NCBI GenBank assembly: GCA_018268255.1
Contig: JAFDWX010000001.1
Span: 434,001-498,000 of the forward strand
DNA: 64,000 nt
Source of the DNA: Armatimonadota bacterium
Lineage (GTDB): Bacteria > Armatimonadota > Fimbriimonadia > Fimbriimonadales > Fimbriimonadaceae
Direction: 5' to 3'
Under the pieces are notes generated by a model. It saw only the letters and a program-made list of their open reading frames with translations. It ran no database searches and was not told the origin of the DNA. Below, piece by piece: positions 1-64,000 of the stretch. The translations under genes and the position numbers were made by a program. Position 1 is the first letter of the stretch, and each line of letters starts with the position of its first letter.

Positions 1-2
1 TG

Positions 3-104
3 GATCCTCGCAAAGCTCGGTATGTCCGCTTCACGACTCTGACGGAAACTCAGGGCCGTGACTATGCTAGCATCGCGGAACTGCAGTTCTTCAGTTCGCC
101 CTAG
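3..104 (+). CDS. C-terminal end of a discoidin (F5/8 type C) domain protein, partial
   Basis: Frame 3 is open from the window edge to a TAG at 102-104, giving 33 residues. The segment carries ARYVRF, then a short variable stretch, then IAELQFF, which is the usual last-strand pattern of F5/8 type C (discoidin) carbohydrate-binding domains. The protein then ends. The rest of the gene lies outside the window, so its overall function cannot be judged; such domains usually sit at the end of secreted glycoside hydrolases or surface proteins. Confidence 0.6.
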   Translation, partial: DPRKARYVRFTTLTETQGRDYASIAELQFFSSP

Positions 105-128
105 TCCGAGTCACTCGGATGGGATTGG

Positions 129-170
129 CGCATCCGCTTCATTTCAAGCAGAAAACTTGAGGCGGATGCG
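129..170. terminator. Two-part hairpin, possible terminator
   Basis: A perfect 9-bp inverted repeat (129-137 with 162-170) encloses a second 5-bp pairing (144-148 with 156-160), so the whole stretch can fold into one long hairpin. It lies between the convergent ends of the discoidin gene and the minus-strand gene at 224. No T tract follows on either strand, so termination is plausible but not shown. Confidence 0.4.
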
Positions 171-223
171 TCCGGCGTGGAACTGATCAGGAGTTCGAAT
201 AACGTTGATACCCGACCGTGGCA

Positions 224-1612
224 TTAGCGACCTTTGCCTCGTTTCTCTGCTCCACCTCGTGACGCAGGGACCGAGATATCGCGAGGCTGGGTCAATGAGA
301 TGTCGCTGAGATAGTCTTTTCGATAGATCATTCGCCGGATAACCTCTTGCTCATACGCAGCGAGCTCTGCAGGTGCGGCAAAGCCATACTGAGTCATCAT
401 TTCGGCCACAACCGTGCCCAAGGGTTGAATAGACCCAGTGTTGACTTTTCGGTCCATCAAGGTCGCCATTCCTGCTTCTGAGCGCACGACTTCGTACACT
501 TTGAAGCTCAGGCTCTTCCCGTTGACCTGGATCTTAACGTCGTCAGTGCCAGGGTAGAAATCCTCGCGAGCTGACTGGATTTGAGCGATCTTGAAGTCCT
601 CGCTAAGGGTGCCTGCACGCTGAAAAATGGCGATCATTCTCTTATCCGAAATGATCAGAGAGTTAGCCTCGGGTCCCACGGCCTGCTCCCCAGTCGTCAG
701 ATTCACTGCAACCAATTCGCTCTTCTGGTTGACATCGATTCCGTACTTCCGAAAATCACGCTCGAATGCGGGAGGATTGGATCGGCGATAACGGAGCATC
801 AATCTTCCCAAGGAGCCCGCACCTTCGCTCAACGATGCAAACTGGATAAGACCGACGCTGACGTAACCTGTGTCGTAGGTGTTCACGGATTCAAAACCGC
901 CTTCGAGCATTGAAACGGACTTCATGACTCGCATCACGGACTGGTTGACGTTGGCCTTTTCAAACAAATCCGTCAGCTGTTCTTCAGGCAGTCCTTTCAC
1001 TTCTTTGCCGAACGATTGAACTCCTTCAGCAAATCGGTAGTACGCGTACTTGGGACGCATTTTGGTGTTGTCTTGATACTTGACCTCGAAGCCATCATCA
1101 AATCGAACTCGATGCTGCCTCGGGGCAACCACGGAAGCAAACTCGGGAGGTGCGCCGGCGAGTGCGATCAGGGAATCTGGTGCTGGACCGGGATCGTTGG
1201 CAGACGGAAAATCCTTGGCGGATAGGCCTGGTTTGCCTAATTCTTGACGGTTCAAGGCGGTGGCTTTGAGCCAAGCCTGATATCGATCAAAAGCGACCTT
1301 TTGATCGATCCAATCGTTCCATTCCTTCGCTCGCGGATCACCAGCATTGAGATCAACATTGGGATTCACCTTTTTGAATCCCCGAGCCCTGTAGTAGGCC
1401 CAAATCCACTTTGATCCTTCGGGCGTCAGCCGGACTTGATATTTGCCGACTTCCTTCATATTATCGGGATCGCACATCTCGTACTGGCATCTGCCGCTCC
1501 AAAGGTGGCGGATTTTCCCAACCTCTTCAGCCGTAAATGTTTGCGCTCGAGCCATACCCAATAAGGCGGTGCCGCAAAGAAATGTCCAATTCAATCGAAC
1601 CAAAAAATGCAT
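224..1612 (-). CDS. Secreted protein of unknown function with a lysozyme-like segment
   Basis: 462 residues. The N-terminus is a classical signal peptide (charged start, hydrophobic core, ARA cleavage site near residue 23). No full-length family is recognised. Residues about 225-275 contain LEGGFESVNTYDTG and VSVGLIQF, which resemble the region around the catalytic Glu of lysozyme-fold proteins (an E, then NTYD, then a G..Q strand); the candidate acid is E237 or E241. A role in wall turnover is therefore a guess. The gene is downstream of the TenA-like gene in the same direction, with a strong hairpin laid over its start codon. The start is fixed by the signal peptide: the next Met is residue 20, inside the signal. 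Confidence 0.55.
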   Translation of the reverse strand: MHFLVRLNWTFLCGTALLGMARAQTFTAEEVGKIRHLWSGRCQYEMCDPDNMKEVGKYQVRLTPEGSKWIWAYYRARGFKKVNPNVDLNAGDPRAKEWNDWIDQKVAFDRYQAWLKATALNRQELGKPGLSAKDFPSANDPGPAPDSLIALAGAPPEFASVVAPRQHRVRFDDGFEVKYQDNTKMRPKYAYYRFAEGVQSFGKEVKGLPEEQLTDLFEKANVNQSVMRVMKSVSMLEGGFESVNTYDTGYVSVGLIQFASLSEGAGSLGRLMLRYRRSNPPAFERDFRKYGIDVNQKSELVAVNLTTGEQAVGPEANSLIISDKRMIAIFQRAGTLSEDFKIAQIQSAREDFYPGTDDVKIQVNGKSLSFKVYEVVRSEAGMATLMDRKVNTGSIQPLGTVVAEMMTQYGFAAPAELAAYEQEVIRRMIYRKDYLSDISLTQPRDISVPASRGGAEKRGKGR

Positions 1613-1646
1613 GATCGTCCCTACTGACTATTGTAGGGACGATCAT
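1602..1646 (-). terminator. Intrinsic-terminator-like hairpin overlapping a start codon
   Basis: A perfect 13-bp inverted repeat (1611-1623 with 1634-1646, 10-nt loop) is followed on the minus strand by GCA and six T residues (1602-1607). This is the form of a Rho-independent terminator for the TenA-like gene. The 3' edge of the stem includes the AT of the ATG (1610-1612) of the next gene, and the T run encodes its codons 3-4. The loop region also contains a TACAAT (-10-like) on the minus strand, so the palindrome could be an operator instead. Confidence 0.6.
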
Positions 1647-1677
1647 AGCAAAAACGCTTAGTGTTTAGGCACAAATC

Positions 1678-2277
1678 CTAAGCATTTGCGTAGTAAATTC
1701 CGTCCAGAGCGGCCCACATTGCGCTGCAAACCACAGTGCAGGCACTCTTTGCTCGCTCAAACTCCTCATCGGTGAAGGTCTGCACTGTTTTACGCAAATC
1801 CTCGACCTCATTGAAATCGCTGGCGTGCACAACAAAATACTCCTTGCCTTTCTCGCTGAAGTTGTAGTGTTCATTCAGACCATCAAGCTTGCTCTGGCTG
1901 GTATTGGGCTGCTGGGCCTCAAAGGAGTAAAGCGCACCCAATGCCTCGGCCTTGGTGCTGAACATGGTGCTCGCAGAATGGGCAAGGACAGCAGTTTGTG
2001 GCTTTCCAGAGGATGTTGGGTTGCCAAGTTCTTCCTTGAATTGGCCCCACAGAACAACATGCTCTCGCTCTTCTTGAGCGTAATGGCCGAACCCCAACGT
2101 TTCCCAACCCTGGTCGATGGTTGCGATGAACTTCCCGTACTCCGCAGCGTAGTCCTTGAGCTTTTCTTCGGGCAAGGTGCCCATTCTCCATGCTTGATAG
2201 AACGGATGTTTGTTCAAGTCATAGGTATCAACGATAGCGTCCAGTTGGCTTACTCGATCGGTCATTACAGCGCTCAT
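1678..2277 (-). CDS. TenA/CADD-like haem-oxygenase-fold protein
   Basis: 199 residues from the ATG at 2277; a TTG at 2316 would add 13 unlikely residues. The opening after the start, with DLNKHPFYQAW followed by an all-helical sequence, matches the TenA/THI-4/PqqC superfamily and especially the CADD-like branch, whose characterised members are metal-dependent oxygenases making p-aminobenzoate for folate. Candidate metal ligands are E69/E70/E72, H73, E120 and a late H151-x2-D154 cluster. The late cluster is spaced differently from the H-x3-D-x2-H of CADD, so activity is uncertain. It follows lpxB in the same direction with a gap of about 50 bp. Confidence 0.6.
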   Translation of the reverse strand: MSAVMTDRVSQLDAIVDTYDLNKHPFYQAWRMGTLPEEKLKDYAAEYGKFIATIDQGWETLGFGHYAQEEREHVVLWGQFKEELGNPTSSGKPQTAVLAHSASTMFSTKAEALGALYSFEAQQPNTSQSKLDGLNEHYNFSEKGKEYFVVHASDFNEVEDLRKTVQTFTDEEFERAKSACTVVCSAMWAALDGIYYANA

Positions 2278-2328
2278 GGTCTCGTGATAGTAGACTATTT
2301 TGTAAGCATTCTTCAATCGGGGTGCCGG

Positions 2329-3405
2329 CTAGGTGGAACTGAGCATCTGGACGGCTATAGCGGCTGACCTTGAAATTCCTTCGGCGGGGCCCAAAAGCCC
2401 CCGGAGTTCCGCGAATCCCTCAAGCTGAGCAGTCCGAGCTGCTCCACCACCCAGAATGGACTCAAGCTCCGTTCGAATTCTCTGAGGCGAGGCATCATGC
2501 TGGAGAAGCTCGGGAAGCAGAGGCCGTCCCAAGATGATATTCGGAAGGCTGATGTAATCGAACTTGGGTTTCCGAATCTTGAATTCGAGCTCCATAACCT
2601 TGGAACCGCGGTAGACCACAACCGTGGGGCAATCGAGAATCGCAGCCTCAAGAGTGGCTGTGCCCGAGCAGACGATCGCTGCTTCGGAAGATCCAAGCAC
2701 ATCCTTAGCAAGTGCGAATCGGTGGTTGACCGTCGGTGGAATTGAAAGTGCTCCTGGATCTAGGGTTGCGGCGACCCCAAATGCTAGAGTTCGACCCATG
2801 TCGGAGACCGCTTCCAATATTGAAGGCAAGTTGTGCTCGACTTCGTGGATCCTGCTGCCTGGAAGAACCGCAATGTCGCCCGTTCGCGATGGCAACTTGG
2901 AGTTGGCGAGCATCTCCACAAGCGGGTGCCCAAACCAATAGCAGTTGGCCCCCATTCCGTTGAGGATTTCGGCAGACCAAGGGAATTGCGTGATGATGGC
3001 GTCGGTTACGGCGGGGAGATCGGAGCCTTGTTTGGTTTTCCGCCAACTTCCGGGCGGAGCAAAGTACAGGACTTTCCATCCGAACTTCTTGGCCGTTCGG
3101 GCGAACCCGATGTTTGCGTAGCCAAAGTCGATGGGGATGAACAGTCCGGGCGGACCTGTCTCAAGCGCTTTAACCAGGGGCCGAGTGTCTCTATATACCC
3201 GTGGAGCAACCTTCAAGGATTCGATGATTCCGATGGCGCCCCATCGAGAAGAATCAGCCAGGAGGCGGACTCCGGTTTGCCTTAAAAGCGGCCCGCCGAT
3301 ACCAGCCATCTCGACACTCTTTGAAGAAGCCGATTGGATGGCTGAAGCGAGCGCGGCTGCGTAGGCGTCGCCCGAAGCTTCACCCGCGCAGAACAGGATC
3401 CTCAT
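2329..3405 (-). CDS. lpxB: Lipid-A-disaccharide synthase
   Basis: 358 residues, close to the family length. Joins UDP-2,3-diacylglucosamine and lipid X to form the lipid A disaccharide on the cytoplasmic face of the inner membrane. The sequence shows the GT19 signatures: AGEASGD near residue 8, GHPLVE in the middle, LPGSR with a following HEVE, and the late SGTATLEAA motif that binds the UDP group. The gene starts inside the last codons of lpxA (ATGA overlap), so the two are translationally coupled. Its presence argues for a lipopolysaccharide outer membrane. Confidence 0.93.
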   Translation of the reverse strand: MRILFCAGEASGDAYAAALASAIQSASSKSVEMAGIGGPLLRQTGVRLLADSSRWGAIGIIESLKVAPRVYRDTRPLVKALETGPPGLFIPIDFGYANIGFARTAKKFGWKVLYFAPPGSWRKTKQGSDLPAVTDAIITQFPWSAEILNGMGANCYWFGHPLVEMLANSKLPSRTGDIAVLPGSRIHEVEHNLPSILEAVSDMGRTLAFGVAATLDPGALSIPPTVNHRFALAKDVLGSSEAAIVCSGTATLEAAILDCPTVVVYRGSKVMELEFKIRKPKFDYISLPNIILGRPLLPELLQHDASPQRIRTELESILGGGAARTAQLEGFAELRGLLGPAEGISRSAAIAVQMLSST

Positions 3406-4190
3406 GGCTGGTCGCCGCGACCGTTCTTTCCTCGATAGAGGCGCTCCAAGAACTCAATCATCTCCTCGACCTCCGGCGTGGGGCGAACTTCTCGGCGAAC
3501 GATCTCGATGGCATGACGCAATCCGAGCTGAGATTTGAACAGAAGCTTGCAGGCCTTGTGGAGGGCAAGTCTTGCTTCCTGCGTCACGCCAATCCGGCGC
3601 AAACCCACCGCATTGATGTCGTGGACGGCTTGTTCCATTCCTTCCACCAGCGTGTAGGGTGGGACGTCTCGCACGATTCGACTCATGCCACCCACCATGG
3701 CGACCTTCCCGACTCGAACGAACTGATGGATCCCCGTCATTCCACCGATCGTCACCATGTTCTCCACGGTCACGTGTCCGGAAACCCCGACGTTATTCGC
3801 CATCGTGATCTCATCCCAAAGCGTGCAGTTGTGGCCAATGTGGACAAACGCCATGAGATAGCACCGGTTTCCGATCACCGTTGTGTTGCCTTCTCCAGTC
3901 GCACGGTGGATCGTGACGTACTCCCGAATGCGGTTGTCGTCGCCAATCCGAAGGTACGTGGGTTCCCCTTTGTACTTGCGGTCCTGAGGATCGCCACCAA
4001 TCACCGACCCTTGAGCGAAGGTGTTATTGCGGCCAATTGCAGTGCCGCCATAAACCGTTACATTAGACTCGAGGCGGCAACCGGCACCAATAATCGCGCC
4101 CGACATAATATGGCAAAACGGGCCCACGAAGACGTCTTCAGCTAGCTCTGCCCCGGATTCGACTACCGCGGAGGGATGGATTTCAGCCAA
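3402..4190 (-). CDS. lpxA: UDP-N-acetylglucosamine acyltransferase
   Basis: 262 residues. Transfers a 3-hydroxyacyl chain from acyl carrier protein to UDP-GlcNAc, the first step of lipid A synthesis. The first 190 residues are a left-handed beta-helix of hexapeptide repeats beginning IHPSAVVESGAEL. The catalytic-His region is AFVHIGHNC, followed by ANNVGVSGHV, and the C-terminal helical domain is complete. It starts 2 bp after fabZ stops and overlaps lpxB by 4 bp, the classic fabZ-lpxA-lpxB order. Confidence 0.95.
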   Translation of the reverse strand: MAEIHPSAVVESGAELAEDVFVGPFCHIMSGAIIGAGCRLESNVTVYGGTAIGRNNTFAQGSVIGGDPQDRKYKGEPTYLRIGDDNRIREYVTIHRATGEGNTTVIGNRCYLMAFVHIGHNCTLWDEITMANNVGVSGHVTVENMVTIGGMTGIHQFVRVGKVAMVGGMSRIVRDVPPYTLVEGMEQAVHDINAVGLRRIGVTQEARLALHKACKLLFKSQLGLRHAIEIVRREVRPTPEVEEMIEFLERLYRGKNGRGDQP

Positions 4191-4192
4191 TT

Positions 4193-4627
4193 CTATGCAC
4201 TCTTCATTCGGCTAAGCTTGAAGGTAAGTTCCATGCTCGCCGCGACTTCTCCTTCTACTGTCGCTGTGCCCTTGATCTTTCCGACGCTGTTCTTGATCCA
4301 AAGTAACTCGACTTCCGTTCTCATCTGATCGCCAGGCACCACAGGTCGCCGAAATTTGGCTTCGGAGATGGCTCCGATTACCGGGACCAGACCCTCATAT
4401 TGCGGATCGGTCAGGAGGATCACCGCTCCTGCCTGTGCGATGGCTTCGATGATGAGAACTCCGGGCATGATGGGGCTACCGGGGTAATGACCTTGGAAGA
4501 ACGCTTCGTTGATGGTGACGTTCTTGAGGCCGACGCAACGTTCATTGGGTACGACCTCCACGATTCGGTCCACCAGCAGCATCGGATATCGATGCGGGAG
4601 GTACTTCATGATTTCGGTGATGTTCAT
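4193..4627 (-). CDS. fabZ: 3-hydroxyacyl-ACP dehydratase
   Basis: 144 residues from the ATG at 4627, preceded by a GAGAAGCGAG purine stretch; a TTG 15 bp upstream is less likely. Dehydrates 3-hydroxyacyl-ACP in fatty acid elongation and competes with LpxA for the same substrate. Shows [12 protein letters not shown] at the start, the catalytic His in FFQGHYPG and the catalytic Glu in [10 protein letters not shown]. Located directly before lpxA, as in most diderms. Confidence 0.95.
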
Positions 4628-4678
4628 CGGCTCGCTTCTCAATGTGGGGGAGAGAGTACCCCGCGAATTTCGAGCCCC

Positions 4679-5827
4679 TTACAGCCTGCCCATCGGATTG
4701 ACGGGCGTACCGTTCTTGCGTACCTCAAAGTGAAGGTGTGGTCCGGTAGAAAGACCAGTAGACCCAACTGCTGCGATAAGCTGGCCCGCGCTCACCTGCT
4801 GACCCGATCGAACGTAAAGGCGGGAGCAGTGCCCGTACAGGGTGGATAGTCCTCCCCCGTGGGAGATGATGACGGCATTGCCGTAACCGCCCGTGTAGCC
4901 AACGGAAATCACCGTGCCTGAAGCCGCTGCTCGAATGGGCGTTCCGGTTGAGGCGCCAAAGTCGATCCCTGTGTGCATTTTCCTGCGGTGAAGGATCGGG
5001 TGATACCGAGATCCGAACCCACTTGTGATCGAACCGTTCACGGGGCGGACGAATCGGCCGTTGAACGGAATGCCGCCTTGAAGCTGTTGTTGAAACCTTC
5101 GAATTTGATTGGCGATACGATTACTCTCGTTGTCGAGTTCTTCGTACGCCGCTACCAACTGACTCTGCTGACTGCGGAGTTTACGCAGCACGGCCTCTTT
5201 CGCTTCTTTGGCATCTTTGAGCTCGTCGGCGCGCGCTTGCTTTGTGGAAAGGAGGTCCCGCACTTCTTGGACAACTTGATCCTGTTTGGTCTTGCGCAGC
5301 TTCACCCTGTACCGCAATCGTGTCAACCGGGCGAACAGGTCTCGGTCGCGTTCGGCGATCCGCTCCATGACCAGCTTGCGCGCGGCTAGTTCATTCAGGT
5401 CTTGGGAAGCGAGGAGCGCGATGACTGTGTCTTCTTCCCCCGATTTGTACATCTCGCGAATACGTCCGGAAGCAGCCGTCTTGGTCGAGGCCATCTCACC
5501 CTCTGCCTTTCCCAGTTCCACCGCAATCTGGGCTTGTTCTTTCTTCTTCTCGGTCAGCAGTTTTTCGCCTCGTTCGACTTCCATCATCGCTGCGTCGAAA
5601 CGGTTATCTGCTGCCTGGACCTGCGCGTAGATCGCGCTGACCTCCACCTTTTTGGCCCGAATCTTGGTATTGAGAGCGACCTTTTGGTTATGGACTCCTC
5701 CCAAGCGTGACTTGAGCGCGGTGATCTTCTGCTTGGTCTTCGACTGAGTGATCCCCACCATGGGGATCGCTGCAAGCACAATGGCTGCCAGCGCTGTCGC
5801 TCGGATCCAATTCAGTTGGGGTTTCAT
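4679..5827 (-). CDS. EnvC-like murein hydrolase (M23 peptidase) partner of FtsEX
   Basis: 382 residues from the ATG at 5827, which has AAGGAT upstream and begins a signal peptide ending near residue 28. Residues about 30-255 are a long coiled coil and 275-380 an M23 (LytM) domain. All zinc and catalytic residues are present: H285 and D289 in HTGID, H333 in YGHCS, and H364/H366 in HLHFE. The gene overlaps ftsX by 4 bp. In E. coli (EnvC), streptococci (PcsB) and Bacillus (CwlO) FtsEX controls a coiled-coil wall hydrolase or activator; this protein should fill that role and, unlike EnvC, could cut peptidoglycan itself. Confidence 0.85.
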
Positions 5828-6699
5828 ACTCGAATCCTTCCCGAATCCCTCATGGCTACGACGCTGCAAAGCACCCCGTAAGCCGCTCCAGCTGAAGCCA
5901 AAATCGTAGCCCAAGGCCAGAAGGGGAATGTTGACGTGCCCGCTTGAGCATTGAGATTGGCGATCATTCGATGAATGCCGTAGTGACACGCGAGAATCAA
6001 GATGCATGCGAAGAGCCCACCAATCGCGCCCTGCAAGAACCCTTCAATCACCATCGGCGCCACGACCGTCGCCCGCGAAGCTCCGACCAACTTCATAATT
6101 CTGATTTCCCTGCGCCGTGCCACGATGGTCATCCGAATCGCGTTGTAGATGAGGATTCCGCTGGTGCAGAGCATCATGCCTCCCAGAACGAGTCCGATGA
6201 TGTGCAGTGTTCGGAGGCTCTTGGTAACCAGCTCCCGCTGGTCATCCTGATATTTCACACCTTTTGGCTCGATTTCGGCGATCTCTTGAATCTGATTTCC
6301 CACTTCGGGCGCACGCTTTAAGTCGATCAGCGATATTCGAATTGCATCCGGGAGGGGATTGTCCAGTCCGACCACGATATTGGGAAATTTCTCCCTGAAT
6401 TCTTTCCAGGCTTGCTCCCTCGGTACCAATGTGGCATCTTTGACGCCTGGGACTCGCAGGACCTTTCTTCGAACAGCCTCCAGTTCGCTCTTGGGAACTT
6501 CCAGCTTAACAAAAGCACGCATTTGGACCTTCTCGCCCACCTGCTGCGCTGACTGGTTGATTTGAATCCACAGGAAGCTGAGACCGCCCAGAAGAAAGAG
6601 GGCGACGGTTGCCGTTGTCACTCCTGCGAAGGTCATCCACCGATTCCTTCGGAGAGACGTGTACGCTTCGGTGAGCAGGAAGCCAAGCCGATCAAGCAT
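5824..6699 (-). CDS. ftsX: Cell division ABC transporter permease-like protein
   Basis: 291 residues with the FtsX layout: one N-terminal membrane helix (about 20-45), a periplasmic domain of roughly 115 residues that would bind the M23 protein, then three C-terminal helices. The cytoplasmic loop contains the usual [14 protein letters not shown] motif. Together with FtsE it transmits ATP hydrolysis to activate wall hydrolysis at the septum. It overlaps ftsE by 8 bp and the M23 gene by 4 bp. Confidence 0.93.
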
Positions 6700-7381
6700 T
6701 CGCGGCTAACTCCTTTTCAACACGGCCGTGATCAAATTTGATGATTCGGCTGGGGAACTTGTTGACCACCATCATGTCGTGCGTGGCGATCAGCACGGTG
6801 GTCCCAGCACGATTGAGATCGTGCAGGATTTGGGTGATTTCAAGACTCGTGATCGGGTCCAAATTCCCTGTTGGTTCGTCGGCGATGATCAGCGGGGGAT
6901 TATTGATGAGTGCGCGCGCAATGGCAATTCTTTGCTGCTCCCCGCCGCTGAGCTCGTTGGGAAATGCGTCTGCGCGTTGCATCAGGCCGACCTGTTCAAG
7001 GATTTCTGGGATTCGCCGCCGGACGTCACGCCTTCCGTGTCCAACCGCTCGCATTGCGTAGCCCACGTTTTCCCACACGGTCTTGTCGCTCAAAAGGGCG
7101 AAATCTTGGGGGATGATGCCGAGTGTCCGCCGGAGTGCAGGAATGTCGCGCTCGGGTAGCCGTGTGATGTCCTGTCCATCGAGCATGACCGTTCCGCCAG
7201 TTGCCTGAACCTCTGCCGTAAGAAGTTTGAGGGCTGTGCTCTTTCCCGCACCGGTTGATCCGCAAAAGTAGACGAACTCGCCGCGCCCGATTGTGAGGCT
7301 GAGTTCTTCCAGGCCAGTAACGAATTCGGTGTATTGAACTCGGACGTGACGGAATTCGATGAAGGAGGCACCCGTCGTCAT
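6692..7381 (-). CDS. ftsE: Cell division ATP-binding protein
   Basis: 229 residues from the ATG at 7381; an upstream in-frame extension lacks family similarity and crosses the divergent promoter region. Complete ABC ATPase: Walker A GSTGAGKST, Q-loop IPQDFALL, signature ELSGGEQQR, Walker B IIADEPTGNLD and the switch His in IATHDM. First gene of the envelope cluster that continues through ftsX, the M23 hydrolase, fabZ, lpxA and lpxB. Confidence 0.93.
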   Translation of the reverse strand: MTTGASFIEFRHVRVQYTEFVTGLEELSLTIGRGEFVYFCGSTGAGKSTALKLLTAEVQATGGTVMLDGQDITRLPERDIPALRRTLGIIPQDFALLSDKTVWENVGYAMRAVGHGRRDVRRRIPEILEQVGLMQRADAFPNELSGGEQQRIAIARALINNPPLIIADEPTGNLDPITSLEITQILHDLNRAGTTVLIATHDMMVVNKFPSRIIKFDHGRVEKELAANA

Positions 7382-7503
7382 TGAGAAAGCTGGTATGTCT
7401 ACGAATGAGGGTACCCGCCTCGTGCCCCCAACTGAAATCTGTCGGGGCGATGAGAATGGCTCAAACTTCGGATGGGCTCCCAAGTATTCTTGTATTTCAT
7501 CCC

Positions 7504-9537
7504 ATGGATCACCTAACCCGTCGCGAGTTTCTAGCTGCCAGTGGAGCCGTTTTGGCCTCTCCTTGGCTGGCGAAGTGGGATTCTGGCCCAATTCCGATTC
7601 AGCCGGCCAAGATCGCATTTTTCAGTGACACTCACGTCGGAATCAAATCCAATTTCGAACAGAACCGAGAAATGTTCAACGAAATGAAGTCGCTGAAATC
7701 CGTCGATTGGGGCATCAACGGTGGAGATGTTACGGACTACGGGTGGCGTAGGGAATACGCACGGTACAAGGTGCTCCTCGATGAGTTCCAGATTGAAACG
7801 CACCACATTCCTGGGAACCATGATGTTCGATGGTCGCCTTTGGGGCCAAAGGCATTTAGCGAGGTCTGCGGCCCGGTGTCCCAATTCTTCCTCAAAGGCG
7901 GGATTTTCTTTGGGTTGCTTGATTCCAGTGTGCCCCTTTCGCACTATGGCCATTTTGAGGCTCAAATGCTGGAGACATTGGGACGGTGGCTGGAGAAGAT
8001 TCCAGCGGAGACGCCGGTGATTCTGGCTACTCACCACTGGGTGGGCCGCGATAGCGTCATGGTAGACAACGAGCTCGCTCTGTTGGAAGTCATCCGCCCG
8101 TACAACGTTAAGTTGGTGCTTACAGGGCATGGCCACTCGGATCTCGATTGGGAGTGGGCCGGAATCCACTGCACGATGAACAAGGGCCTTTACCAAGGCT
8201 CGTATGAATTGATCGAAATCGATCCCGCGCTCGATGTCATTCGGCTAGCTCGACGCACCCAAGAGCAGCCAACACTTGAGCCAATTGCATCGATCCCGCT
8301 GAAATCCGAAAGACCGTCAAAGCCGAATCTCTTTGCATTGACGAATTCCAAGGCGGACCTCCGCATCGTGGTCAAGGAGGATTGCGAGTTTCGCGTTTCG
8401 GCTGGAAAGTGGACGCCACAAGAACCAGGGTCCCTCACCCTAGCACCCGTTGCTCCTGGCTGGCAGTCACTGGAGGCTCGTCGAGGTGCTGAGTTCGAAA
8501 CAGCATGTGTTCGCACCGAGAGTGGCCTCAAGCTGGCATGGGAGAAGGCTCTTTCGGGCGGCGTGTACTCGCATCTCACCTTGGTGGAGGGTTCCTTGCT
8601 CGTTAGCACCATGGACGGGGTCGTGTACAAGTTGGACGCACAAACGGGCGAGCAACGGTGGAAACGTTTGGTAGGTGGTTATTGCCATAGCACTCCAGTG
8701 GGCAACCAAGGCGTCGTCGTTGTCGGCACTTCAGAAGGCAACATCTGTGCATTGGACTTTGAATCAGGGGAACTCCTCTGGCAAAGTCGAGCCAATGGTC
8801 CGATCTACGGCACTGCTTGTTTCCTCAAAAGCAACTCCGTTGCAATCCCGTCTGGCGACGGCACAATCAGAGCGTTCGACCTGAATTCCGGGTCTCGCCT
8901 GTGGAGATGGCACATGCCTGAAGGAGATACCGGCTTTGTCCAAAGCAAGTTGGTGACAGACGGAGATCGGATCTACTTTGGTGGTTGGAACTCCAGGTTG
9001 TATGCTCTCGCACCCGACGGATCCAAGGAGCTTTGGTCCTTTCTCACACCAAAGTCGTTCGCCTATTCGCCCGCGATCGGTGACCCGCTCTTGCACGAGG
9101 GGCGTCTCTTTGCGGTAGCAAACGGAAATGCCTTGTACTGCCTGGATGGTGCCAACGGTGAAAAGGTTTGGGAAGCCTCCAGTCCCCGAGATAAATTTGG
9201 CTATAGCGGCCCAAGCGTCATGGGCGATGTTGTGGTGGCGGGATGCCTGGGTGATCTTGGTGAAGTGCGCGGTCTCGATGTCCACACCGGCGAGGAACGC
9301 TGGTGTACGGCAACAGGCCAGACGATCTACGACAGCTCTCCTGCCGTGCACGGTGAGTTTGTGGCAATCGGCTCCGTTTCTGGACAGCTGAACTTAATCA
9401 AAGGTCGAACAGGCGAACTTGTGGCGAGGGAACGACTTCGCCCGGGCCACTTCCTGAGTTCGCCGGCAATCGATACCGAGCGCGTGTACGCGGCAACCTT
9501 CAACAACGTTGTCGCCGCTTACAACTTGCCCAGATGA
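7504..9537 (+). CDS. Tat-exported metallophosphoesterase fused to a PQQ-type beta-propeller
   Basis: 677 residues from the ATG at 7504, which starts a Tat-type signal (TRREFLAASG). Residues about 35-245 form a calcineurin-like phosphoesterase with the metal motifs FFSDTHVG, GGDVTDYG, GNHD, ATHHW and TGHGHSD. From about residue 330 the protein is a beta-propeller built from PQQ/WD40-like repeats (for example YKLDAQTGEQRWKR and CLDGANGEKVWEAS). The propeller may bind a ligand or place the enzyme at the cell surface. The substrate is unknown. It is divergent from ftsE and convergent, 3 bp apart, with the PrpD-like gene. Confidence 0.8.
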   Translation: MDHLTRREFLAASGAVLASPWLAKWDSGPIPIQPAKIAFFSDTHVGIKSNFEQNREMFNEMKSLKSVDWGINGGDVTDYGWRREYARYKVLLDEFQIETHHIPGNHDVRWSPLGPKAFSEVCGPVSQFFLKGGIFFGLLDSSVPLSHYGHFEAQMLETLGRWLEKIPAETPVILATHHWVGRDSVMVDNELALLEVIRPYNVKLVLTGHGHSDLDWEWAGIHCTMNKGLYQGSYELIEIDPALDVIRLARRTQEQPTLEPIASIPLKSERPSKPNLFALTNSKADLRIVVKEDCEFRVSAGKWTPQEPGSLTLAPVAPGWQSLEARRGAEFETACVRTESGLKLAWEKALSGGVYSHLTLVEGSLLVSTMDGVVYKLDAQTGEQRWKRLVGGYCHSTPVGNQGVVVVGTSEGNICALDFESGELLWQSRANGPIYGTACFLKSNSVAIPSGDGTIRAFDLNSGSRLWRWHMPEGDTGFVQSKLVTDGDRIYFGGWNSRLYALAPDGSKELWSFLTPKSFAYSPAIGDPLLHEGRLFAVANGNALYCLDGANGEKVWEASSPRDKFGYSGPSVMGDVVVAGCLGDLGEVRGLDVHTGEERWCTATGQTIYDSSPAVHGEFVAIGSVSGQLNLIKGRTGELVARERLRPGHFLSSPAIDTERVYAATFNNVVAAYNLPR

Positions 9538-9540
9538 GGG

Positions 9541-11112
9541 CTAGCTTTCGTAGTCGGCGTGCGAGAGGAGGGGCAGGTCCCACAGTCCGATCATCTGGTC
9601 CGCAGAGACTTGATCGAAGTTTGCGAGTTTTTCGATAAGGGGTGCCGGGTTCTCCAAAGCCAGACTCCCGAGAGCCTGAAACTTGTTCTCCAAGATGCTC
9701 TCAAGATCGGCCGTTGTATTTCCTGCATGGCCCGCCGGAAACATGATCAATCCGCTGTTCAGGTTTCCTACCTTGATTGAAGTCGGGATCCCCTCGGGAT
9801 ACTTGGCGTCGTATTCAGGTCCTCCGTGCTGAAAGTCGATCCGGTCCATGATCGCGCGAGTAACGGGGTGATACAACGCCGATTCATCTGTTTTGTAGTC
9901 CCAAGGAGTGAGAATCAACGCCTTCCAGATGGCGTCGTGGTCGGTGCCACCAGAAGGAAGGGAGCCGTGAGCAGCCACGTAGTCCACTGCTTTCCGGATA
10001 AGAGTGGCAACGATATAGGCCATCGAGTGGTCTGCGCTTTGGCGGGTCGTCGGGCTCTTTTTCATGGGGTTGCCGATGATTCCAAAGGCAGGCTCATAGG
10101 CCAGGATCGTGATCCGGCCGATTCCGCTGCCGCTCTGATCGCGGAGGAGGTCCGGATGATCCGCCAGAAGGTTGATCACGCCTTGCAGGGCACCGGCGGA
10201 CTGGTGCTCGTAAAGTCCGAGTTTGAAGTGCATCCGCATGACGGCGAAGTCCGAACCGCTCATGCTCAGGACAAGGTCAAATGGTGAGTCACCCTGCTCT
10301 TTCCATCGTGCCGCGCCTTCGGTGGTGGGCTCAAAGAATCTGAAAATCGCTTCTGGATTCCGGAAAATATCTTTGGGGCCAACGAATCCGTTCATGGCTC
10401 GCTTCATGAACAAAATCGCAGATTCAGTCGAAATGGCGGCACTGGCACCCTTGGAATCGCTCAACTGCTTACCTGCTCGAATCGCACGCCAGGGAACGGT
10501 GTGGGCGACAAACATGCCGATCGCGCTTTCGATCTGTTCCGCTGTGGCACCCATCAGAGCTCCGTAAACGGCTGCGCTCGCGATTGCTCCGTGGACGACG
10601 TGGTCCAGCTTGTACGTTTTCAGGCTGAAAACTTCTGCCAACCGACCCCTAATCTCGTCAAGGCACACCATCGCTTTAAGCGCGGTGAGACCGTCCAATC
10701 CCTTCTGCTGGCATGCGGCGACGACCACGGGATAAAAGTCGTTGTGGCCGAACTCGCCAGCCGTGTGGCCCAGCTCTGGTCTGTATCCGAAGTTCGTGCC
10801 GTTGCTGTCCCACTCCCGGACGGCCGAAGAGTTTGCCACCACGGCTTTTTCCGCCTTGACGCGAATGTTCGAGCCGAAAGCCGTCGCCCCAGCAGGGTCT
10901 GGATACTCCAAAGCTTCTTGGCGCAGGACCACCGGTGCATTGGTGTGGAGTGCCAAAGCTGAAAGTCCGCAAATGACAGCGTCAAGATGAAACATTGCGG
11001 TACGGCGGAGTACGGTGCGATCCGGATTGCCCTCTCGCAAAAAGTCGATGGCATATTGGCCCAATCCCAGAGCCTGGTTGGAGTTGCGTGCAAGGGTCAC
11101 CGAGGTCGACAT
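9541..11112 (-). CDS. MmgE/PrpD family dehydratase
   Basis: 523 residues. Matches the PrpD (2-methylcitrate dehydratase) family along its length: an all-helical first half with AVVANSSAVREWDSNG, GEFGHNDFYP and the HVVHGAIASAAVYG helix, and a smaller C-terminal domain. PrpD dehydrates 2-methylcitrate in the propionate cycle, but no prpB or prpC is nearby, so the substrate is uncertain; family members also act on citrate and other tricarboxylates. A -10-like TAAAAT lies 6 nt before the ATG. It is divergent from the GH5-like gene, with only 62 bp between them. Confidence 0.8.
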   Translation of the reverse strand: MSTSVTLARNSNQALGLGQYAIDFLREGNPDRTVLRRTAMFHLDAVICGLSALALHTNAPVVLRQEALEYPDPAGATAFGSNIRVKAEKAVVANSSAVREWDSNGTNFGYRPELGHTAGEFGHNDFYPVVVAACQQKGLDGLTALKAMVCLDEIRGRLAEVFSLKTYKLDHVVHGAIASAAVYGALMGATAEQIESAIGMFVAHTVPWRAIRAGKQLSDSKGASAAISTESAILFMKRAMNGFVGPKDIFRNPEAIFRFFEPTTEGAARWKEQGDSPFDLVLSMSGSDFAVMRMHFKLGLYEHQSAGALQGVINLLADHPDLLRDQSGSGIGRITILAYEPAFGIIGNPMKKSPTTRQSADHSMAYIVATLIRKAVDYVAAHGSLPSGGTDHDAIWKALILTPWDYKTDESALYHPVTRAIMDRIDFQHGGPEYDAKYPEGIPTSIKVGNLNSGLIMFPAGHAGNTTADLESILENKFQALGSLALENPAPLIEKLANFDQVSADQMIGLWDLPLLSHADYES

Positions 11113-11118
11113 AGGAGG

Positions 11119-11124
11119 ATTTTA
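11119..11124 (-). promoter_or_regulatory. -10-like hexamer TAAAAT for the PrpD-like gene
   Basis: TAAAAT on the minus strand ends 6 nt before the ATG at 11112. The 6-nt gap reads CCTCCT, the opposite of a Shine-Dalgarno. Transcription starting about 7 nt after the hexamer would begin at the start codon, giving a leaderless mRNA. No convincing -35 is seen. Confidence 0.5.
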
Positions 11125-11162
11125 GCTGGATCGACGCGGGAGCGACCAAGAACCTTTGCCTG

Positions 11163-11168
11163 TAAGAT
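11163..11168 (+). promoter_or_regulatory. -10-like hexamer TAAGAT for the GH5-like gene
   Basis: TAAGAT ends 6 nt before the ATG at 11175. AAGGGT in the gap touches the start and is too close to serve as an ordinary ribosome site. Same spacing as the divergent promoter of the PrpD-like gene 39 bp away. Confidence 0.45.
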
Positions 11169-11174
11169 AAGGGT

Positions 11175-13799
11175 ATGCGGTTCGGCAGGATCTTTGGTGT
11201 CATGTGTGGGTTAGCTCTAAGCCTCGCAGGGGCTTGGGCGCAAAACGGCGAAAGCCAGTGGTTCGACTTTGTGATGCCTTGGGACGATGCTGTACCAGGA
11301 ACTGCCACGGACGTCTCCAGCCTGAGCCCTGCTCCTGCTGGCAAAGATGGCTTTGTTCAAGTCAAAAATGGCCAGTTCGTAAATCCCAAAACCGGAAAGC
11401 GGATTCGGTTTTTCGGCACCAACTGCGGTGCTCGCACGGCGTTTCCATCGAAGGTTCAAGCCGACAAGATGGCAGCGAGAATGCGCAAGCTGGGCATCAA
11501 CTTGGTCCGGCTCCACCACCTCAATAACGGTTGGGATCTGGACGGCGGGACCATCTGGAAGCAGGGGCGAACCTACATTGAAATAGACCCGGTGCAAGTC
11601 GACAAGCTCGACTACTTTATCGCGGCACTCATTCGCAATGGGATTTATGTGAACATCAATCTTCAGACCGCCCGTGAGATGATTCCGGAATTGGGTTTCC
11701 CCGATTCCGTCACCCAAATCCCCGATTTCCAAAAGAAAGTGGACAAGTTCGATGCACACATGATCGAACTCCAGCACCAATACGCCAAGGATCTCTTAGA
11801 CCGAATCAACCCTTATCTCGGCCGAAAGTACAAGGATGAGCCTGGAGTACTGATCGTCGAGATCAATAACGAGAACTCGCTGCTGGGTTGGCCCGGCGAG
11901 AGTCCGGGATCAGGGCTTTCCACTTTGCCAGAGCCCTTCCGAGGAGATCTTAAGAACAAGTGGAACCAGTGGCTTTTGGCCAAGTATCAAGATGATGCGG
12001 GTCTGGCCAAGGCCTGGCCCTCCAGCGAGGATTTTACTGGTCCTTCGATCGTCAACTCCTCCAGCCAGTGGAACTATGAAAACCAAGGAAATGCCGATGT
12101 TCAGTGGGAACTGATGGCAGGGTCCGGATCGGCCGGAACCGCTCCAACTCTGAAAGTCACGTTGCCCAAATATGATGGACCCAGCTGGCACATTCAGACG
12201 AACATCTCGGGGCTGGACCTTGAAAACGGCAAGCCCTACACGGTCCGATTTAAGGCAAAAGCCGACCGCGAGATGAAACTAGAGATTTCATCCCGGCTGG
12301 ATCAATCCGACTGGCGATTTTTGGGCTTGGGTGATACGTTCACCGTGGGTACGCAGGAAAAAACCTATACCTACACCTTCATCGTATCCAACACGTTGCC
12401 CCATCACTCTCGCATCGGATTTGTTTTGGGCGGACCAGCGGGTCAAGTTACGTTCAGCGATTTCTCGGTGAGACCCGGGACAGTTACAGTTGGGCTTCTT
12501 CCCGGAGAATCCGCACAAAACGGGACCGTGGAGTTTCGTTCACCTGCTCCCGCACGACCCTATTGGGATTACGTCAGGTTCCTGGCAGACCTCGAGGTTG
12601 CGTACGACCGTGGTTTCCGGACCTTGCTGGGAGATCAACTTGGGTTCAAGAACACCTATTTGTATCACACGCAAGTTCAATGGGGAGGCGTGACGTCGCT
12701 GGAGCGTGAACAGCCAAGTGCCTACGCCGACACCCACGGATATTGGAATCATCCCAACTTCTACGGAGCTGCTTGGGACCCAGAAAACTACACTGTTCAG
12801 CGGACCTCGATGGTCGATGTGATCGGTGAAACGGGCGGTGAACTGGCTAACATCGCCTATTGGCGAACTGCCGGAAAGCCGTTTTCGGTTACGGAATACA
12901 ACCATCCGTCTCCCTGCGATTTCGAATCGGAGATGATGCCGTTGTACTCGTCGATGGCTGCGTTCCAAGACTGGGACAGCATCTACTGCTTCGATTACGG
13001 CCCGATCGACCCAACCGCTGCCAATGATTCGTTCTCCGGTTACTTTGACACCGGCCGAAACCCGGCTAAGGCAGCGTTTTTTCCCGCAACGGCGATCATA
13101 TTCCGCAAGCAACTGATCGACCCAGGTACGGTCGCTACTCTGTTCCTCCCCAGGGATGCAGTGAACACCTCACCGTTCGTCCAGTCGCATTGGAATGCCG
13201 CAAGCGAAAGCGCGATGCCCAAGATCACCCAGTGGCGCGTCCAAGTTGCTCAGGGGACAACCGATCAGGCCCAAATACGCCTACCCAAGAATGTTCCGAT
13301 CACCCCCATTTCTGTCGTGGATGGCAACGGCGGCAAAGTGTATCGGGTCGATTCGCCCAAGGCGAAAGTCGTTTCCGGATTTCTTGGCGGAACCATTCAG
13401 ACGCTTGGCAAAGTGCGCTTCAAGATCGATCCATTCGGATTCAATCACGGCTCGGTCATGCTGGTTCCGTTGGATGGAGAAACGGTGGAAGCCAGCGAAA
13501 GGCTCTTGCTAACCGTCGCAGGTCGGGTGGAGAACACTGGCATGCAGTGGAACGCTGATCGGAACAGCGTCGGCACCCACTGGGGCACCGGTCCGACTCG
13601 AGCCGAGTGGGTTCCGCTGACTGTGTCTTTGGTCAACCCACGCGTGGAGAAAGTCTACGCTCTGGACGGATCGGGGCGACGTGTCCGCGAGGTTCCCGTG
13701 AACAAGGTCACCGGCGCAATCCAATTCACGATCGGGCAGAATGCGAAATCGCTCTGGTTCGAAATCGTGGGGAAGAAGTACACGCGTCTGCCACAGTAA
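11175..13799 (+). CDS. Secreted glycoside hydrolase (GH5-like clan A) with an internal carbohydrate-binding domain
   Basis: 874 residues with a signal peptide ending at AWAQ (about 23). The catalytic part begins near residue 60 (KRIRFFGTNCG, GINLVRLHHL) and has the two Glu motifs expected of a clan-A retaining glycosidase: acid/base in VEINNENS near residue 220 and a probable nucleophile in FSVTEYNHP near 575. Between them, about residues 290-435, lies an inserted beta-sandwich like CBM4/9 (GKPYTVRFKAKA). The substrate cannot be read from the sequence; a plant or microbial beta-glycan is likely. Confidence 0.75.
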   Translation: MRFGRIFGVMCGLALSLAGAWAQNGESQWFDFVMPWDDAVPGTATDVSSLSPAPAGKDGFVQVKNGQFVNPKTGKRIRFFGTNCGARTAFPSKVQADKMAARMRKLGINLVRLHHLNNGWDLDGGTIWKQGRTYIEIDPVQVDKLDYFIAALIRNGIYVNINLQTAREMIPELGFPDSVTQIPDFQKKVDKFDAHMIELQHQYAKDLLDRINPYLGRKYKDEPGVLIVEINNENSLLGWPGESPGSGLSTLPEPFRGDLKNKWNQWLLAKYQDDAGLAKAWPSSEDFTGPSIVNSSSQWNYENQGNADVQWELMAGSGSAGTAPTLKVTLPKYDGPSWHIQTNISGLDLENGKPYTVRFKAKADREMKLEISSRLDQSDWRFLGLGDTFTVGTQEKTYTYTFIVSNTLPHHSRIGFVLGGPAGQVTFSDFSVRPGTVTVGLLPGESAQNGTVEFRSPAPARPYWDYVRFLADLEVAYDRGFRTLLGDQLGFKNTYLYHTQVQWGGVTSLEREQPSAYADTHGYWNHPNFYGAAWDPENYTVQRTSMVDVIGETGGELANIAYWRTAGKPFSVTEYNHPSPCDFESEMMPLYSSMAAFQDWDSIYCFDYGPIDPTAANDSFSGYFDTGRNPAKAAFFPATAIIFRKQLIDPGTVATLFLPRDAVNTSPFVQSHWNAASESAMPKITQWRVQVAQGTTDQAQIRLPKNVPITPISVVDGNGGKVYRVDSPKAKVVSGFLGGTIQTLGKVRFKIDPFGFNHGSVMLVPLDGETVEASERLLLTVAGRVENTGMQWNADRNSVGTHWGTGPTRAEWVPLTVSLVNPRVEKVYALDGSGRRVREVPVNKVTGAIQFTIGQNAKSLWFEIVGKKYTRLPQ

Positions 13800-13807
13800 G
13801 TTAGTTT

Positions 13808-13837
13808 CCCCCTCACAAGCGAAGCGCGTTGAGGGGG
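13808..13837. repeat. Hairpin-forming inverted repeat after the GH gene
   Basis: An 8-bp perfect stem (13808-13815 with 13830-13837, C5TCA / TGAG5) with a 14-nt loop, followed by a second G5-rich block at 13844-13848. No T tract. It may help 3' end formation for the GH gene or be a dispersed repeat. Confidence 0.4.
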
Positions 13838-13899
13838 ACTCAGGGGGAGATTGTCGCGATTCCGCAGTTCGCACACTCGCAATAATTGATCTCAAACCA

Positions 13900-13982
13900 G
13901 CCCCGGGGGCGGCGAGATGGGCGACGCGGAGCGGCGGGGTCCCATCTCGGGGAGTGGCCTCCGGGCCGGGGCGCGCTAAGGC
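13900..13982. other. Very GC-rich structured stretch upstream of gap
   Basis: Contains an 8-bp perfect stem (13914-13921 GAGATGGG with 13941-13948 CCCATCTC) flanked by CCCCGGGGG at 13901 and GGCCTCCGGGCCGGGGC near 13957-13972 that could extend the fold. It has no credible ORF. It could be an RNA leader, a repeat or an insertion scar; nothing in the sequence decides. Confidence 0.35.
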
Positions 13983-14037
13983 CCCAAAAACGTACCCCAC
14001 GGTAAACTTGATAGGACAAGCCCCAGCTTGTCATTAA

Positions 14038-15060
<1,023 letters not shown>

Positions 15061-15079
15061 CCTCTCTCAGCGCTATTCA

Positions 15080-15117
15080 ATAGGTCCTATAAGTCGAATT
15101 TGACTTATAGGACCTAT
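15080..15117. terminator. 16-bp perfect palindromic hairpin between gap and asnS
   Basis: Positions 15080-15095 pair perfectly with 15102-15117 (loop GAATTT). The stem contains TAGGTCCTATAAGTC. It lies between two convergent genes, so it can end transcription from both sides. No long T tract follows; efficiency is inferred from stem length and position. Confidence 0.65.
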
Positions 15118-15129
15118 GAGTTGATCCGA

Positions 15130-16545
15130 TCAGAACTCGGCGTTGCCTGGTGTGCGATGGTAAGGGATCACGTCGCGGATGTTCTTCATCCCCGTGACGT
15201 ACATCAGGAGCCGCTCGAAGCCGAGGCCGAACCCAGCGTGGGGCGCGGAGCCGAACCTGCGCAAGTCCAGATACCACCAATACGCCTCGATGGGCAGCCC
15301 CATTTCTTTGATCCGGGATTCTAGAACATCCAGCCGCTCTTCGCGCTGGGAACCGCCGATAATCTCGCCGATCCGCGGCGCGAGAACGTCCATGGCGCGA
15401 ACCGTCTTGCCGTCTTCGTTTTGGCGCATGTAGAACGCCTTGATATCCTTCGGATAGTCGGTCAGGATTACGGGTCGGCCCACCTTGACTTCCGTCAGCC
15501 AGCGTTCATGTTCGGCTTGGAGATCGCTGCCCCATGTGCAGGGGAACTCGAAGCTCTCGCCGCTGGATTCTAAGTGCTTCACGGCCTCGGAGTAGGTCAA
15601 ATGCTCGAAGCTGGAATTCGCCACGTGCTCCAAGGTCGAAAGCAACTCGGGCTCTATGCGTTTGTTGAAGAAGTCGAGATCCTGGCTCGAGTTATCGAGC
15701 AGGTACTGGATGACGTAACGCAGGAACTCTTCGGCGAGCTTCATGTCCCCTTCCAGGCTGCAAAAGGCCATCTCGGGCTCGATCATCCAGAATTCGGAAA
15801 GGTGGCGAGCTGTATTGGAGTTTTCAGCACGGAAGGTTGGGCCGAACGTGTAGACGTTGGTTAAGCCCATGGCAAGCGTTTCTGCCTCGAGCTGTCCGCT
15901 GACAGTTAAGAAGGCAGGTTTGCCGAAAAAGTCGCTCTTGGGGTTCTGGTTATGCAGCTTCCACAGAGTCTGGGGAGTTTCCCCGCTGTGGTCCTCGATC
16001 GCTTCCAGAAGTGTTGAGACAGCGAACATCGCACCCGCGCCTTCGCAGTCGCTTGCGGTGATGATCGGCGTGTGCACCCAGTGGAAACCGCGCTCATAGA
16101 AGAACTTGTGCACCGCATAGGCTGCTTGGGCGCGCACGCGGAACACTGCTCCGAACGTGTTACCGCGAACCCGGAGGTGGGCAATTTCACGGAGAAACTC
16201 CATCGTTGCCCCCTTTTTCTGGAGAGGGTATGTGGTGGGATCGGAAGCTCCGAAGATCTCGGCTCCAGTCGCCTTGAGTTCCACCGACTGGCCCTCACCC
16301 GGTGAGGCGACCAAGTCTCCGGTGAAGCGGACGCTCGCTCCCGTGGTCAGCAACTTGAGGGTCTCATCGGGGAGCGTGCCAGCATCGATCACGATTTGCA
16401 AATCGTTGAAACAAGAGCCATCACTCAGTTGAACAAAGCTGACACCCTTACTGTCTCTGCGAGTCTTGACCCAACCAAAAGCCTCGACGCCCGTTTGGGG
16501 TTGGGAGGCAAGCAAATCCTTTACGTATGTGCGCCGGTAATCCAT
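15130..16545 (-). CDS. asnS: Asparaginyl-tRNA synthetase
   Basis: 471 residues, class II aminoacyl-tRNA synthetase of subclass IIb. An N-terminal OB-fold (about 15-110) binds the anticodon. The catalytic domain shows motif 1 near [13 protein letters not shown], motif 2 with [16 protein letters not shown], and motif 3 [15 protein letters not shown]. The combination fits AsnS rather than AspS. A TACAAT hexamer lies 16 nt upstream of the ATG, suggesting a short leader; no Shine-Dalgarno is seen. Confidence 0.95.
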
Positions 16546-16656
16546 GGAGTTCGTTGGGTGGATTGTACCGAGCCTAGACTCGGACCCATTTGAGAGCCAC
16601 TCGACGTGACGAAAATCTGCGTTATTGGATTCCTGGGAACCGCTGTCCGAAACTGA

Positions 16657-18705
16657 TCAGCTTGCTCGGGATTCCATGCGTTCCGGCGCAGAGATTCCCA
16701 GAAGTCCGAACACAGAGCGTAATGCGATCTTGACACCTTCGCACAATGCCAACCGAGCGTGAGTGAGTTCGGGCTGTTCGGGCTGGATCACGCGACACTG
16801 ATCGTAAAAGGCGTGATAGGTTCGGGCCAGTTCGATCGCGTACGTTGCCAGCCGATGCACGCCGTAATCCTGGGCGCATCGCTGGACTTCCCAAGGCAGG
16901 TCGCAAATCTTCTTGATCAATGCGAGTTCGGCCGGATGGGTAAGACGACTTGCCAAATCCTCGCTGATGGAGTCTGCCTGGAATCCGCTTTCCTTCGCCT
17001 TGCTAATTACCGAGCAGATTCGGGCATGGGCGTATTGCACGTAAAAAACGGGATTCTCGTCGCTCTGCCGGGCCGCCAAGTCAAGATCGAAATCGAACGT
17101 TGTGTCGTGCGACCGCATGAGATAGAAGAACCGCGCCACATCCTTGCCGACTTCGAGCTTTTCTTCTTCAGTTCCGTTGGGTTTGGCAGCCTCACCGATC
17201 TCTTTCATCAAGTCGATGAGCGCGTAGATGTTGCCGTCGCGCTTGCGCATCGGAGCGGGCTTGCCGTCCTTCATAAACCGCACGAGTTGGTAAATCTGGA
17301 CTTCCAGTTTCTCGCGAGCAAGCTTGAGTGCGGCATGGCAAGTGTCGCGCTCTTCGGGAGTGGAGTACAGCTTGGCATCGATGTCGCCGAGCGGCTCGCC
17401 GGTTGACTCGGCTTTCACCATGCCTTCCGCCACAAGCAGAGCGGCCACTACGGCATGGAGTCTGCCGATATAGCCGTGGTGGTCTGGCCCCAGAATCGTG
17501 ATGAGCTTGTCGGCATTCGGCGGTCGATTGAACTTATCCCAGTGGTACGCGACATCGCTGGAAATATAGGTCAGGCGTCCGTCTCTACGGCGGAGAACTC
17601 GATCCATGTCGTCCCCGAACTTGGTGGATCGAAGCCAAAGTGTGGGTTCGACTCCGTCGGCGTCATCTTCGTCTTTGGCTTGCTGTTCCTGGAGGACTTC
17701 TTCGATCTTTCCGCCTTTCGCGAGCTTGAGTTGGGTGCGGTAACTCTGCGTATCGGCAACCTGGGCCTTTTCCAGAGTGTCGATTTCGGATTGAACCTGA
17801 CCCGAATCGTGCAGAGTTTGCTCAGAAAACCATGTATCGAACTTAACGCCGAAGGCGGAAAGCGCTGCCGACTGAGCTTCTGTCATGAGAGTCTCCGCGA
17901 GAAGCTTCAGGTCTCCCAGGTCAGCATGAGAAATGGCACCTTCCGTGCCATGGGTTTCAATCAAGTTCTGCAGGCGGCGGTGAGATTCCAGATGGCGGGC
18001 CAGAACCGGGTGCGGACCTTCTGAGAGCACTTTCTCGGAATAAGCGATGAGCGGATGAAATCCTTGGGAGAACATCCGGCGAACGGTCTCCGCGACCTCC
18101 ATCACGTAGTCTCCTTTGTAGCCGTTTTCGGGCACGGCATTACCCAGAAGCAGGCACCTTACCGACTCGGCAAAAAGGCGCATCTGTTCGCTGTTGACAC
18201 CGTCGTTGATGTAGTACTCGCGGTGGACGGTGTTGCCAGCAGCAGCCAACACGTTGCACAAGGTCGAGCCATAGGCTGCACCCCGGCCAGAGCCGATAGT
18301 GATCGGCCCATTGGGGTTCACCGAAACGAATTCAACGTTGATACGCTGGGGCGCCGCAGTTTCGGTTCGGCCGAATTCGGTGCCAGCTTGGAGAACGAGC
18401 ACCATGTGCCCGGCCAGCCATGCCTGGTCCACAAACATGTTGATAAATCCAGGACCAGCCACCTCGACCTGTCGAAACTGGGGCAAATTCAGCAGTGCCG
18501 CAGCGATCTTTTCGCCCATTTCCCGGGGGTTCACGCCCAGCCCTTTCGCCGAAACCATCGCCACGTTCGTGGCAAAATCGCCATGCTCAGCCGACTTCGT
18601 GTCTTGGATCTCGGGATGCCGCACAGTCCCCTGGGGAAGCACGCCCGATTCTTGGAGCTGGCGGATTTGGGTCGAAATGGTTTCGGCTAAGCTGTCGCGG
18701 ATCAA
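16657..18705 (-). CDS. argS: Arginyl-tRNA synthetase
   Basis: 682 residues from a TTG at 18705 (MIRDSLAETI); a TTG at 18732 or 18759 would extend into coaBC. Class I synthetase with the N-terminal additional domain (KSAEHGDFATNVAM), Rossmann catalytic domain and the ArgS helical anticodon domain (YVQYAHARICSV onward). The HIGH site in NPNGPITIGSGRGA reads T-I-G-S at residues 136-139, so both His are replaced; the KMSK region is also degenerate (PMRKRDGN). The gene is last in the operon headed by the holin-like gene and overlaps or abuts the end of coaBC. Confidence 0.9.
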   Translation of the reverse strand: MIRDSLAETISTQIRQLQESGVLPQGTVRHPEIQDTKSAEHGDFATNVAMVSAKGLGVNPREMGEKIAAALLNLPQFRQVEVAGPGFINMFVDQAWLAGHMVLVLQAGTEFGRTETAAPQRINVEFVSVNPNGPITIGSGRGAAYGSTLCNVLAAAGNTVHREYYINDGVNSEQMRLFAESVRCLLLGNAVPENGYKGDYVMEVAETVRRMFSQGFHPLIAYSEKVLSEGPHPVLARHLESHRRLQNLIETHGTEGAISHADLGDLKLLAETLMTEAQSAALSAFGVKFDTWFSEQTLHDSGQVQSEIDTLEKAQVADTQSYRTQLKLAKGGKIEEVLQEQQAKDEDDADGVEPTLWLRSTKFGDDMDRVLRRRDGRLTYISSDVAYHWDKFNRPPNADKLITILGPDHHGYIGRLHAVVAALLVAEGMVKAESTGEPLGDIDAKLYSTPEERDTCHAALKLAREKLEVQIYQLVRFMKDGKPAPMRKRDGNIYALIDLMKEIGEAAKPNGTEEEKLEVGKDVARFFYLMRSHDTTFDFDLDLAARQSDENPVFYVQYAHARICSVISKAKESGFQADSISEDLASRLTHPAELALIKKICDLPWEVQRCAQDYGVHRLATYAIELARTYHAFYDQCRVIQPEQPELTHARLALCEGVKIALRSVFGLLGISAPERMESRAS

Positions 18706-18712
18706 AGTAAGG

Positions 18713-19897
18713 CTAGGGATACCCTTTGCCAAGCAACTCGCGCCACAGCCAGCGCGCAACTGCCGCTTTTGACATCAGGTCGCTGGATCGCACTTGGCCA
18801 TCGGCAAATAGGAGTTCTAATCGGTTGGTATCACTCTCAAAACCGGTTTCGGTGCCGGAGACCTCGTTCACGGCGATTGCGAACAGCTTCTTGCGGGCAA
18901 GCTTGCTTCGAATGGCTTCTGGGTCTATTCCTGCCTCTGCTGCAAAGCCAACCGTCTTGGCGTTGGGTGCGTGCGATGACAGAGCTGCGATCACATCCGG
19001 GTTGGGAATCATTTCCAGAGAAATCGGATCGTCGCTTCGCCGAACCTTTCCCGGGGATGCCTGCGTGGGCCGATAATCCGCTACCGCAGCTGCGCCGATA
19101 ATCCAGTCTGCGGAGCCAGCCAACGGCCACGCGGCTTCCAGCATCTCACTGGCAGTTCGAACCAGTACCACGTTCGCTCCCAACGGCAGTTTTGCGGACT
19201 GCGGACCGGCCACGACGGTCACCTCCGCGCCCATGGCCAACGCCGCCTTGGCCAGCGCAACGCCCATTTTTCCACTGGATCGGTTGGAGACGAAGCGGGC
19301 GATGTCAATCGGCTCTTGGGTCGGACCGCTCGTGATCAGCACCTTCTTGCCCTGCAACTCGGAGGATCGATCCAGAGTAAGTTGAACTGCTTCGACAATT
19401 TTGTCGATTGGCGGGAACTTGCCTTGGCCACTTTCTCCACAGGCGACGTCGCCCGTCGCCGGCTCAACGATCTCGACACCGCGATTCGCCAACAAGTTCA
19501 GGGCGGCCTGATTGGTCTCGCTGGCATACATCGTTGGGTTCATGGCCGGGACGACGACCAACGGCGCGGTGCCGGCGACAGCGAGAGTCGTCAGCATGTC
19601 GTCCGCAATTCCATGGGCGAGCTTCGCGAGGACGTTGGCAGTTGCCGGAGCCACAACGACAGCGGATGCGGATCGCGCCCACTCGATGTGGGCCATTCGA
19701 CCTCGCTCCGGTTCGTCGAAGGCATCCTGCAGACACGGTTGACCCGTGAGCGCTTCGAACAATGCAGGAGTCACGAACTTCTGTGCGGAGTCGGTGAGGC
19801 AGACTCGCACGGTATAGCCTTGGCGCATCAGTTCTCGAGCCAAGTCGCACGCGCGATAAGCCGCCACGCTGCCGGAGACTCCCAAAATCAGATTCAA
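18713..19897 (-). CDS. coaBC: Bifunctional phosphopantothenoylcysteine decarboxylase / phosphopantothenate-cysteine ligase
   Basis: 394 residues carrying both steps of coenzyme A synthesis. The CoaC flavoprotein half (1-185) has GVSGSVAAYRACDL, the PAMNPTMY motif and the catalytic-loop Cys in DVACGESGQGKF. The CoaB half has VLITSGPTQEPID, RFVSNRSSGKMG and GFAAEAG. It overlaps gmk by 4 bp; the gmk-coaBC order is common in bacteria. Confidence 0.95.
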   Translation of the reverse strand: MNLILGVSGSVAAYRACDLARELMRQGYTVRVCLTDSAQKFVTPALFEALTGQPCLQDAFDEPERGRMAHIEWARSASAVVVAPATANVLAKLAHGIADDMLTTLAVAGTAPLVVVPAMNPTMYASETNQAALNLLANRGVEIVEPATGDVACGESGQGKFPPIDKIVEAVQLTLDRSSELQGKKVLITSGPTQEPIDIARFVSNRSSGKMGVALAKAALAMGAEVTVVAGPQSAKLPLGANVVLVRTASEMLEAAWPLAGSADWIIGAAAVADYRPTQASPGKVRRSDDPISLEMIPNPDVIAALSSHAPNAKTVGFAAEAGIDPEAIRSKLARKKLFAIAVNEVSGTETGFESDTNRLELLFADGQVRSSDLMSKAAVARWLWRELLGKGYP

Positions 19898-20451
19898 GAA
19901 GTCACTCCAGCCACAATCGCTTCTAGCTCATCAATGCTCCGTTCGATGAGTTCGTTGCGCACTTTGTATTGGTAGTGAATCTGTTCATCCATTTCTGCTT
20001 GCGCCGCCGAAAGTCGCTTCTCAATCTGCTCCGGGCTGTCTTGGCCGCGTGAACGGATGCGTCGTTCCAACTCTTCGGTGCTCGGCGGCAAGATGAAGAT
20101 GGTCAAAGCGTCCGGGCGCTTGCGCATCGCCTCCAGAGCACCAGCAGTATCAATTTTGAGAACGGCTATGAGACCCTCCTCCAACATCCGCTCCATATCG
20201 ACCAGCGGGGTGGCATAGTAGTTCTCGTATACATTCTTGTATTCAAGAAAATAGTTACTCTCAATCATGCGAGTAAACGTTTCTCGGTCGACAAAGTGGT
20301 AATCGATCCCGTCTTGTTCGCCCGGCCTGGGAGTTCGGGTTGTGTAGGAGCACACTCGACGGACCCGGGGGTTTCGCAAACTCCACTGTTGTAACAGCGT
20401 GTCCTTTCCTACTCCGCTGGGGCCGCTGAGAATCACGAGTTTTCCGCTCAT
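19894..20451 (-). CDS. gmk: Guanylate kinase
   Basis: 185 residues. Phosphorylates GMP to GDP. P-loop LSGPSGVGKDTLL at the start, GMP-binding YTTRTPRPGEQDGIDYHFV, and LPPSTEELERRIRSRG in the lid. It is coupled by 4-bp overlaps to yvcK upstream and coaBC downstream. Confidence 0.96.
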   Translation of the reverse strand: MSGKLVILSGPSGVGKDTLLQQWSLRNPRVRRVCSYTTRTPRPGEQDGIDYHFVDRETFTRMIESNYFLEYKNVYENYYATPLVDMERMLEEGLIAVLKIDTAGALEAMRKRPDALTIFILPPSTEELERRIRSRGQDSPEQIEKRLSAAQAEMDEQIHYQYKVRNELIERSIDELEAIVAGVTS

Positions 20452-21758
20452 CGGACAATCTCCATCAGTCGAGCGGCGACCTTCATGGGGTCGTGGCGGA
20501 CGTAATCGGCTTCGTTCATAAAGTTACCGCTGACCACTCTGAATCCTAGAGCTCGAACTCGATCCACATCGGGTTCCACGAAGTACTGGTCGAATTCGCG
20601 ATATTTATCCAATGTGACCTGAGACGGTGCTCCGGTGTTGCACACCACGTGGTCAAAAACCTTGAGATCAACGTTGGCCTGGATCGCGGCGACGTGCTCG
20701 GCTGCGGTGAATTCGTCGCTCTCGCCCGGCTGTGTCATCACGTTGCAGATGTAAGCCTTGACGGCGGTGGCTTCGCTGAGCGCATTAGCAATACCCGGGA
20801 TGAGGAGATTGGGAATGACGCTCGTGTAGACGCTTCCCGGGCCGATCACAATGAGGTCGGCATCTTTGATCGCGGCGAGCGCATCGTGATACGGTTCGCA
20901 GTGCTCGGGATCGATGAAAACTCTTCGAATCCTCATTCCCGCGTGTGCAATGTCTGTCTCTCCACAGATCTCGGTGCCGTCTGCCATAAGCGCTCGGAGA
21001 CGCACCTTTTCCAGTGTGGAGGGAATCACTCGGCCACGGATATTGAGGACTTCGCTTGCGGCGGTCAGCGCCTTATCAAAATCCCCACCGTACTGCTCGA
21101 TCAGACCTGCAATGAGGAGATTTCCAAGGGAGTGGCCAGCCAGAGAGCCGCGGGCGTTCTTGAATCGGTGCTGGAAAAGATCGGTCATCAACTTTTCCGC
21201 ATCCGAAAGCGCGACCAAGCAGTTTCGGATATCGCCGGGAGGCAGTACGCCGAGTTCTTTGCTGAGTCGGCCGGAACTTCCTCCATCGTCGGTCACAGTG
21301 ACGATCGCAGTAATGTTGCTGGTGTGCTGCTTGAGCCCTCTCAGAAGGGTCGAAAGGCCGGTTCCTCCACCCAAGGCAACCACGCGGGGTCCTGCCGCAA
21401 GCTGTTGCCGCCGAACAAACACGTTCACCATCTGCCGGCTTTTCATGGTTGGGTTCAGGGTGGCCAACATGCGCCTGACCAACTGGCGAGCGGAGACAAA
21501 AACCAAATACAGTCCCCCAAGCAGAAATACAAGCCCCAAAATGTGGCTCGCCTGATCTGCATTGGTTCGGCCGAATACGGACGCCATCAGGCCATCCCAG
21601 CGAATCCGCATCTGCTTGAGAGCTGGGGAGAATACGTCAACGAAGCTGATCGCGAAGCCAGCAACCAAGATCAGCAGCCCCAGCAACAGAACCGCCGCCG
21701 CCGACCGAAGGCCAGCAGTCGGTGCCATCATGCGCCGCAGGCGATACCGATTGATCAT
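20448..21758 (-). CDS. yvcK: YvcK/CofD-like protein with an N-terminal membrane anchor
   Basis: 436 residues. Two hydrophobic helices (about 18-45 and 70-90) precede a CofD-like fold beginning VVALGGGTGLSTLLRGLK with VTDDGGSSGRL. In Bacillus and mycobacteria YvcK/CuvA binds UDP-sugars and is needed for envelope integrity during gluconeogenic growth. The membrane anchor is also found in some relatives. It is coupled at both ends by 4-bp overlaps, tying it to a predicted membrane protein and to gmk. Confidence 0.9.
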   Translation of the reverse strand: MINRYRLRRMMAPTAGLRSAAAVLLLGLLILVAGFAISFVDVFSPALKQMRIRWDGLMASVFGRTNADQASHILGLVFLLGGLYLVFVSARQLVRRMLATLNPTMKSRQMVNVFVRRQQLAAGPRVVALGGGTGLSTLLRGLKQHTSNITAIVTVTDDGGSSGRLSKELGVLPPGDIRNCLVALSDAEKLMTDLFQHRFKNARGSLAGHSLGNLLIAGLIEQYGGDFDKALTAASEVLNIRGRVIPSTLEKVRLRALMADGTEICGETDIAHAGMRIRRVFIDPEHCEPYHDALAAIKDADLIVIGPGSVYTSVIPNLLIPGIANALSEATAVKAYICNVMTQPGESDEFTAAEHVAAIQANVDLKVFDHVVCNTGAPSQVTLDKYREFDQYFVEPDVDRVRALGFRVVSGNFMNEADYVRHDPMKVAARLMEIVR

Positions 21759-22132
21759 TTATTTTTGTCGTCTGCCACAAGATTGCTGAGAGCCGATCCA
21801 ATCGCGGAATAAACGGCGCTGCCCACGAGAGCGGTGATGAAGCTGTCGATCTGAAAACCGAGTCCAAGGCTGCCCGCGAAGAGGAATATGGCGGCGTTGA
21901 TGCACAGTCCCACCAAACCGAACGTCAAGCAGTTGAAAGGCAGGGTCAGGAGCTTGAGGATCTTGCCAATGGTTGCATTGAGGACTGCGATCGCTGCGAC
22001 CGCAATAAACAACTGGACGAGTTCGGCGCCCGTCGAGAATTTGATCCTGAAGTCCCTGAAAATGATGGATGTGATCACACCCGATAAAATCAGCGCCACC
22101 ACCATCAGCGCCCATTTGAGCAAAAACCGCAT
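21755..22132 (-). CDS. Phage-holin-4-type small membrane protein
   Basis: 125 residues with four predicted membrane helices and the look of the phage holin 4 superfamily 2 (YvlD-like) proteins, which are common chromosomal membrane proteins and not evidence of a prophage. The function is unknown. It is the first gene of the yvcK-gmk-coaBC-argS operon and has a GAGAGG ribosome site 8 nt before the ATG. Confidence 0.75.
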   Translation of the reverse strand: MRFLLKWALMVVALILSGVITSIIFRDFRIKFSTGAELVQLFIAVAAIAVLNATIGKILKLLTLPFNCLTFGLVGLCINAAIFLFAGSLGLGFQIDSFITALVGSAVYSAIGSALSNLVADDKNK

Positions 22133-22158
22133 ACGTTTCGACCTCTCGCTAAGCTTCT

Positions 22159-22164
22159 ATTGTA
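22159..22164 (-). promoter_or_regulatory. -10-like TACAAT for the holin-yvcK-gmk-coaBC-argS operon
   Basis: TACAAT on the minus strand, 26 nt before the ATG at 22132, leaving a leader of about 20 nt that contains the GAGAGG ribosome site at 22142-22147. No good -35 is seen. It is divergent from the amidase promoter. Confidence 0.45.
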
Positions 22165-22205
22165 TCTGGTTCGCTCCTATTACCCGTTATTTGAACCTGG
22201 AAAGG

Positions 22206-22211
22206 TATCTT
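22206..22211 (+). promoter_or_regulatory. -10-like TATCTT for the amidase gene
   Basis: TATCTT ends 7 nt before the ATG at 22219. This favours that ATG over the TTG at 22210, which would lie inside the hexamer, and suggests a leaderless transcript. Confidence 0.4.
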
Positions 22212-22218
22212 GTCCGAG

Positions 22219-22893
22219 ATGATCCGTGCGACGCTTGTCTCCATTTTCGTCCTGGTGGCCTCACTATGCCTGGCCAATCCCGTGATTTGTCTTGATCCGG
22301 GGCACCCTAGTGAGATCGGGCCAGGAACTAAAGGCAAGCACATTACGGAAATGCAGGCCGTCTGGAACGTGGCGATGCTCCTCAAGCCGATGCTCGAAGA
22401 GGCGGGATATGAAGTCGTGCTCACGAAGACTCGAGTCGGCCAAAAGGTGACGAACCGTGAACGGGCATACAAGGCAAATCGGGCTCAGGCTGCGATTCTT
22501 CTTCGCCTTCACTGTGATTTCGCGCCCGGCGAATCTGGACTCGCGACTTTCTATGCCAGCAAAGCTGGGCGCGATGGGACAACTTCAGGCCCCAGCAAGA
22601 AGATTTTGGAGCAAGTCAAACCCATGGCTACAGCATTTCACAAAGCTGTCATGGGATCGCTGGGCGATGCCCTGGAGAATCGCGGCGTGCGTCCCGAGAC
22701 GATGACCGCCGTAGGCGCCAAAAAGGGTGGTGCGCTCATCGGGTCCATTTACGCGAAAATGCCCTCGATCTTGGTGGAAATGGCGGTTCTGGACAATGCG
22801 CACGATGACAAGTTCATCGCGAGCGAAGAAGGTCAAAAGAAGGTCGCCCGTGCCTTGTGTGCCGGCGTCAAGGCAATCGTCAAGGTCGAGTGA
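22219..22893 (+). CDS. N-acetylmuramoyl-L-alanine amidase (Amidase_3)
   Basis: 224 residues with a signal peptide (about 1-18, ending SLCLA). Zinc-dependent amidase that cuts the lactyl bond between MurNAc and the stem peptide. Zinc and catalytic residues are in LDPGHPSE, TEMQAVWN, LLRLHCDFA and the late Glu of ILVEMAVLDN. No separate wall-binding domain is present. It sits immediately upstream of the ribosomal protein cluster without an obvious functional link. Confidence 0.88.
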   Translation: MIRATLVSIFVLVASLCLANPVICLDPGHPSEIGPGTKGKHITEMQAVWNVAMLLKPMLEEAGYEVVLTKTRVGQKVTNRERAYKANRAQAAILLRLHCDFAPGESGLATFYASKAGRDGTTSGPSKKILEQVKPMATAFHKAVMGSLGDALENRGVRPETMTAVGAKKGGALIGSIYAKMPSILVEMAVLDNAHDDKFIASEEGQKKVARALCAGVKAIVKVE

Positions 22894-23125
22894 TCCCATT
22901 CGGATCTCTCCACCTACGCTCCGACTTGCTTCGCTTGTGACCCGGGCCATCAGGGCGGTTGCAGTATTTCAGTTCGTGGCCGAACAGATTTGTCGTTGAA
23001 TTGGGCTCGGCTCCTCGGGTATCCTTCCTGTCTTGGCGGAGTTTGTCTCTGCCAAACGACAATTTAGCCACCGGAACAGTGGAGCTTTCAGGCTTCCAAA
23101 CCTCCGGGCAACGGCGGGAGATTGA
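22894..23125 (+). promoter_or_regulatory. Promoter and leader region of the ribosomal protein operon
   Basis: No gene is seen. A sigma-70-like promoter is suggested by TTGAAT (22996-23001), an 18-bp spacer and TATCCT (23020-23025). The resulting leader of about 95 nt contains TTGGC/GCCAA pairing near 23033-23056 and a GGGAG ribosome site 6 nt before rpsN. The leader is long enough for ribosomal-protein autoregulation, but no known leader motif is recognised. Confidence 0.45.
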
Positions 23126-23311
23126 ATGGCAAAACAATGCTTAATCGTTAAGGCCAAGCGCAAGCCTAAATTCAAAGTGCGCGCATATAACCGATGCAGC
23201 CAGTGCGGCCGCACCAACGGTTACGTCCGATTCTTTGGTCTTTGCCGCATTTGCGTGCGGGAACTCGCTCACCGGGGCGCGCTTCCAGGCGTGACCAAGT
23301 CGAGTTGGTAG
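23126..23311 (+). CDS. rpsN: 30S ribosomal protein S14, zinc-binding (type Z)
   Basis: 61 residues. Short, zinc-containing form of S14 with four ligands in CSQCGR and CRICVREL. It assembles late into the 30S head. It is the first gene of the cluster here; in most bacteria rplN-rplX-rplE come before it. Confidence 0.96.
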
Positions 23312-23323
23312 CAGGAGGAACCC

Positions 23324-23719
23324 ATGCACAGTGATCCTATTGCTGACCTTTTGACCCGAATCCGCAACGGCGCTCAAGCCAAGCTGACTTCAGTGGACAT
23401 CCCGATGAGCAAAATCAAGCTCGAGATCGTGAAGATCCTAGAAGCAGAGGGCTTTTTGAAGAGCCACGAGATCACCACGGAATCTAAATTCCCGATGATC
23501 AAAGTTCATATCCAGTACGATGCGAAGCGAAAGCCGATCCTTCAGAACATCAAGCGAGTGAGCAAACCCGGTTTGCGGGTCTATCGCCATACCGATGATC
23601 TGAAGCCGATCCGAAATGGCCTTGCCACTCGCATCCTGACTACCAGCCACGGGGTAATGACCGACCGCGACGCCCGCAAAAAGGGAATCGGCGGCGAAGT
23701 CCTGTGTGAGGTCTGGTAA
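23324..23719 (+). CDS. rpsH: 30S ribosomal protein S8
   Basis: 131 residues, standard length. Begins HSDPIADLLTRIRNG and ends with the conserved DRDARKKGIGGEVLCEVW, the 16S rRNA binding end. GGAGGA precedes the ATG. Twelve bp after rpsN. Confidence 0.97.
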   Translation: MHSDPIADLLTRIRNGAQAKLTSVDIPMSKIKLEIVKILEAEGFLKSHEITTESKFPMIKVHIQYDAKRKPILQNIKRVSKPGLRVYRHTDDLKPIRNGLATRILTTSHGVMTDRDARKKGIGGEVLCEVW

Positions 23720-23730
23720 GGAGGCAAACC

Positions 23731-24294
23731 ATGTCTAGAATTGGCAAACTTCCCATCACCATCCCTGCTAAGGTCGAAGTCACCGTTGGCGCCGACAATT
23801 TCGTCACCGTCAAGGGGCCGAAAGGCGAGCTCGGAGTTCAGATCGCACGCGAAATCGCTGTTAAGATCGAAGACAACGTGCTGACCGTTGATCGGCCGAA
23901 CAACCAATATCGGCTTCGCGGACAGCATGGACTAGCTCGCACCTTGATTCACAACATGGTCGTAGGCGTGACCGATGGTCACACTAAGACCTTGGAGATT
24001 CAAGGCGTTGGTTACCGCGTTTCTGCCCAGGGCAAGGGGCTGCTCATGAACATGGGCTATTCCCACCCGGTTGAGATCCCTGCGACTGACGGCATTTCAT
24101 TCGAGCTGGCACAGGACGAAAAGACTCGTCTCCAACTCATCAAAGTTTCCGGTATCGACAAGGTGAAGGTCGGTCAGGTGGCCGCCGACATCCGCAAAGT
24201 GCGCAAGCCAGATCCCTACAAGGGCAAAGGCGTTCGATACCGCGGCGAAGTTATCAAGCTCAAACCCGGCAAGCGGGCCTCGGCTAAGAAGTAA
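23731..24294 (+). CDS. rplF: 50S ribosomal protein L6
   Basis: 187 residues. Starts SRIGKLPI and carries the duplicated L6 fold with the late PDPYKGKGVRY motif. AAGGAGG precedes the ATG. Eleven bp after rpsH. Confidence 0.97.
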   Translation: MSRIGKLPITIPAKVEVTVGADNFVTVKGPKGELGVQIAREIAVKIEDNVLTVDRPNNQYRLRGQHGLARTLIHNMVVGVTDGHTKTLEIQGVGYRVSAQGKGLLMNMGYSHPVEIPATDGISFELAQDEKTRLQLIKVSGIDKVKVGQVAADIRKVRKPDPYKGKGVRYRGEVIKLKPGKRASAKK

Positions 24295-24306
24295 GGAGTT
24301 TACGAA

Positions 24307-24660
24307 GTGGCACAAAAGACAAGACAAGGGCTTCGTATTGCGCGCCATGCGCGGGTGCGTAAGAAAGTTACTGGAACAGCCGAGCGACCTCGATTGGCGG
24401 TTTTCCGAAGCCTCAAACATATTTCAGCGCAGATCATCGATGATGCCAACGGCAGGACCCTCGTAGCGGCTAGCAGCCTCGAAAAGGACCTCAAGTCGAC
24501 GGGCAACAGCGAGGGTGCCAAGGCTGTGGGCAAAGCTCTGGCCGACCGCGCCAGCAGCGCGGGCATTAAGAGTGTGATTTTCGACCGTGGCGGATTCCGC
24601 TATCAGGGTCGTGTCGCCAGCCTCGCCGAAGGCGCCCGAGAAGGAGGCCTGGAGTTTTAA
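24307..24660 (+). CDS. rplR: 50S ribosomal protein L18
   Basis: 117 residues; basic N-terminus, then [20 protein letters not shown] and the C-terminal [15 protein letters not shown]. Starts with GTG after AAGGAG. Binds 5S rRNA. Confidence 0.96.
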
Positions 24661-24661
24661 G

Positions 24662-25234
24662 ATGAGAATGGCATCACGCATGACCGGGCGCCGCGACAGC
24701 CGAGTCCAAGATGGACCTCAGCTGGACGTGCGCGTCGTACGGTCGAACAAAGTGTTCAAAACCCACAAGGGTGGTAAGACGGCCTCGTGGTCGGTCCTCG
24801 TCGTTGTTGGCGACAACAAGGGCAAAGTCGGAGTCGGCTTGGGCAAGGCACGGGGAATCCCCGACGCCATCCGCAAGGCCGAGGAAGCCGCTCGCAAAGC
24901 GATGTTCTCGGTTCCGATGATCGGTGGCACCATCCCGCACGAAGTCAAGGCCAAGCACGGCACATCGGAGGTTATGCTCCGACCCGCCGCTAACGGTACT
25001 GGCGTCAAAGCTGGCAGCGCAGTTCGCGCTTGTCTCGAAGCAGCCGGTGTCCACAACGTCATCGCCAAGGCTCTGGGTAGTCGAAACCCGGTCAACATGG
25101 CCTACGCGACAATGGAAGCATTTCGAGCACTCGCAGTGCCCGAAGATGCGGCTGAGCGACGTGGCATCGAGGCTTCAGAGTTGATCCCGTGGCTGGCAAA
25201 AGCCCGAAAGGAGGAAGCTGATGCTGCGCATTAA
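24662..25234 (+). CDS. rpsE: 30S ribosomal protein S5
   Basis: 190 residues from the ATG at 24662, 1 bp after rplR stops, with GGAG 9 nt upstream; an upstream in-frame extension overlaps rplR and is not credible. It has the double-stranded RNA-binding N-domain (VVGDNKGKVGVGLGKA) and the GTGVKAGSAVR loop of the C-domain. Decoding fidelity protein. Confidence 0.96.
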   Translation: MRMASRMTGRRDSRVQDGPQLDVRVVRSNKVFKTHKGGKTASWSVLVVVGDNKGKVGVGLGKARGIPDAIRKAEEAARKAMFSVPMIGGTIPHEVKAKHGTSEVMLRPAANGTGVKAGSAVRACLEAAGVHNVIAKALGSRNPVNMAYATMEAFRALAVPEDAAERRGIEASELIPWLAKARKEEADAAH

Positions 25235-25574
25235 GCTCGTCAAATCGGTTTACGGCAACATCCCCAAGACGCGGCAAACGGTTGCGGGCTTGGGGCTCAA
25301 AAAGCCAGGATCGGTGGTCTATCAGGAGAACAACTCGGTGATTCGAGGCATGATCCACAAGGTCAAACACCTGCTGGAAGTTACCGAGGTGGACGAAGCT
25401 CCGGAGCGCAAGTATCCTTCCAACCATATCAAGGCTCGGACAGCTAAGGTTGCTCCCGAAGCGAAGCCTGCGAAGGCCGCGAAGGCCAAAGCTCCCGTGG
25501 TGAAGGAAGCTGCTGCAGAAAAGCCAGCTGCTCCCAAGAAGAAGGCCACCAAGAAGACGGAGGACGCTGAATAA
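25221..25574 (+). CDS. rpmD: 50S ribosomal protein L30 with a long Ala/Lys-rich tail
   Basis: 117 residues, about twice the usual 60. Residues 1-60 are ordinary L30 ([22 protein letters not shown]). Residues about 65-117 are a low-complexity tail of Ala, Lys, Pro and Glu. It overlaps rpsE by 14 bp and shares one base with the rplO start, so translation is tightly coupled. Confidence 0.92.
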
Positions 25575-26038
25575 TGGCACTAGATAAGCTTCGCCCGGAA
25601 AAGGGCTCGACCAAGCGACGACGGCGAATCGCCCGCGGCATCGGCAGCGGAATGGGAAAAACCGCAACGCGTGGTACGAAAGGTCAGAAGGCACGTCGAC
25701 AGATCAACCCGAACTTTGAAGGCGGCCAAACCCCGATTCAACGTCGACTTCCGGTGAAGAAAGGTTTTCGCAACGTAAACAAGAAAGAGTTTGCGATTGT
25801 TAACCTGGACGATCTGGAAAGACTGTTTGAGAAGGGCCAGGAGGTCACTCCAGAGGCTCTGATCAAGACGGGAATCATCCCTGCTGACAAGGACGGCGTC
25901 AAGATTTTGGGATTTGGTGAAGTCACCAAGGCACTGAAGGTCTCGGCACATAAGTTCAGCAAGACAGCAGAAGATAAAATTACCAAGGCTGGCGGCACGG
26001 TCACTGTGATCAGCGAGCCAGAAGAAGCAAAGAAGTAA
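25574..26038 (+). CDS. rplO: 50S ribosomal protein L15
   Basis: 154 residues. Starts with the L15 basic segment ([17 protein letters not shown]) followed by GFEGGQ-like [13 protein letters not shown]. The C-terminal globular part is complete. Confidence 0.96.
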
Positions 26039-26051
26039 AAGCGAGCAACAA

Positions 26052-27419
26052 ATGGCAGTAGGCGATTTTCTCGGCGGAAGCGCTGGAGGTGGAGGCGATA
26101 AGGCGCTCAAGATGGGTTTGGCGGATACCATCCGTCTCGCCTGGGCCGATGATGACCTGCGCGGTCGTTTGATCTTTGTTTTTACAATCTTTGCGGCCTA
26201 CGCACTCGGAATTCAAATCCGCGTGCCCATTCCGGGCATTGACCCTGCGATGTTTGAGAGCATGATCCAAGGCAACCAATTCTTGGGACTCTTGAACGCG
26301 CTGGGTGGGGGAGGCCTCAAGCGAATCTCCATCTTCGCTTTGGGCCTCAACCCCTACATCACCGCATCGATCGTGATGCAGATTGCCCAAGTTGCCTTTC
26401 CTAATTTGAAAGAAGAGATGAAGGAAGGCGGCGAGTACGCAAGAAAGAAAAATAGCCAGCGGACGCGGATGCTGTCCCTGTTGCTTTGCGTGGTGCAAGG
26501 CTGGGGAATCATGCGGCTGATCGCTACCTCGGGCGCCTTGCCACCGCAGTACAACACGCCTTGGGTTTACGCGACCGTCGTGATGTTCTGGATGGCAGGA
26601 TCTATGCTCCTGCTCTGGATGGGTGAACAGATCAGCGAAAAGGGTGTCGGCAACGGCATCTCGCTCATGATCTTTGCTGGCATCGTTATCGTGTTCCCCA
26701 ATATGGCGCAGACGGTCTATACGGCTGTCCAACAGGGATCGACCAGCATCATTTCGGTGCTTTTGGTTGTGGCTCTGTTCGTGGTTATGACCTGGTTCAT
26801 CGTGTTCTTCACGATCGCCCAGCGACGGCTCCCCATCACCCCTCTCCGAAGGCAGGTGGGTACCAAGGCCGTGGGAGGCTCACAAAGCTATCTTCCCTTC
26901 AGCCTCAACATGACCGGAGTTATCCCGATCATCTTCGCGATTTCCCTGGTTTACATGCCGTACCAGTTTGCAAACTGGTTCCCACCCAAGAGCGGTCCAC
27001 ACAACTTCTTTATGGCTCTCTCGGAGTGGTTAAGCCCGAATTTCTCGAGTCTCAAAGGGCTGTGCGGCGCGCTGTTCTACATGTTCCTGATCTTCTTCTT
27101 CACCTACTTCTATACAGCGATCCAGTACAACGTCGACGATATCGCTGATAACCTGAAGCGACAGGGTGCCGTCATTCCTGGAGTCCGTCCGGGCAAGCAG
27201 ACGCGAGATTTTCTTGACTCGGTGATCAGCCGAATCACGCTGGTCGGCGCTGTGTTTCTTTCTGTCGTTGCGCTCAATCAGTACATCGTGCCGTTGCTCA
27301 TCAACGTTGCCGGCCTAAGCATTCTTTTTGGAACGTCGCTGCTAATCATGGTAAGCGTGGCTCTTGAGACCATGCGCCAAATCGAGGCTAGCCTCCTGAT
27401 GAAGCAGTACAACATGTGA
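26052..27419 (+). CDS. secY: Protein translocase subunit SecY
   Basis: 455 residues with ten predicted membrane helices. A Gly-rich N-terminal tail (GGSAGGGGDK) comes before the first helix. Characteristic stretches include RVPIPGIDP, ALGLNPYITASIVMQ in the plug region, GVGNGISLMIFAG and QGAVIPGVRPGKQT. Forms the membrane channel with SecE and SecG. Located after rplO, as in the standard spc operon. Confidence 0.97.
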   Translation: MAVGDFLGGSAGGGGDKALKMGLADTIRLAWADDDLRGRLIFVFTIFAAYALGIQIRVPIPGIDPAMFESMIQGNQFLGLLNALGGGGLKRISIFALGLNPYITASIVMQIAQVAFPNLKEEMKEGGEYARKKNSQRTRMLSLLLCVVQGWGIMRLIATSGALPPQYNTPWVYATVVMFWMAGSMLLLWMGEQISEKGVGNGISLMIFAGIVIVFPNMAQTVYTAVQQGSTSIISVLLVVALFVVMTWFIVFFTIAQRRLPITPLRRQVGTKAVGGSQSYLPFSLNMTGVIPIIFAISLVYMPYQFANWFPPKSGPHNFFMALSEWLSPNFSSLKGLCGALFYMFLIFFFTYFYTAIQYNVDDIADNLKRQGAVIPGVRPGKQTRDFLDSVISRITLVGAVFLSVVALNQYIVPLLINVAGLSILFGTSLLIMVSVALETMRQIEASLLMKQYNM

Positions 27420-27430
27420 GGGAGGCTGAG

Positions 27431-28087
27431 ATGAAGCCTCTCCATCTGTTGTTGATAGGGCCCCCGGGTGTCGGTAAGGGGACTCAATCTGAACTCCTTG
27501 AATCTCGCCTGGGAATTGTTCCAATTTCCTCAGGCGTTATTTTTCGTGCTGAGATCGACGCCGAGACCGATCTTGGTCGGCTCGCCAAGAGATATATCGA
27601 TCACGGGCGCTTGGTGCCGAACGGCGTTACGATCGAGATGATGGCAAAACGCTTGCGATCCGAGCGCGTGCGCCAACATGGCTTTGTCTTGGATGGATTT
27701 CCCCGCAACACCGATCAAGCGGTTGCCCTCGAGGAGATGCTTAACGAAAACGAGCTTTACCTAGATAGGGCCATTGCCTTGGTTGCCGATGATGAAGTCG
27801 TGGTGAAACGGCTCTCCGGCCGTATGGGTTGCACTAAGTGCGGATCGATTTATCACACTCATTCTCGCCCGCCAACTCGCGAGTGGATCTGTGATCACTG
27901 CAACAGCCCTTTGTTTATTCGCAGTGATGATCAACCTGAGGCAATCCGGGAGAGATTGCGGATTTACCACGAGACGACGAGTCCGATCATCGACTACTAT
28001 TCAGGGCAGGGCATCCTTCTGAGAGTCGATGCAACCCACGCCCCGGATGTGATCTATCAGGAAATCCTCGCTGGACTCGACCGATGA
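27431..28087 (+). CDS. adk: Adenylate kinase, zinc-lid form
   Basis: 218 residues from the ATG at 27431 with GGGAGG 5 nt upstream (a GTG at 27416 overlaps secY). P-loop GPPGVGKGTQ, AMP-binding DGFPRN and a LID with two CxxC pairs (CTKCG and CDHC), typical of the zinc-binding long form. Keeps the adenylate pool balanced. Confidence 0.96.
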   Translation: MKPLHLLLIGPPGVGKGTQSELLESRLGIVPISSGVIFRAEIDAETDLGRLAKRYIDHGRLVPNGVTIEMMAKRLRSERVRQHGFVLDGFPRNTDQAVALEEMLNENELYLDRAIALVADDEVVVKRLSGRMGCTKCGSIYHTHSRPPTREWICDHCNSPLFIRSDDQPEAIRERLRIYHETTSPIIDYYSGQGILLRVDATHAPDVIYQEILAGLDR

Positions 28088-28863
28088 TCACCCTTAAGTC
28101 GCCGAGCGAAATCGATCGGATGCGTGAAGCCGGTCGAATCGTGGCAAAGACGATACGACTGTGCGCTGCGTCCATCGTGCCGGGCAAAACGACTCTGTTG
28201 GAGATCGATGCGCTGGGGCGGAGCATCATCGAAGGCGAGGGCGCAGTCCCGAGTTTTTTGGGCTATCGCGGTTATCCCAACTCAATTTGCCTCAGCGTGA
28301 ACGAGATGGTTGTTCACGGCATCCCGGACGATCGAGTACTTCAAGAAGGCGACATCTTAGATATCGATGTCGGTGCGTGCGTGGACGGCTTTCATGCTGA
28401 TGCGTGCTGGACCTATCCCATTGGCGAAGTGAACGCAGAAACCCGCAGACTGTTGAATGTCACTCGCGAGAGCCTGTTCCAAGGATTAGCCAAAGCAAAA
28501 CCAGGCAATCGCGTGGAAGATATCTCGGCAACCATCCAGCGTTATGCCGAGAGAAACGGCTATGGCATCGTAAGAGAGCTGGTGGGTCACGGTATCGGCC
28601 GTTCGGTGCACGAGGAGCCTAGCGTGCCGAACTACGGAAAACCTGGCAAAGGTCCGGTTCTCCAGGCGGGCATGACGATTTGTGTCGAGCCCATGGTGAA
28701 TATGGGGACCCACCGCATCAAGGAACTCGCAGATGGATGGACCATCGTTACCGCCGACTCAAAGTACTCGGCGCACTACGAGCACACTATCCTCATCACC
28801 CCTTCAGGGTTCGATATCCTTACAAAGGAGCCTGATCGCTCTGAAAATCACGACTTGGAGTAG
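28084..28863 (+). CDS. map: Methionine aminopeptidase, type I
   Basis: 259 residues. Removes the initiator Met. Metal ligands are all present: the two Asp in DIDVGACVDGFHADACW, the His in VGHGIGRSVHEEP, the Glu in CVEPMVN and the late Glu in YEHTILIT. Coupled to adk by a 4-bp overlap. Confidence 0.96.
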   Translation: MITLKSPSEIDRMREAGRIVAKTIRLCAASIVPGKTTLLEIDALGRSIIEGEGAVPSFLGYRGYPNSICLSVNEMVVHGIPDDRVLQEGDILDIDVGACVDGFHADACWTYPIGEVNAETRRLLNVTRESLFQGLAKAKPGNRVEDISATIQRYAERNGYGIVRELVGHGIGRSVHEEPSVPNYGKPGKGPVLQAGMTICVEPMVNMGTHRIKELADGWTIVTADSKYSAHYEHTILITPSGFDILTKEPDRSENHDLE

Positions 28864-28923
28864 GGTTAGGGCGGATCATCAGCCATAATGCTTGTGGGCG
28901 AAGCAATTTGCCCCCATCCAAGT

Positions 28924-29181
28924 ATGAGAAGACGATACAAACCGAAAACTAATCAGGACACTGACAAGGAAGAAGCAATTGAGCTAGAAGGTGTAGTTCT
29001 TGAGAACCTCCCCAACGCTCGATTCCGTGTGAAAATCGCCGAAGGTGACTTTGAACTTCTCGCTCACGTCAGCGGCAAGATGCGCATGCACTATATCCGG
29101 ATTTTGCCGGGCGACAAAGTGAAAGTCGAAGTATCCCCGTACGACCTTACCAAAGGTCGAATCACCTATCGCATGCGTTAA
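28924..29181 (+). CDS. infA: Translation initiation factor IF-1
   Basis: 85 residues from the ATG at 28924; the ATG at 28888 would add 12 residues with no family support. OB-fold with [35 protein letters not shown] and the final KGRITYRMR. The N-terminus is about 13 residues longer than usual and basic. A CATAAT hexamer near 28883 could be a separate promoter, as the gene is 60 bp from map. Ends the ribosomal cluster; rpmJ, rpsM, rpsK, rpsD and rpoA do not follow. Confidence 0.94.
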
Positions 29182-29501
29182 CGCAGGGTCTGGGTCATGC
29201 TGTCGTTGGGAACGGGTCGATATTTCTGGGGCTTGTCCGTTTCCACTAGCGGCTTGACCTTTTCGCCGTTAGCTTCGGCTTCGGCTCGTGAGGCAGCTGA
29301 TCGGGCGCGCAACTGAGCCTGCATCTGCTTCTTGATCTCCGCAGGATCAGAACTTTCCTTCTTTTCCACTTCCTCAGCGTGTTGAGCGATCTCAGGATTT
29401 TCGCTGGCCTTGGTTGAGCTGATGTTGTAGAAGGCGACTCCTCCTACCCCAAGGGCAAGGAACACCACTAACAAATACGGAAATCGCTTTTTCTTTCGCA
29501 T
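29178..29501 (-). CDS. Small single-pass membrane protein, unknown
   Basis: 107 residues. A basic start (RKKKRF) is followed by one membrane helix (about 8-25) and a charged, Ala/Glu/Lys-rich helical tail that would lie outside the cytoplasm. No family is recognised. The 3' end overlaps the end of infA by 4 bp on the opposite strand. Confidence 0.55.
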
Positions 29502-29563
29502 GGCTGGCCTGCAAGTATGATACTAGAGTAGACACATTTTTCTGCGTCTTCAGTTCCAATTCC

Positions 29564-30664
29564 ATGAACTCCAGAACTCCTACCGTGATCTTGGATGGCT
29601 CGCTTGTGGGCGCAGGATCAACAGGGGATTCAGCCTACTGGGAGGGATTGCTGTACGGACTGGGATCATCCTCCTGCGACCTTAGGCTGATTGCGCTTGG
29701 GAACGGGAACTCTCCGCCTTCCGATCTCTCGTTCGGCAGCATCCAGTTTCCAGTGTCGCAAAGTCAAAATCGGAGATTGTGGAATCTAGTGCGGTTTCCA
29801 CTGTTGGCTCGAAAGCTCAAAGCGGATGTCGTGCATACGCAGTACAATTTCTCTCCGCTGTTTAGGGTCCCGGTCATTACCACGATTCATGACGTGTCTT
29901 TCTTCATTGGATCGGACTGGTTCGAGCCGAGAGATCGCGCCATCCTGCAACGGATGATTCCCAAATCTGCTGCTCGTGCCGCATCGATCATCACGGTGAG
30001 CCAAACCAGCAAACGGGAGATCGAGGAGCATATCCCTGCTGCTGCCGGAAAGGTTGAGGCTATCTACAACGCACTTGACCCCCGATTTTCTCCTCCCGAA
30101 AGGCGACAGGCGATGGAGATTTTGGAAGGCAGCCTGGGCCTGAAAGCGCCGTTTGCACTAACAGTCGGCACGCGTTGGCCACGGAAGAACATGAAACTGG
30201 CAGTCCAGGCGATCATGGAGTTGGGGGAATCTGAGGCCCTGCGATTGGTGGTCTCGGGGAAGGCAGGGTGGGGACCAGAGCTCGAGCACCCTCGCATTGT
30301 TCGGCCGGGCTTTGTTTCCCGGTTTATCCTGGGTGCATTGTATGCGGCCTCAGAAATGTATCTGGCACCAAGCTTCCACGAGGGATTTGGCATACCGTTG
30401 CTGGAGGCTTGGGCTGCCAAAACTCCGGTCATCTGCAGCAAGGGAGGTGCGCTTCCGGAGGTTGCGGGCGATGCGGCAGCGGTAATGCCCGATTTTAATG
30501 TCTCGACGTGGACTGCCGCCATCCGCCAGCTTCGAACGGAATCCGGTAAAGTTTCGGCACTGGTCGAGCGAGGTGAGGAGCGTTTGGCTCATTTCTCGTG
30601 GTCCGATTCGGCCCAAAAGACGATTGCCGTCTACAAAAAGGTGATGCAAGTTGATCGATCCTGA
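29564..30664 (+). CDS. GT4-family glycosyltransferase
   Basis: 366 residues, GT-B fold. The C-terminal half has the donor-site pattern PSFHEGFGIPLLEAWA (the E-x7-E motif) and GGALPEVAGDAA; the acceptor half has DVVHTQYNFSP and TIHDVSF. Probably transfers a sugar from a nucleotide donor to a cell-envelope glycan; the acceptor is unknown. Overlaps the next gene by 14 bp, so it belongs to the unit that runs to aroQ and the M24 peptidase. Confidence 0.82.
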   Translation: MNSRTPTVILDGSLVGAGSTGDSAYWEGLLYGLGSSSCDLRLIALGNGNSPPSDLSFGSIQFPVSQSQNRRLWNLVRFPLLARKLKADVVHTQYNFSPLFRVPVITTIHDVSFFIGSDWFEPRDRAILQRMIPKSAARAASIITVSQTSKREIEEHIPAAAGKVEAIYNALDPRFSPPERRQAMEILEGSLGLKAPFALTVGTRWPRKNMKLAVQAIMELGESEALRLVVSGKAGWGPELEHPRIVRPGFVSRFILGALYAASEMYLAPSFHEGFGIPLLEAWAAKTPVICSKGGALPEVAGDAAAVMPDFNVSTWTAAIRQLRTESGKVSALVERGEERLAHFSWSDSAQKTIAVYKKVMQVDRS

Positions 30665-30848
30665 GTTTTTGGCGATTCTCGCCTGCCCACGCTGCGACGA
30701 ACGTCCGCCTCTCACTGAAGAAGGTGACTTTCTGATCTGTTCGGTGTGTGGCTTTGGCTATCCGGTGCTGGACGGCATTCCACATCTGCTGGTCGAAGAA
30801 GCGATAGCTCCGGATGATCTAAAGGAACGAATACATGGTAGCAACTGA
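30651..30848 (+). CDS. Trm112/YcaR-like zinc-ribbon protein
   Basis: 65 residues from a TTG. Contains LAILACPRC and LICSVCGFGYPVLDGIPHLL, the typical pattern of the small Trm112-like (UPF0434) family, with two CxxC pairs for zinc. In other organisms Trm112 is a partner of methyltransferases; the bacterial role is unclear. Confidence 0.85.
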   Translation: MIDPEFLAILACPRCDERPPLTEEGDFLICSVCGFGYPVLDGIPHLLVEEAIAPDDLKERIHGSN

Positions 30849-31290
30849 CCTCAAAGCACTGGTGCTGTACGGGCCGAACCTCAATCTAACCGGATTTCGG
30901 GAGCCCGATCTTTATGGCAAGAAGCCGCTCGAAGACATCGACGCAGAGCTCCGAGAGGAGGCCGAAAAGCTGGGAATAGAGCTTCGAATTCTTCAGTCGA
31001 ACCACGAAGGGGTTCTGATCGACACCATCCAAGAGAACCGCAAATGGGCAAACGCCATTATCATCAATCCGGGAGCGCTGACGCACTACTCAATTGCTCT
31101 ACGCGATGCTCTTTCAAGCGTTCGGCTGCCAGTTTTTGAGGTGCACCTTTCCAATATTTACGCGCGGGAGGAGTTTCGGCACCATTCGGTGATCTCGCCG
31201 ATCTCGGTGGGTTGCATCGTGGGTTGCGGCGGATACGGCTTTATATTGGCCCTCCAAGCCGTGCGAAACTTGATCGCGGAGGTGGTCTAG
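30835..31290 (+). CDS. aroQ: 3-dehydroquinate dehydratase, type II
   Basis: 151 residues. Third step of the shikimate pathway. Shows YGPNLNLTG, the active-site Tyr region DLYGK, the SNHEG motif, IINPGALTHYS, and the catalytic His in EVHLSNI. AAGGAA precedes the ATG; 14-bp overlap with the Trm112-like gene. Confidence 0.95.
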   Translation: MVATDLKALVLYGPNLNLTGFREPDLYGKKPLEDIDAELREEAEKLGIELRILQSNHEGVLIDTIQENRKWANAIIINPGALTHYSIALRDALSSVRLPVFEVHLSNIYAREEFRHHSVISPISVGCIVGCGGYGFILALQAVRNLIAEVV

Positions 31291-31293
31291 ACG

Positions 31294-32367
31294 ATGAACG
31301 ATAATTTGAATCGAGTTCGAAAGGCGATGGACGCGCAAGGGGTTTCGGCCATGCTTGTGTCCGACATCGGCAACCTGCAGTGGCTGACTGGATTTACGGG
31401 TTCCTCTGGGTTGGGGGTTGTTACGGATTCCCAAACGGTGTTTCTCACAGACAGCCGCTATACCTTGCAGGCTCAGCAGGAAGTCGTTGGGTTTGAAGTC
31501 ATCACCTTTGGCAGCCCCAAGACCCTCAATATGGTCCTGGCCGAGGAACTCTCAGGACGCCAAATCAACCGGATCGGATTCGAGCCGAGTTGTTCGTACA
31601 CCACATACGAAGGTTGGCGAAAGGAAGCACCAGGTGTCGATTTCGAGCCCAAGCCGGACTTGCTGCCTCCGTTAAGGATGATCAAAACCTCCGAAGAGAT
31701 CGCCAAAATACGGGCAGCCTGCAATTTGGCCGACGCATGCTTTGACCATGTACTGCGGATGATCCAGCCGGGCGTGTCTGAATACGATATCGCCCTAGAC
31801 ATCGAGTTCTTTATTCGCCGACAAGGAGCCGCTCTGGCTTTTGATGTCATCGCGGTATCCGGGCCGAATAGCGCAAAACCGCACGGCAAACCGAGCGAGA
31901 AGAAGCTTGAGAGCGGCGATTTTCTGACTCTGGACTTCGGCGCGCGATTGGACGGCTACAACAGCGACATCACCAGAACTGTGGTGGTTGGGCAAGCGAG
32001 CGATCGCCATAAGATGATCTACAACCGAGTCCTGGAATCCCAAATGGCGGCAATCGATGCCTTAAAACCAGGCGCGAACGGCAAAGAAGTCGATCTCCTG
32101 GTTCGGTCGATCTTGGACAAGGACAATCTTTCGCAGTACTTCGGGCATGGATTGGGTCACGGTCTCGGACGCGCTGTCCATGATTACGGTGGATTGTCGC
32201 AGACCAAGGACCAACCGATCGAGCCAGGACAGGTTTGGACCGTCGAACCAGGGGTGTACATTCCAGGATTTGGCGGTGTCCGCATCGAAGACGATATCGT
32301 AGTGACCGAATCCGGGTGCGAGATCTTGACGACATCGCCCAAGCATCTGCTCGAGCTCGGGGCCTAA
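31294..32367 (+). CDS. M24 family Xaa-Pro peptidase
   Basis: 357 residues. Creatinase-like N-domain (about 1-125), then a pita-bread catalytic domain with the five metal ligands: the two Asp in LDFGARLDGYNSDIT, the His in GHGLGHGLGRAVHD, the Glu in VEPGVYIPG and the Glu in RIEDDIVV. Probably a proline dipeptidase or aminopeptidase P type. Starts 3 bp after aroQ; aroQ beside a PepQ-type gene is a common arrangement in bacteria. Confidence 0.9.
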   Translation: MNDNLNRVRKAMDAQGVSAMLVSDIGNLQWLTGFTGSSGLGVVTDSQTVFLTDSRYTLQAQQEVVGFEVITFGSPKTLNMVLAEELSGRQINRIGFEPSCSYTTYEGWRKEAPGVDFEPKPDLLPPLRMIKTSEEIAKIRAACNLADACFDHVLRMIQPGVSEYDIALDIEFFIRRQGAALAFDVIAVSGPNSAKPHGKPSEKKLESGDFLTLDFGARLDGYNSDITRTVVVGQASDRHKMIYNRVLESQMAAIDALKPGANGKEVDLLVRSILDKDNLSQYFGHGLGHGLGRAVHDYGGLSQTKDQPIEPGQVWTVEPGVYIPGFGGVRIEDDIVVTESGCEILTTSPKHLLELGA

Positions 32368-32372
32368 CGTTC

Positions 32373-33275
32373 GTGGATTCTGCTTCGGCAACCGTTCAGG
32401 ACTTGGTACTCGCACCTGGTTGGGTGCCATGGTCCTGGAAGTTGCCGAGCGGAAGTCTGGTCGGGATCTACGGACAAGCATCATCTGGCCGAAGCCGTCT
32501 GCTAGAGGTGCTGCTCGGGATGCGGCGCGGTGCGAAAGGCAGCGTCAAGCTAAGCGGACCGAGCGTGTTGGCTGGGCCGCCAACCACGATCCGCAATATG
32601 ACCCCCCAAGCCTACGCGGTCCAGATAGCGGGCAACCATCGAAAAGAACAGATCGCCGAGGCGTTGTCCCTCACTGGCCTTTGGGACTGCCGGAGAACGG
32701 TCGTTGGGAATTTGCCTTCTGGACATGCCGCCGCTGTCGAAATGCTTCCCGTGCTGCTCTCTGCGTCGCCGATAAAGGGTCTGGACCTCCAGCTAGATCG
32801 AGTGGACCCTTGGCACCTTCCGCGGATCATGGAGCAGATGAAGTCCCTTTGCGAGAGCGGACAGACCTTTTTGGCCGTTACCAACCGGCCGGAGTTGGGA
32901 CTCCTCTGCGATCATTTGATCGTGTTGGCAGGTCATCGTGTGGCGTTCGCCGGCACAGTCGACGACCTGCTCGATTCTGTCGGGCCCCAGGAACTTCACA
33001 TCGAAACATCCGACAACGCCTTCGTCTCCAACATTGTTAAACCTTTTGTTCTGGAGATTGACGAGACGCCGTACGGACTGAAAATCACGACTCACATGGG
33101 TCAGGAATTGAGCGCCAGGCTCATCACTGAGGGCTACGGCAAGGTGGAAGCGATTCACCACCGGAAGCCGAGCCTCCAGGACGCGATCACCTCAATTGCG
33201 CACCGCAGACCCAGTCTTGGGTTGGACTTGAGCGGAACCGATGGTATAATAGCCGCCGGAGGAAAATCTGTTTGA
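32373..33275 (+). CDS. Degenerate ABC-type ATPase-like protein
   Basis: 300 residues from the GTG at 32373, 5 bp after the M24 gene; upstream in-frame sequence overlaps that gene. The layout follows an ABC ATP-binding subunit with a C-terminal extension: a P-loop-like GQASSGRS at 34-41, a signature-like NLPSGHAAAVEM, a Walker-B-like IKGLDLQLDRVDP, and an H-loop region TFLAVTNRPELG. The invariant Lys of Walker A is Arg, the LSGGQ core is lost, and the Glu after Walker B and the switch His are absent. It probably binds nucleotide weakly or not at all. No permease lies next to it. The rpsU promoter is inside its last codons. Confidence 0.6.
   Translation: MDSASATVQDLVLAPGWVPWSWKLPSGSLVGIYGQASSGRSRLLEVLLGMRRGAKGSVKLSGPSVLAGPPTTIRNMTPQAYAVQIAGNHRKEQIAEALSLTGLWDCRRTVVGNLPSGHAAAVEMLPVLLSASPIKGLDLQLDRVDPWHLPRIMEQMKSLCESGQTFLAVTNRPELGLLCDHLIVLAGHRVAFAGTVDDLLDSVGPQELHIETSDNAFVSNIVKPFVLEIDETPYGLKITTHMGQELSARLITEGYGKVEAIHHRKPSLQDAITSIAHRRPSLGLDLSGTDGIIAAGGKSV
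33222..33250 (+). promoter_or_regulatory. Sigma-70 promoter of rpsU
   Basis: TTGGAC (33222-33227), 17-bp spacer, TATAAT (33245-33250) with an extended TGG just before it. This is the best consensus promoter in the window. It lies inside the 3' end of the ABC-like gene. Transcription would begin near 33257, giving a leader of about 15 nt containing GGAGG. Confidence 0.75.
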
Positions 33276-33439
33276 TTTACGTTGTTGTTCAGCCGAACGA
33301 ATCAATTGACGGAGCGCTAAAGCGATTTGGCATGAAGCTCCAACAAAGTGGTGTATTGCGCGAATTGAAAGAGCACGCACACTACGAGAAACCGAGCGAG
33401 AAGCGCCGAAGAGCGCGACGTCGCACTCGACGCAGCTAA
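33272..33439 (+). CDS. rpsU: 30S ribosomal protein S21
   Basis: 55 residues from a TTG at 33272, with GGAGG 9 nt upstream, to TAA at 33437-33439. The protein reads IYVVVQPNESIDGALKRFG, then HAHYEKPSEKRRRAR and a final run of Arg, which is the S21 pattern. S21 joins the 30S subunit late and helps start translation. Overlaps the end of the ABC-like gene by 4 bp but has its own strong promoter. Confidence 0.93.
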   Translation: MIYVVVQPNESIDGALKRFGMKLQQSGVLRELKEHAHYEKPSEKRRRARRRTRRS

Positions 33440-33611
33440 GGAAGGCCCGAGCCACGTCAGACGCTTTGGCCACGGACCAGGCCACGTCGACGTCCTCGTA
33501 TGAAACCTCACAGTTACCCCTTTTCGAAAGCTGACACCGTCCAATTTGCACCCTGTTTTTGGGAAGCGCTCCCAGAAGCGGGGTTCGTTCGTTTGTATTT
33601 GCAGGTGAACG

Positions 33612-34058
33612 ATGCGAGTTGACGTGGTTTCCAACTACCCGAAGAGGTTGGCTTATGAGCCGATTCGTCGGGCGATCCGAAGCGCCTTTACTTCAGCCGA
33701 GGAAGAAACTCAAATCTCGGTGCTGCTCACCACAGATGAGGAGGTCGCTCGTTTGAATCGTGACTTCCGTGGATTGGACGAGGCGACGGACGTCCTGACC
33801 TTTCCTTCCATCGAAAACCCGCTGGGGCATCTGGGAGACATCGCTATCAGCGTCGATACCGCCGAACGTCAGGCCAGAGCGAGAGGCTCAAAGCGGGATG
33901 TCGAACTGCAGTTTCTTGCGATCCACGGTGCGTTGCACTTGCAGGGAATGGATGACCAATCCGAGCGCGAGCGCAAAGCGATGATCGACAAGATGAACGA
34001 GATTGCCTTTGAGTTGGGCTTGCCACCCGATCCTGACTGGAGTTCCATCCACCACTAA
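33612..34058 (+). CDS. ybeY: YbeY-like rRNA maturation endonuclease
   Basis: 148 residues. YbeY is a single-strand RNase needed for 16S 3' end maturation and ribosome quality control. The fold is complete: TTDEEVARLNRDFRGLDEATDVLTFP and the metal motif HGALHLQGMDD. Two of the three metal His are present (H105, H109). The third, normally the final His of GYDH, is D115. The following order, a DgkA-type gene and then a CorC/CNNM-type gene, is a frequent ybeY neighbourhood. No promoter is obvious in the 172 bp after rpsU. Confidence 0.88.
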   Translation: MRVDVVSNYPKRLAYEPIRRAIRSAFTSAEEETQISVLLTTDEEVARLNRDFRGLDEATDVLTFPSIENPLGHLGDIAISVDTAERQARARGSKRDVELQFLAIHGALHLQGMDDQSERERKAMIDKMNEIAFELGLPPDPDWSSIHH

Positions 34059-34059
34059 T

Positions 34060-34773
34060 ATGGTTAGGCCCGGCGACATCATCCAACCGTTTCGCGTTGC
34101 CATTAACGGCCTCGTGCACACCTTCCGCACGCAGCGCCATATGCGTATTCACCTCTACGTCACCTTGGCGACGGTGGCTTTGGCTCTCGCACTGAACCTC
34201 CGGGTCCGAGAAGTCCTTGTGCTGCTGTTCATGATCACCTTTGTCTTGGTGGCAGAGATGTTCAATAGCGCGATCGAGGCCACTGTTGACTTGGCGTCGC
34301 CGAACTACCACCCGCTGGCAAAGTTCGCCAAGGACATTGCGGCTGGAGCCGTCCTCGTCACCACGATCATGGCAATCCTTGTCGGTCTGCTGGTGGCGGC
34401 CGGTGATGACACGTGGGATCGCATTCGGGTGTCTCTGACCTATGGCTCTATCGGATTGCCCGTGCCAGCCAAACTGGGTTTGGGCGCAATCATGCTCTTT
34501 TTCATCATCGTTATCGGAAAAGGGCTGGGCAAGCGGGGACAGGTGCTTCGTGGGGGTCTGGTGAGCGGCCACGCGGCGTATGGATTCTTCATAGCCGGAG
34601 CAATTGTGTTCATTACAGATCAGCCCTTGGTCTCGGGACTTGGGCTGCTTCTAGCTATGATCATCGCTCAAAGCCGATGGGAAGCCAAGATCCACAGTAT
34701 TTTCGAATTGACTCTCGGCGGAACCGTAGGCCTAGTAATGGCCTGGGTATTGTTCGCAATTTTGCCAAAATAA
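34060..34773 (+). CDS. Undecaprenol/diacylglycerol kinase fused to a PAP2-like phosphatase domain
   Basis: 237 residues from the ATG at 34060, 1 bp after ybeY; upstream in-frame sequence overlaps ybeY. Residues about 10-115 are a DgkA-type lipid kinase with AEMFNSAIEATVDL and KFAKDIAAGAVL. Residues about 140-237 are three more membrane helices with PAP2 features: VSGHAAYG (motif 2) and QSRWEAKIHSIFE (SR-x5-H-x3-E, motif 3). Motif 1 is weak. Kinase and phosphatase on one chain could interconvert undecaprenol and its phosphate. Confidence 0.75.
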   Translation: MVRPGDIIQPFRVAINGLVHTFRTQRHMRIHLYVTLATVALALALNLRVREVLVLLFMITFVLVAEMFNSAIEATVDLASPNYHPLAKFAKDIAAGAVLVTTIMAILVGLLVAAGDDTWDRIRVSLTYGSIGLPVPAKLGLGAIMLFFIIVIGKGLGKRGQVLRGGLVSGHAAYGFFIAGAIVFITDQPLVSGLGLLLAMIIAQSRWEAKIHSIFELTLGGTVGLVMAWVLFAILPK

Positions 34774-34794
34774 ATAACTGATATCTCGGAATCG

Positions 34795-36264
34795 ATGAAA
34801 GCGAAACCAAAAGAACGTGGCCGGCAACATGGAGAAGACCCTCCATCGCGCCGGAATCTGTTGAACCAAATAGTTGCGATAACGATCTTGTTCGGTGTGC
34901 CCGCAATGGTGCTGGCCCAAGGCGATAAGTTGCCGTTGTCTGAAGCTTCCGAGATTGCGCTTGTGCCCAGCATCGCGGCCATCGTCCTATTTGTTGCGTT
35001 GAATGCAGTGTTCAGTGCTGCCTGGAGTTCGCTTGAATTCCTGCGCCCCTCACATTTGCGTTCTTCGGAACGCACGGATAAGGAAATCGAGGTGCTGAAC
35101 TGGCTGCTGGCCAACAAACCTCAGGCGCTTGCGGGGTTGACTCTCTGTCGCCAAACAATTTCCTGGTGGGTAGTCATGCTCAGCCTGATTCCTGCTTACG
35201 CTGTTACGACCCATTACGTCAAGGAAGACTCGTCTCCGACCCTCTGGCTCGTGCTGTTCTTTTGGCTCGGCATTGCCATCCCTATCGCAGGAATCAACAT
35301 GATCATCGGCGAGCTGGCTCCGAGAGCCTACGCCGCCTTGCGGCCCGCGCAGGTTGCCTATCGCCTGAGAAAGCTGATTCTACTCACGAGCGGACTGTTT
35401 TATTTCCCGGCGAAGCTTTTGGTTTTGTCCGCAAACTTGGTCACGCGACGTTTTGGAGCCCAAGCCAGCTTCGTTGTGAGCAACCACACCGAAGAGGAAA
35501 TCAAGAGTCTTGCGGAAACGGGACAGGAGTCTGGAGAAATCGAGCCGCAAGAACGACAGTTGCTCCACTCGGTATTCGAATTTGGGGACACCATTGCCCG
35601 GGAGATTATGACCCCTCGGGTGGATATGGACGCCGCTCCCGTCAACTCGACCTTGGAAGATTTGGTCAAGCTCGTTACTGAGACGGGCCACAGTCGAATC
35701 CCCGTGTACATCGACACGGACGACCAGATCATTGGCCTGATCCATGCAAAGGACCTCTTAGAAGCGCGCCTTCAACCCGAGAAGCCGGTGAATTTGCGGA
35801 CCATGATCCGCCCGGTGGTCTTTGTGCCCGAGAACAAGAACATCGGTGATCTGTTGGCCGAGCTTCGGAGCAATCGCAGCCAGATGGCGATCGTTCAAGA
35901 CGAGTTTGGCGGCACTGCTGGCTTGGTAACCATCGAAGACATTGTCGAGGAACTCGTTGGCGAGATCGTAGACGAATACGACCGTGAGACTGCAGCAATT
36001 GTCAAGAACGGCGTGGGTTGGATCGTGAGCGGAAAAGTCAACATCTACGACCTGAACGCTGCCGTTGGGTCCGATTTCGAATCGGACGAGTTTGACACCA
36101 TTGCGGGCTACGTGTTCGGCCTTTTCGGCCGCCAGCCAAAAATCGGTGACTCAGTTGAAGATGACCAGTATCGATTTCTGGTGGAGGAAACTGATGGCCG
36201 ACGGATCCGTACGCTACACGTCATGCCTCTCAACGAGGAATCCGAGAAGATCGAAGTCGTATGA
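34795..36264 (+). CDS. CNNM/CorC (HlyC-type) membrane protein with CBS domains
   Basis: 489 residues. A first hydrophobic helix near 25-42, then a DUF21 transmembrane domain (about 55-200), a CBS pair (about 265-385, with REIMTPRVDMDA and GHSRIPVYIDTDDQIIG), and a CorC/HlyC C-domain (about 400-480, GVGWIVSGKVNIYDLN). Members are linked to magnesium or cobalt efflux, or act as accessory factors; older haemolysin names are misleading. Follows the DgkA-PAP2 gene by 21 bp. Confidence 0.88.
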   Translation: MKAKPKERGRQHGEDPPSRRNLLNQIVAITILFGVPAMVLAQGDKLPLSEASEIALVPSIAAIVLFVALNAVFSAAWSSLEFLRPSHLRSSERTDKEIEVLNWLLANKPQALAGLTLCRQTISWWVVMLSLIPAYAVTTHYVKEDSSPTLWLVLFFWLGIAIPIAGINMIIGELAPRAYAALRPAQVAYRLRKLILLTSGLFYFPAKLLVLSANLVTRRFGAQASFVVSNHTEEEIKSLAETGQESGEIEPQERQLLHSVFEFGDTIAREIMTPRVDMDAAPVNSTLEDLVKLVTETGHSRIPVYIDTDDQIIGLIHAKDLLEARLQPEKPVNLRTMIRPVVFVPENKNIGDLLAELRSNRSQMAIVQDEFGGTAGLVTIEDIVEELVGEIVDEYDRETAAIVKNGVGWIVSGKVNIYDLNAAVGSDFESDEFDTIAGYVFGLFGRQPKIGDSVEDDQYRFLVEETDGRRIRTLHVMPLNEESEKIEVV

Positions 36265-36275
36265 CCCGGTAACGG

Positions 36276-36308
36276 TAGAATAAATTTGTGTGGTGAAGTT
36301 TGTTCACC
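36276..36308 (+). promoter_or_regulatory. -10-like TAGAAT and leader hairpin before the PEP-CTERM gene
   Basis: TAGAAT at 36276-36281 is followed by a 6-bp hairpin (GGTGAA 36292-36297 with TTCACC 36303-36308, loop GTTTG). The hairpin may end the upstream CNNM transcript or shape the 5' leader. A GAAAGG ribosome site lies about 12 nt before the ATG at 36354. Confidence 0.4.
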
Positions 36309-36353
36309 CTCCCCCAAGGGTCTATTGAGACTCTTTTGAAAGGTGCTTGTAAT

Positions 36354-37013
36354 ATGAAAATCTTGGCATGCGTGGCCGCGGCGTTCGTGGCTCAATTTGG
36401 GTTTGGCGCAATTCTCTTCGACCAGATGACCAACCCCACATCGACAATCATTCCCTCATCGTGGGTTACCCCAGACGGGTCAGATTCCGACACCTACTCC
36501 TGGGATAACTTCCTCCTGCCGTACGACTCGACCATCAACGAAGTATGGTGGGTCGGTGGAGGTGGCCCTATCACGGGATTCACCGTGCGGTTTTACACCG
36601 GTCTCGCATCAGCGCCAGATCTGCAGCCGACTATTTCGGCTCTTCCAGAGAGCGAGACTTCCGCTGATTATCTGAAGGGCTACAGATTCCAGAACAAGGC
36701 TAACGAAACCCAAATCGCGGGCACATCTCTCTACCAATATCACGTGAACTTGCCGACGCCACTCGCGCTCCAAGCCAACAAAGTCTATTGGATCAAAATC
36801 GAGGCCGATACCACAAGTTTTCCGAGTTGGGGACTTGCTCAGGCGAGCCACGGACGAGACACAGGTCACTTTCGATATATCACCGGGCTCCACATGTTCC
36901 AGCGGGTTCCCGGTTCTGAGGCGTTTCAGCTCATCGGCACGGTTCCGGAGCCAGCCAGTCTTTCTGCAATTGCACTCGGACTGGTGGCCGTCATGCGCCG
37001 CCGCTCACGCTGA
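36354..37013 (+). CDS. PEP-CTERM surface-sorted protein
   Basis: 219 residues from the ATG at 36354: signal peptide (1-18, ending FGFG-A), a beta-rich body, then VPEPASLSAIALG, a hydrophobic helix and a basic end (MRRRSR). This is the PEP-CTERM sorting signal recognised by exosortase. The body contains WWVGGGGPITGFTVRFYT and is similar in style to other secreted proteins of this type; its function is unknown. Monocistronic, with a terminator-like hairpin after it. Confidence 0.82.
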   Translation: MKILACVAAAFVAQFGFGAILFDQMTNPTSTIIPSSWVTPDGSDSDTYSWDNFLLPYDSTINEVWWVGGGGPITGFTVRFYTGLASAPDLQPTISALPESETSADYLKGYRFQNKANETQIAGTSLYQYHVNLPTPLALQANKVYWIKIEADTTSFPSWGLAQASHGRDTGHFRYITGLHMFQRVPGSEAFQLIGTVPEPASLSAIALGLVAVMRRRSR

Positions 37014-37036
37014 GTATTTACCGCTCCTTTAGTTTC

Positions 37037-37075
37037 AGGGCTTCCTCGCTAAGGCGAAGGAGCCCTGTCGGTTTT
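37037..37075 (+). terminator. Terminator-like hairpin after the PEP-CTERM gene
   Basis: AGGGCT (37037-37042) pairs with AGCCCT (37061-37066), and the inner arms TCCTCGC and GCGAAGG pair with mismatches. A short T4 run at 37072-37075 follows. Confidence 0.55.
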
Positions 37076-37134
37076 GATACGCGATCAACATCCAAAATTC
37101 GCTGTAGAATTTGGTTGGAGCGATCGATATAGCA

Positions 37135-38214
37135 GTGACGAATAAACCTCTCAAAGTCGGCATCGTAGGTTGCGGAGCCATCTTTTCCACACACGCCGAC
37201 GCACTCAAAGAAATCAGCGGCGCAGACCTTTTTGGTGCCTGTGACATTGTGCCCGAGCGGGCTCAGACGATGGCGGAGAAGTACGGGGTCCGTCCCTTCT
37301 CGAAACTCAGCCAGATGCTTCCGCACGTGGATATGGTCACTGTCGCGGTGCCTTCTGGGCTCCATGCACAATTGGCAACCCAAGCGGTTAAGGCAGGAAA
37401 AATCACCTTGGTCGAGAAGCCGATCGATGTCAATCTGCGGAAGGCAGAAGCATTGGTGCAACTAGCAAAGGACAAGAAAGTCCCGTTGGGAGTGATCAGC
37501 CAGCACCGATTTGCCAAGGATATCCAGCGAGTGAGGGAGGCGATTCAATCCGGCGAGCTGGGCAAGCTCTACCAAGCGGACGTTGTCGTCAAGTGGCTGA
37601 GGACCCAAGCCTATTACGACAGTGGTGAGTGGCGCGGCACTCACAAGCTGGATGGCGGCTGTCTGATGAATCAAACTGTCCACTATATCGACATGCTGCA
37701 GTGGATCACGGGTGGAGTCAAAGCGGTCCAAGCAATGATGAAGACTGCTGCTCACGACATGGAGGCCGAAGACATAGCCTATGCGCTGGTCGAATTCAAG
37801 AACGGTGCACTCGGGCTGATCCACGGCAGTACCTGCTGCTATCCAGGTTTCTCGGAGCGGATCGAGGTCCACGGAGCCCATGGATCCGTGATGCTGGAAG
37901 GCGACACCATTCGGCTCTGGTCTATCGACCCAGCTAGTGTGGGTAACGGAAAGTACGGAAACGGGGTCAATGCACAGCCAACTCCTAACCACTCCATGCA
38001 CGAACTAGCGGCCGGAAATCCGACTGGAGCAAGCGACCCGACTGCTATCTGGGGCGAACAGCACAAACTCCAAATTCAGGATTTTGTAGATTCTGTTCAC
38101 TCCGGCAAAAGGCCGTTCATTGCCGGTGAGGATGCACTCGAGCCGCTCAAGATCATTCGCGCAATCTACAAGAGTGCGAGTAAAAAGGGGCGGAGGATCG
38201 AGGTCAATCCGTGA
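37135..38214 (+). CDS. Gfo/Idh/MocA family oxidoreductase
   Basis: 359 residues from the GTG at 37135; a TTG at 37111 adds eight unlikely residues and directly follows a TAGAAT hexamer at 37105. N-terminal Rossmann NAD(P) domain (KVGIVGCGAIFSTHADAL) and the family EKP motif in LVEKPIDVNLRKAE, then the alpha/beta substrate domain with GGCLMNQTVHYIDML. Oxidises or reduces a sugar, cyclitol or nucleotide sugar. First of four overlapping genes; the next starts inside its stop codon. Confidence 0.88.
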   Translation: MTNKPLKVGIVGCGAIFSTHADALKEISGADLFGACDIVPERAQTMAEKYGVRPFSKLSQMLPHVDMVTVAVPSGLHAQLATQAVKAGKITLVEKPIDVNLRKAEALVQLAKDKKVPLGVISQHRFAKDIQRVREAIQSGELGKLYQADVVVKWLRTQAYYDSGEWRGTHKLDGGCLMNQTVHYIDMLQWITGGVKAVQAMMKTAAHDMEAEDIAYALVEFKNGALGLIHGSTCCYPGFSERIEVHGAHGSVMLEGDTIRLWSIDPASVGNGKYGNGVNAQPTPNHSMHELAAGNPTGASDPTAIWGEQHKLQIQDFVDSVHSGKRPFIAGEDALEPLKIIRAIYKSASKKGRRIEVNP

Positions 38215-38942
38215 TCCGATTCGGGGTCTGCGTTCCGTACAATCTGGTAACGAGCGCGTTGAGACTGGGGGCCGATTATGCCGAGGTGCCGGGCCACTCT
38301 GCAGCGGAATTTGTTGCCCAACAGCAAGATCAACTCCCCAGCAGCATCGAAGCTACCAACTTGTTTTTTCCGGAGGGATACAATTTGTTTTCCGATCCGG
38401 AAGGTAAGATCGTGGCGCACGCAAAGACAGCCATCGCCGCCGCCTCCAAACTCGGAGTCAAGGTGATGGTTTTGGGTAGTGGAGGTGCGCGCCGCGCTCC
38501 AGCGGAGATGGACCCTGACGAAGCGCTGGAGAAGTTCGTGCTGTGGGCGTACCAATTGGACGATCTCGCGGCCCAATTCAAGATGCGCGTTGCTCCGGAA
38601 TCCCTTTCGCCCGAAGAAACGAACGTTGGGACCGAGCTTCGGCCCCTGGCGCACCTCCTGCTCCACAAGGGACTCGCTTTTACGGCCGATTCGCGGCACA
38701 TCCTCCGAGAGTTGACCACAATTTCAAAAGCGATTCCCGCGACACCCATTCACGTGCACCTGGCCATGCCCGATGGGTCGCCGCCTCGGGCTCATTCGCT
38801 GGAACTTCAGAGCTTTGCGGCCCGGCTCCTAGATTTGGGGTACTCAGGTCGGGTCTCGCTGGAGTGTCGCTGGACAGACTTTGAAAGCGAACTTCCCGCA
38901 GCGCTCAGTGCAGCACGAAACCTGTTTCGGGGAGCCGCTTGA
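38211..38942 (+). CDS. Sugar phosphate isomerase/epimerase-like TIM barrel
   Basis: 243 residues, GTG start overlapping the dehydrogenase stop (GTGA). AP-endonuclease-2/xylose-isomerase-like barrel: LGADYAEVPG, a metal Glu in RVAPESLSPEETN, the His in IHVHLAMPDG and the late Glu in RVSLECRW. Likely isomerises or epimerises the product or substrate of the neighbouring dehydrogenase. Confidence 0.75.
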   Translation: MIRFGVCVPYNLVTSALRLGADYAEVPGHSAAEFVAQQQDQLPSSIEATNLFFPEGYNLFSDPEGKIVAHAKTAIAAASKLGVKVMVLGSGGARRAPAEMDPDEALEKFVLWAYQLDDLAAQFKMRVAPESLSPEETNVGTELRPLAHLLLHKGLAFTADSRHILRELTTISKAIPATPIHVHLAMPDGSPPRAHSLELQSFAARLLDLGYSGRVSLECRWTDFESELPAALSAARNLFRGAA

Positions 38943-39634
38943 TCGCGGTCGTTCCAGCTGCGGGGCTGGGCACCCGAATGGCGGAGATCACCGGAGGCGA
39001 ACCCAAAGAACTCCTGCCGCTGGGCGGGGTCACTGTCATAGAACATGTCCTGAATGAAGTACTGGCGGTGGCCGACAGGGCGATCGTCGTGGTCTCTCCG
39101 GCCAAGCGATCCGTGATGGACCGTCTCGAAAACATGGGCCATATAGAATTCGCCCTCCAACTGACTCCCGCAGGGTTTGCCGACGCTTTGGCGTGTGCTG
39201 GCAAACAGGATGAGGATGTTCTCATCGCAGTGCCCGATGTTGTGCTCCGGGGACAGCTCATTTCGCGATTGGCCGAGTCCAGCGCTGGTGCAGCCGTCGC
39301 TTACCGGAACATCCAACCGGAACACCGCCATCGCTACGGGATTTTGGAAATGGATGAAAACCATAGGGTGGCCAGAATCATCGAGAAGCCGATGGAAGGC
39401 CAAACAGAGAGCTGTTGCGCGATTGCAGGAAGATGGTTCCTGTCTCGAGCTCTGTGGAATCGGTTCATCGACTGGGCCGTATCCCATGGTTCCCAGAGCG
39501 TGACGGATTTCCTCGCCAGTAGAGTCGAACTTGGTGAACAAGTCCAAAGCTGTCCCCTTCTCGAGGGCGAAGACCTGTTCGATTGCGGGTCGGTGGACGG
39601 ATATCGAGCCGCAGTGGAGGCTCTTGGTCCATGA
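38939..39634 (+). CDS. Sugar-1-phosphate nucleotidyltransferase
   Basis: 231 residues, TTG start in a 4-bp overlap. Begins IAVVPAAGLGTRMAE, the G-x-G-T-R loop of glucose-1-phosphate uridylyl/thymidylyltransferases, followed by EPKELLPLGG with the catalytic Lys, and IEKP later. It joins NTP and a sugar-1-phosphate to make an NDP-sugar. The following GHMP kinase could supply that sugar-1-phosphate. Confidence 0.8.
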   Translation: MIAVVPAAGLGTRMAEITGGEPKELLPLGGVTVIEHVLNEVLAVADRAIVVVSPAKRSVMDRLENMGHIEFALQLTPAGFADALACAGKQDEDVLIAVPDVVLRGQLISRLAESSAGAAVAYRNIQPEHRHRYGILEMDENHRVARIIEKPMEGQTESCCAIAGRWFLSRALWNRFIDWAVSHGSQSVTDFLASRVELGEQVQSCPLLEGEDLFDCGSVDGYRAAVEALGP

Positions 39635-40674
39635 AAATCCGCACCTCAGCCCCGGGCCGATGCGGAATGGTCGGCAACCCGAGCGACATTTACGGAGGAT
39701 TCGTTGTGTCTTGCTCGGTTCCGCTTCGGGCACATTGCACTCTCGAACTTGGAGGATCTGGAGCCCTGCCGGATGACACTCGAATTTGGGATGCCGTGAT
39801 GGCGAGGTTCCCGCTGGGCGGAACCTCGGTTGAGTGGACAACGGACATTCCGAAATCGCGAGGAATCTCCGGATCGACAGCTTTGCTCGCGGCCACGCTT
39901 TTGGCTGTGCTCATCGCCCGCGCCGACGATCCAGCGTCGGTGTTCTCGATGCTTGGCGAGAGCCCGGGCCGTCGGGGGCGGAGTTCCGACGAAGGAGGAA
40001 CGAGGGTGTGGCTCGGGCCCGGCGGCCCAGAGACCGGACCGCTTTCGGAGCTTTGGAGAACAAGTTTTGCGGAACTTGTCCGGGACGTCGAACTCAACGA
40101 TGCGGGGATTATCTGCGGATACCAAGATGCGCTCATGATCTCCCACGGCGGCCTAAGGTGGATGGACTTTGCCGGGAAGCACCCGATCGACTCGGGTCCG
40201 CCGCCGACCACGGAGGAAATTAGCTGCGGTATCTCGGCTGATGATGGTGGTTTGCCATTCCTGCTCATTTCCACGGATGTCGAGCGGCTGAGCGGAGGTG
40301 TGCACGGTCCGATGCGTGAGCGATGGCTCAATGGGGATCAGCAGGTCGTGCAGGCCATGGATCGTATTGCCGAACTTGGGCGATTGGGACGAACATTTCT
40401 TGAATCTGGTGATCTCTACAGCCTGGGTCAGGCAATGACTGAGAATCATGCATTGGTCGCTGAACTCGGTGGCTCCGGCGCGGAAATCGACCATCTTATC
40501 GCCGAATGCTTGGCAAACGGCGCAACCAGCGCAAAGCTCGCCGGGGCTGGCCTCGGTGGCACCGTGATCGCACTCACGCAGGATCCCGTGACCCTGACCA
40601 AGGCATTGTCTGGATGTGGATATCGGTTGTTTGAAAGGCCAGCGCCAACTTTCGGAGTCTCGATAGACTCGTGA
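39631..40674 (+). CDS. GHMP-family sugar kinase
   Basis: 347 residues from the ATG at 39631 (ATGA overlap with the nucleotidyltransferase). The N-terminal APGRCGMVGNPSDIYGG resembles the glucuronokinase/mevalonate kinase branch; the P-loop-like motif is PKSRGISGSTALLAA; the C-terminal GHMP motif is KLAGAGLGGTVIAL. Likely phosphorylates a sugar or sugar acid, perhaps at C1. The last gene of the four-gene unit. Confidence 0.78.
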   Translation: MKIRTSAPGRCGMVGNPSDIYGGFVVSCSVPLRAHCTLELGGSGALPDDTRIWDAVMARFPLGGTSVEWTTDIPKSRGISGSTALLAATLLAVLIARADDPASVFSMLGESPGRRGRSSDEGGTRVWLGPGGPETGPLSELWRTSFAELVRDVELNDAGIICGYQDALMISHGGLRWMDFAGKHPIDSGPPPTTEEISCGISADDGGLPFLLISTDVERLSGGVHGPMRERWLNGDQQVVQAMDRIAELGRLGRTFLESGDLYSLGQAMTENHALVAELGGSGAEIDHLIAECLANGATSAKLAGAGLGGTVIALTQDPVTLTKALSGCGYRLFERPAPTFGVSIDS

Positions 40675-40733
40675 TCCGCGATTCGATATTGCGGTGCTTC
40701 GACAGAAAGGGCCGGGACAGATACGTGCCTCTG

Positions 40734-40739
40734 TATACT
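40734..40739 (+). promoter_or_regulatory. -10-like TATACT for the GH127 gene
   Basis: TATACT preceded by CTG (extended -10 style) ends 7 nt before the GTG at 40747. The gap GGGATGA is too close for a ribosome site. Suggests a leaderless transcript. Confidence 0.5.
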
Positions 40740-40746
40740 GGGATGA

Positions 40747-42738
40747 GTGATCGTTCCACTCGTTCTAGCTGCCATGAGTCTTGCTCCCATAACAATCGTC
40801 GACTGTCCACCACCGGGGCCCAGTCCGTACTATCTCAGTAATCGGGCACCGCTCAAGGACGTTCCGCTGACAAAGCTTCCCGTTACAGCCTTCAAACCCG
40901 GTGGATGGCTCAAAAAATCACTGGAGCTTCAGCGGGACGGGTTGACGGGTCATCTCATGGAGATCTCCAAATGGCTGACCAAAGAGGACAACGCCTGGTT
41001 AAGTCCGACCGGTAAGGGCAAATACGGGTGGGAAGAGTTGCCCTATTGGTTGAGGGGCTATTCGCGAGTGGGTTATGTGCTGAACGACTCGAAGATGTTG
41101 GCAGAAACGAAGGTTTGGGTTGAGGGGACGATCAAATCTGCCCGACCGGATGGCGATTTCGGCCCAATCGTGGATCACCGAGGTGGCTTTCGAGACCTTT
41201 GGGCTCAAATGCTCATGCTGCAGGTTCTGCAAGGGTGGTACGAGTTCACGGGAGACAAGCGAGTCATCGACCTGATGACCAACTACTTCAAGTTCCAACT
41301 CACGGTGCCCGACGACAAATTCTTGAAGGACTATTGGGAGAACAGCCGGGGCGGAGACAACTTGGCTAGCGTCTACTGGCTCTATAACATCACGGGTGAC
41401 AAGTTCCTTCTTGAGCTCGGCACCAAAATCGACAAGAACACTGCGAATTGGCGACGGCTCGGGAGTCTGCCGAACTATCACAACGTGAATATCGCCGAGT
41501 GCTTCCGCGAGCCGGGGACCTATTACCTCCAAAGCCACAATCCGGCCGATTTGGAGGCGACATACCGCAATTTCGATTTCATCCGAGAGAAGTTCGGGCA
41601 GGTGCCTGGCGGAATGTTCGGCTCAGACGAAAACTGTCGTCCCGGGCACGACGATCCCCATCAGGCAACCGAGACTTGTGGGTTTGTCGAGCAGATATTG
41701 TCAAACGCGGTGCTCATGTCCATCACAGGCGATCCCAAGTGGGCCGCCAACTCCGAGGACGTGGCTTTCAACTCGCTGCCTGCGGCTTTGATGCCGGATT
41801 ACCGGTCACTTCGGTATCTCACAGCACCTAACATGGTGGTCAGTGATGCGAAAAACCACGCTCCTGGTATTGCCAATGCTGGTCCGTTCCTGGTGATGAA
41901 TCCGTTTGGCAGTCGATGCTGTCAGCACAACCACACGAGTTCGTGGACGAGCTACTTGGAAGGTTCATGGATGGCAACATCTGATAAGGGCCTGGCAGCT
42001 GTACTGCTCCACGAGGGTGAAGTTACGGCAAAGGTTGGCAGTGGGCAAGAGGTGGTCATTAAGACTAAAACCAAGTACCCATTCGAGGAAGATGTCGTGA
42101 TGACTGTGGAGACAAAATCAGCGCTCCGATTCCCGCTTTACATCCTGATACCATCTTGGGCGAAAGGCGCTACTGCGGCAGTCGCGGATCTCAATGTGGA
42201 AGCCGCTCCAGGGAAATACCTTTGTCTGGACCGCGAATGGAAGTCGGGTGATTCTGTTAAGTTGCATCTGCCCATGAAGCCCGAAGTGCATGTGTGGGAT
42301 CAAATGCGCGACAGCGTAAGCGTCAACTATGGTCCTCTCACCCTGTCCCTCAAAATCAAAGAGAAGTACAACGTGCTGGATGGCACGCAGGCCAGTCAAG
42401 GCGACTCTGGATGGATCGATGGCGTGGATAAGTCCAACTGGCCCACTTACGAGATTCTGCCGGATTCAAAGTGGAATTACGGCTTGGTTGCCGCACCAAC
42501 CTTCGAGGTCGTGCGAACGGCATGGCCTGCCGATGACTACCCATTCAGTTTGGAAACCTGTCCTCTTGAGGTGGTGACCACAGGGAAGCAGATTCCCGAT
42601 TGGGGGATCGATCAAGACTGGCTCTTGGCGATTTTGCCGAAGAGCCCTGTGAAGGTTACGACTCCCGACGAGCCAATCACGCTGGTGCCGATGGGAGCCG
42701 CGCGGTTGCGCATTTCGGCGTTTCCGGTTGTGAAGTAA
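40747..42738 (+). CDS. GH127-type glycosidase (beta-L-arabinofuranosidase family)
   Basis: 663 residues, GTG start, with a weak signal peptide (about 1-14 hydrophobic). Alpha/alpha-barrel followed by beta domains, as in the DUF1680/GH127 family. The zinc-cysteine active site known from Bifidobacterium HypBA1 (Glu, Cys, Cys, Cys) is present: E309 and C311 in ATETCGF and C391-C392 in GSRCCQHN. The enzyme should therefore be active with Cys as nucleophile, probably on arabinose-containing plant glycans, although GH127 relatives have other substrates. Confidence 0.85.
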   Translation: MIVPLVLAAMSLAPITIVDCPPPGPSPYYLSNRAPLKDVPLTKLPVTAFKPGGWLKKSLELQRDGLTGHLMEISKWLTKEDNAWLSPTGKGKYGWEELPYWLRGYSRVGYVLNDSKMLAETKVWVEGTIKSARPDGDFGPIVDHRGGFRDLWAQMLMLQVLQGWYEFTGDKRVIDLMTNYFKFQLTVPDDKFLKDYWENSRGGDNLASVYWLYNITGDKFLLELGTKIDKNTANWRRLGSLPNYHNVNIAECFREPGTYYLQSHNPADLEATYRNFDFIREKFGQVPGGMFGSDENCRPGHDDPHQATETCGFVEQILSNAVLMSITGDPKWAANSEDVAFNSLPAALMPDYRSLRYLTAPNMVVSDAKNHAPGIANAGPFLVMNPFGSRCCQHNHTSSWTSYLEGSWMATSDKGLAAVLLHEGEVTAKVGSGQEVVIKTKTKYPFEEDVVMTVETKSALRFPLYILIPSWAKGATAAVADLNVEAAPGKYLCLDREWKSGDSVKLHLPMKPEVHVWDQMRDSVSVNYGPLTLSLKIKEKYNVLDGTQASQGDSGWIDGVDKSNWPTYEILPDSKWNYGLVAAPTFEVVRTAWPADDYPFSLETCPLEVVTTGKQIPDWGIDQDWLLAILPKSPVKVTTPDEPITLVPMGAARLRISAFPVVK

Positions 42739-42759
42739 GGAGTCACCGGGTGGAAGGAA

Positions 42760-42792
42760 AATTCCACGCCATAGCTCGGGTGGCGTGGAATT
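42760..42792. terminator. Bidirectional terminator between GH127 and the sigma-partner gene
   Basis: A perfect 12-bp stem (42760-42771 with 42781-42792) with a 9-nt loop lies between two convergent genes. On the minus strand it is followed by TTTT. Confidence 0.7.
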
Positions 42793-42807
42793 CTCTTGTA
42801 CTTAAAC

Positions 42808-43806
42808 TTACCTAGCCGGAATGGTGTCCGTGCCGTACTCGTAAACGTCTTCGATTTGGGCTGCAGACTTGCCATTCATCGGAGCGTTGAAGCGAAGAAC
42901 TTTGGGCAGACTCGTTGACGGATCGACGTAGAGTTCGATGGGGCTGAACGGTCCTTTCAGCGTGAACTTATCGAGTTGCTCGCCATTGAAGGTCACTTTG
43001 CGCTCGATGTTCCAGCGGTCGGCATCGTCCAACAGCTTCAACAAGTACTCGACCGTGGTTTTTCCGCTTGAGAACGACGTAATCTTGCCGTTCTTATCGA
43101 CCATCACGGTGCTTGCCTGTTTGCGGGTGACAGAGCGGCTTCCTTCTTTGGAACCGTTCACTTCCACCTCGATTTGGCCGCCGGCCGACTGGTTCACATG
43201 AACCTTGCCTTCGAGTTCCGCAGGGAGCTTGTCAACTTCTTTGCCGTTGACAACATACTTGCGGACCTCGTTGCCATTTTGGTCGCGGGTCACCTTGACT
43301 TCGATCGTCTGCTGGCCTGCCTTCGGCTCAGGGCCGTTCGAGTCGGTTACCACAATGTGCTTTTGACCACTGTGCTCATCGCCTTCCAGCTTGATGAGCG
43401 CGCCTTCGAGCGGATTGGTGCTGATGTTGGGCAGCTCCGATTCTGGAACGGGCTTGCCCTCGGCATCAAAATAGGTGCGAGTCGCTTTTTCGCCGTCCAC
43501 ATTGGTCTGCGAGATGAGCGTTCGCTTGCCACCTTGAATGCTGAATGAGCGGATGACATAGTCTCGAGCGCTTCGAATAGCTTTGGCGACCGTCGCCGGT
43601 GTGGCTAGAGCGCGAGTAGGGGCGAAAAAGAACGTGGCAGCCATGGCGGCGCCTGCGACGAGTGCGACGGGGATTCCGATCTTTCCAATGGTCTTCAAAG
43701 TATGTTTCTCCTGATGGCGGTATTGGATGGTGCGGATCAGTTCCCCTTTGGCTTCTGGCCGAGGCATTTCTTCCCTCAGCTTCTGGATTTCCTGATCGAT
43801 GTTCAT
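42808..43806 (-). CDS. Membrane-anchored partner (probable anti-sigma factor) of the ECF sigma factor
   Basis: 332 residues. A short cytoplasmic N-terminus (about 1-40, DQEIQKLREEMPRPEA), one membrane helix (about 43-63) and a 270-residue outer domain that is beta-rich and resembles LolA/LolB-like or RseB-like lipoprotein-carrier sheets (ARDYVIRSFSIQGGKRT, YVDPSTSLPKVLRFN). No zinc HxxxCxxC motif. Coupled to the sigma gene by a 4-bp overlap, the usual arrangement for an anti-sigma factor. The outer domain would be the sensor; the signal is unknown. Confidence 0.65.
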   Translation of the reverse strand: MNIDQEIQKLREEMPRPEAKGELIRTIQYRHQEKHTLKTIGKIGIPVALVAGAAMAATFFFAPTRALATPATVAKAIRSARDYVIRSFSIQGGKRTLISQTNVDGEKATRTYFDAEGKPVPESELPNISTNPLEGALIKLEGDEHSGQKHIVVTDSNGPEPKAGQQTIEVKVTRDQNGNEVRKYVVNGKEVDKLPAELEGKVHVNQSAGGQIEVEVNGSKEGSRSVTRKQASTVMVDKNGKITSFSSGKTTVEYLLKLLDDADRWNIERKVTFNGEQLDKFTLKGPFSPIELYVDPSTSLPKVLRFNAPMNGKSAAQIEDVYEYGTDTIPAR

Positions 43807-44336
43807 CGTGGATTCTCCTGGTGGGCCTCGTTGAGCAGAGATTGCAGTTTCTGGCGTGCGTAATGCAGATGAGATTTGATGGTTCCGGGTTTAACGCCGG
43901 TCACCGTCGAGATTTCTTCGATACTCAACTGCTGGACTTCGTACATCAAAAACGACTCCCGCTGACCCGAGGGTAACTGATGCAGGAGGCCAAGCAGCGT
44001 CACACGGTCGTCCACTTGCTCGATTGCCGGATCGCGCCTACCGCGCAGAATGTCCAGCGGCAAAGTGACTTTTCGTTTCCGTCGCCAAGCGATGTACTCT
44101 CGAAACGCGATGCGGTGGAGCCAGGTCTTGAGGCTGGAGTCACCGCGAAAGTTCTGGATGGCTTGACAGGCTTGCACAAACGTCTGCTGGGCGAGATCCT
44201 CGGCAGTTTCAGTGTGCCGAGTCAGATGTTTTAGAAAGCGGTAGATGTCATCGTAATGCTGATGCACCCAGTCCGTGGGCGCGCCAGGTTGGTTCGTGGT
44301 CCGTTCTGCCAAAGCCAGCCGAGATTCGAGAATCAT
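43803..44336 (-). CDS. ECF-type RNA polymerase sigma factor
   Basis: 177 residues. Region 2 (about 25-90) includes DDIYRFLKHLTRHTETAEDLAQQTF-type sequence (here split: DIYRFLKHLT, AEDLAQQTFV), and region 4 (about 120-170) has LPSGQRESFLMYEVQQLS and GVKPGTIKSHLHYAR. No region 1 or 3, as expected of ECF factors. AGGAG 4-5 nt before the ATG is a strong ribosome site. It likely controls its own operon and envelope-stress genes elsewhere. Confidence 0.92.
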   Translation of the reverse strand: MILESRLALAERTTNQPGAPTDWVHQHYDDIYRFLKHLTRHTETAEDLAQQTFVQACQAIQNFRGDSSLKTWLHRIAFREYIAWRRKRKVTLPLDILRGRRDPAIEQVDDRVTLLGLLHQLPSGQRESFLMYEVQQLSIEEISTVTGVKPGTIKSHLHYARQKLQSLLNEAHQENPR

Positions 44337-44424
44337 CTTTCTCCTGTACCGGTAATAGAGTGCGTTCGTGGCCGAACGGTTGAACAGCGCTTGAAAAATC
44401 CAGGAACGCCCCGAATGGCAATCG

Positions 44425-44430
44425 TATAAT
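44425..44430 (+). promoter_or_regulatory. -10-like TATAAT for the MNT/HEPN operon
   Basis: Consensus TATAAT ending 8 nt before the ATG at 44439. No -35 at normal distance. Places the transcript start at or next to the start codon. Confidence 0.55.
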
Positions 44431-44438
44431 ACGAGATC

Positions 44439-44729
44439 ATGAGTCCAATCGAAATTTCGCTCAAATTAGGTGAGGTGCGAGATCAGCTCGTTCACCTTGG
44501 GGTGAGCAAGCTGTCGATATTTGGCTCGGCGGCCAAGTCAGCACTTACGGAAGGGAGCGATTTGGACTTTCTCGTTGAATTTTCAAGTGGGCCAACGTTC
44601 GACCAATACATGAGCCTAAAGGAACTCTTGGAAAGGGCCTTTGGTACAAGTATCGATCTGGTTACCCTGGGTGCTCTTCGGGACGAACTTCGGAAGTCCA
44701 TCTTGGATACGGCGGTTCGGGTTGCGTAG
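44439..44729 (+). CDS. MNT-domain nucleotidyltransferase (antitoxin of a MNT/HEPN pair)
   Basis: 96 residues. Minimal nucleotidyltransferase with IFGSAAKSALTEGSDLDFLVEF, which holds the GS-x9-D-x-D catalytic pattern. In MntA-HepT systems this protein adds AMP units to the HEPN toxin and blocks it. The HEPN gene overlaps its 3' end by 8 bp. Confidence 0.87.
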   Translation: MSPIEISLKLGEVRDQLVHLGVSKLSIFGSAAKSALTEGSDLDFLVEFSSGPTFDQYMSLKELLERAFGTSIDLVTLGALRDELRKSILDTAVRVA

Positions 44730-45066
44730 GGAGAGACTATTCCTCTCGGATATCGTGGGTTCCTGCACCAAGATTGAGAGGTACCTCCAAGACAAGACGG
44801 AAACGGACTTTGAATCTGATGAAATCCTCTTCGATGCGGTTGTACGCAATCTGCAAATCATCGGAGAGGCTGCTCGAGTCTTGCCAGAGGATATTCGCTC
44901 TCTAGCACCGGATATTCCATGGAACCGAGTGGTGGGGCTCCGACATATTTTGGTGCACCAGTACTTTGGAATTGACGCCGCTATCCTTTGGGATCTATGC
45001 CAAAACTATTGTCCAAACATAAAAAGAGCGGCTGAAACTCTCCAGAACTCCTTAGAGAACCTCTGA
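44722..45066 (+). CDS. HEPN-domain RNase-like toxin (DUF86/HepT)
   Basis: 114 residues from a TTG at 44722; longer starts overlap the MNT gene in another frame. All-helical HEPN protein with the active-site motif LRHILVHQYFG (R-x4-H-x-Y), the form found in HepT toxins. LFDAVVRNLQIIGEAAR is the usual dimer helix. Likely an RNase restrained by modification of the Tyr by the MNT partner. Confidence 0.87.
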   Translation: MRRERLFLSDIVGSCTKIERYLQDKTETDFESDEILFDAVVRNLQIIGEAARVLPEDIRSLAPDIPWNRVVGLRHILVHQYFGIDAAILWDLCQNYCPNIKRAAETLQNSLENL

Positions 45067-45128
45067 TATCGCGCTTTTCCATGTGGGCAACCTTCCCTGT
45101 GGGCGTCCACCCAGTAAGGAATACCTCC

Positions 45129-45359
45129 ATGGAGATTGAAAACAACAACGAATTTCCTGAATCCGATCCTCGACATCACATGATGAAGATTGGTGCTGAA
45201 CTCAAGGGTCTCGCGGAACACGCCCGAGAAGATATGGGAAAGATCGATGATCTGCGGGGCAAGGTCTTGCTGGAAACAACTGCTGAGGTGCTCCTCGGCT
45301 TGGCGAAGGCTCACGATGACTTTGTCGCCGGGGAAGAAGAAGGGATGCGGCTACAATAG
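45129..45359 (+). CDS. Small acidic helical protein, unknown
   Basis: 76 residues from the ATG at 45129, with AAGGA 8 nt upstream; an in-frame start at 45081 overlaps the likely untranslated gap. Acidic and helical (EIENNNEFPESDP, LLETTAEVLLGLAKAH). No family recognised. Lies 62 bp after the HEPN gene and 3 bp before the YjbR-like gene, so it may share their transcript. Confidence 0.5.
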   Translation: MEIENNNEFPESDPRHHMMKIGAELKGLAEHAREDMGKIDDLRGKVLLETTAEVLLGLAKAHDDFVAGEEEGMRLQ

Positions 45360-45362
45360 CGC

Positions 45363-45719
45363 ATGGCCACATTGGACGACGTACGGCGCATCTGCTCCGA
45401 ACTGGAAGGGGCGGTCGAAGGCTCGCCGGATTTTGGCTTTGGCGTCTTGGTCAAGGGCAAAGTCAAAGGGTATGTATGGTCGTGGAAAGAGCGCGTTGAA
45501 CCAAAAAAGCCCCGCGTGGAGAACCTTGAGGTCGTTGCGATCCGCTTGCCCAATCTGCTAGCCAAGGAGGTCTTGGAGAACTCGTCTCCAGGATGGTGGG
45601 TGGATGACCCGCACTATCACGGGTATCCCGCTGTGTTGGTGAGGTTGGAGAAAATCTCGGTTGAAGAGTTGGCAGATTTGTTAATTGAGGGTCACAACAC
45701 TTTTCGCTCTGGAAAATAA
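45363..45719 (+). CDS. MmcQ/YjbR-like protein
   Basis: 118 residues with the double-wing fold of the MmcQ/YjbR family: LDDVRRICSELEGAVEGSPDFGFGVL at the start (shown in part), then WWVDDPHYHGYPAVLVRL and a C-terminal ELADLLIEGHNTF. Members may bind DNA, but the function is not established. Convergent with the calpain-like gene. Confidence 0.75.
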   Translation: MATLDDVRRICSELEGAVEGSPDFGFGVLVKGKVKGYVWSWKERVEPKKPRVENLEVVAIRLPNLLAKEVLENSSPGWWVDDPHYHGYPAVLVRLEKISVEELADLLIEGHNTFRSGK

Positions 45720-45734
45720 CCACTTCGCCGAGTG

Positions 45735-46874
45735 CTATTTCTCAAAATACACTCGCCCGAAGGCTCGGACGAACATTTCCAGCGGAACCGAAAACACACC
45801 ATCATCGAGCTTGTAGCCATTGACCGGACTCTCTTCCCCTTTGGGGGAAAAATCGTTGCCGTGCGGGTTCCACAGCGTCACCTTATCGGTGGCTGGGTCG
45901 TAGCCGAACACGGCGTAGGCATGGTTCGGTGAGATGCTGCGCGGCATCGTATTTTTTCCTGTTGAGGCCAGCACCAATCGATGCTCTGCGACCGCTTGAG
46001 GAATCGCCGACCGGAGAGGCTTCATTTTGGCCTCGAGTAACTCTGCAGAAACCTCTTTCTTGTAGTCTCCGATCAGCGCGGTGGAAACAAATGCATGGCC
46101 GGTGAGAATCCGAGCCGCAGCGCTGGTGCTTCCCCCGCGCATGGTGTCGGTGGCCATTTTGGTCTCGCCTTCTTTGATGCGGCGGGTTCCGTATGCATTC
46201 TCCATCACCCGTATCCACAGCCCCGCTTGGGTACTGGACCCAACCATGGCGAGTTCGGTATCAGTGAGTTTGGCAACCTGGATTTCCTTCCCATCCGGGA
46301 ACCTCACCATGTACCCATCGGCATTGCGCCGAACCATCTTTTTGATGGTGTTGGGATCCCGCTGTACGATGGCACCCAGGGGAGCCAGCATAAAGCAATC
46401 GCCCAACGATCCCTGCCGGATGTCGTTGAGTGTAGGTCCGTCCGAATCAAACAGGGCTCGCTCACCAGCTCGGCTGAGTCTTCGGAAGCAGGCGGCATAG
46501 GACGCCTGCAACGAACCAGGCGTTGCCAAGTATGCCTTTCGCTGCTTCTTAGCCTCGTCGGCGGCTGTGCCCTTCGCCAAAACCAGACGCTCTGGCTTGT
46601 AGTTTTCAAACCAATCCTTGTTCAGTTCCGGTAGAGGTGGAATCGCCACGACGAACCATCCATGAAGTGCAGCCAACGCAGCGGCCTGCTCGCCACGGTT
46701 TTGCGGATCGAGAGCAGCAGAATCCACCTCAAGCTGGGTCAGTTTGCCATCGTGGTCCTTGTCCCAACTTTCAAAGGCCTTCAATACGGCCTGGGAAAAT
46801 GGTGTCGGAGCGGGAGCCTTGGTTGCGGGCTGGTTCAGCAAACCAAGGGCGAAGAACAACGAAGCGGCAAACAT
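45735..46874 (-). CDS. Secreted calpain-like cysteine protease with an EF-hand
   Basis: 379 residues from the ATG at 46874, which begins a signal peptide (ASLFFALGLLN); a longer in-frame start reaches into the divergent gene. One EF-hand-like loop follows near residues 37-50 (DKDHDGKLTQLE). The C2 peptidase core has the full triad: C160 in GSLGDCFMLAPL, H318 in SPNHAYAVFGYD and N336 in TLWNPHGND. Bacterial calpains are uncommon; calcium control through the EF-hand is an inference. Confidence 0.82.
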   Translation of the reverse strand: MFAASLFFALGLLNQPATKAPAPTPFSQAVLKAFESWDKDHDGKLTQLEVDSAALDPQNRGEQAAALAALHGWFVVAIPPLPELNKDWFENYKPERLVLAKGTAADEAKKQRKAYLATPGSLQASYAACFRRLSRAGERALFDSDGPTLNDIRQGSLGDCFMLAPLGAIVQRDPNTIKKMVRRNADGYMVRFPDGKEIQVAKLTDTELAMVGSSTQAGLWIRVMENAYGTRRIKEGETKMATDTMRGGSTSAAARILTGHAFVSTALIGDYKKEVSAELLEAKMKPLRSAIPQAVAEHRLVLASTGKNTMPRSISPNHAYAVFGYDPATDKVTLWNPHGNDFSPKGEESPVNGYKLDDGVFSVPLEMFVRAFGRVYFEK

Positions 46875-46934
46875 CAGAAAGTGTGGACGTTGCGGCTTGG
46901 AGTTCTGTTCACCATGGAAGCGGAGGGGCTCGGA

Positions 46935-46940
46935 TAGACT
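46935..46940 (+). promoter_or_regulatory. -10-like TAGACT for the Tat-exported protein
   Basis: TAGACT ends 8 nt before the ATG at 46949 with no ribosome site between. Matches the leaderless spacing seen elsewhere in the window; on its own the evidence is weak. Confidence 0.35.
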
Positions 46941-46948
46941 GGCTTTCA

Positions 46949-48613
46949 ATGATCTCGCGACGAGAGCTTCTGCAGCGCGCTGGGCAACTCTATTTGGGTT
47001 CGCAGTTGGCACCTTTTGCCAGCGCCCTTGGGAGCTCCGGCGGCGTCAAAGGATCGATGCGGTGCATCAATGTTGTCAATTTCATCCGCGCGGTGGAGCC
47101 GAGGTTCAAGATGAATCTCATGGAGCCGGTGGAAAGGCAAATGGAGATCATTCTCCACCACAAGCTTCCCGCAACGTGGCTGCTCCAACTCGACGCGCTG
47201 GTCTCTGGCCCGTTCGTGCCTTATCTCAAGGCTCATAGGGCCAAGAACCACGAAGTCGGCTTCTGGTTCGAGATGAATGAGTTGCACTGCAAAGCGGCTG
47301 GAGTCGAATGGCGCGGCCGGCCCGCTTACGAATGGGACCATATTCCACACGTCGCCTTCACCATCGGCTATACCCAGGACGAGCGGATCAAGTTGGCCGA
47401 TACGGCCATGGCCCAATTTAAAAAGATCTGGGGGCATTTTCCTCACTCGGTGGCGAGTTGGAACCTAGATAGCTTCACTATCGCGCACCTTGTGGAGAAA
47501 TACAAAGTCGATGCATTCGCCGTGTGCCGGGACCAGATCGCTACCGATGGGTTCACGATTTGGGGTGCTCCGATCGCGGGATACTATCCGAGCAAAGGCA
47601 ACTGCTGGAGCCCATCCATCGAACCTGCCAACCAGATCCACGCGCCGATCTTCCGCATGCTTGGGCAAGATCCCGTCCGTTACTACAACCGCAACTACAA
47701 GATGCCGGATGGATCGGTGCAATCCGCCCCCGATACGATGGAACCAGTATGGCCCGCAGGTCGAAGCGAGACGTTCATCCAGAAATTCCTGGAGATGATC
47801 TCAGAATCGCCGACGATGGCCTTTGCCTATGCTCAACTCGGACAGGAAAACTCGTTCCCTTGGGAGCAGCAAGCGGAAGCCTATCCCAAACAGATGGCAG
47901 CGCTTGCCGACCTTCAAAAAGCGGGTGCGGTCCACGTGGAAACGATGGGCGAAACTGGCCGCCGTTTTAAGAAGGAGTTTCGACAAACTCCTGTTCAAGC
48001 TCAGGTGATGGTTGACGATCCGTTCGGTATCCAGGTGGAGCGGCAAAGGTCGGTTTGGTACCAAAGTCGCTACTACCGCGCCAACCTGCATTTCTGGGGT
48101 GATTTGCCCTATCTCCGAGACCTCACCGTGTACAGGGATGACTTCAATCAGCCATTTTTGGATGGTTTTACGCGTGAAACGGAGGTCGAACAGCGTCTTC
48201 CGGCTGTGGTGGATGGATATCACTGGAGCCGAAATCCGGGATCGTTGGATGGACCGGGTGCCGGAGGCTTCTTCAAAATTGCAGGTCAGCGGGTGCGCAT
48301 TGCTGGTAACCCGTCCGTAGCAGAGTCCGGAACATCGCTGTCTGTTTCAGTGCCCTTAGTTGGAGGCGATCTCCTTGATTTTGCCTTCGCGGAAAGATAC
48401 CTAAGCGTCCAACGGCGATCGAGAAATGCATTGGCAATCGACTTTCAATGGGATCCGGCGAAGTCGGCGTTTCGGAGCATCAGCGGATCCATGGCCAACT
48501 ATCAATGGCGAGAGCTAATCTATGGTGTTGCTTTGGAGGGCGCAACCGCGAAGGCAACCGAATCTGGCTGGATTGCCGAGTCAAGCGGGGCTCCGATTCG
48601 GCTGACAATTTGA
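46949..48613 (+). CDS. Tat-exported protein, possibly a polysaccharide deacetylase-like barrel
   Basis: 554 residues from the ATG at 46949 (SRRELLQRAG Tat-like signal); upstream in-frame sequence belongs to the opposite gene. The first 400 residues suggest a (beta/alpha) barrel of the deacetylase/GH57-like type: HHKLPATWLLQLDAL, an EVGFWFEMNE strand, HFPHSVASWNLDSF, and ESPTMAFAYAQLGQEN. The usual D-DD metal motif is not clear. The last 120 residues are beta-rich. The function is unknown. Confidence 0.55.
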   Translation: MISRRELLQRAGQLYLGSQLAPFASALGSSGGVKGSMRCINVVNFIRAVEPRFKMNLMEPVERQMEIILHHKLPATWLLQLDALVSGPFVPYLKAHRAKNHEVGFWFEMNELHCKAAGVEWRGRPAYEWDHIPHVAFTIGYTQDERIKLADTAMAQFKKIWGHFPHSVASWNLDSFTIAHLVEKYKVDAFAVCRDQIATDGFTIWGAPIAGYYPSKGNCWSPSIEPANQIHAPIFRMLGQDPVRYYNRNYKMPDGSVQSAPDTMEPVWPAGRSETFIQKFLEMISESPTMAFAYAQLGQENSFPWEQQAEAYPKQMAALADLQKAGAVHVETMGETGRRFKKEFRQTPVQAQVMVDDPFGIQVERQRSVWYQSRYYRANLHFWGDLPYLRDLTVYRDDFNQPFLDGFTRETEVEQRLPAVVDGYHWSRNPGSLDGPGAGGFFKIAGQRVRIAGNPSVAESGTSLSVSVPLVGGDLLDFAFAERYLSVQRRSRNALAIDFQWDPAKSAFRSISGSMANYQWRELIYGVALEGATAKATESGWIAESSGAPIRLTI

Positions 48614-48643
48614 CCCGAGGACAAGAAGCGCCCATAATCAGGT

Positions 48644-50626
48644 GTGGATATCGTTGCGCTCGATCCCTGGCTTGAACCTTATGCGGAGCGAATCCATGCT
48701 CGGCAGCAGCACACGAACCATGTTCGATCCTTGTTCGAACCAACAGGCGGTTTGCTCGGTCAGGTCAGCCAAGGGCACCACTACTTCGGATTCACGAAAA
48801 CTCCCGAAGGCGTGATGTACCGGGAATGGGCACCTGGCGCGGAATCTCTCCGGCTTTTCGGGGAATTTAACGACTGGAACCGCGATTCGCACCACCTTCA
48901 GCGCGACGAATTCGGAGTGTGGAGCATCCTGATCCCCCATGGACAGTTGCAACACGGACAAAGAGTAAAAGTTCACGTGGTGAATGGGTTCGGGATGGAC
49001 CGTATCCCAGCCTACGCCCAGCGAGTGGTCCAAGAACCCGAATCCCACGGCTTCGTGGCTGAGTATTGGGATCCGCCGGAGCCTTACCATTTTCAGAACG
49101 AGTCACCCATCCTTGAAGGCGGGCTGAAGATCTACGAATCGCATGTGGGTATCGCCACGGAAGAGGGTCGCATCGGTACGTACGATGAGTTTCGTCGCAA
49201 TGTCCTGCCGAGGATCAAGGATTTGGGTTACAACACCATTCAGCTGATGGCGATCCAGCAGCACCCGTACTATGCCTCCTTTGGCTATCACGTCTCCAGT
49301 TTCTTTGCGCCAAGCAGCTGGTTCGGCACGCCAGAAGAGCTCAAACACCTGATCGACGACGCCCATGGCATGGGTCTTCTGGTGCTGATCGACTTGGTCC
49401 ACAGCCACTCCGTTAAGAATACGGCCGAAGGCATCAACCGGTTCGACGGCACCGACCACCAGTACTTCCATTCCGGCGGACGAGGGGAGCATCCGGCATG
49501 GGACTCTGCGTTATTCGACTACAGCAAGTACGAGGTCCTTCGATATTTACTCAGCAACGTCCGATATTGGCTTGAGGACTTCCGCTTTGATGGCGCGAGG
49601 TTCGATGGCGTGACGAGCATGCTCTATCATGACCACGGCCTCGGCAGAGCCTTTTCCAGCTACGACGATTACTTCGGTGGAAATGTCGATTGGGATGCAG
49701 TGACCTATCTTCAACTCGCCAACGAGTTGGCCCACAAGCTCAAACCGCAAACTTTCACGATTGCAGAAGATGTTTCGGGGATGCCGGGTATCGCTCGCCC
49801 GGTGAATGAGTGCGGTATTGGATTCGACTATCGCTTGTCGATGGGCGCGCCAGATCTCTGGATCAAGCTGCTGAAAGAAGTACCCGACGAGAACTGGAAC
49901 CTGGGTCATATCTTCGACACGATGCTGAACCGGCGTCGGACCGAAAAGCACATCGGCTATGCCGAGAGCCACGACCAAGCGCTCGTCGGAGACAAGACTA
50001 TTGCTTTCTGGCTGATGGATGCGGAGATGTACTTTGGGATGGACAACACTTCGCAGAACTTGGCAATCGAGCGAGGTGTAGCTCTCCACAAGATGATCCG
50101 ACTGCTTACTTTTAGCCTAGCGGGAGAGGGGTATCTCAATTTTATGGGCAACGAATTCGGCCATCCAGAGTGGCTGGATTTTCCACGGGAGGGCAATGGA
50201 TACAGTTTTCACTACGCGCGGCGACAGTGGTCGTTGGTGGATAACGGCTTCCTGAGATATGGCAAGCTCCGCGACTTTGACCGCGCGATGCTTGGCTTGG
50301 ATGCACCCTTTGGTCTTTTGGGAGATCCACTGATCGAGCAACTCGCGGTCCACGAGGATACACGGCAGTTGGTCTACCGGCGAGGAGCGCTGGTATTCGC
50401 GTTCAATTTTCACCCGACCGAGTCGTTTGCTTCCTTGCGAATCCCCGTTCCAGATCGCACGGATTACAAGGTAGTGTTGGATACCGACCAGCTTCGGTTT
50501 GGTGGACATGGCCAGGTTGAGCCAGGCGCCAGTTACCCATTGCAGGACGTGCCCATGTACGGTCGCGACCAGTCGATCCAGGTCTATCTCCCCGCACGAA
50601 GCGCGCAGGTCTTGGCACCTGTTTAA
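48644..50626 (+). CDS. glgB: 1,4-alpha-glucan branching enzyme
   Basis: 660 residues, GTG start; CATAAT lies 5 nt upstream. N-terminal CBM48 (VMYREWAPGAESLRLFGEFN), then a GH13 barrel with YHVSSFFAPSSW, LVLIDLVHSHS, the nucleophile Asp in FRFDGARFDGVTSM, the acid/base Glu in FTIAEDVSGMP and the third Asp in YAESHDQALVGDK. The set and length fit the branching enzyme of the eukaryote-like subgroup. Creates alpha-1,6 branches in glycogen. No other glg gene is nearby. Confidence 0.9.
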   Translation: MDIVALDPWLEPYAERIHARQQHTNHVRSLFEPTGGLLGQVSQGHHYFGFTKTPEGVMYREWAPGAESLRLFGEFNDWNRDSHHLQRDEFGVWSILIPHGQLQHGQRVKVHVVNGFGMDRIPAYAQRVVQEPESHGFVAEYWDPPEPYHFQNESPILEGGLKIYESHVGIATEEGRIGTYDEFRRNVLPRIKDLGYNTIQLMAIQQHPYYASFGYHVSSFFAPSSWFGTPEELKHLIDDAHGMGLLVLIDLVHSHSVKNTAEGINRFDGTDHQYFHSGGRGEHPAWDSALFDYSKYEVLRYLLSNVRYWLEDFRFDGARFDGVTSMLYHDHGLGRAFSSYDDYFGGNVDWDAVTYLQLANELAHKLKPQTFTIAEDVSGMPGIARPVNECGIGFDYRLSMGAPDLWIKLLKEVPDENWNLGHIFDTMLNRRRTEKHIGYAESHDQALVGDKTIAFWLMDAEMYFGMDNTSQNLAIERGVALHKMIRLLTFSLAGEGYLNFMGNEFGHPEWLDFPREGNGYSFHYARRQWSLVDNGFLRYGKLRDFDRAMLGLDAPFGLLGDPLIEQLAVHEDTRQLVYRRGALVFAFNFHPTESFASLRIPVPDRTDYKVVLDTDQLRFGGHGQVEPGASYPLQDVPMYGRDQSIQVYLPARSAQVLAPV

Positions 50627-50633
50627 GCACTCA

Positions 50634-50660
50634 CGGTTGGGAGTGTCTCGCGCCCAACCG
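50634..50660. terminator. Hairpin between glgB and the oxidoreductase beta gene
   Basis: An 8-bp perfect stem (50634-50641 with 50653-50660) with an 11-nt loop lies between convergent genes. No T tract; likely a shared termination site. Confidence 0.5.
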
Positions 50661-50677
50661 GCGACGCTGCAACCACG

Positions 50678-51733
50678 CTACCGGAATCGGGCTTGCAGCT
50701 TCTCCAGTTCTTCTGAACCGGGGCAAAGCTGCTCGAAGGGCAGGCTGTGCAGCGGCCCCGGCACCACTCCGTTTTGCTCGGTCATATCGGGCAAACCTGT
50801 GGAGACGTACAACAGTCCGGTCGCAACCTCGTTCGCTTCTTGCCTCTCTCGCACCATCGCATAGGCTCGATCGCGGTCCGTCGGGTCGTAGTTGGCATCC
50901 ACTTTATGGAGGCGGAGCACGCTATGGTCGTGCATCACGACTTCCTTTACTGCCCCGGGCTCGTACTCGGTGGTGATCTCGTGCCTCAGAGGCACAAAAT
51001 CCGCTTGGACCACTTCCACTTGGTGTTTGCGTGTATAGGCGTAGCTCTTGGTTGAACCTTCGTGGTCGTTGAAGGTCACGCACGGCGAAATGATGTCGAT
51101 GAATGCAAATCCCTTGTGCGTCAGACCTGCTTCGATCAATTCCACCAATTGCTCTTTGTCGCCCGAGAAGCTGCGGGCCACAAAGGTAGCTCCGAGAGTC
51201 AGCGCGATGAGAACCGGATCAATCGGTTTCATCAGATTCGCTTCGCCCCGCTTGCTGGTTGAGCCAACATCCGCGGAAGCCGAGAACTGCCCTTTGGTTA
51301 GGCCATACACGCCGTTGTTCTCCAAGAGATACAGGAGATTGACGTTGCGTCGGATCGCGTGGCTGAGCTGTCCGAAGCCGATGGAGAGAGAATCGCCGTC
51401 ACCCGATACGCCGATCAGCGTGAGATCTGGATTCGCAGCATTGGCTCCGGTCGCAATCGAAGGCATCCGGCCGTGGACACTGTTGAACCCATGAGCTTCT
51501 TTGAGAAAATAAGCTGGTGTCTTTGAGGAACATCCGATTCCGGAGAGCTTGCCAACGGTATGAGGCGGAATGTCCAGTTCCCAGAACGCCTGGACGATTG
51601 CGGCGGTAATGGAATCGTGGCCGCAACCAGCGCAAAGAGTGCTCATGCCGCCTTCGTAATCTCGCCGAGTTAGGCCGACCGCGTTCTTTTTGAGCGACGG
51701 ATGATGGGGCTTGGGTTTTGTCAGATAGCTCAT
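50678..51733 (-). CDS. 2-oxoacid:ferredoxin oxidoreductase, beta subunit
   Basis: 351 residues from the ATG at 51733, which overlaps the alpha stop as ATGA. Thiamine diphosphate-binding subunit: STLCAGCGHDSI near the start, the TPP/magnesium motif VSGDGDSLSIGFGQ and NGVYGLTKGQ. It lacks a separate 4Fe-4S domain. With alpha it oxidatively decarboxylates a 2-oxoacid (2-oxoglutarate is typical of KorAB) to the acyl-CoA, reducing ferredoxin. Confidence 0.9.
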   Translation of the reverse strand: MSYLTKPKPHHPSLKKNAVGLTRRDYEGGMSTLCAGCGHDSITAAIVQAFWELDIPPHTVGKLSGIGCSSKTPAYFLKEAHGFNSVHGRMPSIATGANAANPDLTLIGVSGDGDSLSIGFGQLSHAIRRNVNLLYLLENNGVYGLTKGQFSASADVGSTSKRGEANLMKPIDPVLIALTLGATFVARSFSGDKEQLVELIEAGLTHKGFAFIDIISPCVTFNDHEGSTKSYAYTRKHQVEVVQADFVPLRHEITTEYEPGAVKEVVMHDHSVLRLHKVDANYDPTDRDRAYAMVRERQEANEVATGLLYVSTGLPDMTEQNGVVPGPLHSLPFEQLCPGSEELEKLQARFR

Positions 51734-53529
51734 GCTGTCACCATCAAATTGGAGTGCACACCGGAGAGCACCTCTTGTGCACACAGCGGGAGTCCGGAAT
51801 AGAATCGGAGCGGCACCATCTTCTCCAGCGGCACTTTCGCCTCAAGAGCTAGCAGAGACCGCAACTGGCCATCCCGGTTCTGCTCCACCACAAAGTTGGT
51901 TTCGTGGGAGAGAAGGAACTGCGTTACCTCGTCGCTGAACGGGAATCCTCGGACACGCATAAAGTCAACCTTGATCCCTTCAGCGGCTAGTTTGTCCACT
52001 GCCTCCAAACATGCTGCGTTGCACCCACCCACGGTCACAATCGATAATTTTGCGCCCTCGGTTCGCCGTATGATCGGCGCGGGCACGGCGTTGGCTGCAT
52101 TCTCGATCTTGCGAGCGATGCGGTCCAAGACTTCTTGATACTCGTCAGAGTCTTCCGTATACCCACCGAACTTGTTATGGCCAGAGCCACGCGTGAAGGT
52201 AGCTCCCTTCGGATGAACCCCAGGCAGTGTGCGGTAGGCGATCCCATCTCCGTCGGCATCGTAGTAGCGCCAAAACGTTTTGATATCTTCGAGCTGCTCG
52301 GCATTGAGCACCTTGCCGCGATCGGGTCGATAGGAGTCATCCCACTTGAGCTTGGGAACCATCCAGTCGTTCATGCCGATATCGAGATCGGTGAGGACCA
52401 TCACCGGAGTTTGGAACCTCTCAGCCAGATCAAAGGCGTTCGCGGCCATCTCGAAAGCTTCCTTTGGGTCGGCCGGATAAAGATTGATATGCTTGGTGTC
52501 GCCGTGAGAAGCATACGCGCAGATCATCAGGTCGCACTGTTGAGTCCTCGTCGGCATTCCTGTGGAAGGTCCGGTTCTTTGGACATCAAACAGAACGGTC
52601 GGCACTTCAGCGTAGTAGGCAAGTCCAAGAAACTCGGACATCAGCGAGACGCCCGGGCCAGATGTCGGCGTGAAGGCTCTTGCGCCAGCCCACGAAGCTC
52701 CTATGACCATTCCAATGGCCGAAAGCTCGTCTTCGGCTTGGATAATCGCGTACCGGTTCTTTTTGGTTTCGGGATCGACGCGAAATCGTTGGCAGAAGCC
52801 CTTAAACCCTTCCATCATCGAAGTGGAAGGCGTGATGGGATACCATGCTCCGACGGTTGCACCAGCGTACACGCATCCCAATGCTGCTGCTGTATTCCCA
52901 TCGATCAATATGGAATCCTTCGTCTCGTCCATAGCCTCCAGGTGGATAGGCAATGGGCAATTGAAGTGGTTTTTCGCGTACTCGAAACCTAGGGCGATTG
53001 CTTTTTCATTGGAGTCCAGTAACGCTGGCTTGCGAGAATATTTCTCTTTCGTGAGTTCGGAAATGATCTCCGGACTGATCCCAAGGAGGGCAGCCAATGC
53101 GCCCGCATAGGCGATGTTCTTCATCAGGATGCGCTCGCGAACGCCCTTGAATGCTTCGTTGCAGAGTTCGGCAAGCGGCACACCCAAGTAGGTCACATCG
53201 TCGCGAACCAAGTCGCTGTTGAGGGGCCAAGTCGAATCGTAGAGCAACCAACCTCCCGCCCGAACCTCAGCGATATCCTTGCTGTATGTCGCCGGATTAA
53301 GCGCGACCATCAGGTCGAATATTGGCGTACGAGCCGTATAGCCATTCTTATTGACCCGGATTTCGTACCACGTTGGCAATCCCTGGATGTTGGATGGAAA
53401 GAGGTTTTTTCCCGTGACGGGAACACCCATCCGGAAAATTGCCTGCATGATCAGGCTGTTGGCACTGGCTGAACCGGTACCGTTCGCCGTTGCGATTTTG
53501 AAAGCGAAGTCGTTAATTTGGTTGCTCAT
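51730..53529 (-). CDS. 2-oxoacid:ferredoxin oxidoreductase, fused gamma-alpha subunit
   Basis: 599 residues. The N-terminal gamma domain (about 1-180: DFAFKIATANGTGSASANS) is fused to the alpha pyrimidine-binding domain (about 210-600: GNTAAALGCVYAGATVGAWYP, AEDELSAIGMVIGASWAGA). The fused form is the one used by KorAB-type enzymes of aerobes and microaerobes. Coupled at both ends by 4-bp overlaps to the beta gene and to the Fe-S flavoprotein. Confidence 0.92.
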   Translation of the reverse strand: MSNQINDFAFKIATANGTGSASANSLIMQAIFRMGVPVTGKNLFPSNIQGLPTWYEIRVNKNGYTARTPIFDLMVALNPATYSKDIAEVRAGGWLLYDSTWPLNSDLVRDDVTYLGVPLAELCNEAFKGVRERILMKNIAYAGALAALLGISPEIISELTKEKYSRKPALLDSNEKAIALGFEYAKNHFNCPLPIHLEAMDETKDSILIDGNTAAALGCVYAGATVGAWYPITPSTSMMEGFKGFCQRFRVDPETKKNRYAIIQAEDELSAIGMVIGASWAGARAFTPTSGPGVSLMSEFLGLAYYAEVPTVLFDVQRTGPSTGMPTRTQQCDLMICAYASHGDTKHINLYPADPKEAFEMAANAFDLAERFQTPVMVLTDLDIGMNDWMVPKLKWDDSYRPDRGKVLNAEQLEDIKTFWRYYDADGDGIAYRTLPGVHPKGATFTRGSGHNKFGGYTEDSDEYQEVLDRIARKIENAANAVPAPIIRRTEGAKLSIVTVGGCNAACLEAVDKLAAEGIKVDFMRVRGFPFSDEVTQFLLSHETNFVVEQNRDGQLRSLLALEAKVPLEKMVPLRFYSGLPLCAQEVLSGVHSNLMVTA

Positions 53530-55337
53530 GGGGCTACCACCTCAGCAGGTGCCGCCTCCGCACCTTCGAACGAAATTCCCGCGTGGGGATTTAGCAAATA
53601 GAACTTGCGCATATCCCAGGCGTAGGTTGGGCACCGTTCAGCACAAAGGCCGCAGTGTAAACAGAGATTTTCGTCTTTGACCATGATGCGGCCAGTTTGT
53701 TTAAGCGGGCCAGAGGCGAAAAGACCTTGGTTAGGATTGAGAGCAGGCGCCTTGAGTCGAGCCTTCACCTGTTCTTCCTCTCCATCCTGCGTGATGGTGA
53801 GACAGTCCACCGGGCAAATATCGAGACAAGCATCGCACTCGATGCATGCCGATTCGGTGAAGTGCGTTTGCACATCGCAATTGAGGCAGCGCTGAACTTC
53901 CTGCCAAGTCTGTTCGGCATTGAATCCAAGCTCTACTTCTTTGGAGAGATCAACAAATCTCTGGTGCAGGTCGATGTGCACCATTTTTTGTCGTGCGGCA
54001 GCACTGTAGTTATTGCTGTAGGACCACTCGTGCAGCCCCATCTTGGTACTGGAGAGCGTTTGTCCTTGAGGTGGCCGCTCGGTGATCGGCTTGCCCATGC
54101 AGTACTGATGGATTGAGATCGCAGCTTGGTGACCATGCTCTACAGCCCAGATAATGTTGGCTGGCCCAAAGGCGGCGTCTCCGCCAAAGAACACCCCTTC
54201 GCGCGTGGACATGTATGTGATCTTGTCCACAACGGGCACGTCCCACTTGTCGAATTCCAGACCGATCTCACGCTCGATCCAGGGGAACGCGTTTTCTTGC
54301 CCGATCGCAAGGATCACGGTGTCGCACGGAATGGTGACGTTCTGTTTGAATTCCTGAACCAGCTTGCCGTCGATCTCTTGCGAGGTGAACTCCTCGAATT
54401 CCATCCCGACTAGCGTGCCGTTTTCCACCACAAACCGCACCGGAGAAAGATTCTCCATGATGTGGACATGCTCTTCCTCGGCGTCTTCGAGCTCCCACGG
54501 CGATGCTTTGAAATACTTTCGAGTTTTGCGCGCGACCACCTTGACGTCATTCGCGCCGAGACGCTTGGCCGAGCGGCAGCAGTCCATCGCCGTATTGCCC
54601 ACGCCGATGATGACAACGTTCTTGCCTACAGAATCGATATGGCCGAAGTGGATATTTTCCAGCCACTCGATTCCGATGAATATCTGATCTGAATCGTAGC
54701 GACCGGGCAAAACGAGCTCTTTGCCCTTTGGTGCTCCGCTCCCGACGAACACTGCATCGTACTCTTCGGAATCGAGCAGAGCCTTGAGACTTTCGACCGG
54801 CGTGTTGCAGCGCAGATCGACTCCCATGTCGACGATGTAGCCAATTTCCTCATCCAAAACCTCTTCTGGGAGGCGAAACGCGGGAATGTTGATCCGCATC
54901 AACCCGCCAGCACGAGGCCCCTTCTCGAAAATGGTGACCTGGTAGCCGAGGGGCATCAGATCATTCGCTACAGTTAGTGATGCCGGACCTGCGCCGATCA
55001 GAGCAACCTTCTTGCCGTTCTTTTCCATCGGGATGGCAGGCAGACGATCTCGGATGTCCTCTTTATTATCTGCGGCAACTCGTTTGAGTCGGCAAATTGC
55101 AACGGCCTTCCCATCCACGCGCGTCCGCCGACACGCGGGTTCGCACGGTCGATCGCAAACTCGCCCCAGGATTCCCGGAAAGACGTTCGACTTCCGGTTA
55201 AGCATGTAAGCGTCGTCGAACCTACCTTGGGCAATTAGGCGAATGTACTCAGGCACGTCGGTGTGGGCCGGACACGCCCACTGACAATCGACGACCCTGT
55301 GGTAATAATCAGGCGTCGCCACGTTGGTGCGCTGCAT
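53526..55337 (-). CDS. GltD-like FAD/NAD(P) oxidoreductase with a C-terminal 2[4Fe-4S] ferredoxin domain
   Basis: 603 residues. N-terminal Cys-rich segment (CQWACPAHTD, GRVCDRPCEPACRR), a GltD-like two-dinucleotide core (ALIGAGPASLTVAND for FAD, VVIIGVGNTAMDCC for NAD(P)H) and a C-terminal ferredoxin pair (CIECDACLDICPVDC and CLHCGLCAERCP). No glutamate synthase large subunit is nearby. Its overlap with the oxidoreductase alpha gene suggests it passes electrons between ferredoxin and NAD(P). First gene of the unit. Confidence 0.88.
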   Translation of the reverse strand: MQRTNVATPDYYHRVVDCQWACPAHTDVPEYIRLIAQGRFDDAYMLNRKSNVFPGILGRVCDRPCEPACRRTRVDGKAVAICRLKRVAADNKEDIRDRLPAIPMEKNGKKVALIGAGPASLTVANDLMPLGYQVTIFEKGPRAGGLMRINIPAFRLPEEVLDEEIGYIVDMGVDLRCNTPVESLKALLDSEEYDAVFVGSGAPKGKELVLPGRYDSDQIFIGIEWLENIHFGHIDSVGKNVVIIGVGNTAMDCCRSAKRLGANDVKVVARKTRKYFKASPWELEDAEEEHVHIMENLSPVRFVVENGTLVGMEFEEFTSQEIDGKLVQEFKQNVTIPCDTVILAIGQENAFPWIEREIGLEFDKWDVPVVDKITYMSTREGVFFGGDAAFGPANIIWAVEHGHQAAISIHQYCMGKPITERPPQGQTLSSTKMGLHEWSYSNNYSAAARQKMVHIDLHQRFVDLSKEVELGFNAEQTWQEVQRCLNCDVQTHFTESACIECDACLDICPVDCLTITQDGEEEQVKARLKAPALNPNQGLFASGPLKQTGRIMVKDENLCLHCGLCAERCPTYAWDMRKFYLLNPHAGISFEGAEAAPAEVVAP

Positions 55338-55344
55338 AAGGAAT

Positions 55345-55350
55345 ATTATA
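55345..55350 (-). promoter_or_regulatory. -10 TATAAT for the oxidoreductase operon
   Basis: TATAAT on the minus strand ends 7 nt before the ATG at 55337. AAGGAAT is the plus-strand gap; the mRNA side ATTCCTT is not a ribosome site. Consistent with a leaderless start. No clear -35. Confidence 0.55.
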
Positions 55351-55427
55351 TTCGCCGGGGTTTCAGGTATTCCTGCGAAAATTTCGTGGGTTTTTGCCTA
55401 TCCTTGCAGTGGTGGCCTATTTAAGGG

Positions 55428-56963
55428 TCAGTGGCGCTCAGCCATCACCCTATAGGTGCAGGCTACTTCGCCCGTCTTCCGAGAGGCAGATTCGTCTTGA
55501 TCGAGATAGGACCGGATATAGTCCACTTTCACAGCATCCTTCGAAACAGTGACAAAGAGGAAGCCGGAGTTGGGATGCTTGATCCCTGATGTGTATCGAT
55601 CTTCGTTGTACGCCTTGTAAGCAGGGTCTGCCGGCATCGGAACCTCCTGATAGATGACCCCGTCCTTCTCCTGCTTGCAAAAGAGGTGATCGTGTCCTTG
55701 GAAGAAAATCGTGACCCCGTGCTTCACCATGAGATCATGAATGGGCATCTCCCATTCAGGTCGCATTTCCTTAAATCGATTTTCTCCATTCCTATCTTGG
55801 CCACCCCACTCATAGAGGTGACAGACCTCAACTCCCCCACGCTGAGTTCCAAGTACGTGATGTGCGAACACAAACTTGAATCTTGACTTGCTGGTCTCTA
55901 AGACCTTCTTAAGCCATTCGTACTGGTCCCTTCCCAGGGTGACTTGCCACAAATCTCGATTTTGCTTTCCTCTCTCACCATCAGCTGCCTTTTCGCCCAG
56001 CCCCGAGTCCACCTGCACCTCCGAGTGCCAGTAGTTATCCAGGACCACGAAGAGCGCATCGCCCCAAGTCCACGAGTAGTAATCTTTAAGTGGGCCGATT
56101 TCCTTTAGCGGAACTTTGTCCCCACCATAAAATCCATTGGGTTCAACTGTTGGGAAATAAGAGTTCCTTGCCTTTTGAGCAAGCACTGCAGCAGTGTGAG
56201 GCGTACCTTCCTTGTTGTAATTGGATAATGATGCCTGCTCGTGATTTCCGTTTATGAGGAAGAGCGAAGCGGCTTGTCCAACCAAACCCAGGAATGGGCG
56301 TTGCAACTCGTAGCGTCCATTGACTGATTCAGCATTAATGGTTTCAAGATTGCTGATGCTAAAGTCGTCTCCCATGCAAATATAGAAATCCGGGTGCATC
56401 TTGGATGCATGTTGGAGGGTCTTAGCATAAAGATCGGGGTTACTCATAAAGGCGCGCTCAGGATGCGAGTCGCCTTGCACGGCAAAGGAAAACTCCGCAC
56501 CTTCCGCGCGCTGCGTATGAAATCTCTGCACCGATCTTGTTACAAACTCACTCGCGGAGTCTTTTCGGTAAGAGATGCGGTAATAGTGTGCACAGTTGGC
56601 CTTCAAGCCTTCAATTGCCATTTCAATGGGCACACCTGCCTCCAACCGCACTTCGCTAGTCTTATTGGTGAGTTCGCTCTGAGAAAACCCGTATTCCATA
56701 AAAGCAATGAGTGGTTCCTCTGCCAAGAGACTAACTGTTAAAGAGTGATCTGAAACTCGACCAAGAACAACTGATAGCAAGGCATACTCCGAAAGCTCGG
56801 AAGGCAGCTTGTAACTACTTCCACCGTGCTGGCCACCTTTGCTTGGCTTACTTTTCTTTTGCCCTCGATTGAGTTGCGCCATGAGCGCGTTCGGAGCGAG
56901 TGCCACGGTCCCGGTCAGCCAAACCAGAAAGTTCCTTCTCGAATACTTGAAATTCATCTTCAT
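55428..56963 (-). CDS. Tat-exported metallophosphoesterase with an N-terminal FN3-like domain
   Basis: 511 residues. Tat signal (KYSRRNFLVWLTG), a basic Gly/Ser linker, a beta-sandwich domain like that of purple acid phosphatases (about 50-150), then a calcineurin-like phosphoesterase: VQGDSHPE, CMGDDFSI, INGNHEQA, FAHHVLG and FQGHDHLF. The usual first D-x-H is read as GDSH. Substrate unknown. Last of three same-direction genes and similar in design to the preceding one; 18 bp apart. Confidence 0.82.
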   Translation of the reverse strand: MKMNFKYSRRNFLVWLTGTVALAPNALMAQLNRGQKKSKPSKGGQHGGSSYKLPSELSEYALLSVVLGRVSDHSLTVSLLAEEPLIAFMEYGFSQSELTNKTSEVRLEAGVPIEMAIEGLKANCAHYYRISYRKDSASEFVTRSVQRFHTQRAEGAEFSFAVQGDSHPERAFMSNPDLYAKTLQHASKMHPDFYICMGDDFSISNLETINAESVNGRYELQRPFLGLVGQAASLFLINGNHEQASLSNYNKEGTPHTAAVLAQKARNSYFPTVEPNGFYGGDKVPLKEIGPLKDYYSWTWGDALFVVLDNYWHSEVQVDSGLGEKAADGERGKQNRDLWQVTLGRDQYEWLKKVLETSKSRFKFVFAHHVLGTQRGGVEVCHLYEWGGQDRNGENRFKEMRPEWEMPIHDLMVKHGVTIFFQGHDHLFCKQEKDGVIYQEVPMPADPAYKAYNEDRYTSGIKHPNSGFLFVTVSKDAVKVDYIRSYLDQDESASRKTGEVACTYRVMAERH

Positions 56964-56981
56964 GAGAAACTATGAACAAAA

Positions 56982-58298
56982 CTAAGACTTGCCGGGTTTA
57001 AGGGAAAACGTATCGACTACCTCACCGTTGGTCAAGGGATTCAACCTCGTCTTGACATATTCGAATTTCGCCTGCGAGGGAGAGACAGAGATGCGGATAT
57101 GCCCCGAACTGCCTAATATCGTGCCACTCCTGTACCCGTATTCCTCAGCATCAGACGTGTTATCGCCCCTGGCTTGGCTTGGTTGCGGGACCTCAAGATA
57201 AGTGATGCCATCTCGCTCCTCGTGTGCATACAGATGATCATGGCCATGGAGAACTGCAGTCACTTTGCAAGCCTTCATGATTGAGTGGATCGGTTCCCCC
57301 CATCCATCTCTGTTTTCGGGAAAGCCCTTCGAATCGCCCCATTCAAACAGATGGGAAACATCAGCCCCGCCTCGAGCATCTTTCCCGAATCCTCCGACGA
57401 GATGATGGATAATCACGAACTTGTATTTGGCTTTGGAAGCGCGCAATGTGTCCTTAAACCACTTAAATTGGTCAGTGCCTAACGTCCAGTTCCAGCCTTC
57501 ATCAGAATTCTTGGGTTTCCTGGTTGTCGCGACAAAGGGATCCAGTACGACAAACAAGGCATCGCCCCATTTCCAACTGTAATAGAGTCCCTTCTCAGGT
57601 GCTCCGGTGTAAAAGCCGTTCTTTTCGATGGTGGGGAAATAGCGCCTTCTGTTTTCCCGAGCCCAATCCGTTGCGCCCGTTTGCCCTTTCTGAACCCATC
57701 CAGTCTCGCCATCATGATTGCCAAGGCAGAGAAACACACTGGACTTCTTTCCTATCAAAGAGAACCAGTACCGCTGTGCTAGGTACTGGCCCAATGCATC
57801 TTGATATCGCGGGTATTTATCGACCATAAACGTGTCGCCTAAGTCGATAAGAAAGTCTGGGTTTTCCCCCAGTTGGTTCTTCAGGCTCGTTTCATAAACA
57901 GCGAGGTCGGAGTTTCCGTCTAGGTGGGAGTCTGCTTGAACTGTGAACAGGAACGACGATCCTGTTGGAGGCGCCGTTACGAATTCACCCTTAAGATCTG
58001 TTTTCCCAGCCGATAGCGTGTATTCGTATCGATGTCCGCCCTTGAGTCCATCTAGGGTGATTGACTTTGGCATTCCCCGATCAAGCTTTCCCGAAACCAC
58101 TTTTGGAGAACCATCAAGCTTTAGAGAGAAGGCTGTGGTTTCGTTGGCCATAAGGTTCAACTTAATCGAAGTGTCCGTTGGAGCACCGGCGATCACATTG
58201 AGTCGGCTTTCCGGAACTTCAGTGCGAAAAACTGGAGGCGGAGGCTCTCCTGCCGAAGCAGTGCTCCTTAATGCTAGCAATAGGATGGCAAGGTTCAT
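56982..58298 (-). CDS. Secreted metallophosphoesterase, paralogue of the next gene
   Basis: 438 residues with a signal peptide (LAILLLALRSTASAG). The same plan as its neighbour without the Tat signal: a beta-sandwich (about 25-115) and a phosphoesterase with VQADSHLD, IDLGDTFM, LGNHDGE, IHHLVGG and HGHDHLYAHEE. Shared features such as YYSWKWGDALFVVLD (YYSWTWGDALFVVLD in the partner) show a common origin by duplication. Starts inside the stop codon of the LTxxQ-repeat gene. Confidence 0.82.
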   Translation of the reverse strand: MNLAILLLALRSTASAGEPPPPVFRTEVPESRLNVIAGAPTDTSIKLNLMANETTAFSLKLDGSPKVVSGKLDRGMPKSITLDGLKGGHRYEYTLSAGKTDLKGEFVTAPPTGSSFLFTVQADSHLDGNSDLAVYETSLKNQLGENPDFLIDLGDTFMVDKYPRYQDALGQYLAQRYWFSLIGKKSSVFLCLGNHDGETGWVQKGQTGATDWARENRRRYFPTIEKNGFYTGAPEKGLYYSWKWGDALFVVLDPFVATTRKPKNSDEGWNWTLGTDQFKWFKDTLRASKAKYKFVIIHHLVGGFGKDARGGADVSHLFEWGDSKGFPENRDGWGEPIHSIMKACKVTAVLHGHDHLYAHEERDGITYLEVPQPSQARGDNTSDAEEYGYRSGTILGSSGHIRISVSPSQAKFEYVKTRLNPLTNGEVVDTFSLKPGKS

Positions 58299-59563
58299 TT
58301 GGTTGGGGCAAAGAAGAATTGATCGCCTTTGATTGAGGTATCGCCCTGCTTCACAGCATCCGAGTAGATGTAATATGGTGCGCTTTTGTATCCATCGAGG
58401 TTCCTAATTTCCACCAGTCGGGCTCGCTGTTCCTTAGTAAGGGTCCGATTTACCTCCGCAAAAGCGGTGGCATACATCCAAGACATCTCCCCGTCAGCCT
58501 CACCATAGCGTCGACACATTTTGATGACTTCATCTCTGTTGGGCCTTGAATTGCTGAGGTACTTCCGCATCTCGGTGGAGATCTTTCTTCGTAGTTCGAC
58601 AGTTTCCTTCAGAAGTGATTTTTGGGACTCGATGACCTTGGTAACAGTGCCTTTTTGCTCCGGTGTCAGTGTGTTCAAAAAGTCTTTGCCACTATCACTT
58701 GTCCTCGAAAGGCTAATATTAAAGTCCCGTTTCCCCATTGCCGGCATGTCTTTCATGTAAAAGCCGCCAAAGTAGGTTCCATGACGCTCTGGGCAGAAGT
58801 AAGTGTCCGCATCTATTGATCCGGCATACCAGCTATAAAACTCACTGGCGTAAGTCATGAATGCGACGGATTCCATTTTTGACTTAGCCGGACCCAATTT
58901 CCGCATTTCTTCGCGTTCATCCACATCTGGCCAGGTTGAAAAATCTCCGAACTTCACCTTGGAGAAGAAGGATTTCTGGTCTGCAGTCAGACTTAATGCA
59001 ACCTTACCGAATACCTCTGCACGCCTGAGGCTCATTTCTCCGTCCTTAGCAAAGATGTTTCCGACATACTCCCTAACGGCTTCTTTGTTAAGCCCGCGTG
59101 ATCCCGAGGGATACTTAGCCTGTAGATTGTCGCAAAATGCTCTGATTAGTGGGAGCCGCATCTTTGCTAACTCGATGTATTGAGGCTCTTGTTCTAGTGC
59201 CAACTGATGAAAGGCATCAAGTTGTTTGGCGTCCAGTGTTTTTAGCACATTTCCGGCAAGCCGACTGAGGAACTTTGGATTATGTCCCGCTTGATCCTGG
59301 TCGATATCGCGAAGGTATTGAAACCCGAAGTAGTCGCAAACCTTTCCAGGAGGAATAAAGGTAGATGCGCCAAAATCTCCAGTTATGAAGGCTAACCCAC
59401 TAAAGGCGATCGTGTGGAGCTGAGCGTTATCGCTGATGGCTTGGTCTATGGTGTAAACACTGCCCTTGCGGCCGCGGGGTGACTCGTTTGGTTGAGCACT
59501 AGCGAGTGTGGTTAACGTGGCTAGTACGAATATCGATTGAAGGAACTTGGCCCTGCGGTTCAT
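58295..59563 (-). CDS. Secreted helical protein with LTxxQ motifs and an internal duplication
   Basis: 422 residues with a signal peptide ending LASAQ (about 24). Mostly helical. It has four LTxxQ-like motifs (LDAKQ 110, LTADQ 192, LTPEQ 299, LTKEQ 375), the mark of Spy/CpxP-type periplasmic proteins. The pattern DGEMS-x3-A-x2-F-x2-V-x3-LTxxQ occurs twice (174-196 and 357-379), about 183 residues apart, so the protein consists of two related halves. Nothing this long with that repeat is familiar to me. Coupled by 4 bp to the phosphoesterase gene. Confidence 0.65.
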   Translation of the reverse strand: MNRRAKFLQSIFVLATLTTLASAQPNESPRGRKGSVYTIDQAISDNAQLHTIAFSGLAFITGDFGASTFIPPGKVCDYFGFQYLRDIDQDQAGHNPKFLSRLAGNVLKTLDAKQLDAFHQLALEQEPQYIELAKMRLPLIRAFCDNLQAKYPSGSRGLNKEAVREYVGNIFAKDGEMSLRRAEVFGKVALSLTADQKSFFSKVKFGDFSTWPDVDEREEMRKLGPAKSKMESVAFMTYASEFYSWYAGSIDADTYFCPERHGTYFGGFYMKDMPAMGKRDFNISLSRTSDSGKDFLNTLTPEQKGTVTKVIESQKSLLKETVELRRKISTEMRKYLSNSRPNRDEVIKMCRRYGEADGEMSWMYATAFAEVNRTLTKEQRARLVEIRNLDGYKSAPYYIYSDAVKQGDTSIKGDQFFFAPTK

Positions 59564-59653
59564 CAGACAGCATCAACGTCGCGAAGAGCACATTGTTCAA
59601 TGAAAATGCGAGAAATTGCTGTCCACGGATCAACCCGCAACTAGTGCTGCCTC

Positions 59654-60262
59654 CTATGCTGGGAGCAGATGGCGGTCTACTTGCATCACAAAGTTCCTAA
59701 TAATCTCCAATCCGTGTTCCGACAGGACGCTTTCTGGGTGAAATTGCACGCCTTCAATTGGGAGTCGGTTGTGACGAAGTCCCATCACCTCGTGATCGTC
59801 CAGGCTAGTGGCCGTTACCACAAAGTCCTTTGGCAGTGAATCGGCACGCACAATCAGCGAATGGTAGCGGATGACTGAGATGGGAGACGGAATGCCGTGG
59901 AAGAACCCCTTGCCGTCGTGCTCCACCATGGACGCCTTACCATGGCGGATGGATGGGGCTCGCCGGACCTCCGCACCGCTGACTTCGCCGATCGCCTGGT
60001 GGCCCAAACAGACGCCGAAAATGGGAACCCTCAGCTCCTCAAATCGCTCCGATAAGGCGGCCTCCAGAATTCCCAGGCAAATTCCGGACTCTTTTGGAGT
60101 ACAAGGCCCCGGCGACAGCATGATTCCGTCGGGTTGAAGCGCGCGAATCTCATCTAGCGTGATGGCATCGTTTCGACGTACCGTGATCTCGGCGCCGCAC
60201 ATCCCCAGGTATTGCACCAAGTTGTAGGTAAAGCTGTCGAAGTTGTCGATGACAAGAATCAC
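59654..60262 (-). CDS. trpG: Anthranilate/aminodeoxychorismate synthase glutamine amidotransferase
   Basis: 202 residues from a GTG at 60262 (ILVIDNFDSFTYNLVQYLG); longer starts cross the promoter. Class I amidotransferase: MLSPGPCTPKESG, catalytic Cys in GVCLGHQAIGE and the His-Glu pair in VQFHPESVLSE. Supplies ammonia for anthranilate (TrpE) or 4-amino-4-deoxychorismate (PabB); the partner gene is not in the window, so the pathway is undecided. Confidence 0.9.
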   Translation of the reverse strand: MILVIDNFDSFTYNLVQYLGMCGAEITVRRNDAITLDEIRALQPDGIMLSPGPCTPKESGICLGILEAALSERFEELRVPIFGVCLGHQAIGEVSGAEVRRAPSIRHGKASMVEHDGKGFFHGIPSPISVIRYHSLIVRADSLPKDFVVTATSLDDHEVMGLRHNRLPIEGVQFHPESVLSEHGLEIIRNFVMQVDRHLLPA

Positions 60263-60268
60263 AGAGCT

Positions 60269-60274
60269 ATTGTA
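60269..60274 (-). promoter_or_regulatory. -10-like TACAAT for trpG
   Basis: TACAAT on the minus strand ends 6 nt before the GTG at 60262. The short gap AGCTCT has no ribosome site, suggesting a leaderless GTG-start transcript. The divergent glycosyltransferase starts at 60296. Confidence 0.5.
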
Positions 60275-60295
60275 CGCGGCATACTTATTGTCGCC

Positions 60296-61000
60296 ATGCG
60301 GTTTTGTGTCGTCGTTCCCAGTATTCGGCAGAAACTTTCTGGGTTTCAAGAAACGATGGCCCGAATTCAATCAACCTTTGCAATGCCAACGGAATTTCAC
60401 GTTCTCGATGGCTCAGATGGCAAAGCAGCGGCTCTGAACTCAGCACTCCATAATATCGCCGCCAAAACGGATGCGGACATCTATGTTGCGCTCGACGACG
60501 ATACGGTTCCAGGAGCCGATTGGCAAGACAAGCTGTCGGCCGCGTTGTGTGATGTTCCCAGTGTCGGGGCGTGGGGGCTGTGGATGGGAGACGATCCGAT
60601 CATGCTGGAGTACGTTGGAGTCCAACGCATCGGCCCTTGGCAGCGTTCGGGATCCACGGAGTACCGAGTCTTGGAGCGTGGCCATCACTTGGTGGGGTGT
60701 TTTTTGGCTTATCGAACGGATGTGGCGCTTGAAGCTGGGCCGCAACCCATCACCGACCAAAAGTATCAGATTTGGGAAGACGCGTGGAGAGGAAGACGGG
60801 TCCAGGCTCTCGGATACGATCTCGCTTTCGTTCGCTGTGAGTCCCCCGTCGTGGTGCACTATCCCGATCCAGCCGAATACGAGGTCCGGAAACGCATTGA
60901 AATCGAGGCCAGCCGAAAAATCCAGGATCGGGTGCTGGCGACCAGCGGTATCCCCGATCCCTGGATCGTTCGACTCAAGCGGCGGCTGCGCGGCGGCTAG
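60296..61000 (+). CDS. Glycosyltransferase, GT2-like (GT-A fold)
   Basis: 234 residues from the ATG at 60296 (MRFCVVVPSIRQ); upstream in-frame sequence overlaps trpG. Contains YVALDDDTVPGADW, the DxD metal motif region, and later GCFLAYRTDVAL and WEDAWRGRRVQALGYDL, all typical of family 2 transferases. Acceptor unknown. Its 3' end overlaps the convergent R3H gene by 4 bp. Confidence 0.75.
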   Translation: MRFCVVVPSIRQKLSGFQETMARIQSTFAMPTEFHVLDGSDGKAAALNSALHNIAAKTDADIYVALDDDTVPGADWQDKLSAALCDVPSVGAWGLWMGDDPIMLEYVGVQRIGPWQRSGSTEYRVLERGHHLVGCFLAYRTDVALEAGPQPITDQKYQIWEDAWRGRRVQALGYDLAFVRCESPVVVHYPDPAEYEVRKRIEIEASRKIQDRVLATSGIPDPWIVRLKRRLRGG

Positions 61001-62646
61001 GCCAACCGAATGGGCAAGATCCTGATACGGCGTGCCGGTTCTTGACCGATCGCCTCTCCCGATAGCCGTTTGGATTCCACGAGCTGGAGCTGCATTTTGC
61101 GGGTTCTTCCGTCAGCGGGGTTAAGCTCGACGGGTTTTCCGCTGGCGATGGCTTGCTCGATTCCGTTCATCGCTTCTGCCATTGCGTCCTGATCGGTTTC
61201 GGTACCTTTCGCAGCGTTGCTGGCAAGCTCTTCAAGTGCTCCCGCAATCTGGCTGAAAGTGTTGGATTTCACCACCACCGTGGGCAAAGGTCGGTTGAGC
61301 TCGCGGAGCTTGGCGGGCCGCGAGTTGTAGGTACTCCGAATGGCGATCACCGCATCGGCTTGATGGATGTCGCCGACGATGTAAGCGTTGATTCTGCGCT
61401 CTCGAATCGCTCGCTCCAGTCGCGTCCGCGCGATTCCATAGGGGAACACGCGGAGCATCGCTGGTGCTTTGTGCTCCTGAGAGACTCCCGTAGTCCTCGC
61501 CCGGCGATCCTCGCGGTCGTGGTTTCTTCGCGATTCACGGTCGGGCTCCTGGTGTTCTGGTCGGCTGGAGAGCGATGGGAATTTCTCGTTGAACCCCGGA
61601 GCTTCAAGGTCCGGAGCATGCTCGTCTTGAATGACCTCCACGTTGCCTGGCGAGGTACGGACCCGAATCTCCGGCTTGGCCGGAATTCCGCGAAGGATCA
61701 AGTCAACCGTCTTTTGGACGTTATGGTGGATGGCGAGACGGTCGTAGTCAAGCAGTTCCACAACAACATCAAACGTGGGTGGAGCCTTGCGCTCGAGAAC
61801 GGTTTTTTGTGTTCCTCGGCGCTTGGCTTCATCGTCGCTGAGCGTGACGGCTTGGATTCCGCCGATCAGATCGCACAGCGTCGGATTCAGCATCAGGTTC
61901 TCCAAGGTCTGGCCGTGGGCGGTGCCAACGAGTTGCACTCCACGCTCCGCGATGGTGCGGGCAGCCGATGCCTCCATCTCGTTTCCGATTTCGTCGATCA
62001 CGATAACTTCCGGCATGTGATTTTCGACAGCCTCGATCATCACCGCGTGCTGTTCGCTGGTTCGGCGGACCTGCATGCGCCGGGCCGATCCTATTCCCGG
62101 ATGAGGAACATCGCCATCGCCTGCGATTTCGTTGGAGGTGTCCACGATCACGACGCGACGGTTCACCTCATCAGCCAAGACGCGAGCCACCTCGCGAAGC
62201 TTCGTGGTTTTTCCGACGCCTGGACGTCCCAAAAGCAAAATCGACTGGCCCGACCGAACAATATCGTCTATGATGTCGATCGTGCCTTCCAAGGCACGGC
62301 CGACGCGGCATGTGAGGCCGATGACCCGTCCATGCCGATTGCGCATAGCCGAGATCCGGTGCAAAGTTCTCTCGATTCCGGCGCGATTGTCGTCACCGAA
62401 TTCGCCAACTGCCTTCACCACGTACTCGATGTCATGCTCGGACACCATGACGTTCTGCATCCGTTCGACTCGGTCGCGAAATCGAAGTTCAGCCGGGCGG
62501 CCATAATCCATCACCACCTCGATCAGTGAATCCAGGTCTGGTGCGATTTGGAGCTTTTCTCGTACGACTGGGGGAAGAATGTCCAGAAACTGCGGAAGTC
62601 CGTCAGAAAAAATCGACATGAAAATTGTCGTCGAGGCATTCGCCAT
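60997..62646 (-). CDS. R3H-domain ATPase (SpoIIIAA/Ycf45-like)
   Basis: 549 residues. An N-terminal region, then a AAA-type ATPase (about 100-310) with LLLGRPGVGKTTKL, VIVIDEIGNEMEA and GTAHGQTLENL, as in SpoIIIAA and plastid Ycf45. A polar linker (about 340-385) is followed by a C-terminal part containing RKMQLQLVESKRL and EPARRIRILP, the R3H nucleic-acid-binding pattern. The role in bacteria without sporulation is unknown; DNA or RNA binding is likely. Confidence 0.82.
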   Translation of the reverse strand: MANASTTIFMSIFSDGLPQFLDILPPVVREKLQIAPDLDSLIEVVMDYGRPAELRFRDRVERMQNVMVSEHDIEYVVKAVGEFGDDNRAGIERTLHRISAMRNRHGRVIGLTCRVGRALEGTIDIIDDIVRSGQSILLLGRPGVGKTTKLREVARVLADEVNRRVVIVDTSNEIAGDGDVPHPGIGSARRMQVRRTSEQHAVMIEAVENHMPEVIVIDEIGNEMEASAARTIAERGVQLVGTAHGQTLENLMLNPTLCDLIGGIQAVTLSDDEAKRRGTQKTVLERKAPPTFDVVVELLDYDRLAIHHNVQKTVDLILRGIPAKPEIRVRTSPGNVEVIQDEHAPDLEAPGFNEKFPSLSSRPEHQEPDRESRRNHDREDRRARTTGVSQEHKAPAMLRVFPYGIARTRLERAIRERRINAYIVGDIHQADAVIAIRSTYNSRPAKLRELNRPLPTVVVKSNTFSQIAGALEELASNAAKGTETDQDAMAEAMNGIEQAIASGKPVELNPADGRTRKMQLQLVESKRLSGEAIGQEPARRIRILPIRLA

Positions 62647-62689
62647 ATGAGTTAGACGTCGGCCTCGACCAGTATTCTCCAGAGCTATG

Positions 62690-63847
62690 TTAAAGGTTCG
62701 CTAAATCTGCCAAAGTTACTGTGGCGGTAGCGGTTTTGCCCGCTGTCCAAAAAGTGATTGAGAGTTTGTCGCCCGGCCGTTTGTCAGCTAGAGCGCGCTG
62801 AAAATCCATCTGATTCTTAATATCAATACTACCAATTTTTTGGATCACCGACAAACTCTTAAGGCCAGCAATGGAAGCAGGACTTCCGGGACTTACGGAC
62901 TGGACCAGAATTCCGTTGCGAGGTGGTTCTGCACCCACTTCGTTGAGGATCTGAGCCCTCGCCTCAGCAATGTCGAGCACTCCAGGATAGGAATAGGTCT
63001 GAACTCCCAGCACTCCGTACCTCGCCCGACCGGATTCGATGATGTCCTTTGATATTTGGCGCACACGCTCGACCGGGATGGCGAATCCAATGCCAGCTGA
63101 TTGCCCGGTCTGGCTTGCGATGGCCGAGTTGATTCCGATTAACTTCCCACCCGCATCTGCCAGTGCTCCACCGGAGTTGCCCGGATTGATGGCAGCATCA
63201 GTTTGGATGGCACCAATTAAGTACATTCCTTCGGGATTTTGACCGCCGTTTGTAAGGTCGACCTCCCTGTTCAAGCTACTCACCACACCAACGCTGAGCG
63301 TCTGATCAAATCCTAGCGGGTTGCCTGCAGCCATGACCCACTCTCCTACTTCGAGACTCTTGCTGCTTCCGATTTCCGCCGGAACGAGGTTGGTTGCGTC
63401 GACCTTAAGTACAGCCAGGTCCGAACGGGGATCTCGACCCTTCAGCTGCGCGGTATAGACCTTACCGTTGCCCAAGTGGACCCGGATAGCCTCTGCCGTG
63501 TCGCCGGTCGATGGATTGATGACGACGTGGTTATTGGTGACGATGTAGCCATCAGAGCTCAGAACAACCCCGGAACCTTTGCCGATGGGGCCAGTATAGG
63601 ACTGAAAGAAGCCTCGACGAACGGTACCGGCTGTGTCAATACTCACGACCGAATCCAAAATTTTCCTTGCCGCAGCCCGAAAATCGGGAGGTGCCGCCCC
63701 AGCAATCTCAGCCGAAGCGTACTTCCCTTGAACTGCAGAAGGCTCGAACATCCTGCCGGTCTTCCGATCCTGAATGTACTGGTTCACCTGCAATGCCGCA
63801 AGTGTGCCCACCAAGCATGCGGCGAAAATTCCAATCAGCTTTTTCAT
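62690..63847 (-). CDS. htrA: HtrA/DegP-type serine protease with one PDZ domain
   Basis: 385 residues from the ATG at 63847 (MKKLIGIFAACLVG membrane anchor or signal); longer starts have no support. Trypsin-like domain with the triad His in TNNHVVINP, Asp in RSDLAVLKV and Ser in NPGNSGGALAD. One PDZ domain (about 285-380, SPGSPASIAGLKSL). Periplasmic quality control of misfolded proteins. A TATAAT on the minus strand at 63953-63958 may start transcription about 100 nt upstream. Confidence 0.92.
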   Translation of the reverse strand: MKKLIGIFAACLVGTLAALQVNQYIQDRKTGRMFEPSAVQGKYASAEIAGAAPPDFRAAARKILDSVVSIDTAGTVRRGFFQSYTGPIGKGSGVVLSSDGYIVTNNHVVINPSTGDTAEAIRVHLGNGKVYTAQLKGRDPRSDLAVLKVDATNLVPAEIGSSKSLEVGEWVMAAGNPLGFDQTLSVGVVSSLNREVDLTNGGQNPEGMYLIGAIQTDAAINPGNSGGALADAGGKLIGINSAIASQTGQSAGIGFAIPVERVRQISKDIIESGRARYGVLGVQTYSYPGVLDIAEARAQILNEVGAEPPRNGILVQSVSPGSPASIAGLKSLSVIQKIGSIDIKNQMDFQRALADKRPGDKLSITFWTAGKTATATVTLADLANL

Positions 63848-63951
63848 CTGGTTGATAAAACTCCATACGTCCCGCGCATGGTTCCCAAACGCAAGTGGGA
63901 CAATTTTCTGCGAACTCCGTAATTTTAACACTTTATGTAGACAAACGGTGA

Positions 63952-64000
63952 TATTATATGCGTCCGGCTGCAAGTGCGGCCTCAGGAGAACTAACTATAT
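63952..64000 (+). promoter_or_regulatory. Promoter-like sequence and ribosome site of a gene beyond the window
   Basis: An AT-rich TATTATAT at 63952-63959 is followed by AGGAG at 63984-63988 and then the window edge, so a plus-strand gene probably begins just past 64000. It is divergent from htrA. Nothing of its protein is visible. Confidence 0.35.

Follow-up and report, generated by a model that had tools for sequence, protein, structure and literature searches.

The four genes Gfo, TIM, NTP and KIN lie end to end in the window, which is the whole stretch of 64,000 nucleotides analysed here and comes from a member of the Fimbriimonadaceae, and raise the question of whether their products make a nucleotide sugar, and if so, from which sugar and in which order of reactions.

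Organization of the gene cluster

Gfo, TIM, NTP and KIN are four ORFs that follow one another on one strand without interruption. Gfo (37135..38214, + strand) encodes a WlbA/IolG-like Gfo/Idh/MocA NAD(P)-dependent dehydrogenase and starts with GTG, an in-frame TTG at 37111 being an alternative start. TIM (38211..38942, + strand, GTG start) encodes a ketose-3-epimerase/IolO-like TIM-barrel sugar epimerase/isomerase, NTP (38939..39634, + strand, TTG start) a short sugar-1-phosphate nucleotidyltransferase of 231 aa, and KIN (39631..40674, + strand, ATG start) a GHMP sugar-1-kinase of the GNPSDxYGG (glucuronokinase-like) family. The Pfam domains GFO_IDH_MocA, AP_endonuc_2, NTP_transferase and GHMP_kinases N and C are each detected above the cut-off. 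Each junction is a head-to-tail overlap of exactly 4 bp, as the earlier note stated and as the ORF positions and overlap letters confirm (GTGA at 38211-38214 for Gfo/TIM, TTGA at 38939-38942 for TIM/NTP and ATGA at 39631-39634 for NTP/KIN). The three 4-bp overlaps, which are a typical sign of translational coupling, indicate that the four genes are coupled. The cluster is composed of two modules, NTP-KIN and Gfo/TIM.

An ORF for a GH127-family glycosidase (40747..42738, + strand, Pfam GH127 154 bits) starts 72 bp after KIN. Its score for the NCBIfam family of aceric acid hydrolase (80) is far below the cut-off of 950. The proposal that this glycosidase supplies the sugar is abandoned, because no GH127 homologue is detected near the cluster in the loci of the relatives; the gene is probably outside the conserved system.

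Kinase and nucleotidyltransferase

KIN has a GHMP fold and intact GHMP motifs, as judged from the Pfam N and C domains, the motifs in 22 relatives and an AlphaFold model (pLDDT 87.8). The fold search gives no hint of the substrate, because WcbL (Z 33.8), GalK (Z 33.7) and mevalonate kinase (MVK) are tied. In the tree, KIN forms its own clade with support of 100/99, apart from HddA, GalK and MVK, and HddA forms another (99/90) with KIN outside. Arabidopsis GLCAK1, represented in the tree and in the profile comparison by a provisional, unverified sequence, is tentatively placed inside the KIN clade on a long branch (2.49). The KIN profile scores 156 bits with this provisional GLCAK1 sequence, 117 with an HddA-like protein, 81/80 with HddA and 59 with GalK. 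When another eukaryote-like glucuronokinase was sought in viral contigs, only one weak, partial match was detected. The resemblance of KIN to glucuronokinase noticed earlier is tentatively supported by the profile scores, by the tree (both with the provisional GLCAK1) and by comparison with the animal protein GKUP described below. In the tree with HddA, GalK, MVK and GLCAK1, no non-sugar kinase clusters with KIN. KIN also contains an insert of approximately 33 residues (about residues 105-138; 39943..40044, + strand), which is missing from all aligned relatives, has a G+C content of about 71% and is predicted to be disordered (pLDDT < 50 at residues 111-135).

NTP (Pfam NTP_transferase, 63 bits) is a GalU/AglF/GlmU-type domain without C-terminal extension, in which GxGTRM...PKE, D100 and D215 are conserved. 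Its best PDB match is UTP-glucose-1-P uridylyltransferase (8b31, E 4e-20), and scores of 267 and 278 bits mark the NTPs next to KIN elsewhere, in other phyla, as GalU-like.

Dehydrogenase and TIM-barrel protein

Gfo scores 108, 96 and 95 bits with Pfam and is matched over its full length by 3q2k/3q2i (E 3e-53). Among solved structures, WlbA lies nearer to it than those of the IolG type do; WlbA is presumably its closest solved relative, with UDP-GlcNAcA, a UDP-uronate, as the substrate. The top structure matches also include 8tdi, which acts on glucuronides by its title, and these two matches count in favour of a uronate-related substrate. TIM (Pfam, 42 bits) resembles ketose 3-epimerases and IolO both in profile (TM_0416, IolO, E 3.5e-11) and in fold: its AlphaFold model (pLDDT 92.8) matches D-tagatose 3-epimerase with Z 24.8 and an rmsd of 2.5 over 243 aligned residues. 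The metal ligands E130, D160, H183 and E218, assigned as an E-D-H-E site by motif and alignment, are conserved.

IolG and IolO are players in the Thermotoga inositol pathway. The four proteins might act in one linear cyclitol or sugar route, in which Gfo oxidises like IolG, TIM epimerises like IolO, KIN phosphorylates and NTP activates, for example from inositol to a UDP-uronate independently of MIOX. The matches of Gfo to IolG (154 bits) and of TIM to IolO, the coupling of all four genes and the absence of MIOX are consistent with this route. However, we regard it as quite improbable, because the IolG and IolO scores are far below the family cut-offs (355 for IolG), Gfo is nearer to WlbA, the Gfo-TIM module is found without NTP-KIN, and UxaC, which would link tagaturonate and fructuronate to the uronates, is absent. 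Since WlbA acts on a UDP-sugar, Gfo need not act first; its oxidation may follow activation or serve glycoside cleavage. Thus, the order "oxidise, isomerise, phosphorylate, activate" proposed in the earlier note has only partial support as one linear route, because the Gfo/TIM module is separable and WlbA acts on a UDP-sugar.

Conservation of gene order

In 18 of the 24 sampled KIN-bearing Fimbriimonadaceae, NTP immediately precedes KIN, and the two genes are also adjacent in many Latescibacterota, Gemmatimonadota and Chloroflexota and on one archaeal (Thermoprotei) contig. In 17/24 Fimbriimonadaceae genomes, parts of the Gfo/TIM module are found no more than 6 kb from KIN. The co-occurrence for which the gene neighbourhoods were searched is therefore found elsewhere, and the recurrence of the NTP-KIN adjacency across phyla and of Gfo/TIM genes near KIN indicates clustering beyond chance. 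The exact order Gfo-TIM-NTP-KIN is not seen elsewhere in the sampled relatives; the nearest orders are TIM-NTP-KIN (locus L070) and TIM2-Gfo-TIM-NTP (L190, KIN being 72 kb distant).

Gfo and TIM are part of a TIM2-Gfo-TIM carbohydrate module, which is also found without KIN. A dehydrogenase and two TIM-barrel enzymes share one operon in the relatives (L071-L073, L079 and L080), and the TIM2 homologue of the window genome is located on another contig. The occurrence of each module alone and the differences in order and strand between relatives would fit two functionally independent pairs, a catabolic Gfo-TIM and a nucleotide-sugar-forming NTP-KIN, with nothing but the operon in common. This explanation is unlikely, because Gfo/TIM genes stay close to KIN in the 17 genomes mentioned above, TIM2-NTP-KIN recurs in Chloroflexota, and a close relative (G028) keeps TIM2-Gfo-TIM-NTP head to tail. 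The distance of 72 kb between KIN and NTP in G028, however, counts against the GKUP-like explanation proposed below.

Neighbours and the identity of the sugar

Uronate-catabolism genes adjoin the pair in other phyla: UxaC (glucuronate isomerase, 513 bits, cut-off 387) and D-mannonate oxidoreductase (387 bits, cut-off 281), with KDPG aldolase, a KDG-kinase-like PfkB, a sugar-acid dehydratase relative and LarA racemases as further neighbours. They suggest a uronate as the substrate, but are few among about 60 loci, form a category picked post hoc, and many neighbours of the pair are housekeeping genes. In a near/far control, LarA (4), KDPG aldolase (3) and enolase-type genes (2) are conspicuous near the pair and absent from the listed distant-gene families, the numbers being small and the category again post hoc; PfkB is equally common far from the pair.

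Other neighbours may point to a different sugar. KIN follows HddA-GmhA-GmhB in four other Armatimonadota contigs, which hints at a heptose-related role there, and a gene for L-ribulokinase divergently adjoins NTP-KIN in 5/24 Fimbriimonadaceae. In addition, no solved protein is closer in sequence to the KIN profile than HddA (3k85, 4n3o), and the GH127 family contains arabinofuranosidases, as its Pfam name indicates. NTP-KIN might therefore activate D,D-heptose, L-arabinose, galactose or another neutral sugar, with the same salvage logic and an HddA-like ancestry. This possibility is doubtful, because the KIN clade is separate from HddA and GalK, the provisional GLCAK1 sequence outscores both with the KIN profile, a profile search of the window at 30-48 kb detects neither GmhA nor GmhB, and the HddA-GmhA-GmhB loci already own a heptokinase.

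The gene content of the window genome does not explain why a uronate would be salvaged. MIOX (PF05153) is absent from it and present in only 2/61 genomes, so that a MIOX-linked route is rejected. UxaC is also absent from it and is found in 2/61 genomes among the relatives, neither with a KIN match, so that its co-occurrence with KIN among relatives is rejected as well. Likewise, the pair does not replace a missing UDP-glucose dehydrogenase, because two copies of NDP-sugar dehydrogenases (UDP-glucose dehydrogenase-type) are present. With neither MIOX nor UxaC and with these dehydrogenases present, a need for UDP-glucuronate salvage is not visible in this genome.

Proposed function

Salvage to a UDP-uronate, probably UDP-glucuronate, is the best reading, because the NTP-KIN arrangement matches the GKUP fusion. 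We infer the substrate, the nucleotide and the order of the reactions as follows. KIN would use ATP to phosphorylate the C1 position of a free sugar acid, D-glucuronate being the likeliest substrate. NTP would combine the 1-phosphate with a nucleotide, most probably UTP, and the product would be UDP-glucuronate or a close analogue; the pair thus probably converts a scavenged sugar acid to an activated UDP-sugar. Gfo/TIM may release and adjust the sugar before phosphorylation, by oxidation, elimination and hydration chemistry of the kind known from the operons for levoglucosan and flavonoid glycosides, or may modify the NDP-sugar afterwards by a WlbA-like 3-oxidation. As a whole, the explanation that NTP-KIN is a prokaryotic, unfused counterpart of GKUP, coupled with a Gfo/TIM module, has about an even chance of being correct. 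Formation of a nucleotide sugar by a sugar-1-kinase and a nucleotidyltransferase, as first suggested from the window, is supported at the sequence level by the GKUP comparison, the KIN profile scores and the tree; that the route is new is not established, because the pair has a eukaryotic precedent.

A wider proposal is offered only tentatively: a bacterial and archaeal glucuronokinase-pyrophosphorylase pathway, akin to animal GKUP and the plant kinase, in which the Gfo/TIM module of Fimbriimonadaceae would provide a sugar acid derived from a glycoside or cyclitol, whose conversion to a UDP-sugar would require neither MIOX nor UDP-glucose dehydrogenase. If true, a eukaryotic salvage pathway would have a prokaryotic counterpart, a large family so far annotated simply as "GHMP kinase" would be offered a function, and small enzymes that turn free sugar acids into UDP-uronates would become available. 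The substrate of the KIN family is directly testable with two proteins.

Comparison with known systems

The cluster shares with the Thermotoga inositol pathway a weak Gfo-IolG and TIM-IolO similarity, but the scores are far below the cut-offs and no further pathway gene is found in the cluster. The lgd operon for levoglucosan (PMC7676230) and the A. tumefaciens GlycDH-OGE operon (PMC10628242) each encode a dehydrogenase and two TIM-barrel "sugar phosphate isomerases", the same make-up as TIM2-Gfo-TIM of the relatives. In contrast, the window has one TIM beside Gfo, plus a kinase and a nucleotidyltransferase, and this TIM is like ketose epimerases and IolO. WlbA (UDP-GlcNAcA 3-dehydrogenase) matches Gfo over its full length and has the YYD..WRG..DGG..MNQ..HY.D core in common with it; however, no aminotransferase or acetyltransferase gene is present among the four coupled genes. 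HddA/GmhA/GmhB/HddC heptose activation likewise uses a GHMP kinase (WcbL, one of the tied fold matches of KIN) and a nucleotidyltransferase, but KIN is in a separate clade and the window cluster contains no GmhA/GmhB.

Plant GLCAK1 is similar to KIN in kinase family, as judged from the GNPSD and RxRWxxGD motifs of the provisional sequence, and in probable reaction. The plant genes for glucuronokinase and UDP-sugar pyrophosphorylase are unlinked. The pyrophosphorylase partner of GLCAK1 is also not of the NTP kind, because plant UDP-sugar pyrophosphorylase is a different enzyme of broad specificity (PMC3938481). Our literature search found glucuronokinase described in plants and lower animals, and found no bacterial enzyme, nothing on the bacterial KIN kinase family and no description of the two-gene NTP-KIN arrangement in bacteria; the 2014 paper on GKUP assigns only stand-alone pyrophosphorylases to bacteria and archaea (PMC3938481). 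GKUP of zebrafish and Xenopus is a bifunctional glucuronokinase/putative UDP-glucuronate pyrophosphorylase, in which a bacterial-type nucleotidyltransferase of ~260 aa precedes the glucuronokinase (PMC3938481). The same order of a short nucleotidyltransferase and a GHMP kinase, which would give a sugar-1-phosphate and then an NDP-sugar, is found in the window and in the 18 Fimbriimonadaceae. The window pair differs from GKUP in that it is encoded by two ORFs overlapping by ATGA rather than as one polypeptide, and in that it is coupled, without MIOX, to the genes for Gfo and TIM.

Organization of the four-gene cluster

The genes for the Gfo/Idh/MocA dehydrogenase (Gfo, 37135-38214), TIM-barrel protein (TIM, 38211-38942), nucleotidyltransferase (NTP, 38939-39634) and GHMP kinase (KIN, 39631-40674) lie on the plus strand and overlap by 4 bp each (GTGA, TTGA and ATGA), as the earlier note had described. 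Their Pfam matches exceed the cut-offs for Gfo/Idh/MocA, xylose-isomerase-like TIM barrel, nucleotidyltransferase and GHMP kinase, and that of the next gene (40747-42738) for GH127. By NCBIfam, all four ORFs stay unassigned, the best matches (IolG, IolO, archaeal GlmU/GalU and mevalonate kinase) being far below the curated cut-offs. The GH127 glycosidase, proposed to provide the sugar, adjoins the cluster, but is not a conserved member of it. A GC-rich inverted repeat, AGGGCTTC...GAAGGAGCCCT, is seen by eye at 37036-37065 between a PEP-CTERM gene and the operon, and is possibly the terminator of the upstream gene.

Kinase family

An alignment of 23 KIN sequences shows intact GHMP motifs throughout and gives GNPSDxYGG and RxRWxxG as family signatures. 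The best solved relatives of the KIN profile are heptokinases and mevalonate kinases, and for the AlphaFold model of KIN (pLDDT 88), WcbL, galactokinase and mevalonate kinase are nearly equally good structural matches. In a maximum-likelihood tree, KIN forms one clade (100/99) separate from HddA, GalK, MVK and ThrB. Arabidopsis glucuronokinase GLCAK1, represented by a provisional sequence, falls within this clade on a long branch, and the provisional sequence scores 156 bits against the KIN profile, as compared with 117 bits or less for HddA and GalK. Kinship with GLCAK1 may therefore be taken as a lead, because the reference sequence is a provisional one. The window kinase alone, among the aligned relatives, contains an in-frame insert of ~33 aa (39943-40044, G+C 71%), predicted to be disordered, in the loop that follows the ATP-binding helix.

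Distribution of the cluster in Armatimonadota

KIN homologues were gathered across the phylum, and their flanks were fetched and scanned with profiles. The closest named relatives of the window KIN are from Fimbriimonadaceae/Fimbriimonadia MAGs. The cluster is patchy, because both other sampled genomes of the window genus lack KIN and a close Gfo or NTP. NTP directly adjoins KIN in 18 of the 24 KIN-bearing Fimbriimonadaceae and lies 2 kb away in one more. Within 6 kb of KIN, a second TIM-barrel gene (TIM2) is found in 15/24, window-type or sister-type TIM in 15/24, Gfo in 9/24, and at least one of the three in 17/24. The usual order is NTP-KIN-TIM2-Gfo-TIM, followed in some by an esterase-like gene. 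The close relative G028 has TIM2-Gfo-TIM-NTP, and its KIN is found 72 kb from these genes within one contig; TIM2-Gfo-TIM can stand alone in genomes without a KIN match (L194, L195 and L197). The variable layouts and this stand-alone module indicate that the four genes are two joined modules, not a fixed four-gene unit. The window genome also has TIM2 and TIM genes of these families paired without Gfo (G000:C5; L198:6642-8233), near a gene for an ABC sugar-transporter-type ATPase.

A divergent L-ribulokinase (AraB-type) gene adjoins NTP-KIN in five Fimbriimonadaceae (L066, L068, L069, L073 and L079).

In other Armatimonadota (L131, L133, L139 and L164), KIN comes right after HddA-GmhA-GmhB, or almost so, and each heptose-type cluster thereby has a second GHMP kinase. 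This arrangement is not accounted for by the reading of NTP-KIN as the unfused counterpart of eukaryotic GKUP.

NTP-KIN pair in other phyla

A scan of named genomes detects KIN relatives in Latescibacterota, Gemmatimonadota, Chloroflexota and one Thermoprotei archaeon, mostly with NTP immediately upstream. Six loci of Anaerolineales and related Chloroflexota have the order TIM2-NTP-KIN, which links TIM2 with NTP-KIN in another phylum too. The Chloroflexota NTP is ~300 aa long and GalU-like (267-278 bits, below the 326.8 cut-off), and that of Fimbriimonadaceae is shorter (about 231-250 aa). Among the co-directional genes near the pair in other phyla are those for glucuronate isomerase, D-mannonate oxidoreductase, a KduD-like protein and KDPG aldolase, as well as a KDG-kinase-like protein, a sugar-acid dehydratase relative and nickel-dependent LarA racemases. 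LarA and KDPG aldolase are enriched near the pair relative to distant genes of the same loci, in small counts and for a category chosen post hoc.

In Latescibacterota/Gemmatimonadota, the gene after NTP-KIN can encode a LarA-type, nickel-dependent racemase (L119:7488-8777, PF09861, 202 bits; L122, L124 and L126), which suggests a hydroxy-acid link.

Possible roles and comparison with known systems

The best solved relative of Gfo is WlbA (3q2k/3q2i; full-length, E 3e-53), followed by glucuronide-3-dehydrogenase 8tdi and then a Thermotoga-type dehydrogenase. The TIM profile matches TM_0416 (IolO) and ketose 3-epimerases, and the TIM model aligns with D-tagatose 3-epimerase (Z 24.8, rmsd 2.5, 243 aligned). 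TIM2 has distant solved relatives only. Operons of a dehydrogenase and two TIM enzymes cleave levoglucosan and flavonoid glycosides via oxidation, elimination and hydration (PMC7676230, PMC10628242). Gfo and TIM would fit either as suppliers of the sugar that KIN phosphorylates or as modifiers of the product of NTP.

No metabolic gap demands UDP-glucuronate salvage, because the 3.2 Mb window genome lacks MIOX and UxaC and contains NDP-sugar dehydrogenases; we infer the substrate, nucleotide and direction of the proposed pathway. A literature search covering few subscription journals found no paper on a bacterial glucuronokinase, and bacteria and archaea are described as having stand-alone pyrophosphorylases only (PMC3938481). 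A zebrafish protein consisting of an N-terminal bacterial-type nucleotidyltransferase of ~260 aa and a C-terminal glucuronokinase makes UDP-glucuronate, its pyrophosphorylase activity being very low in vitro (PMC3938481). NTP-KIN matches this fusion in order, sizes and logic.
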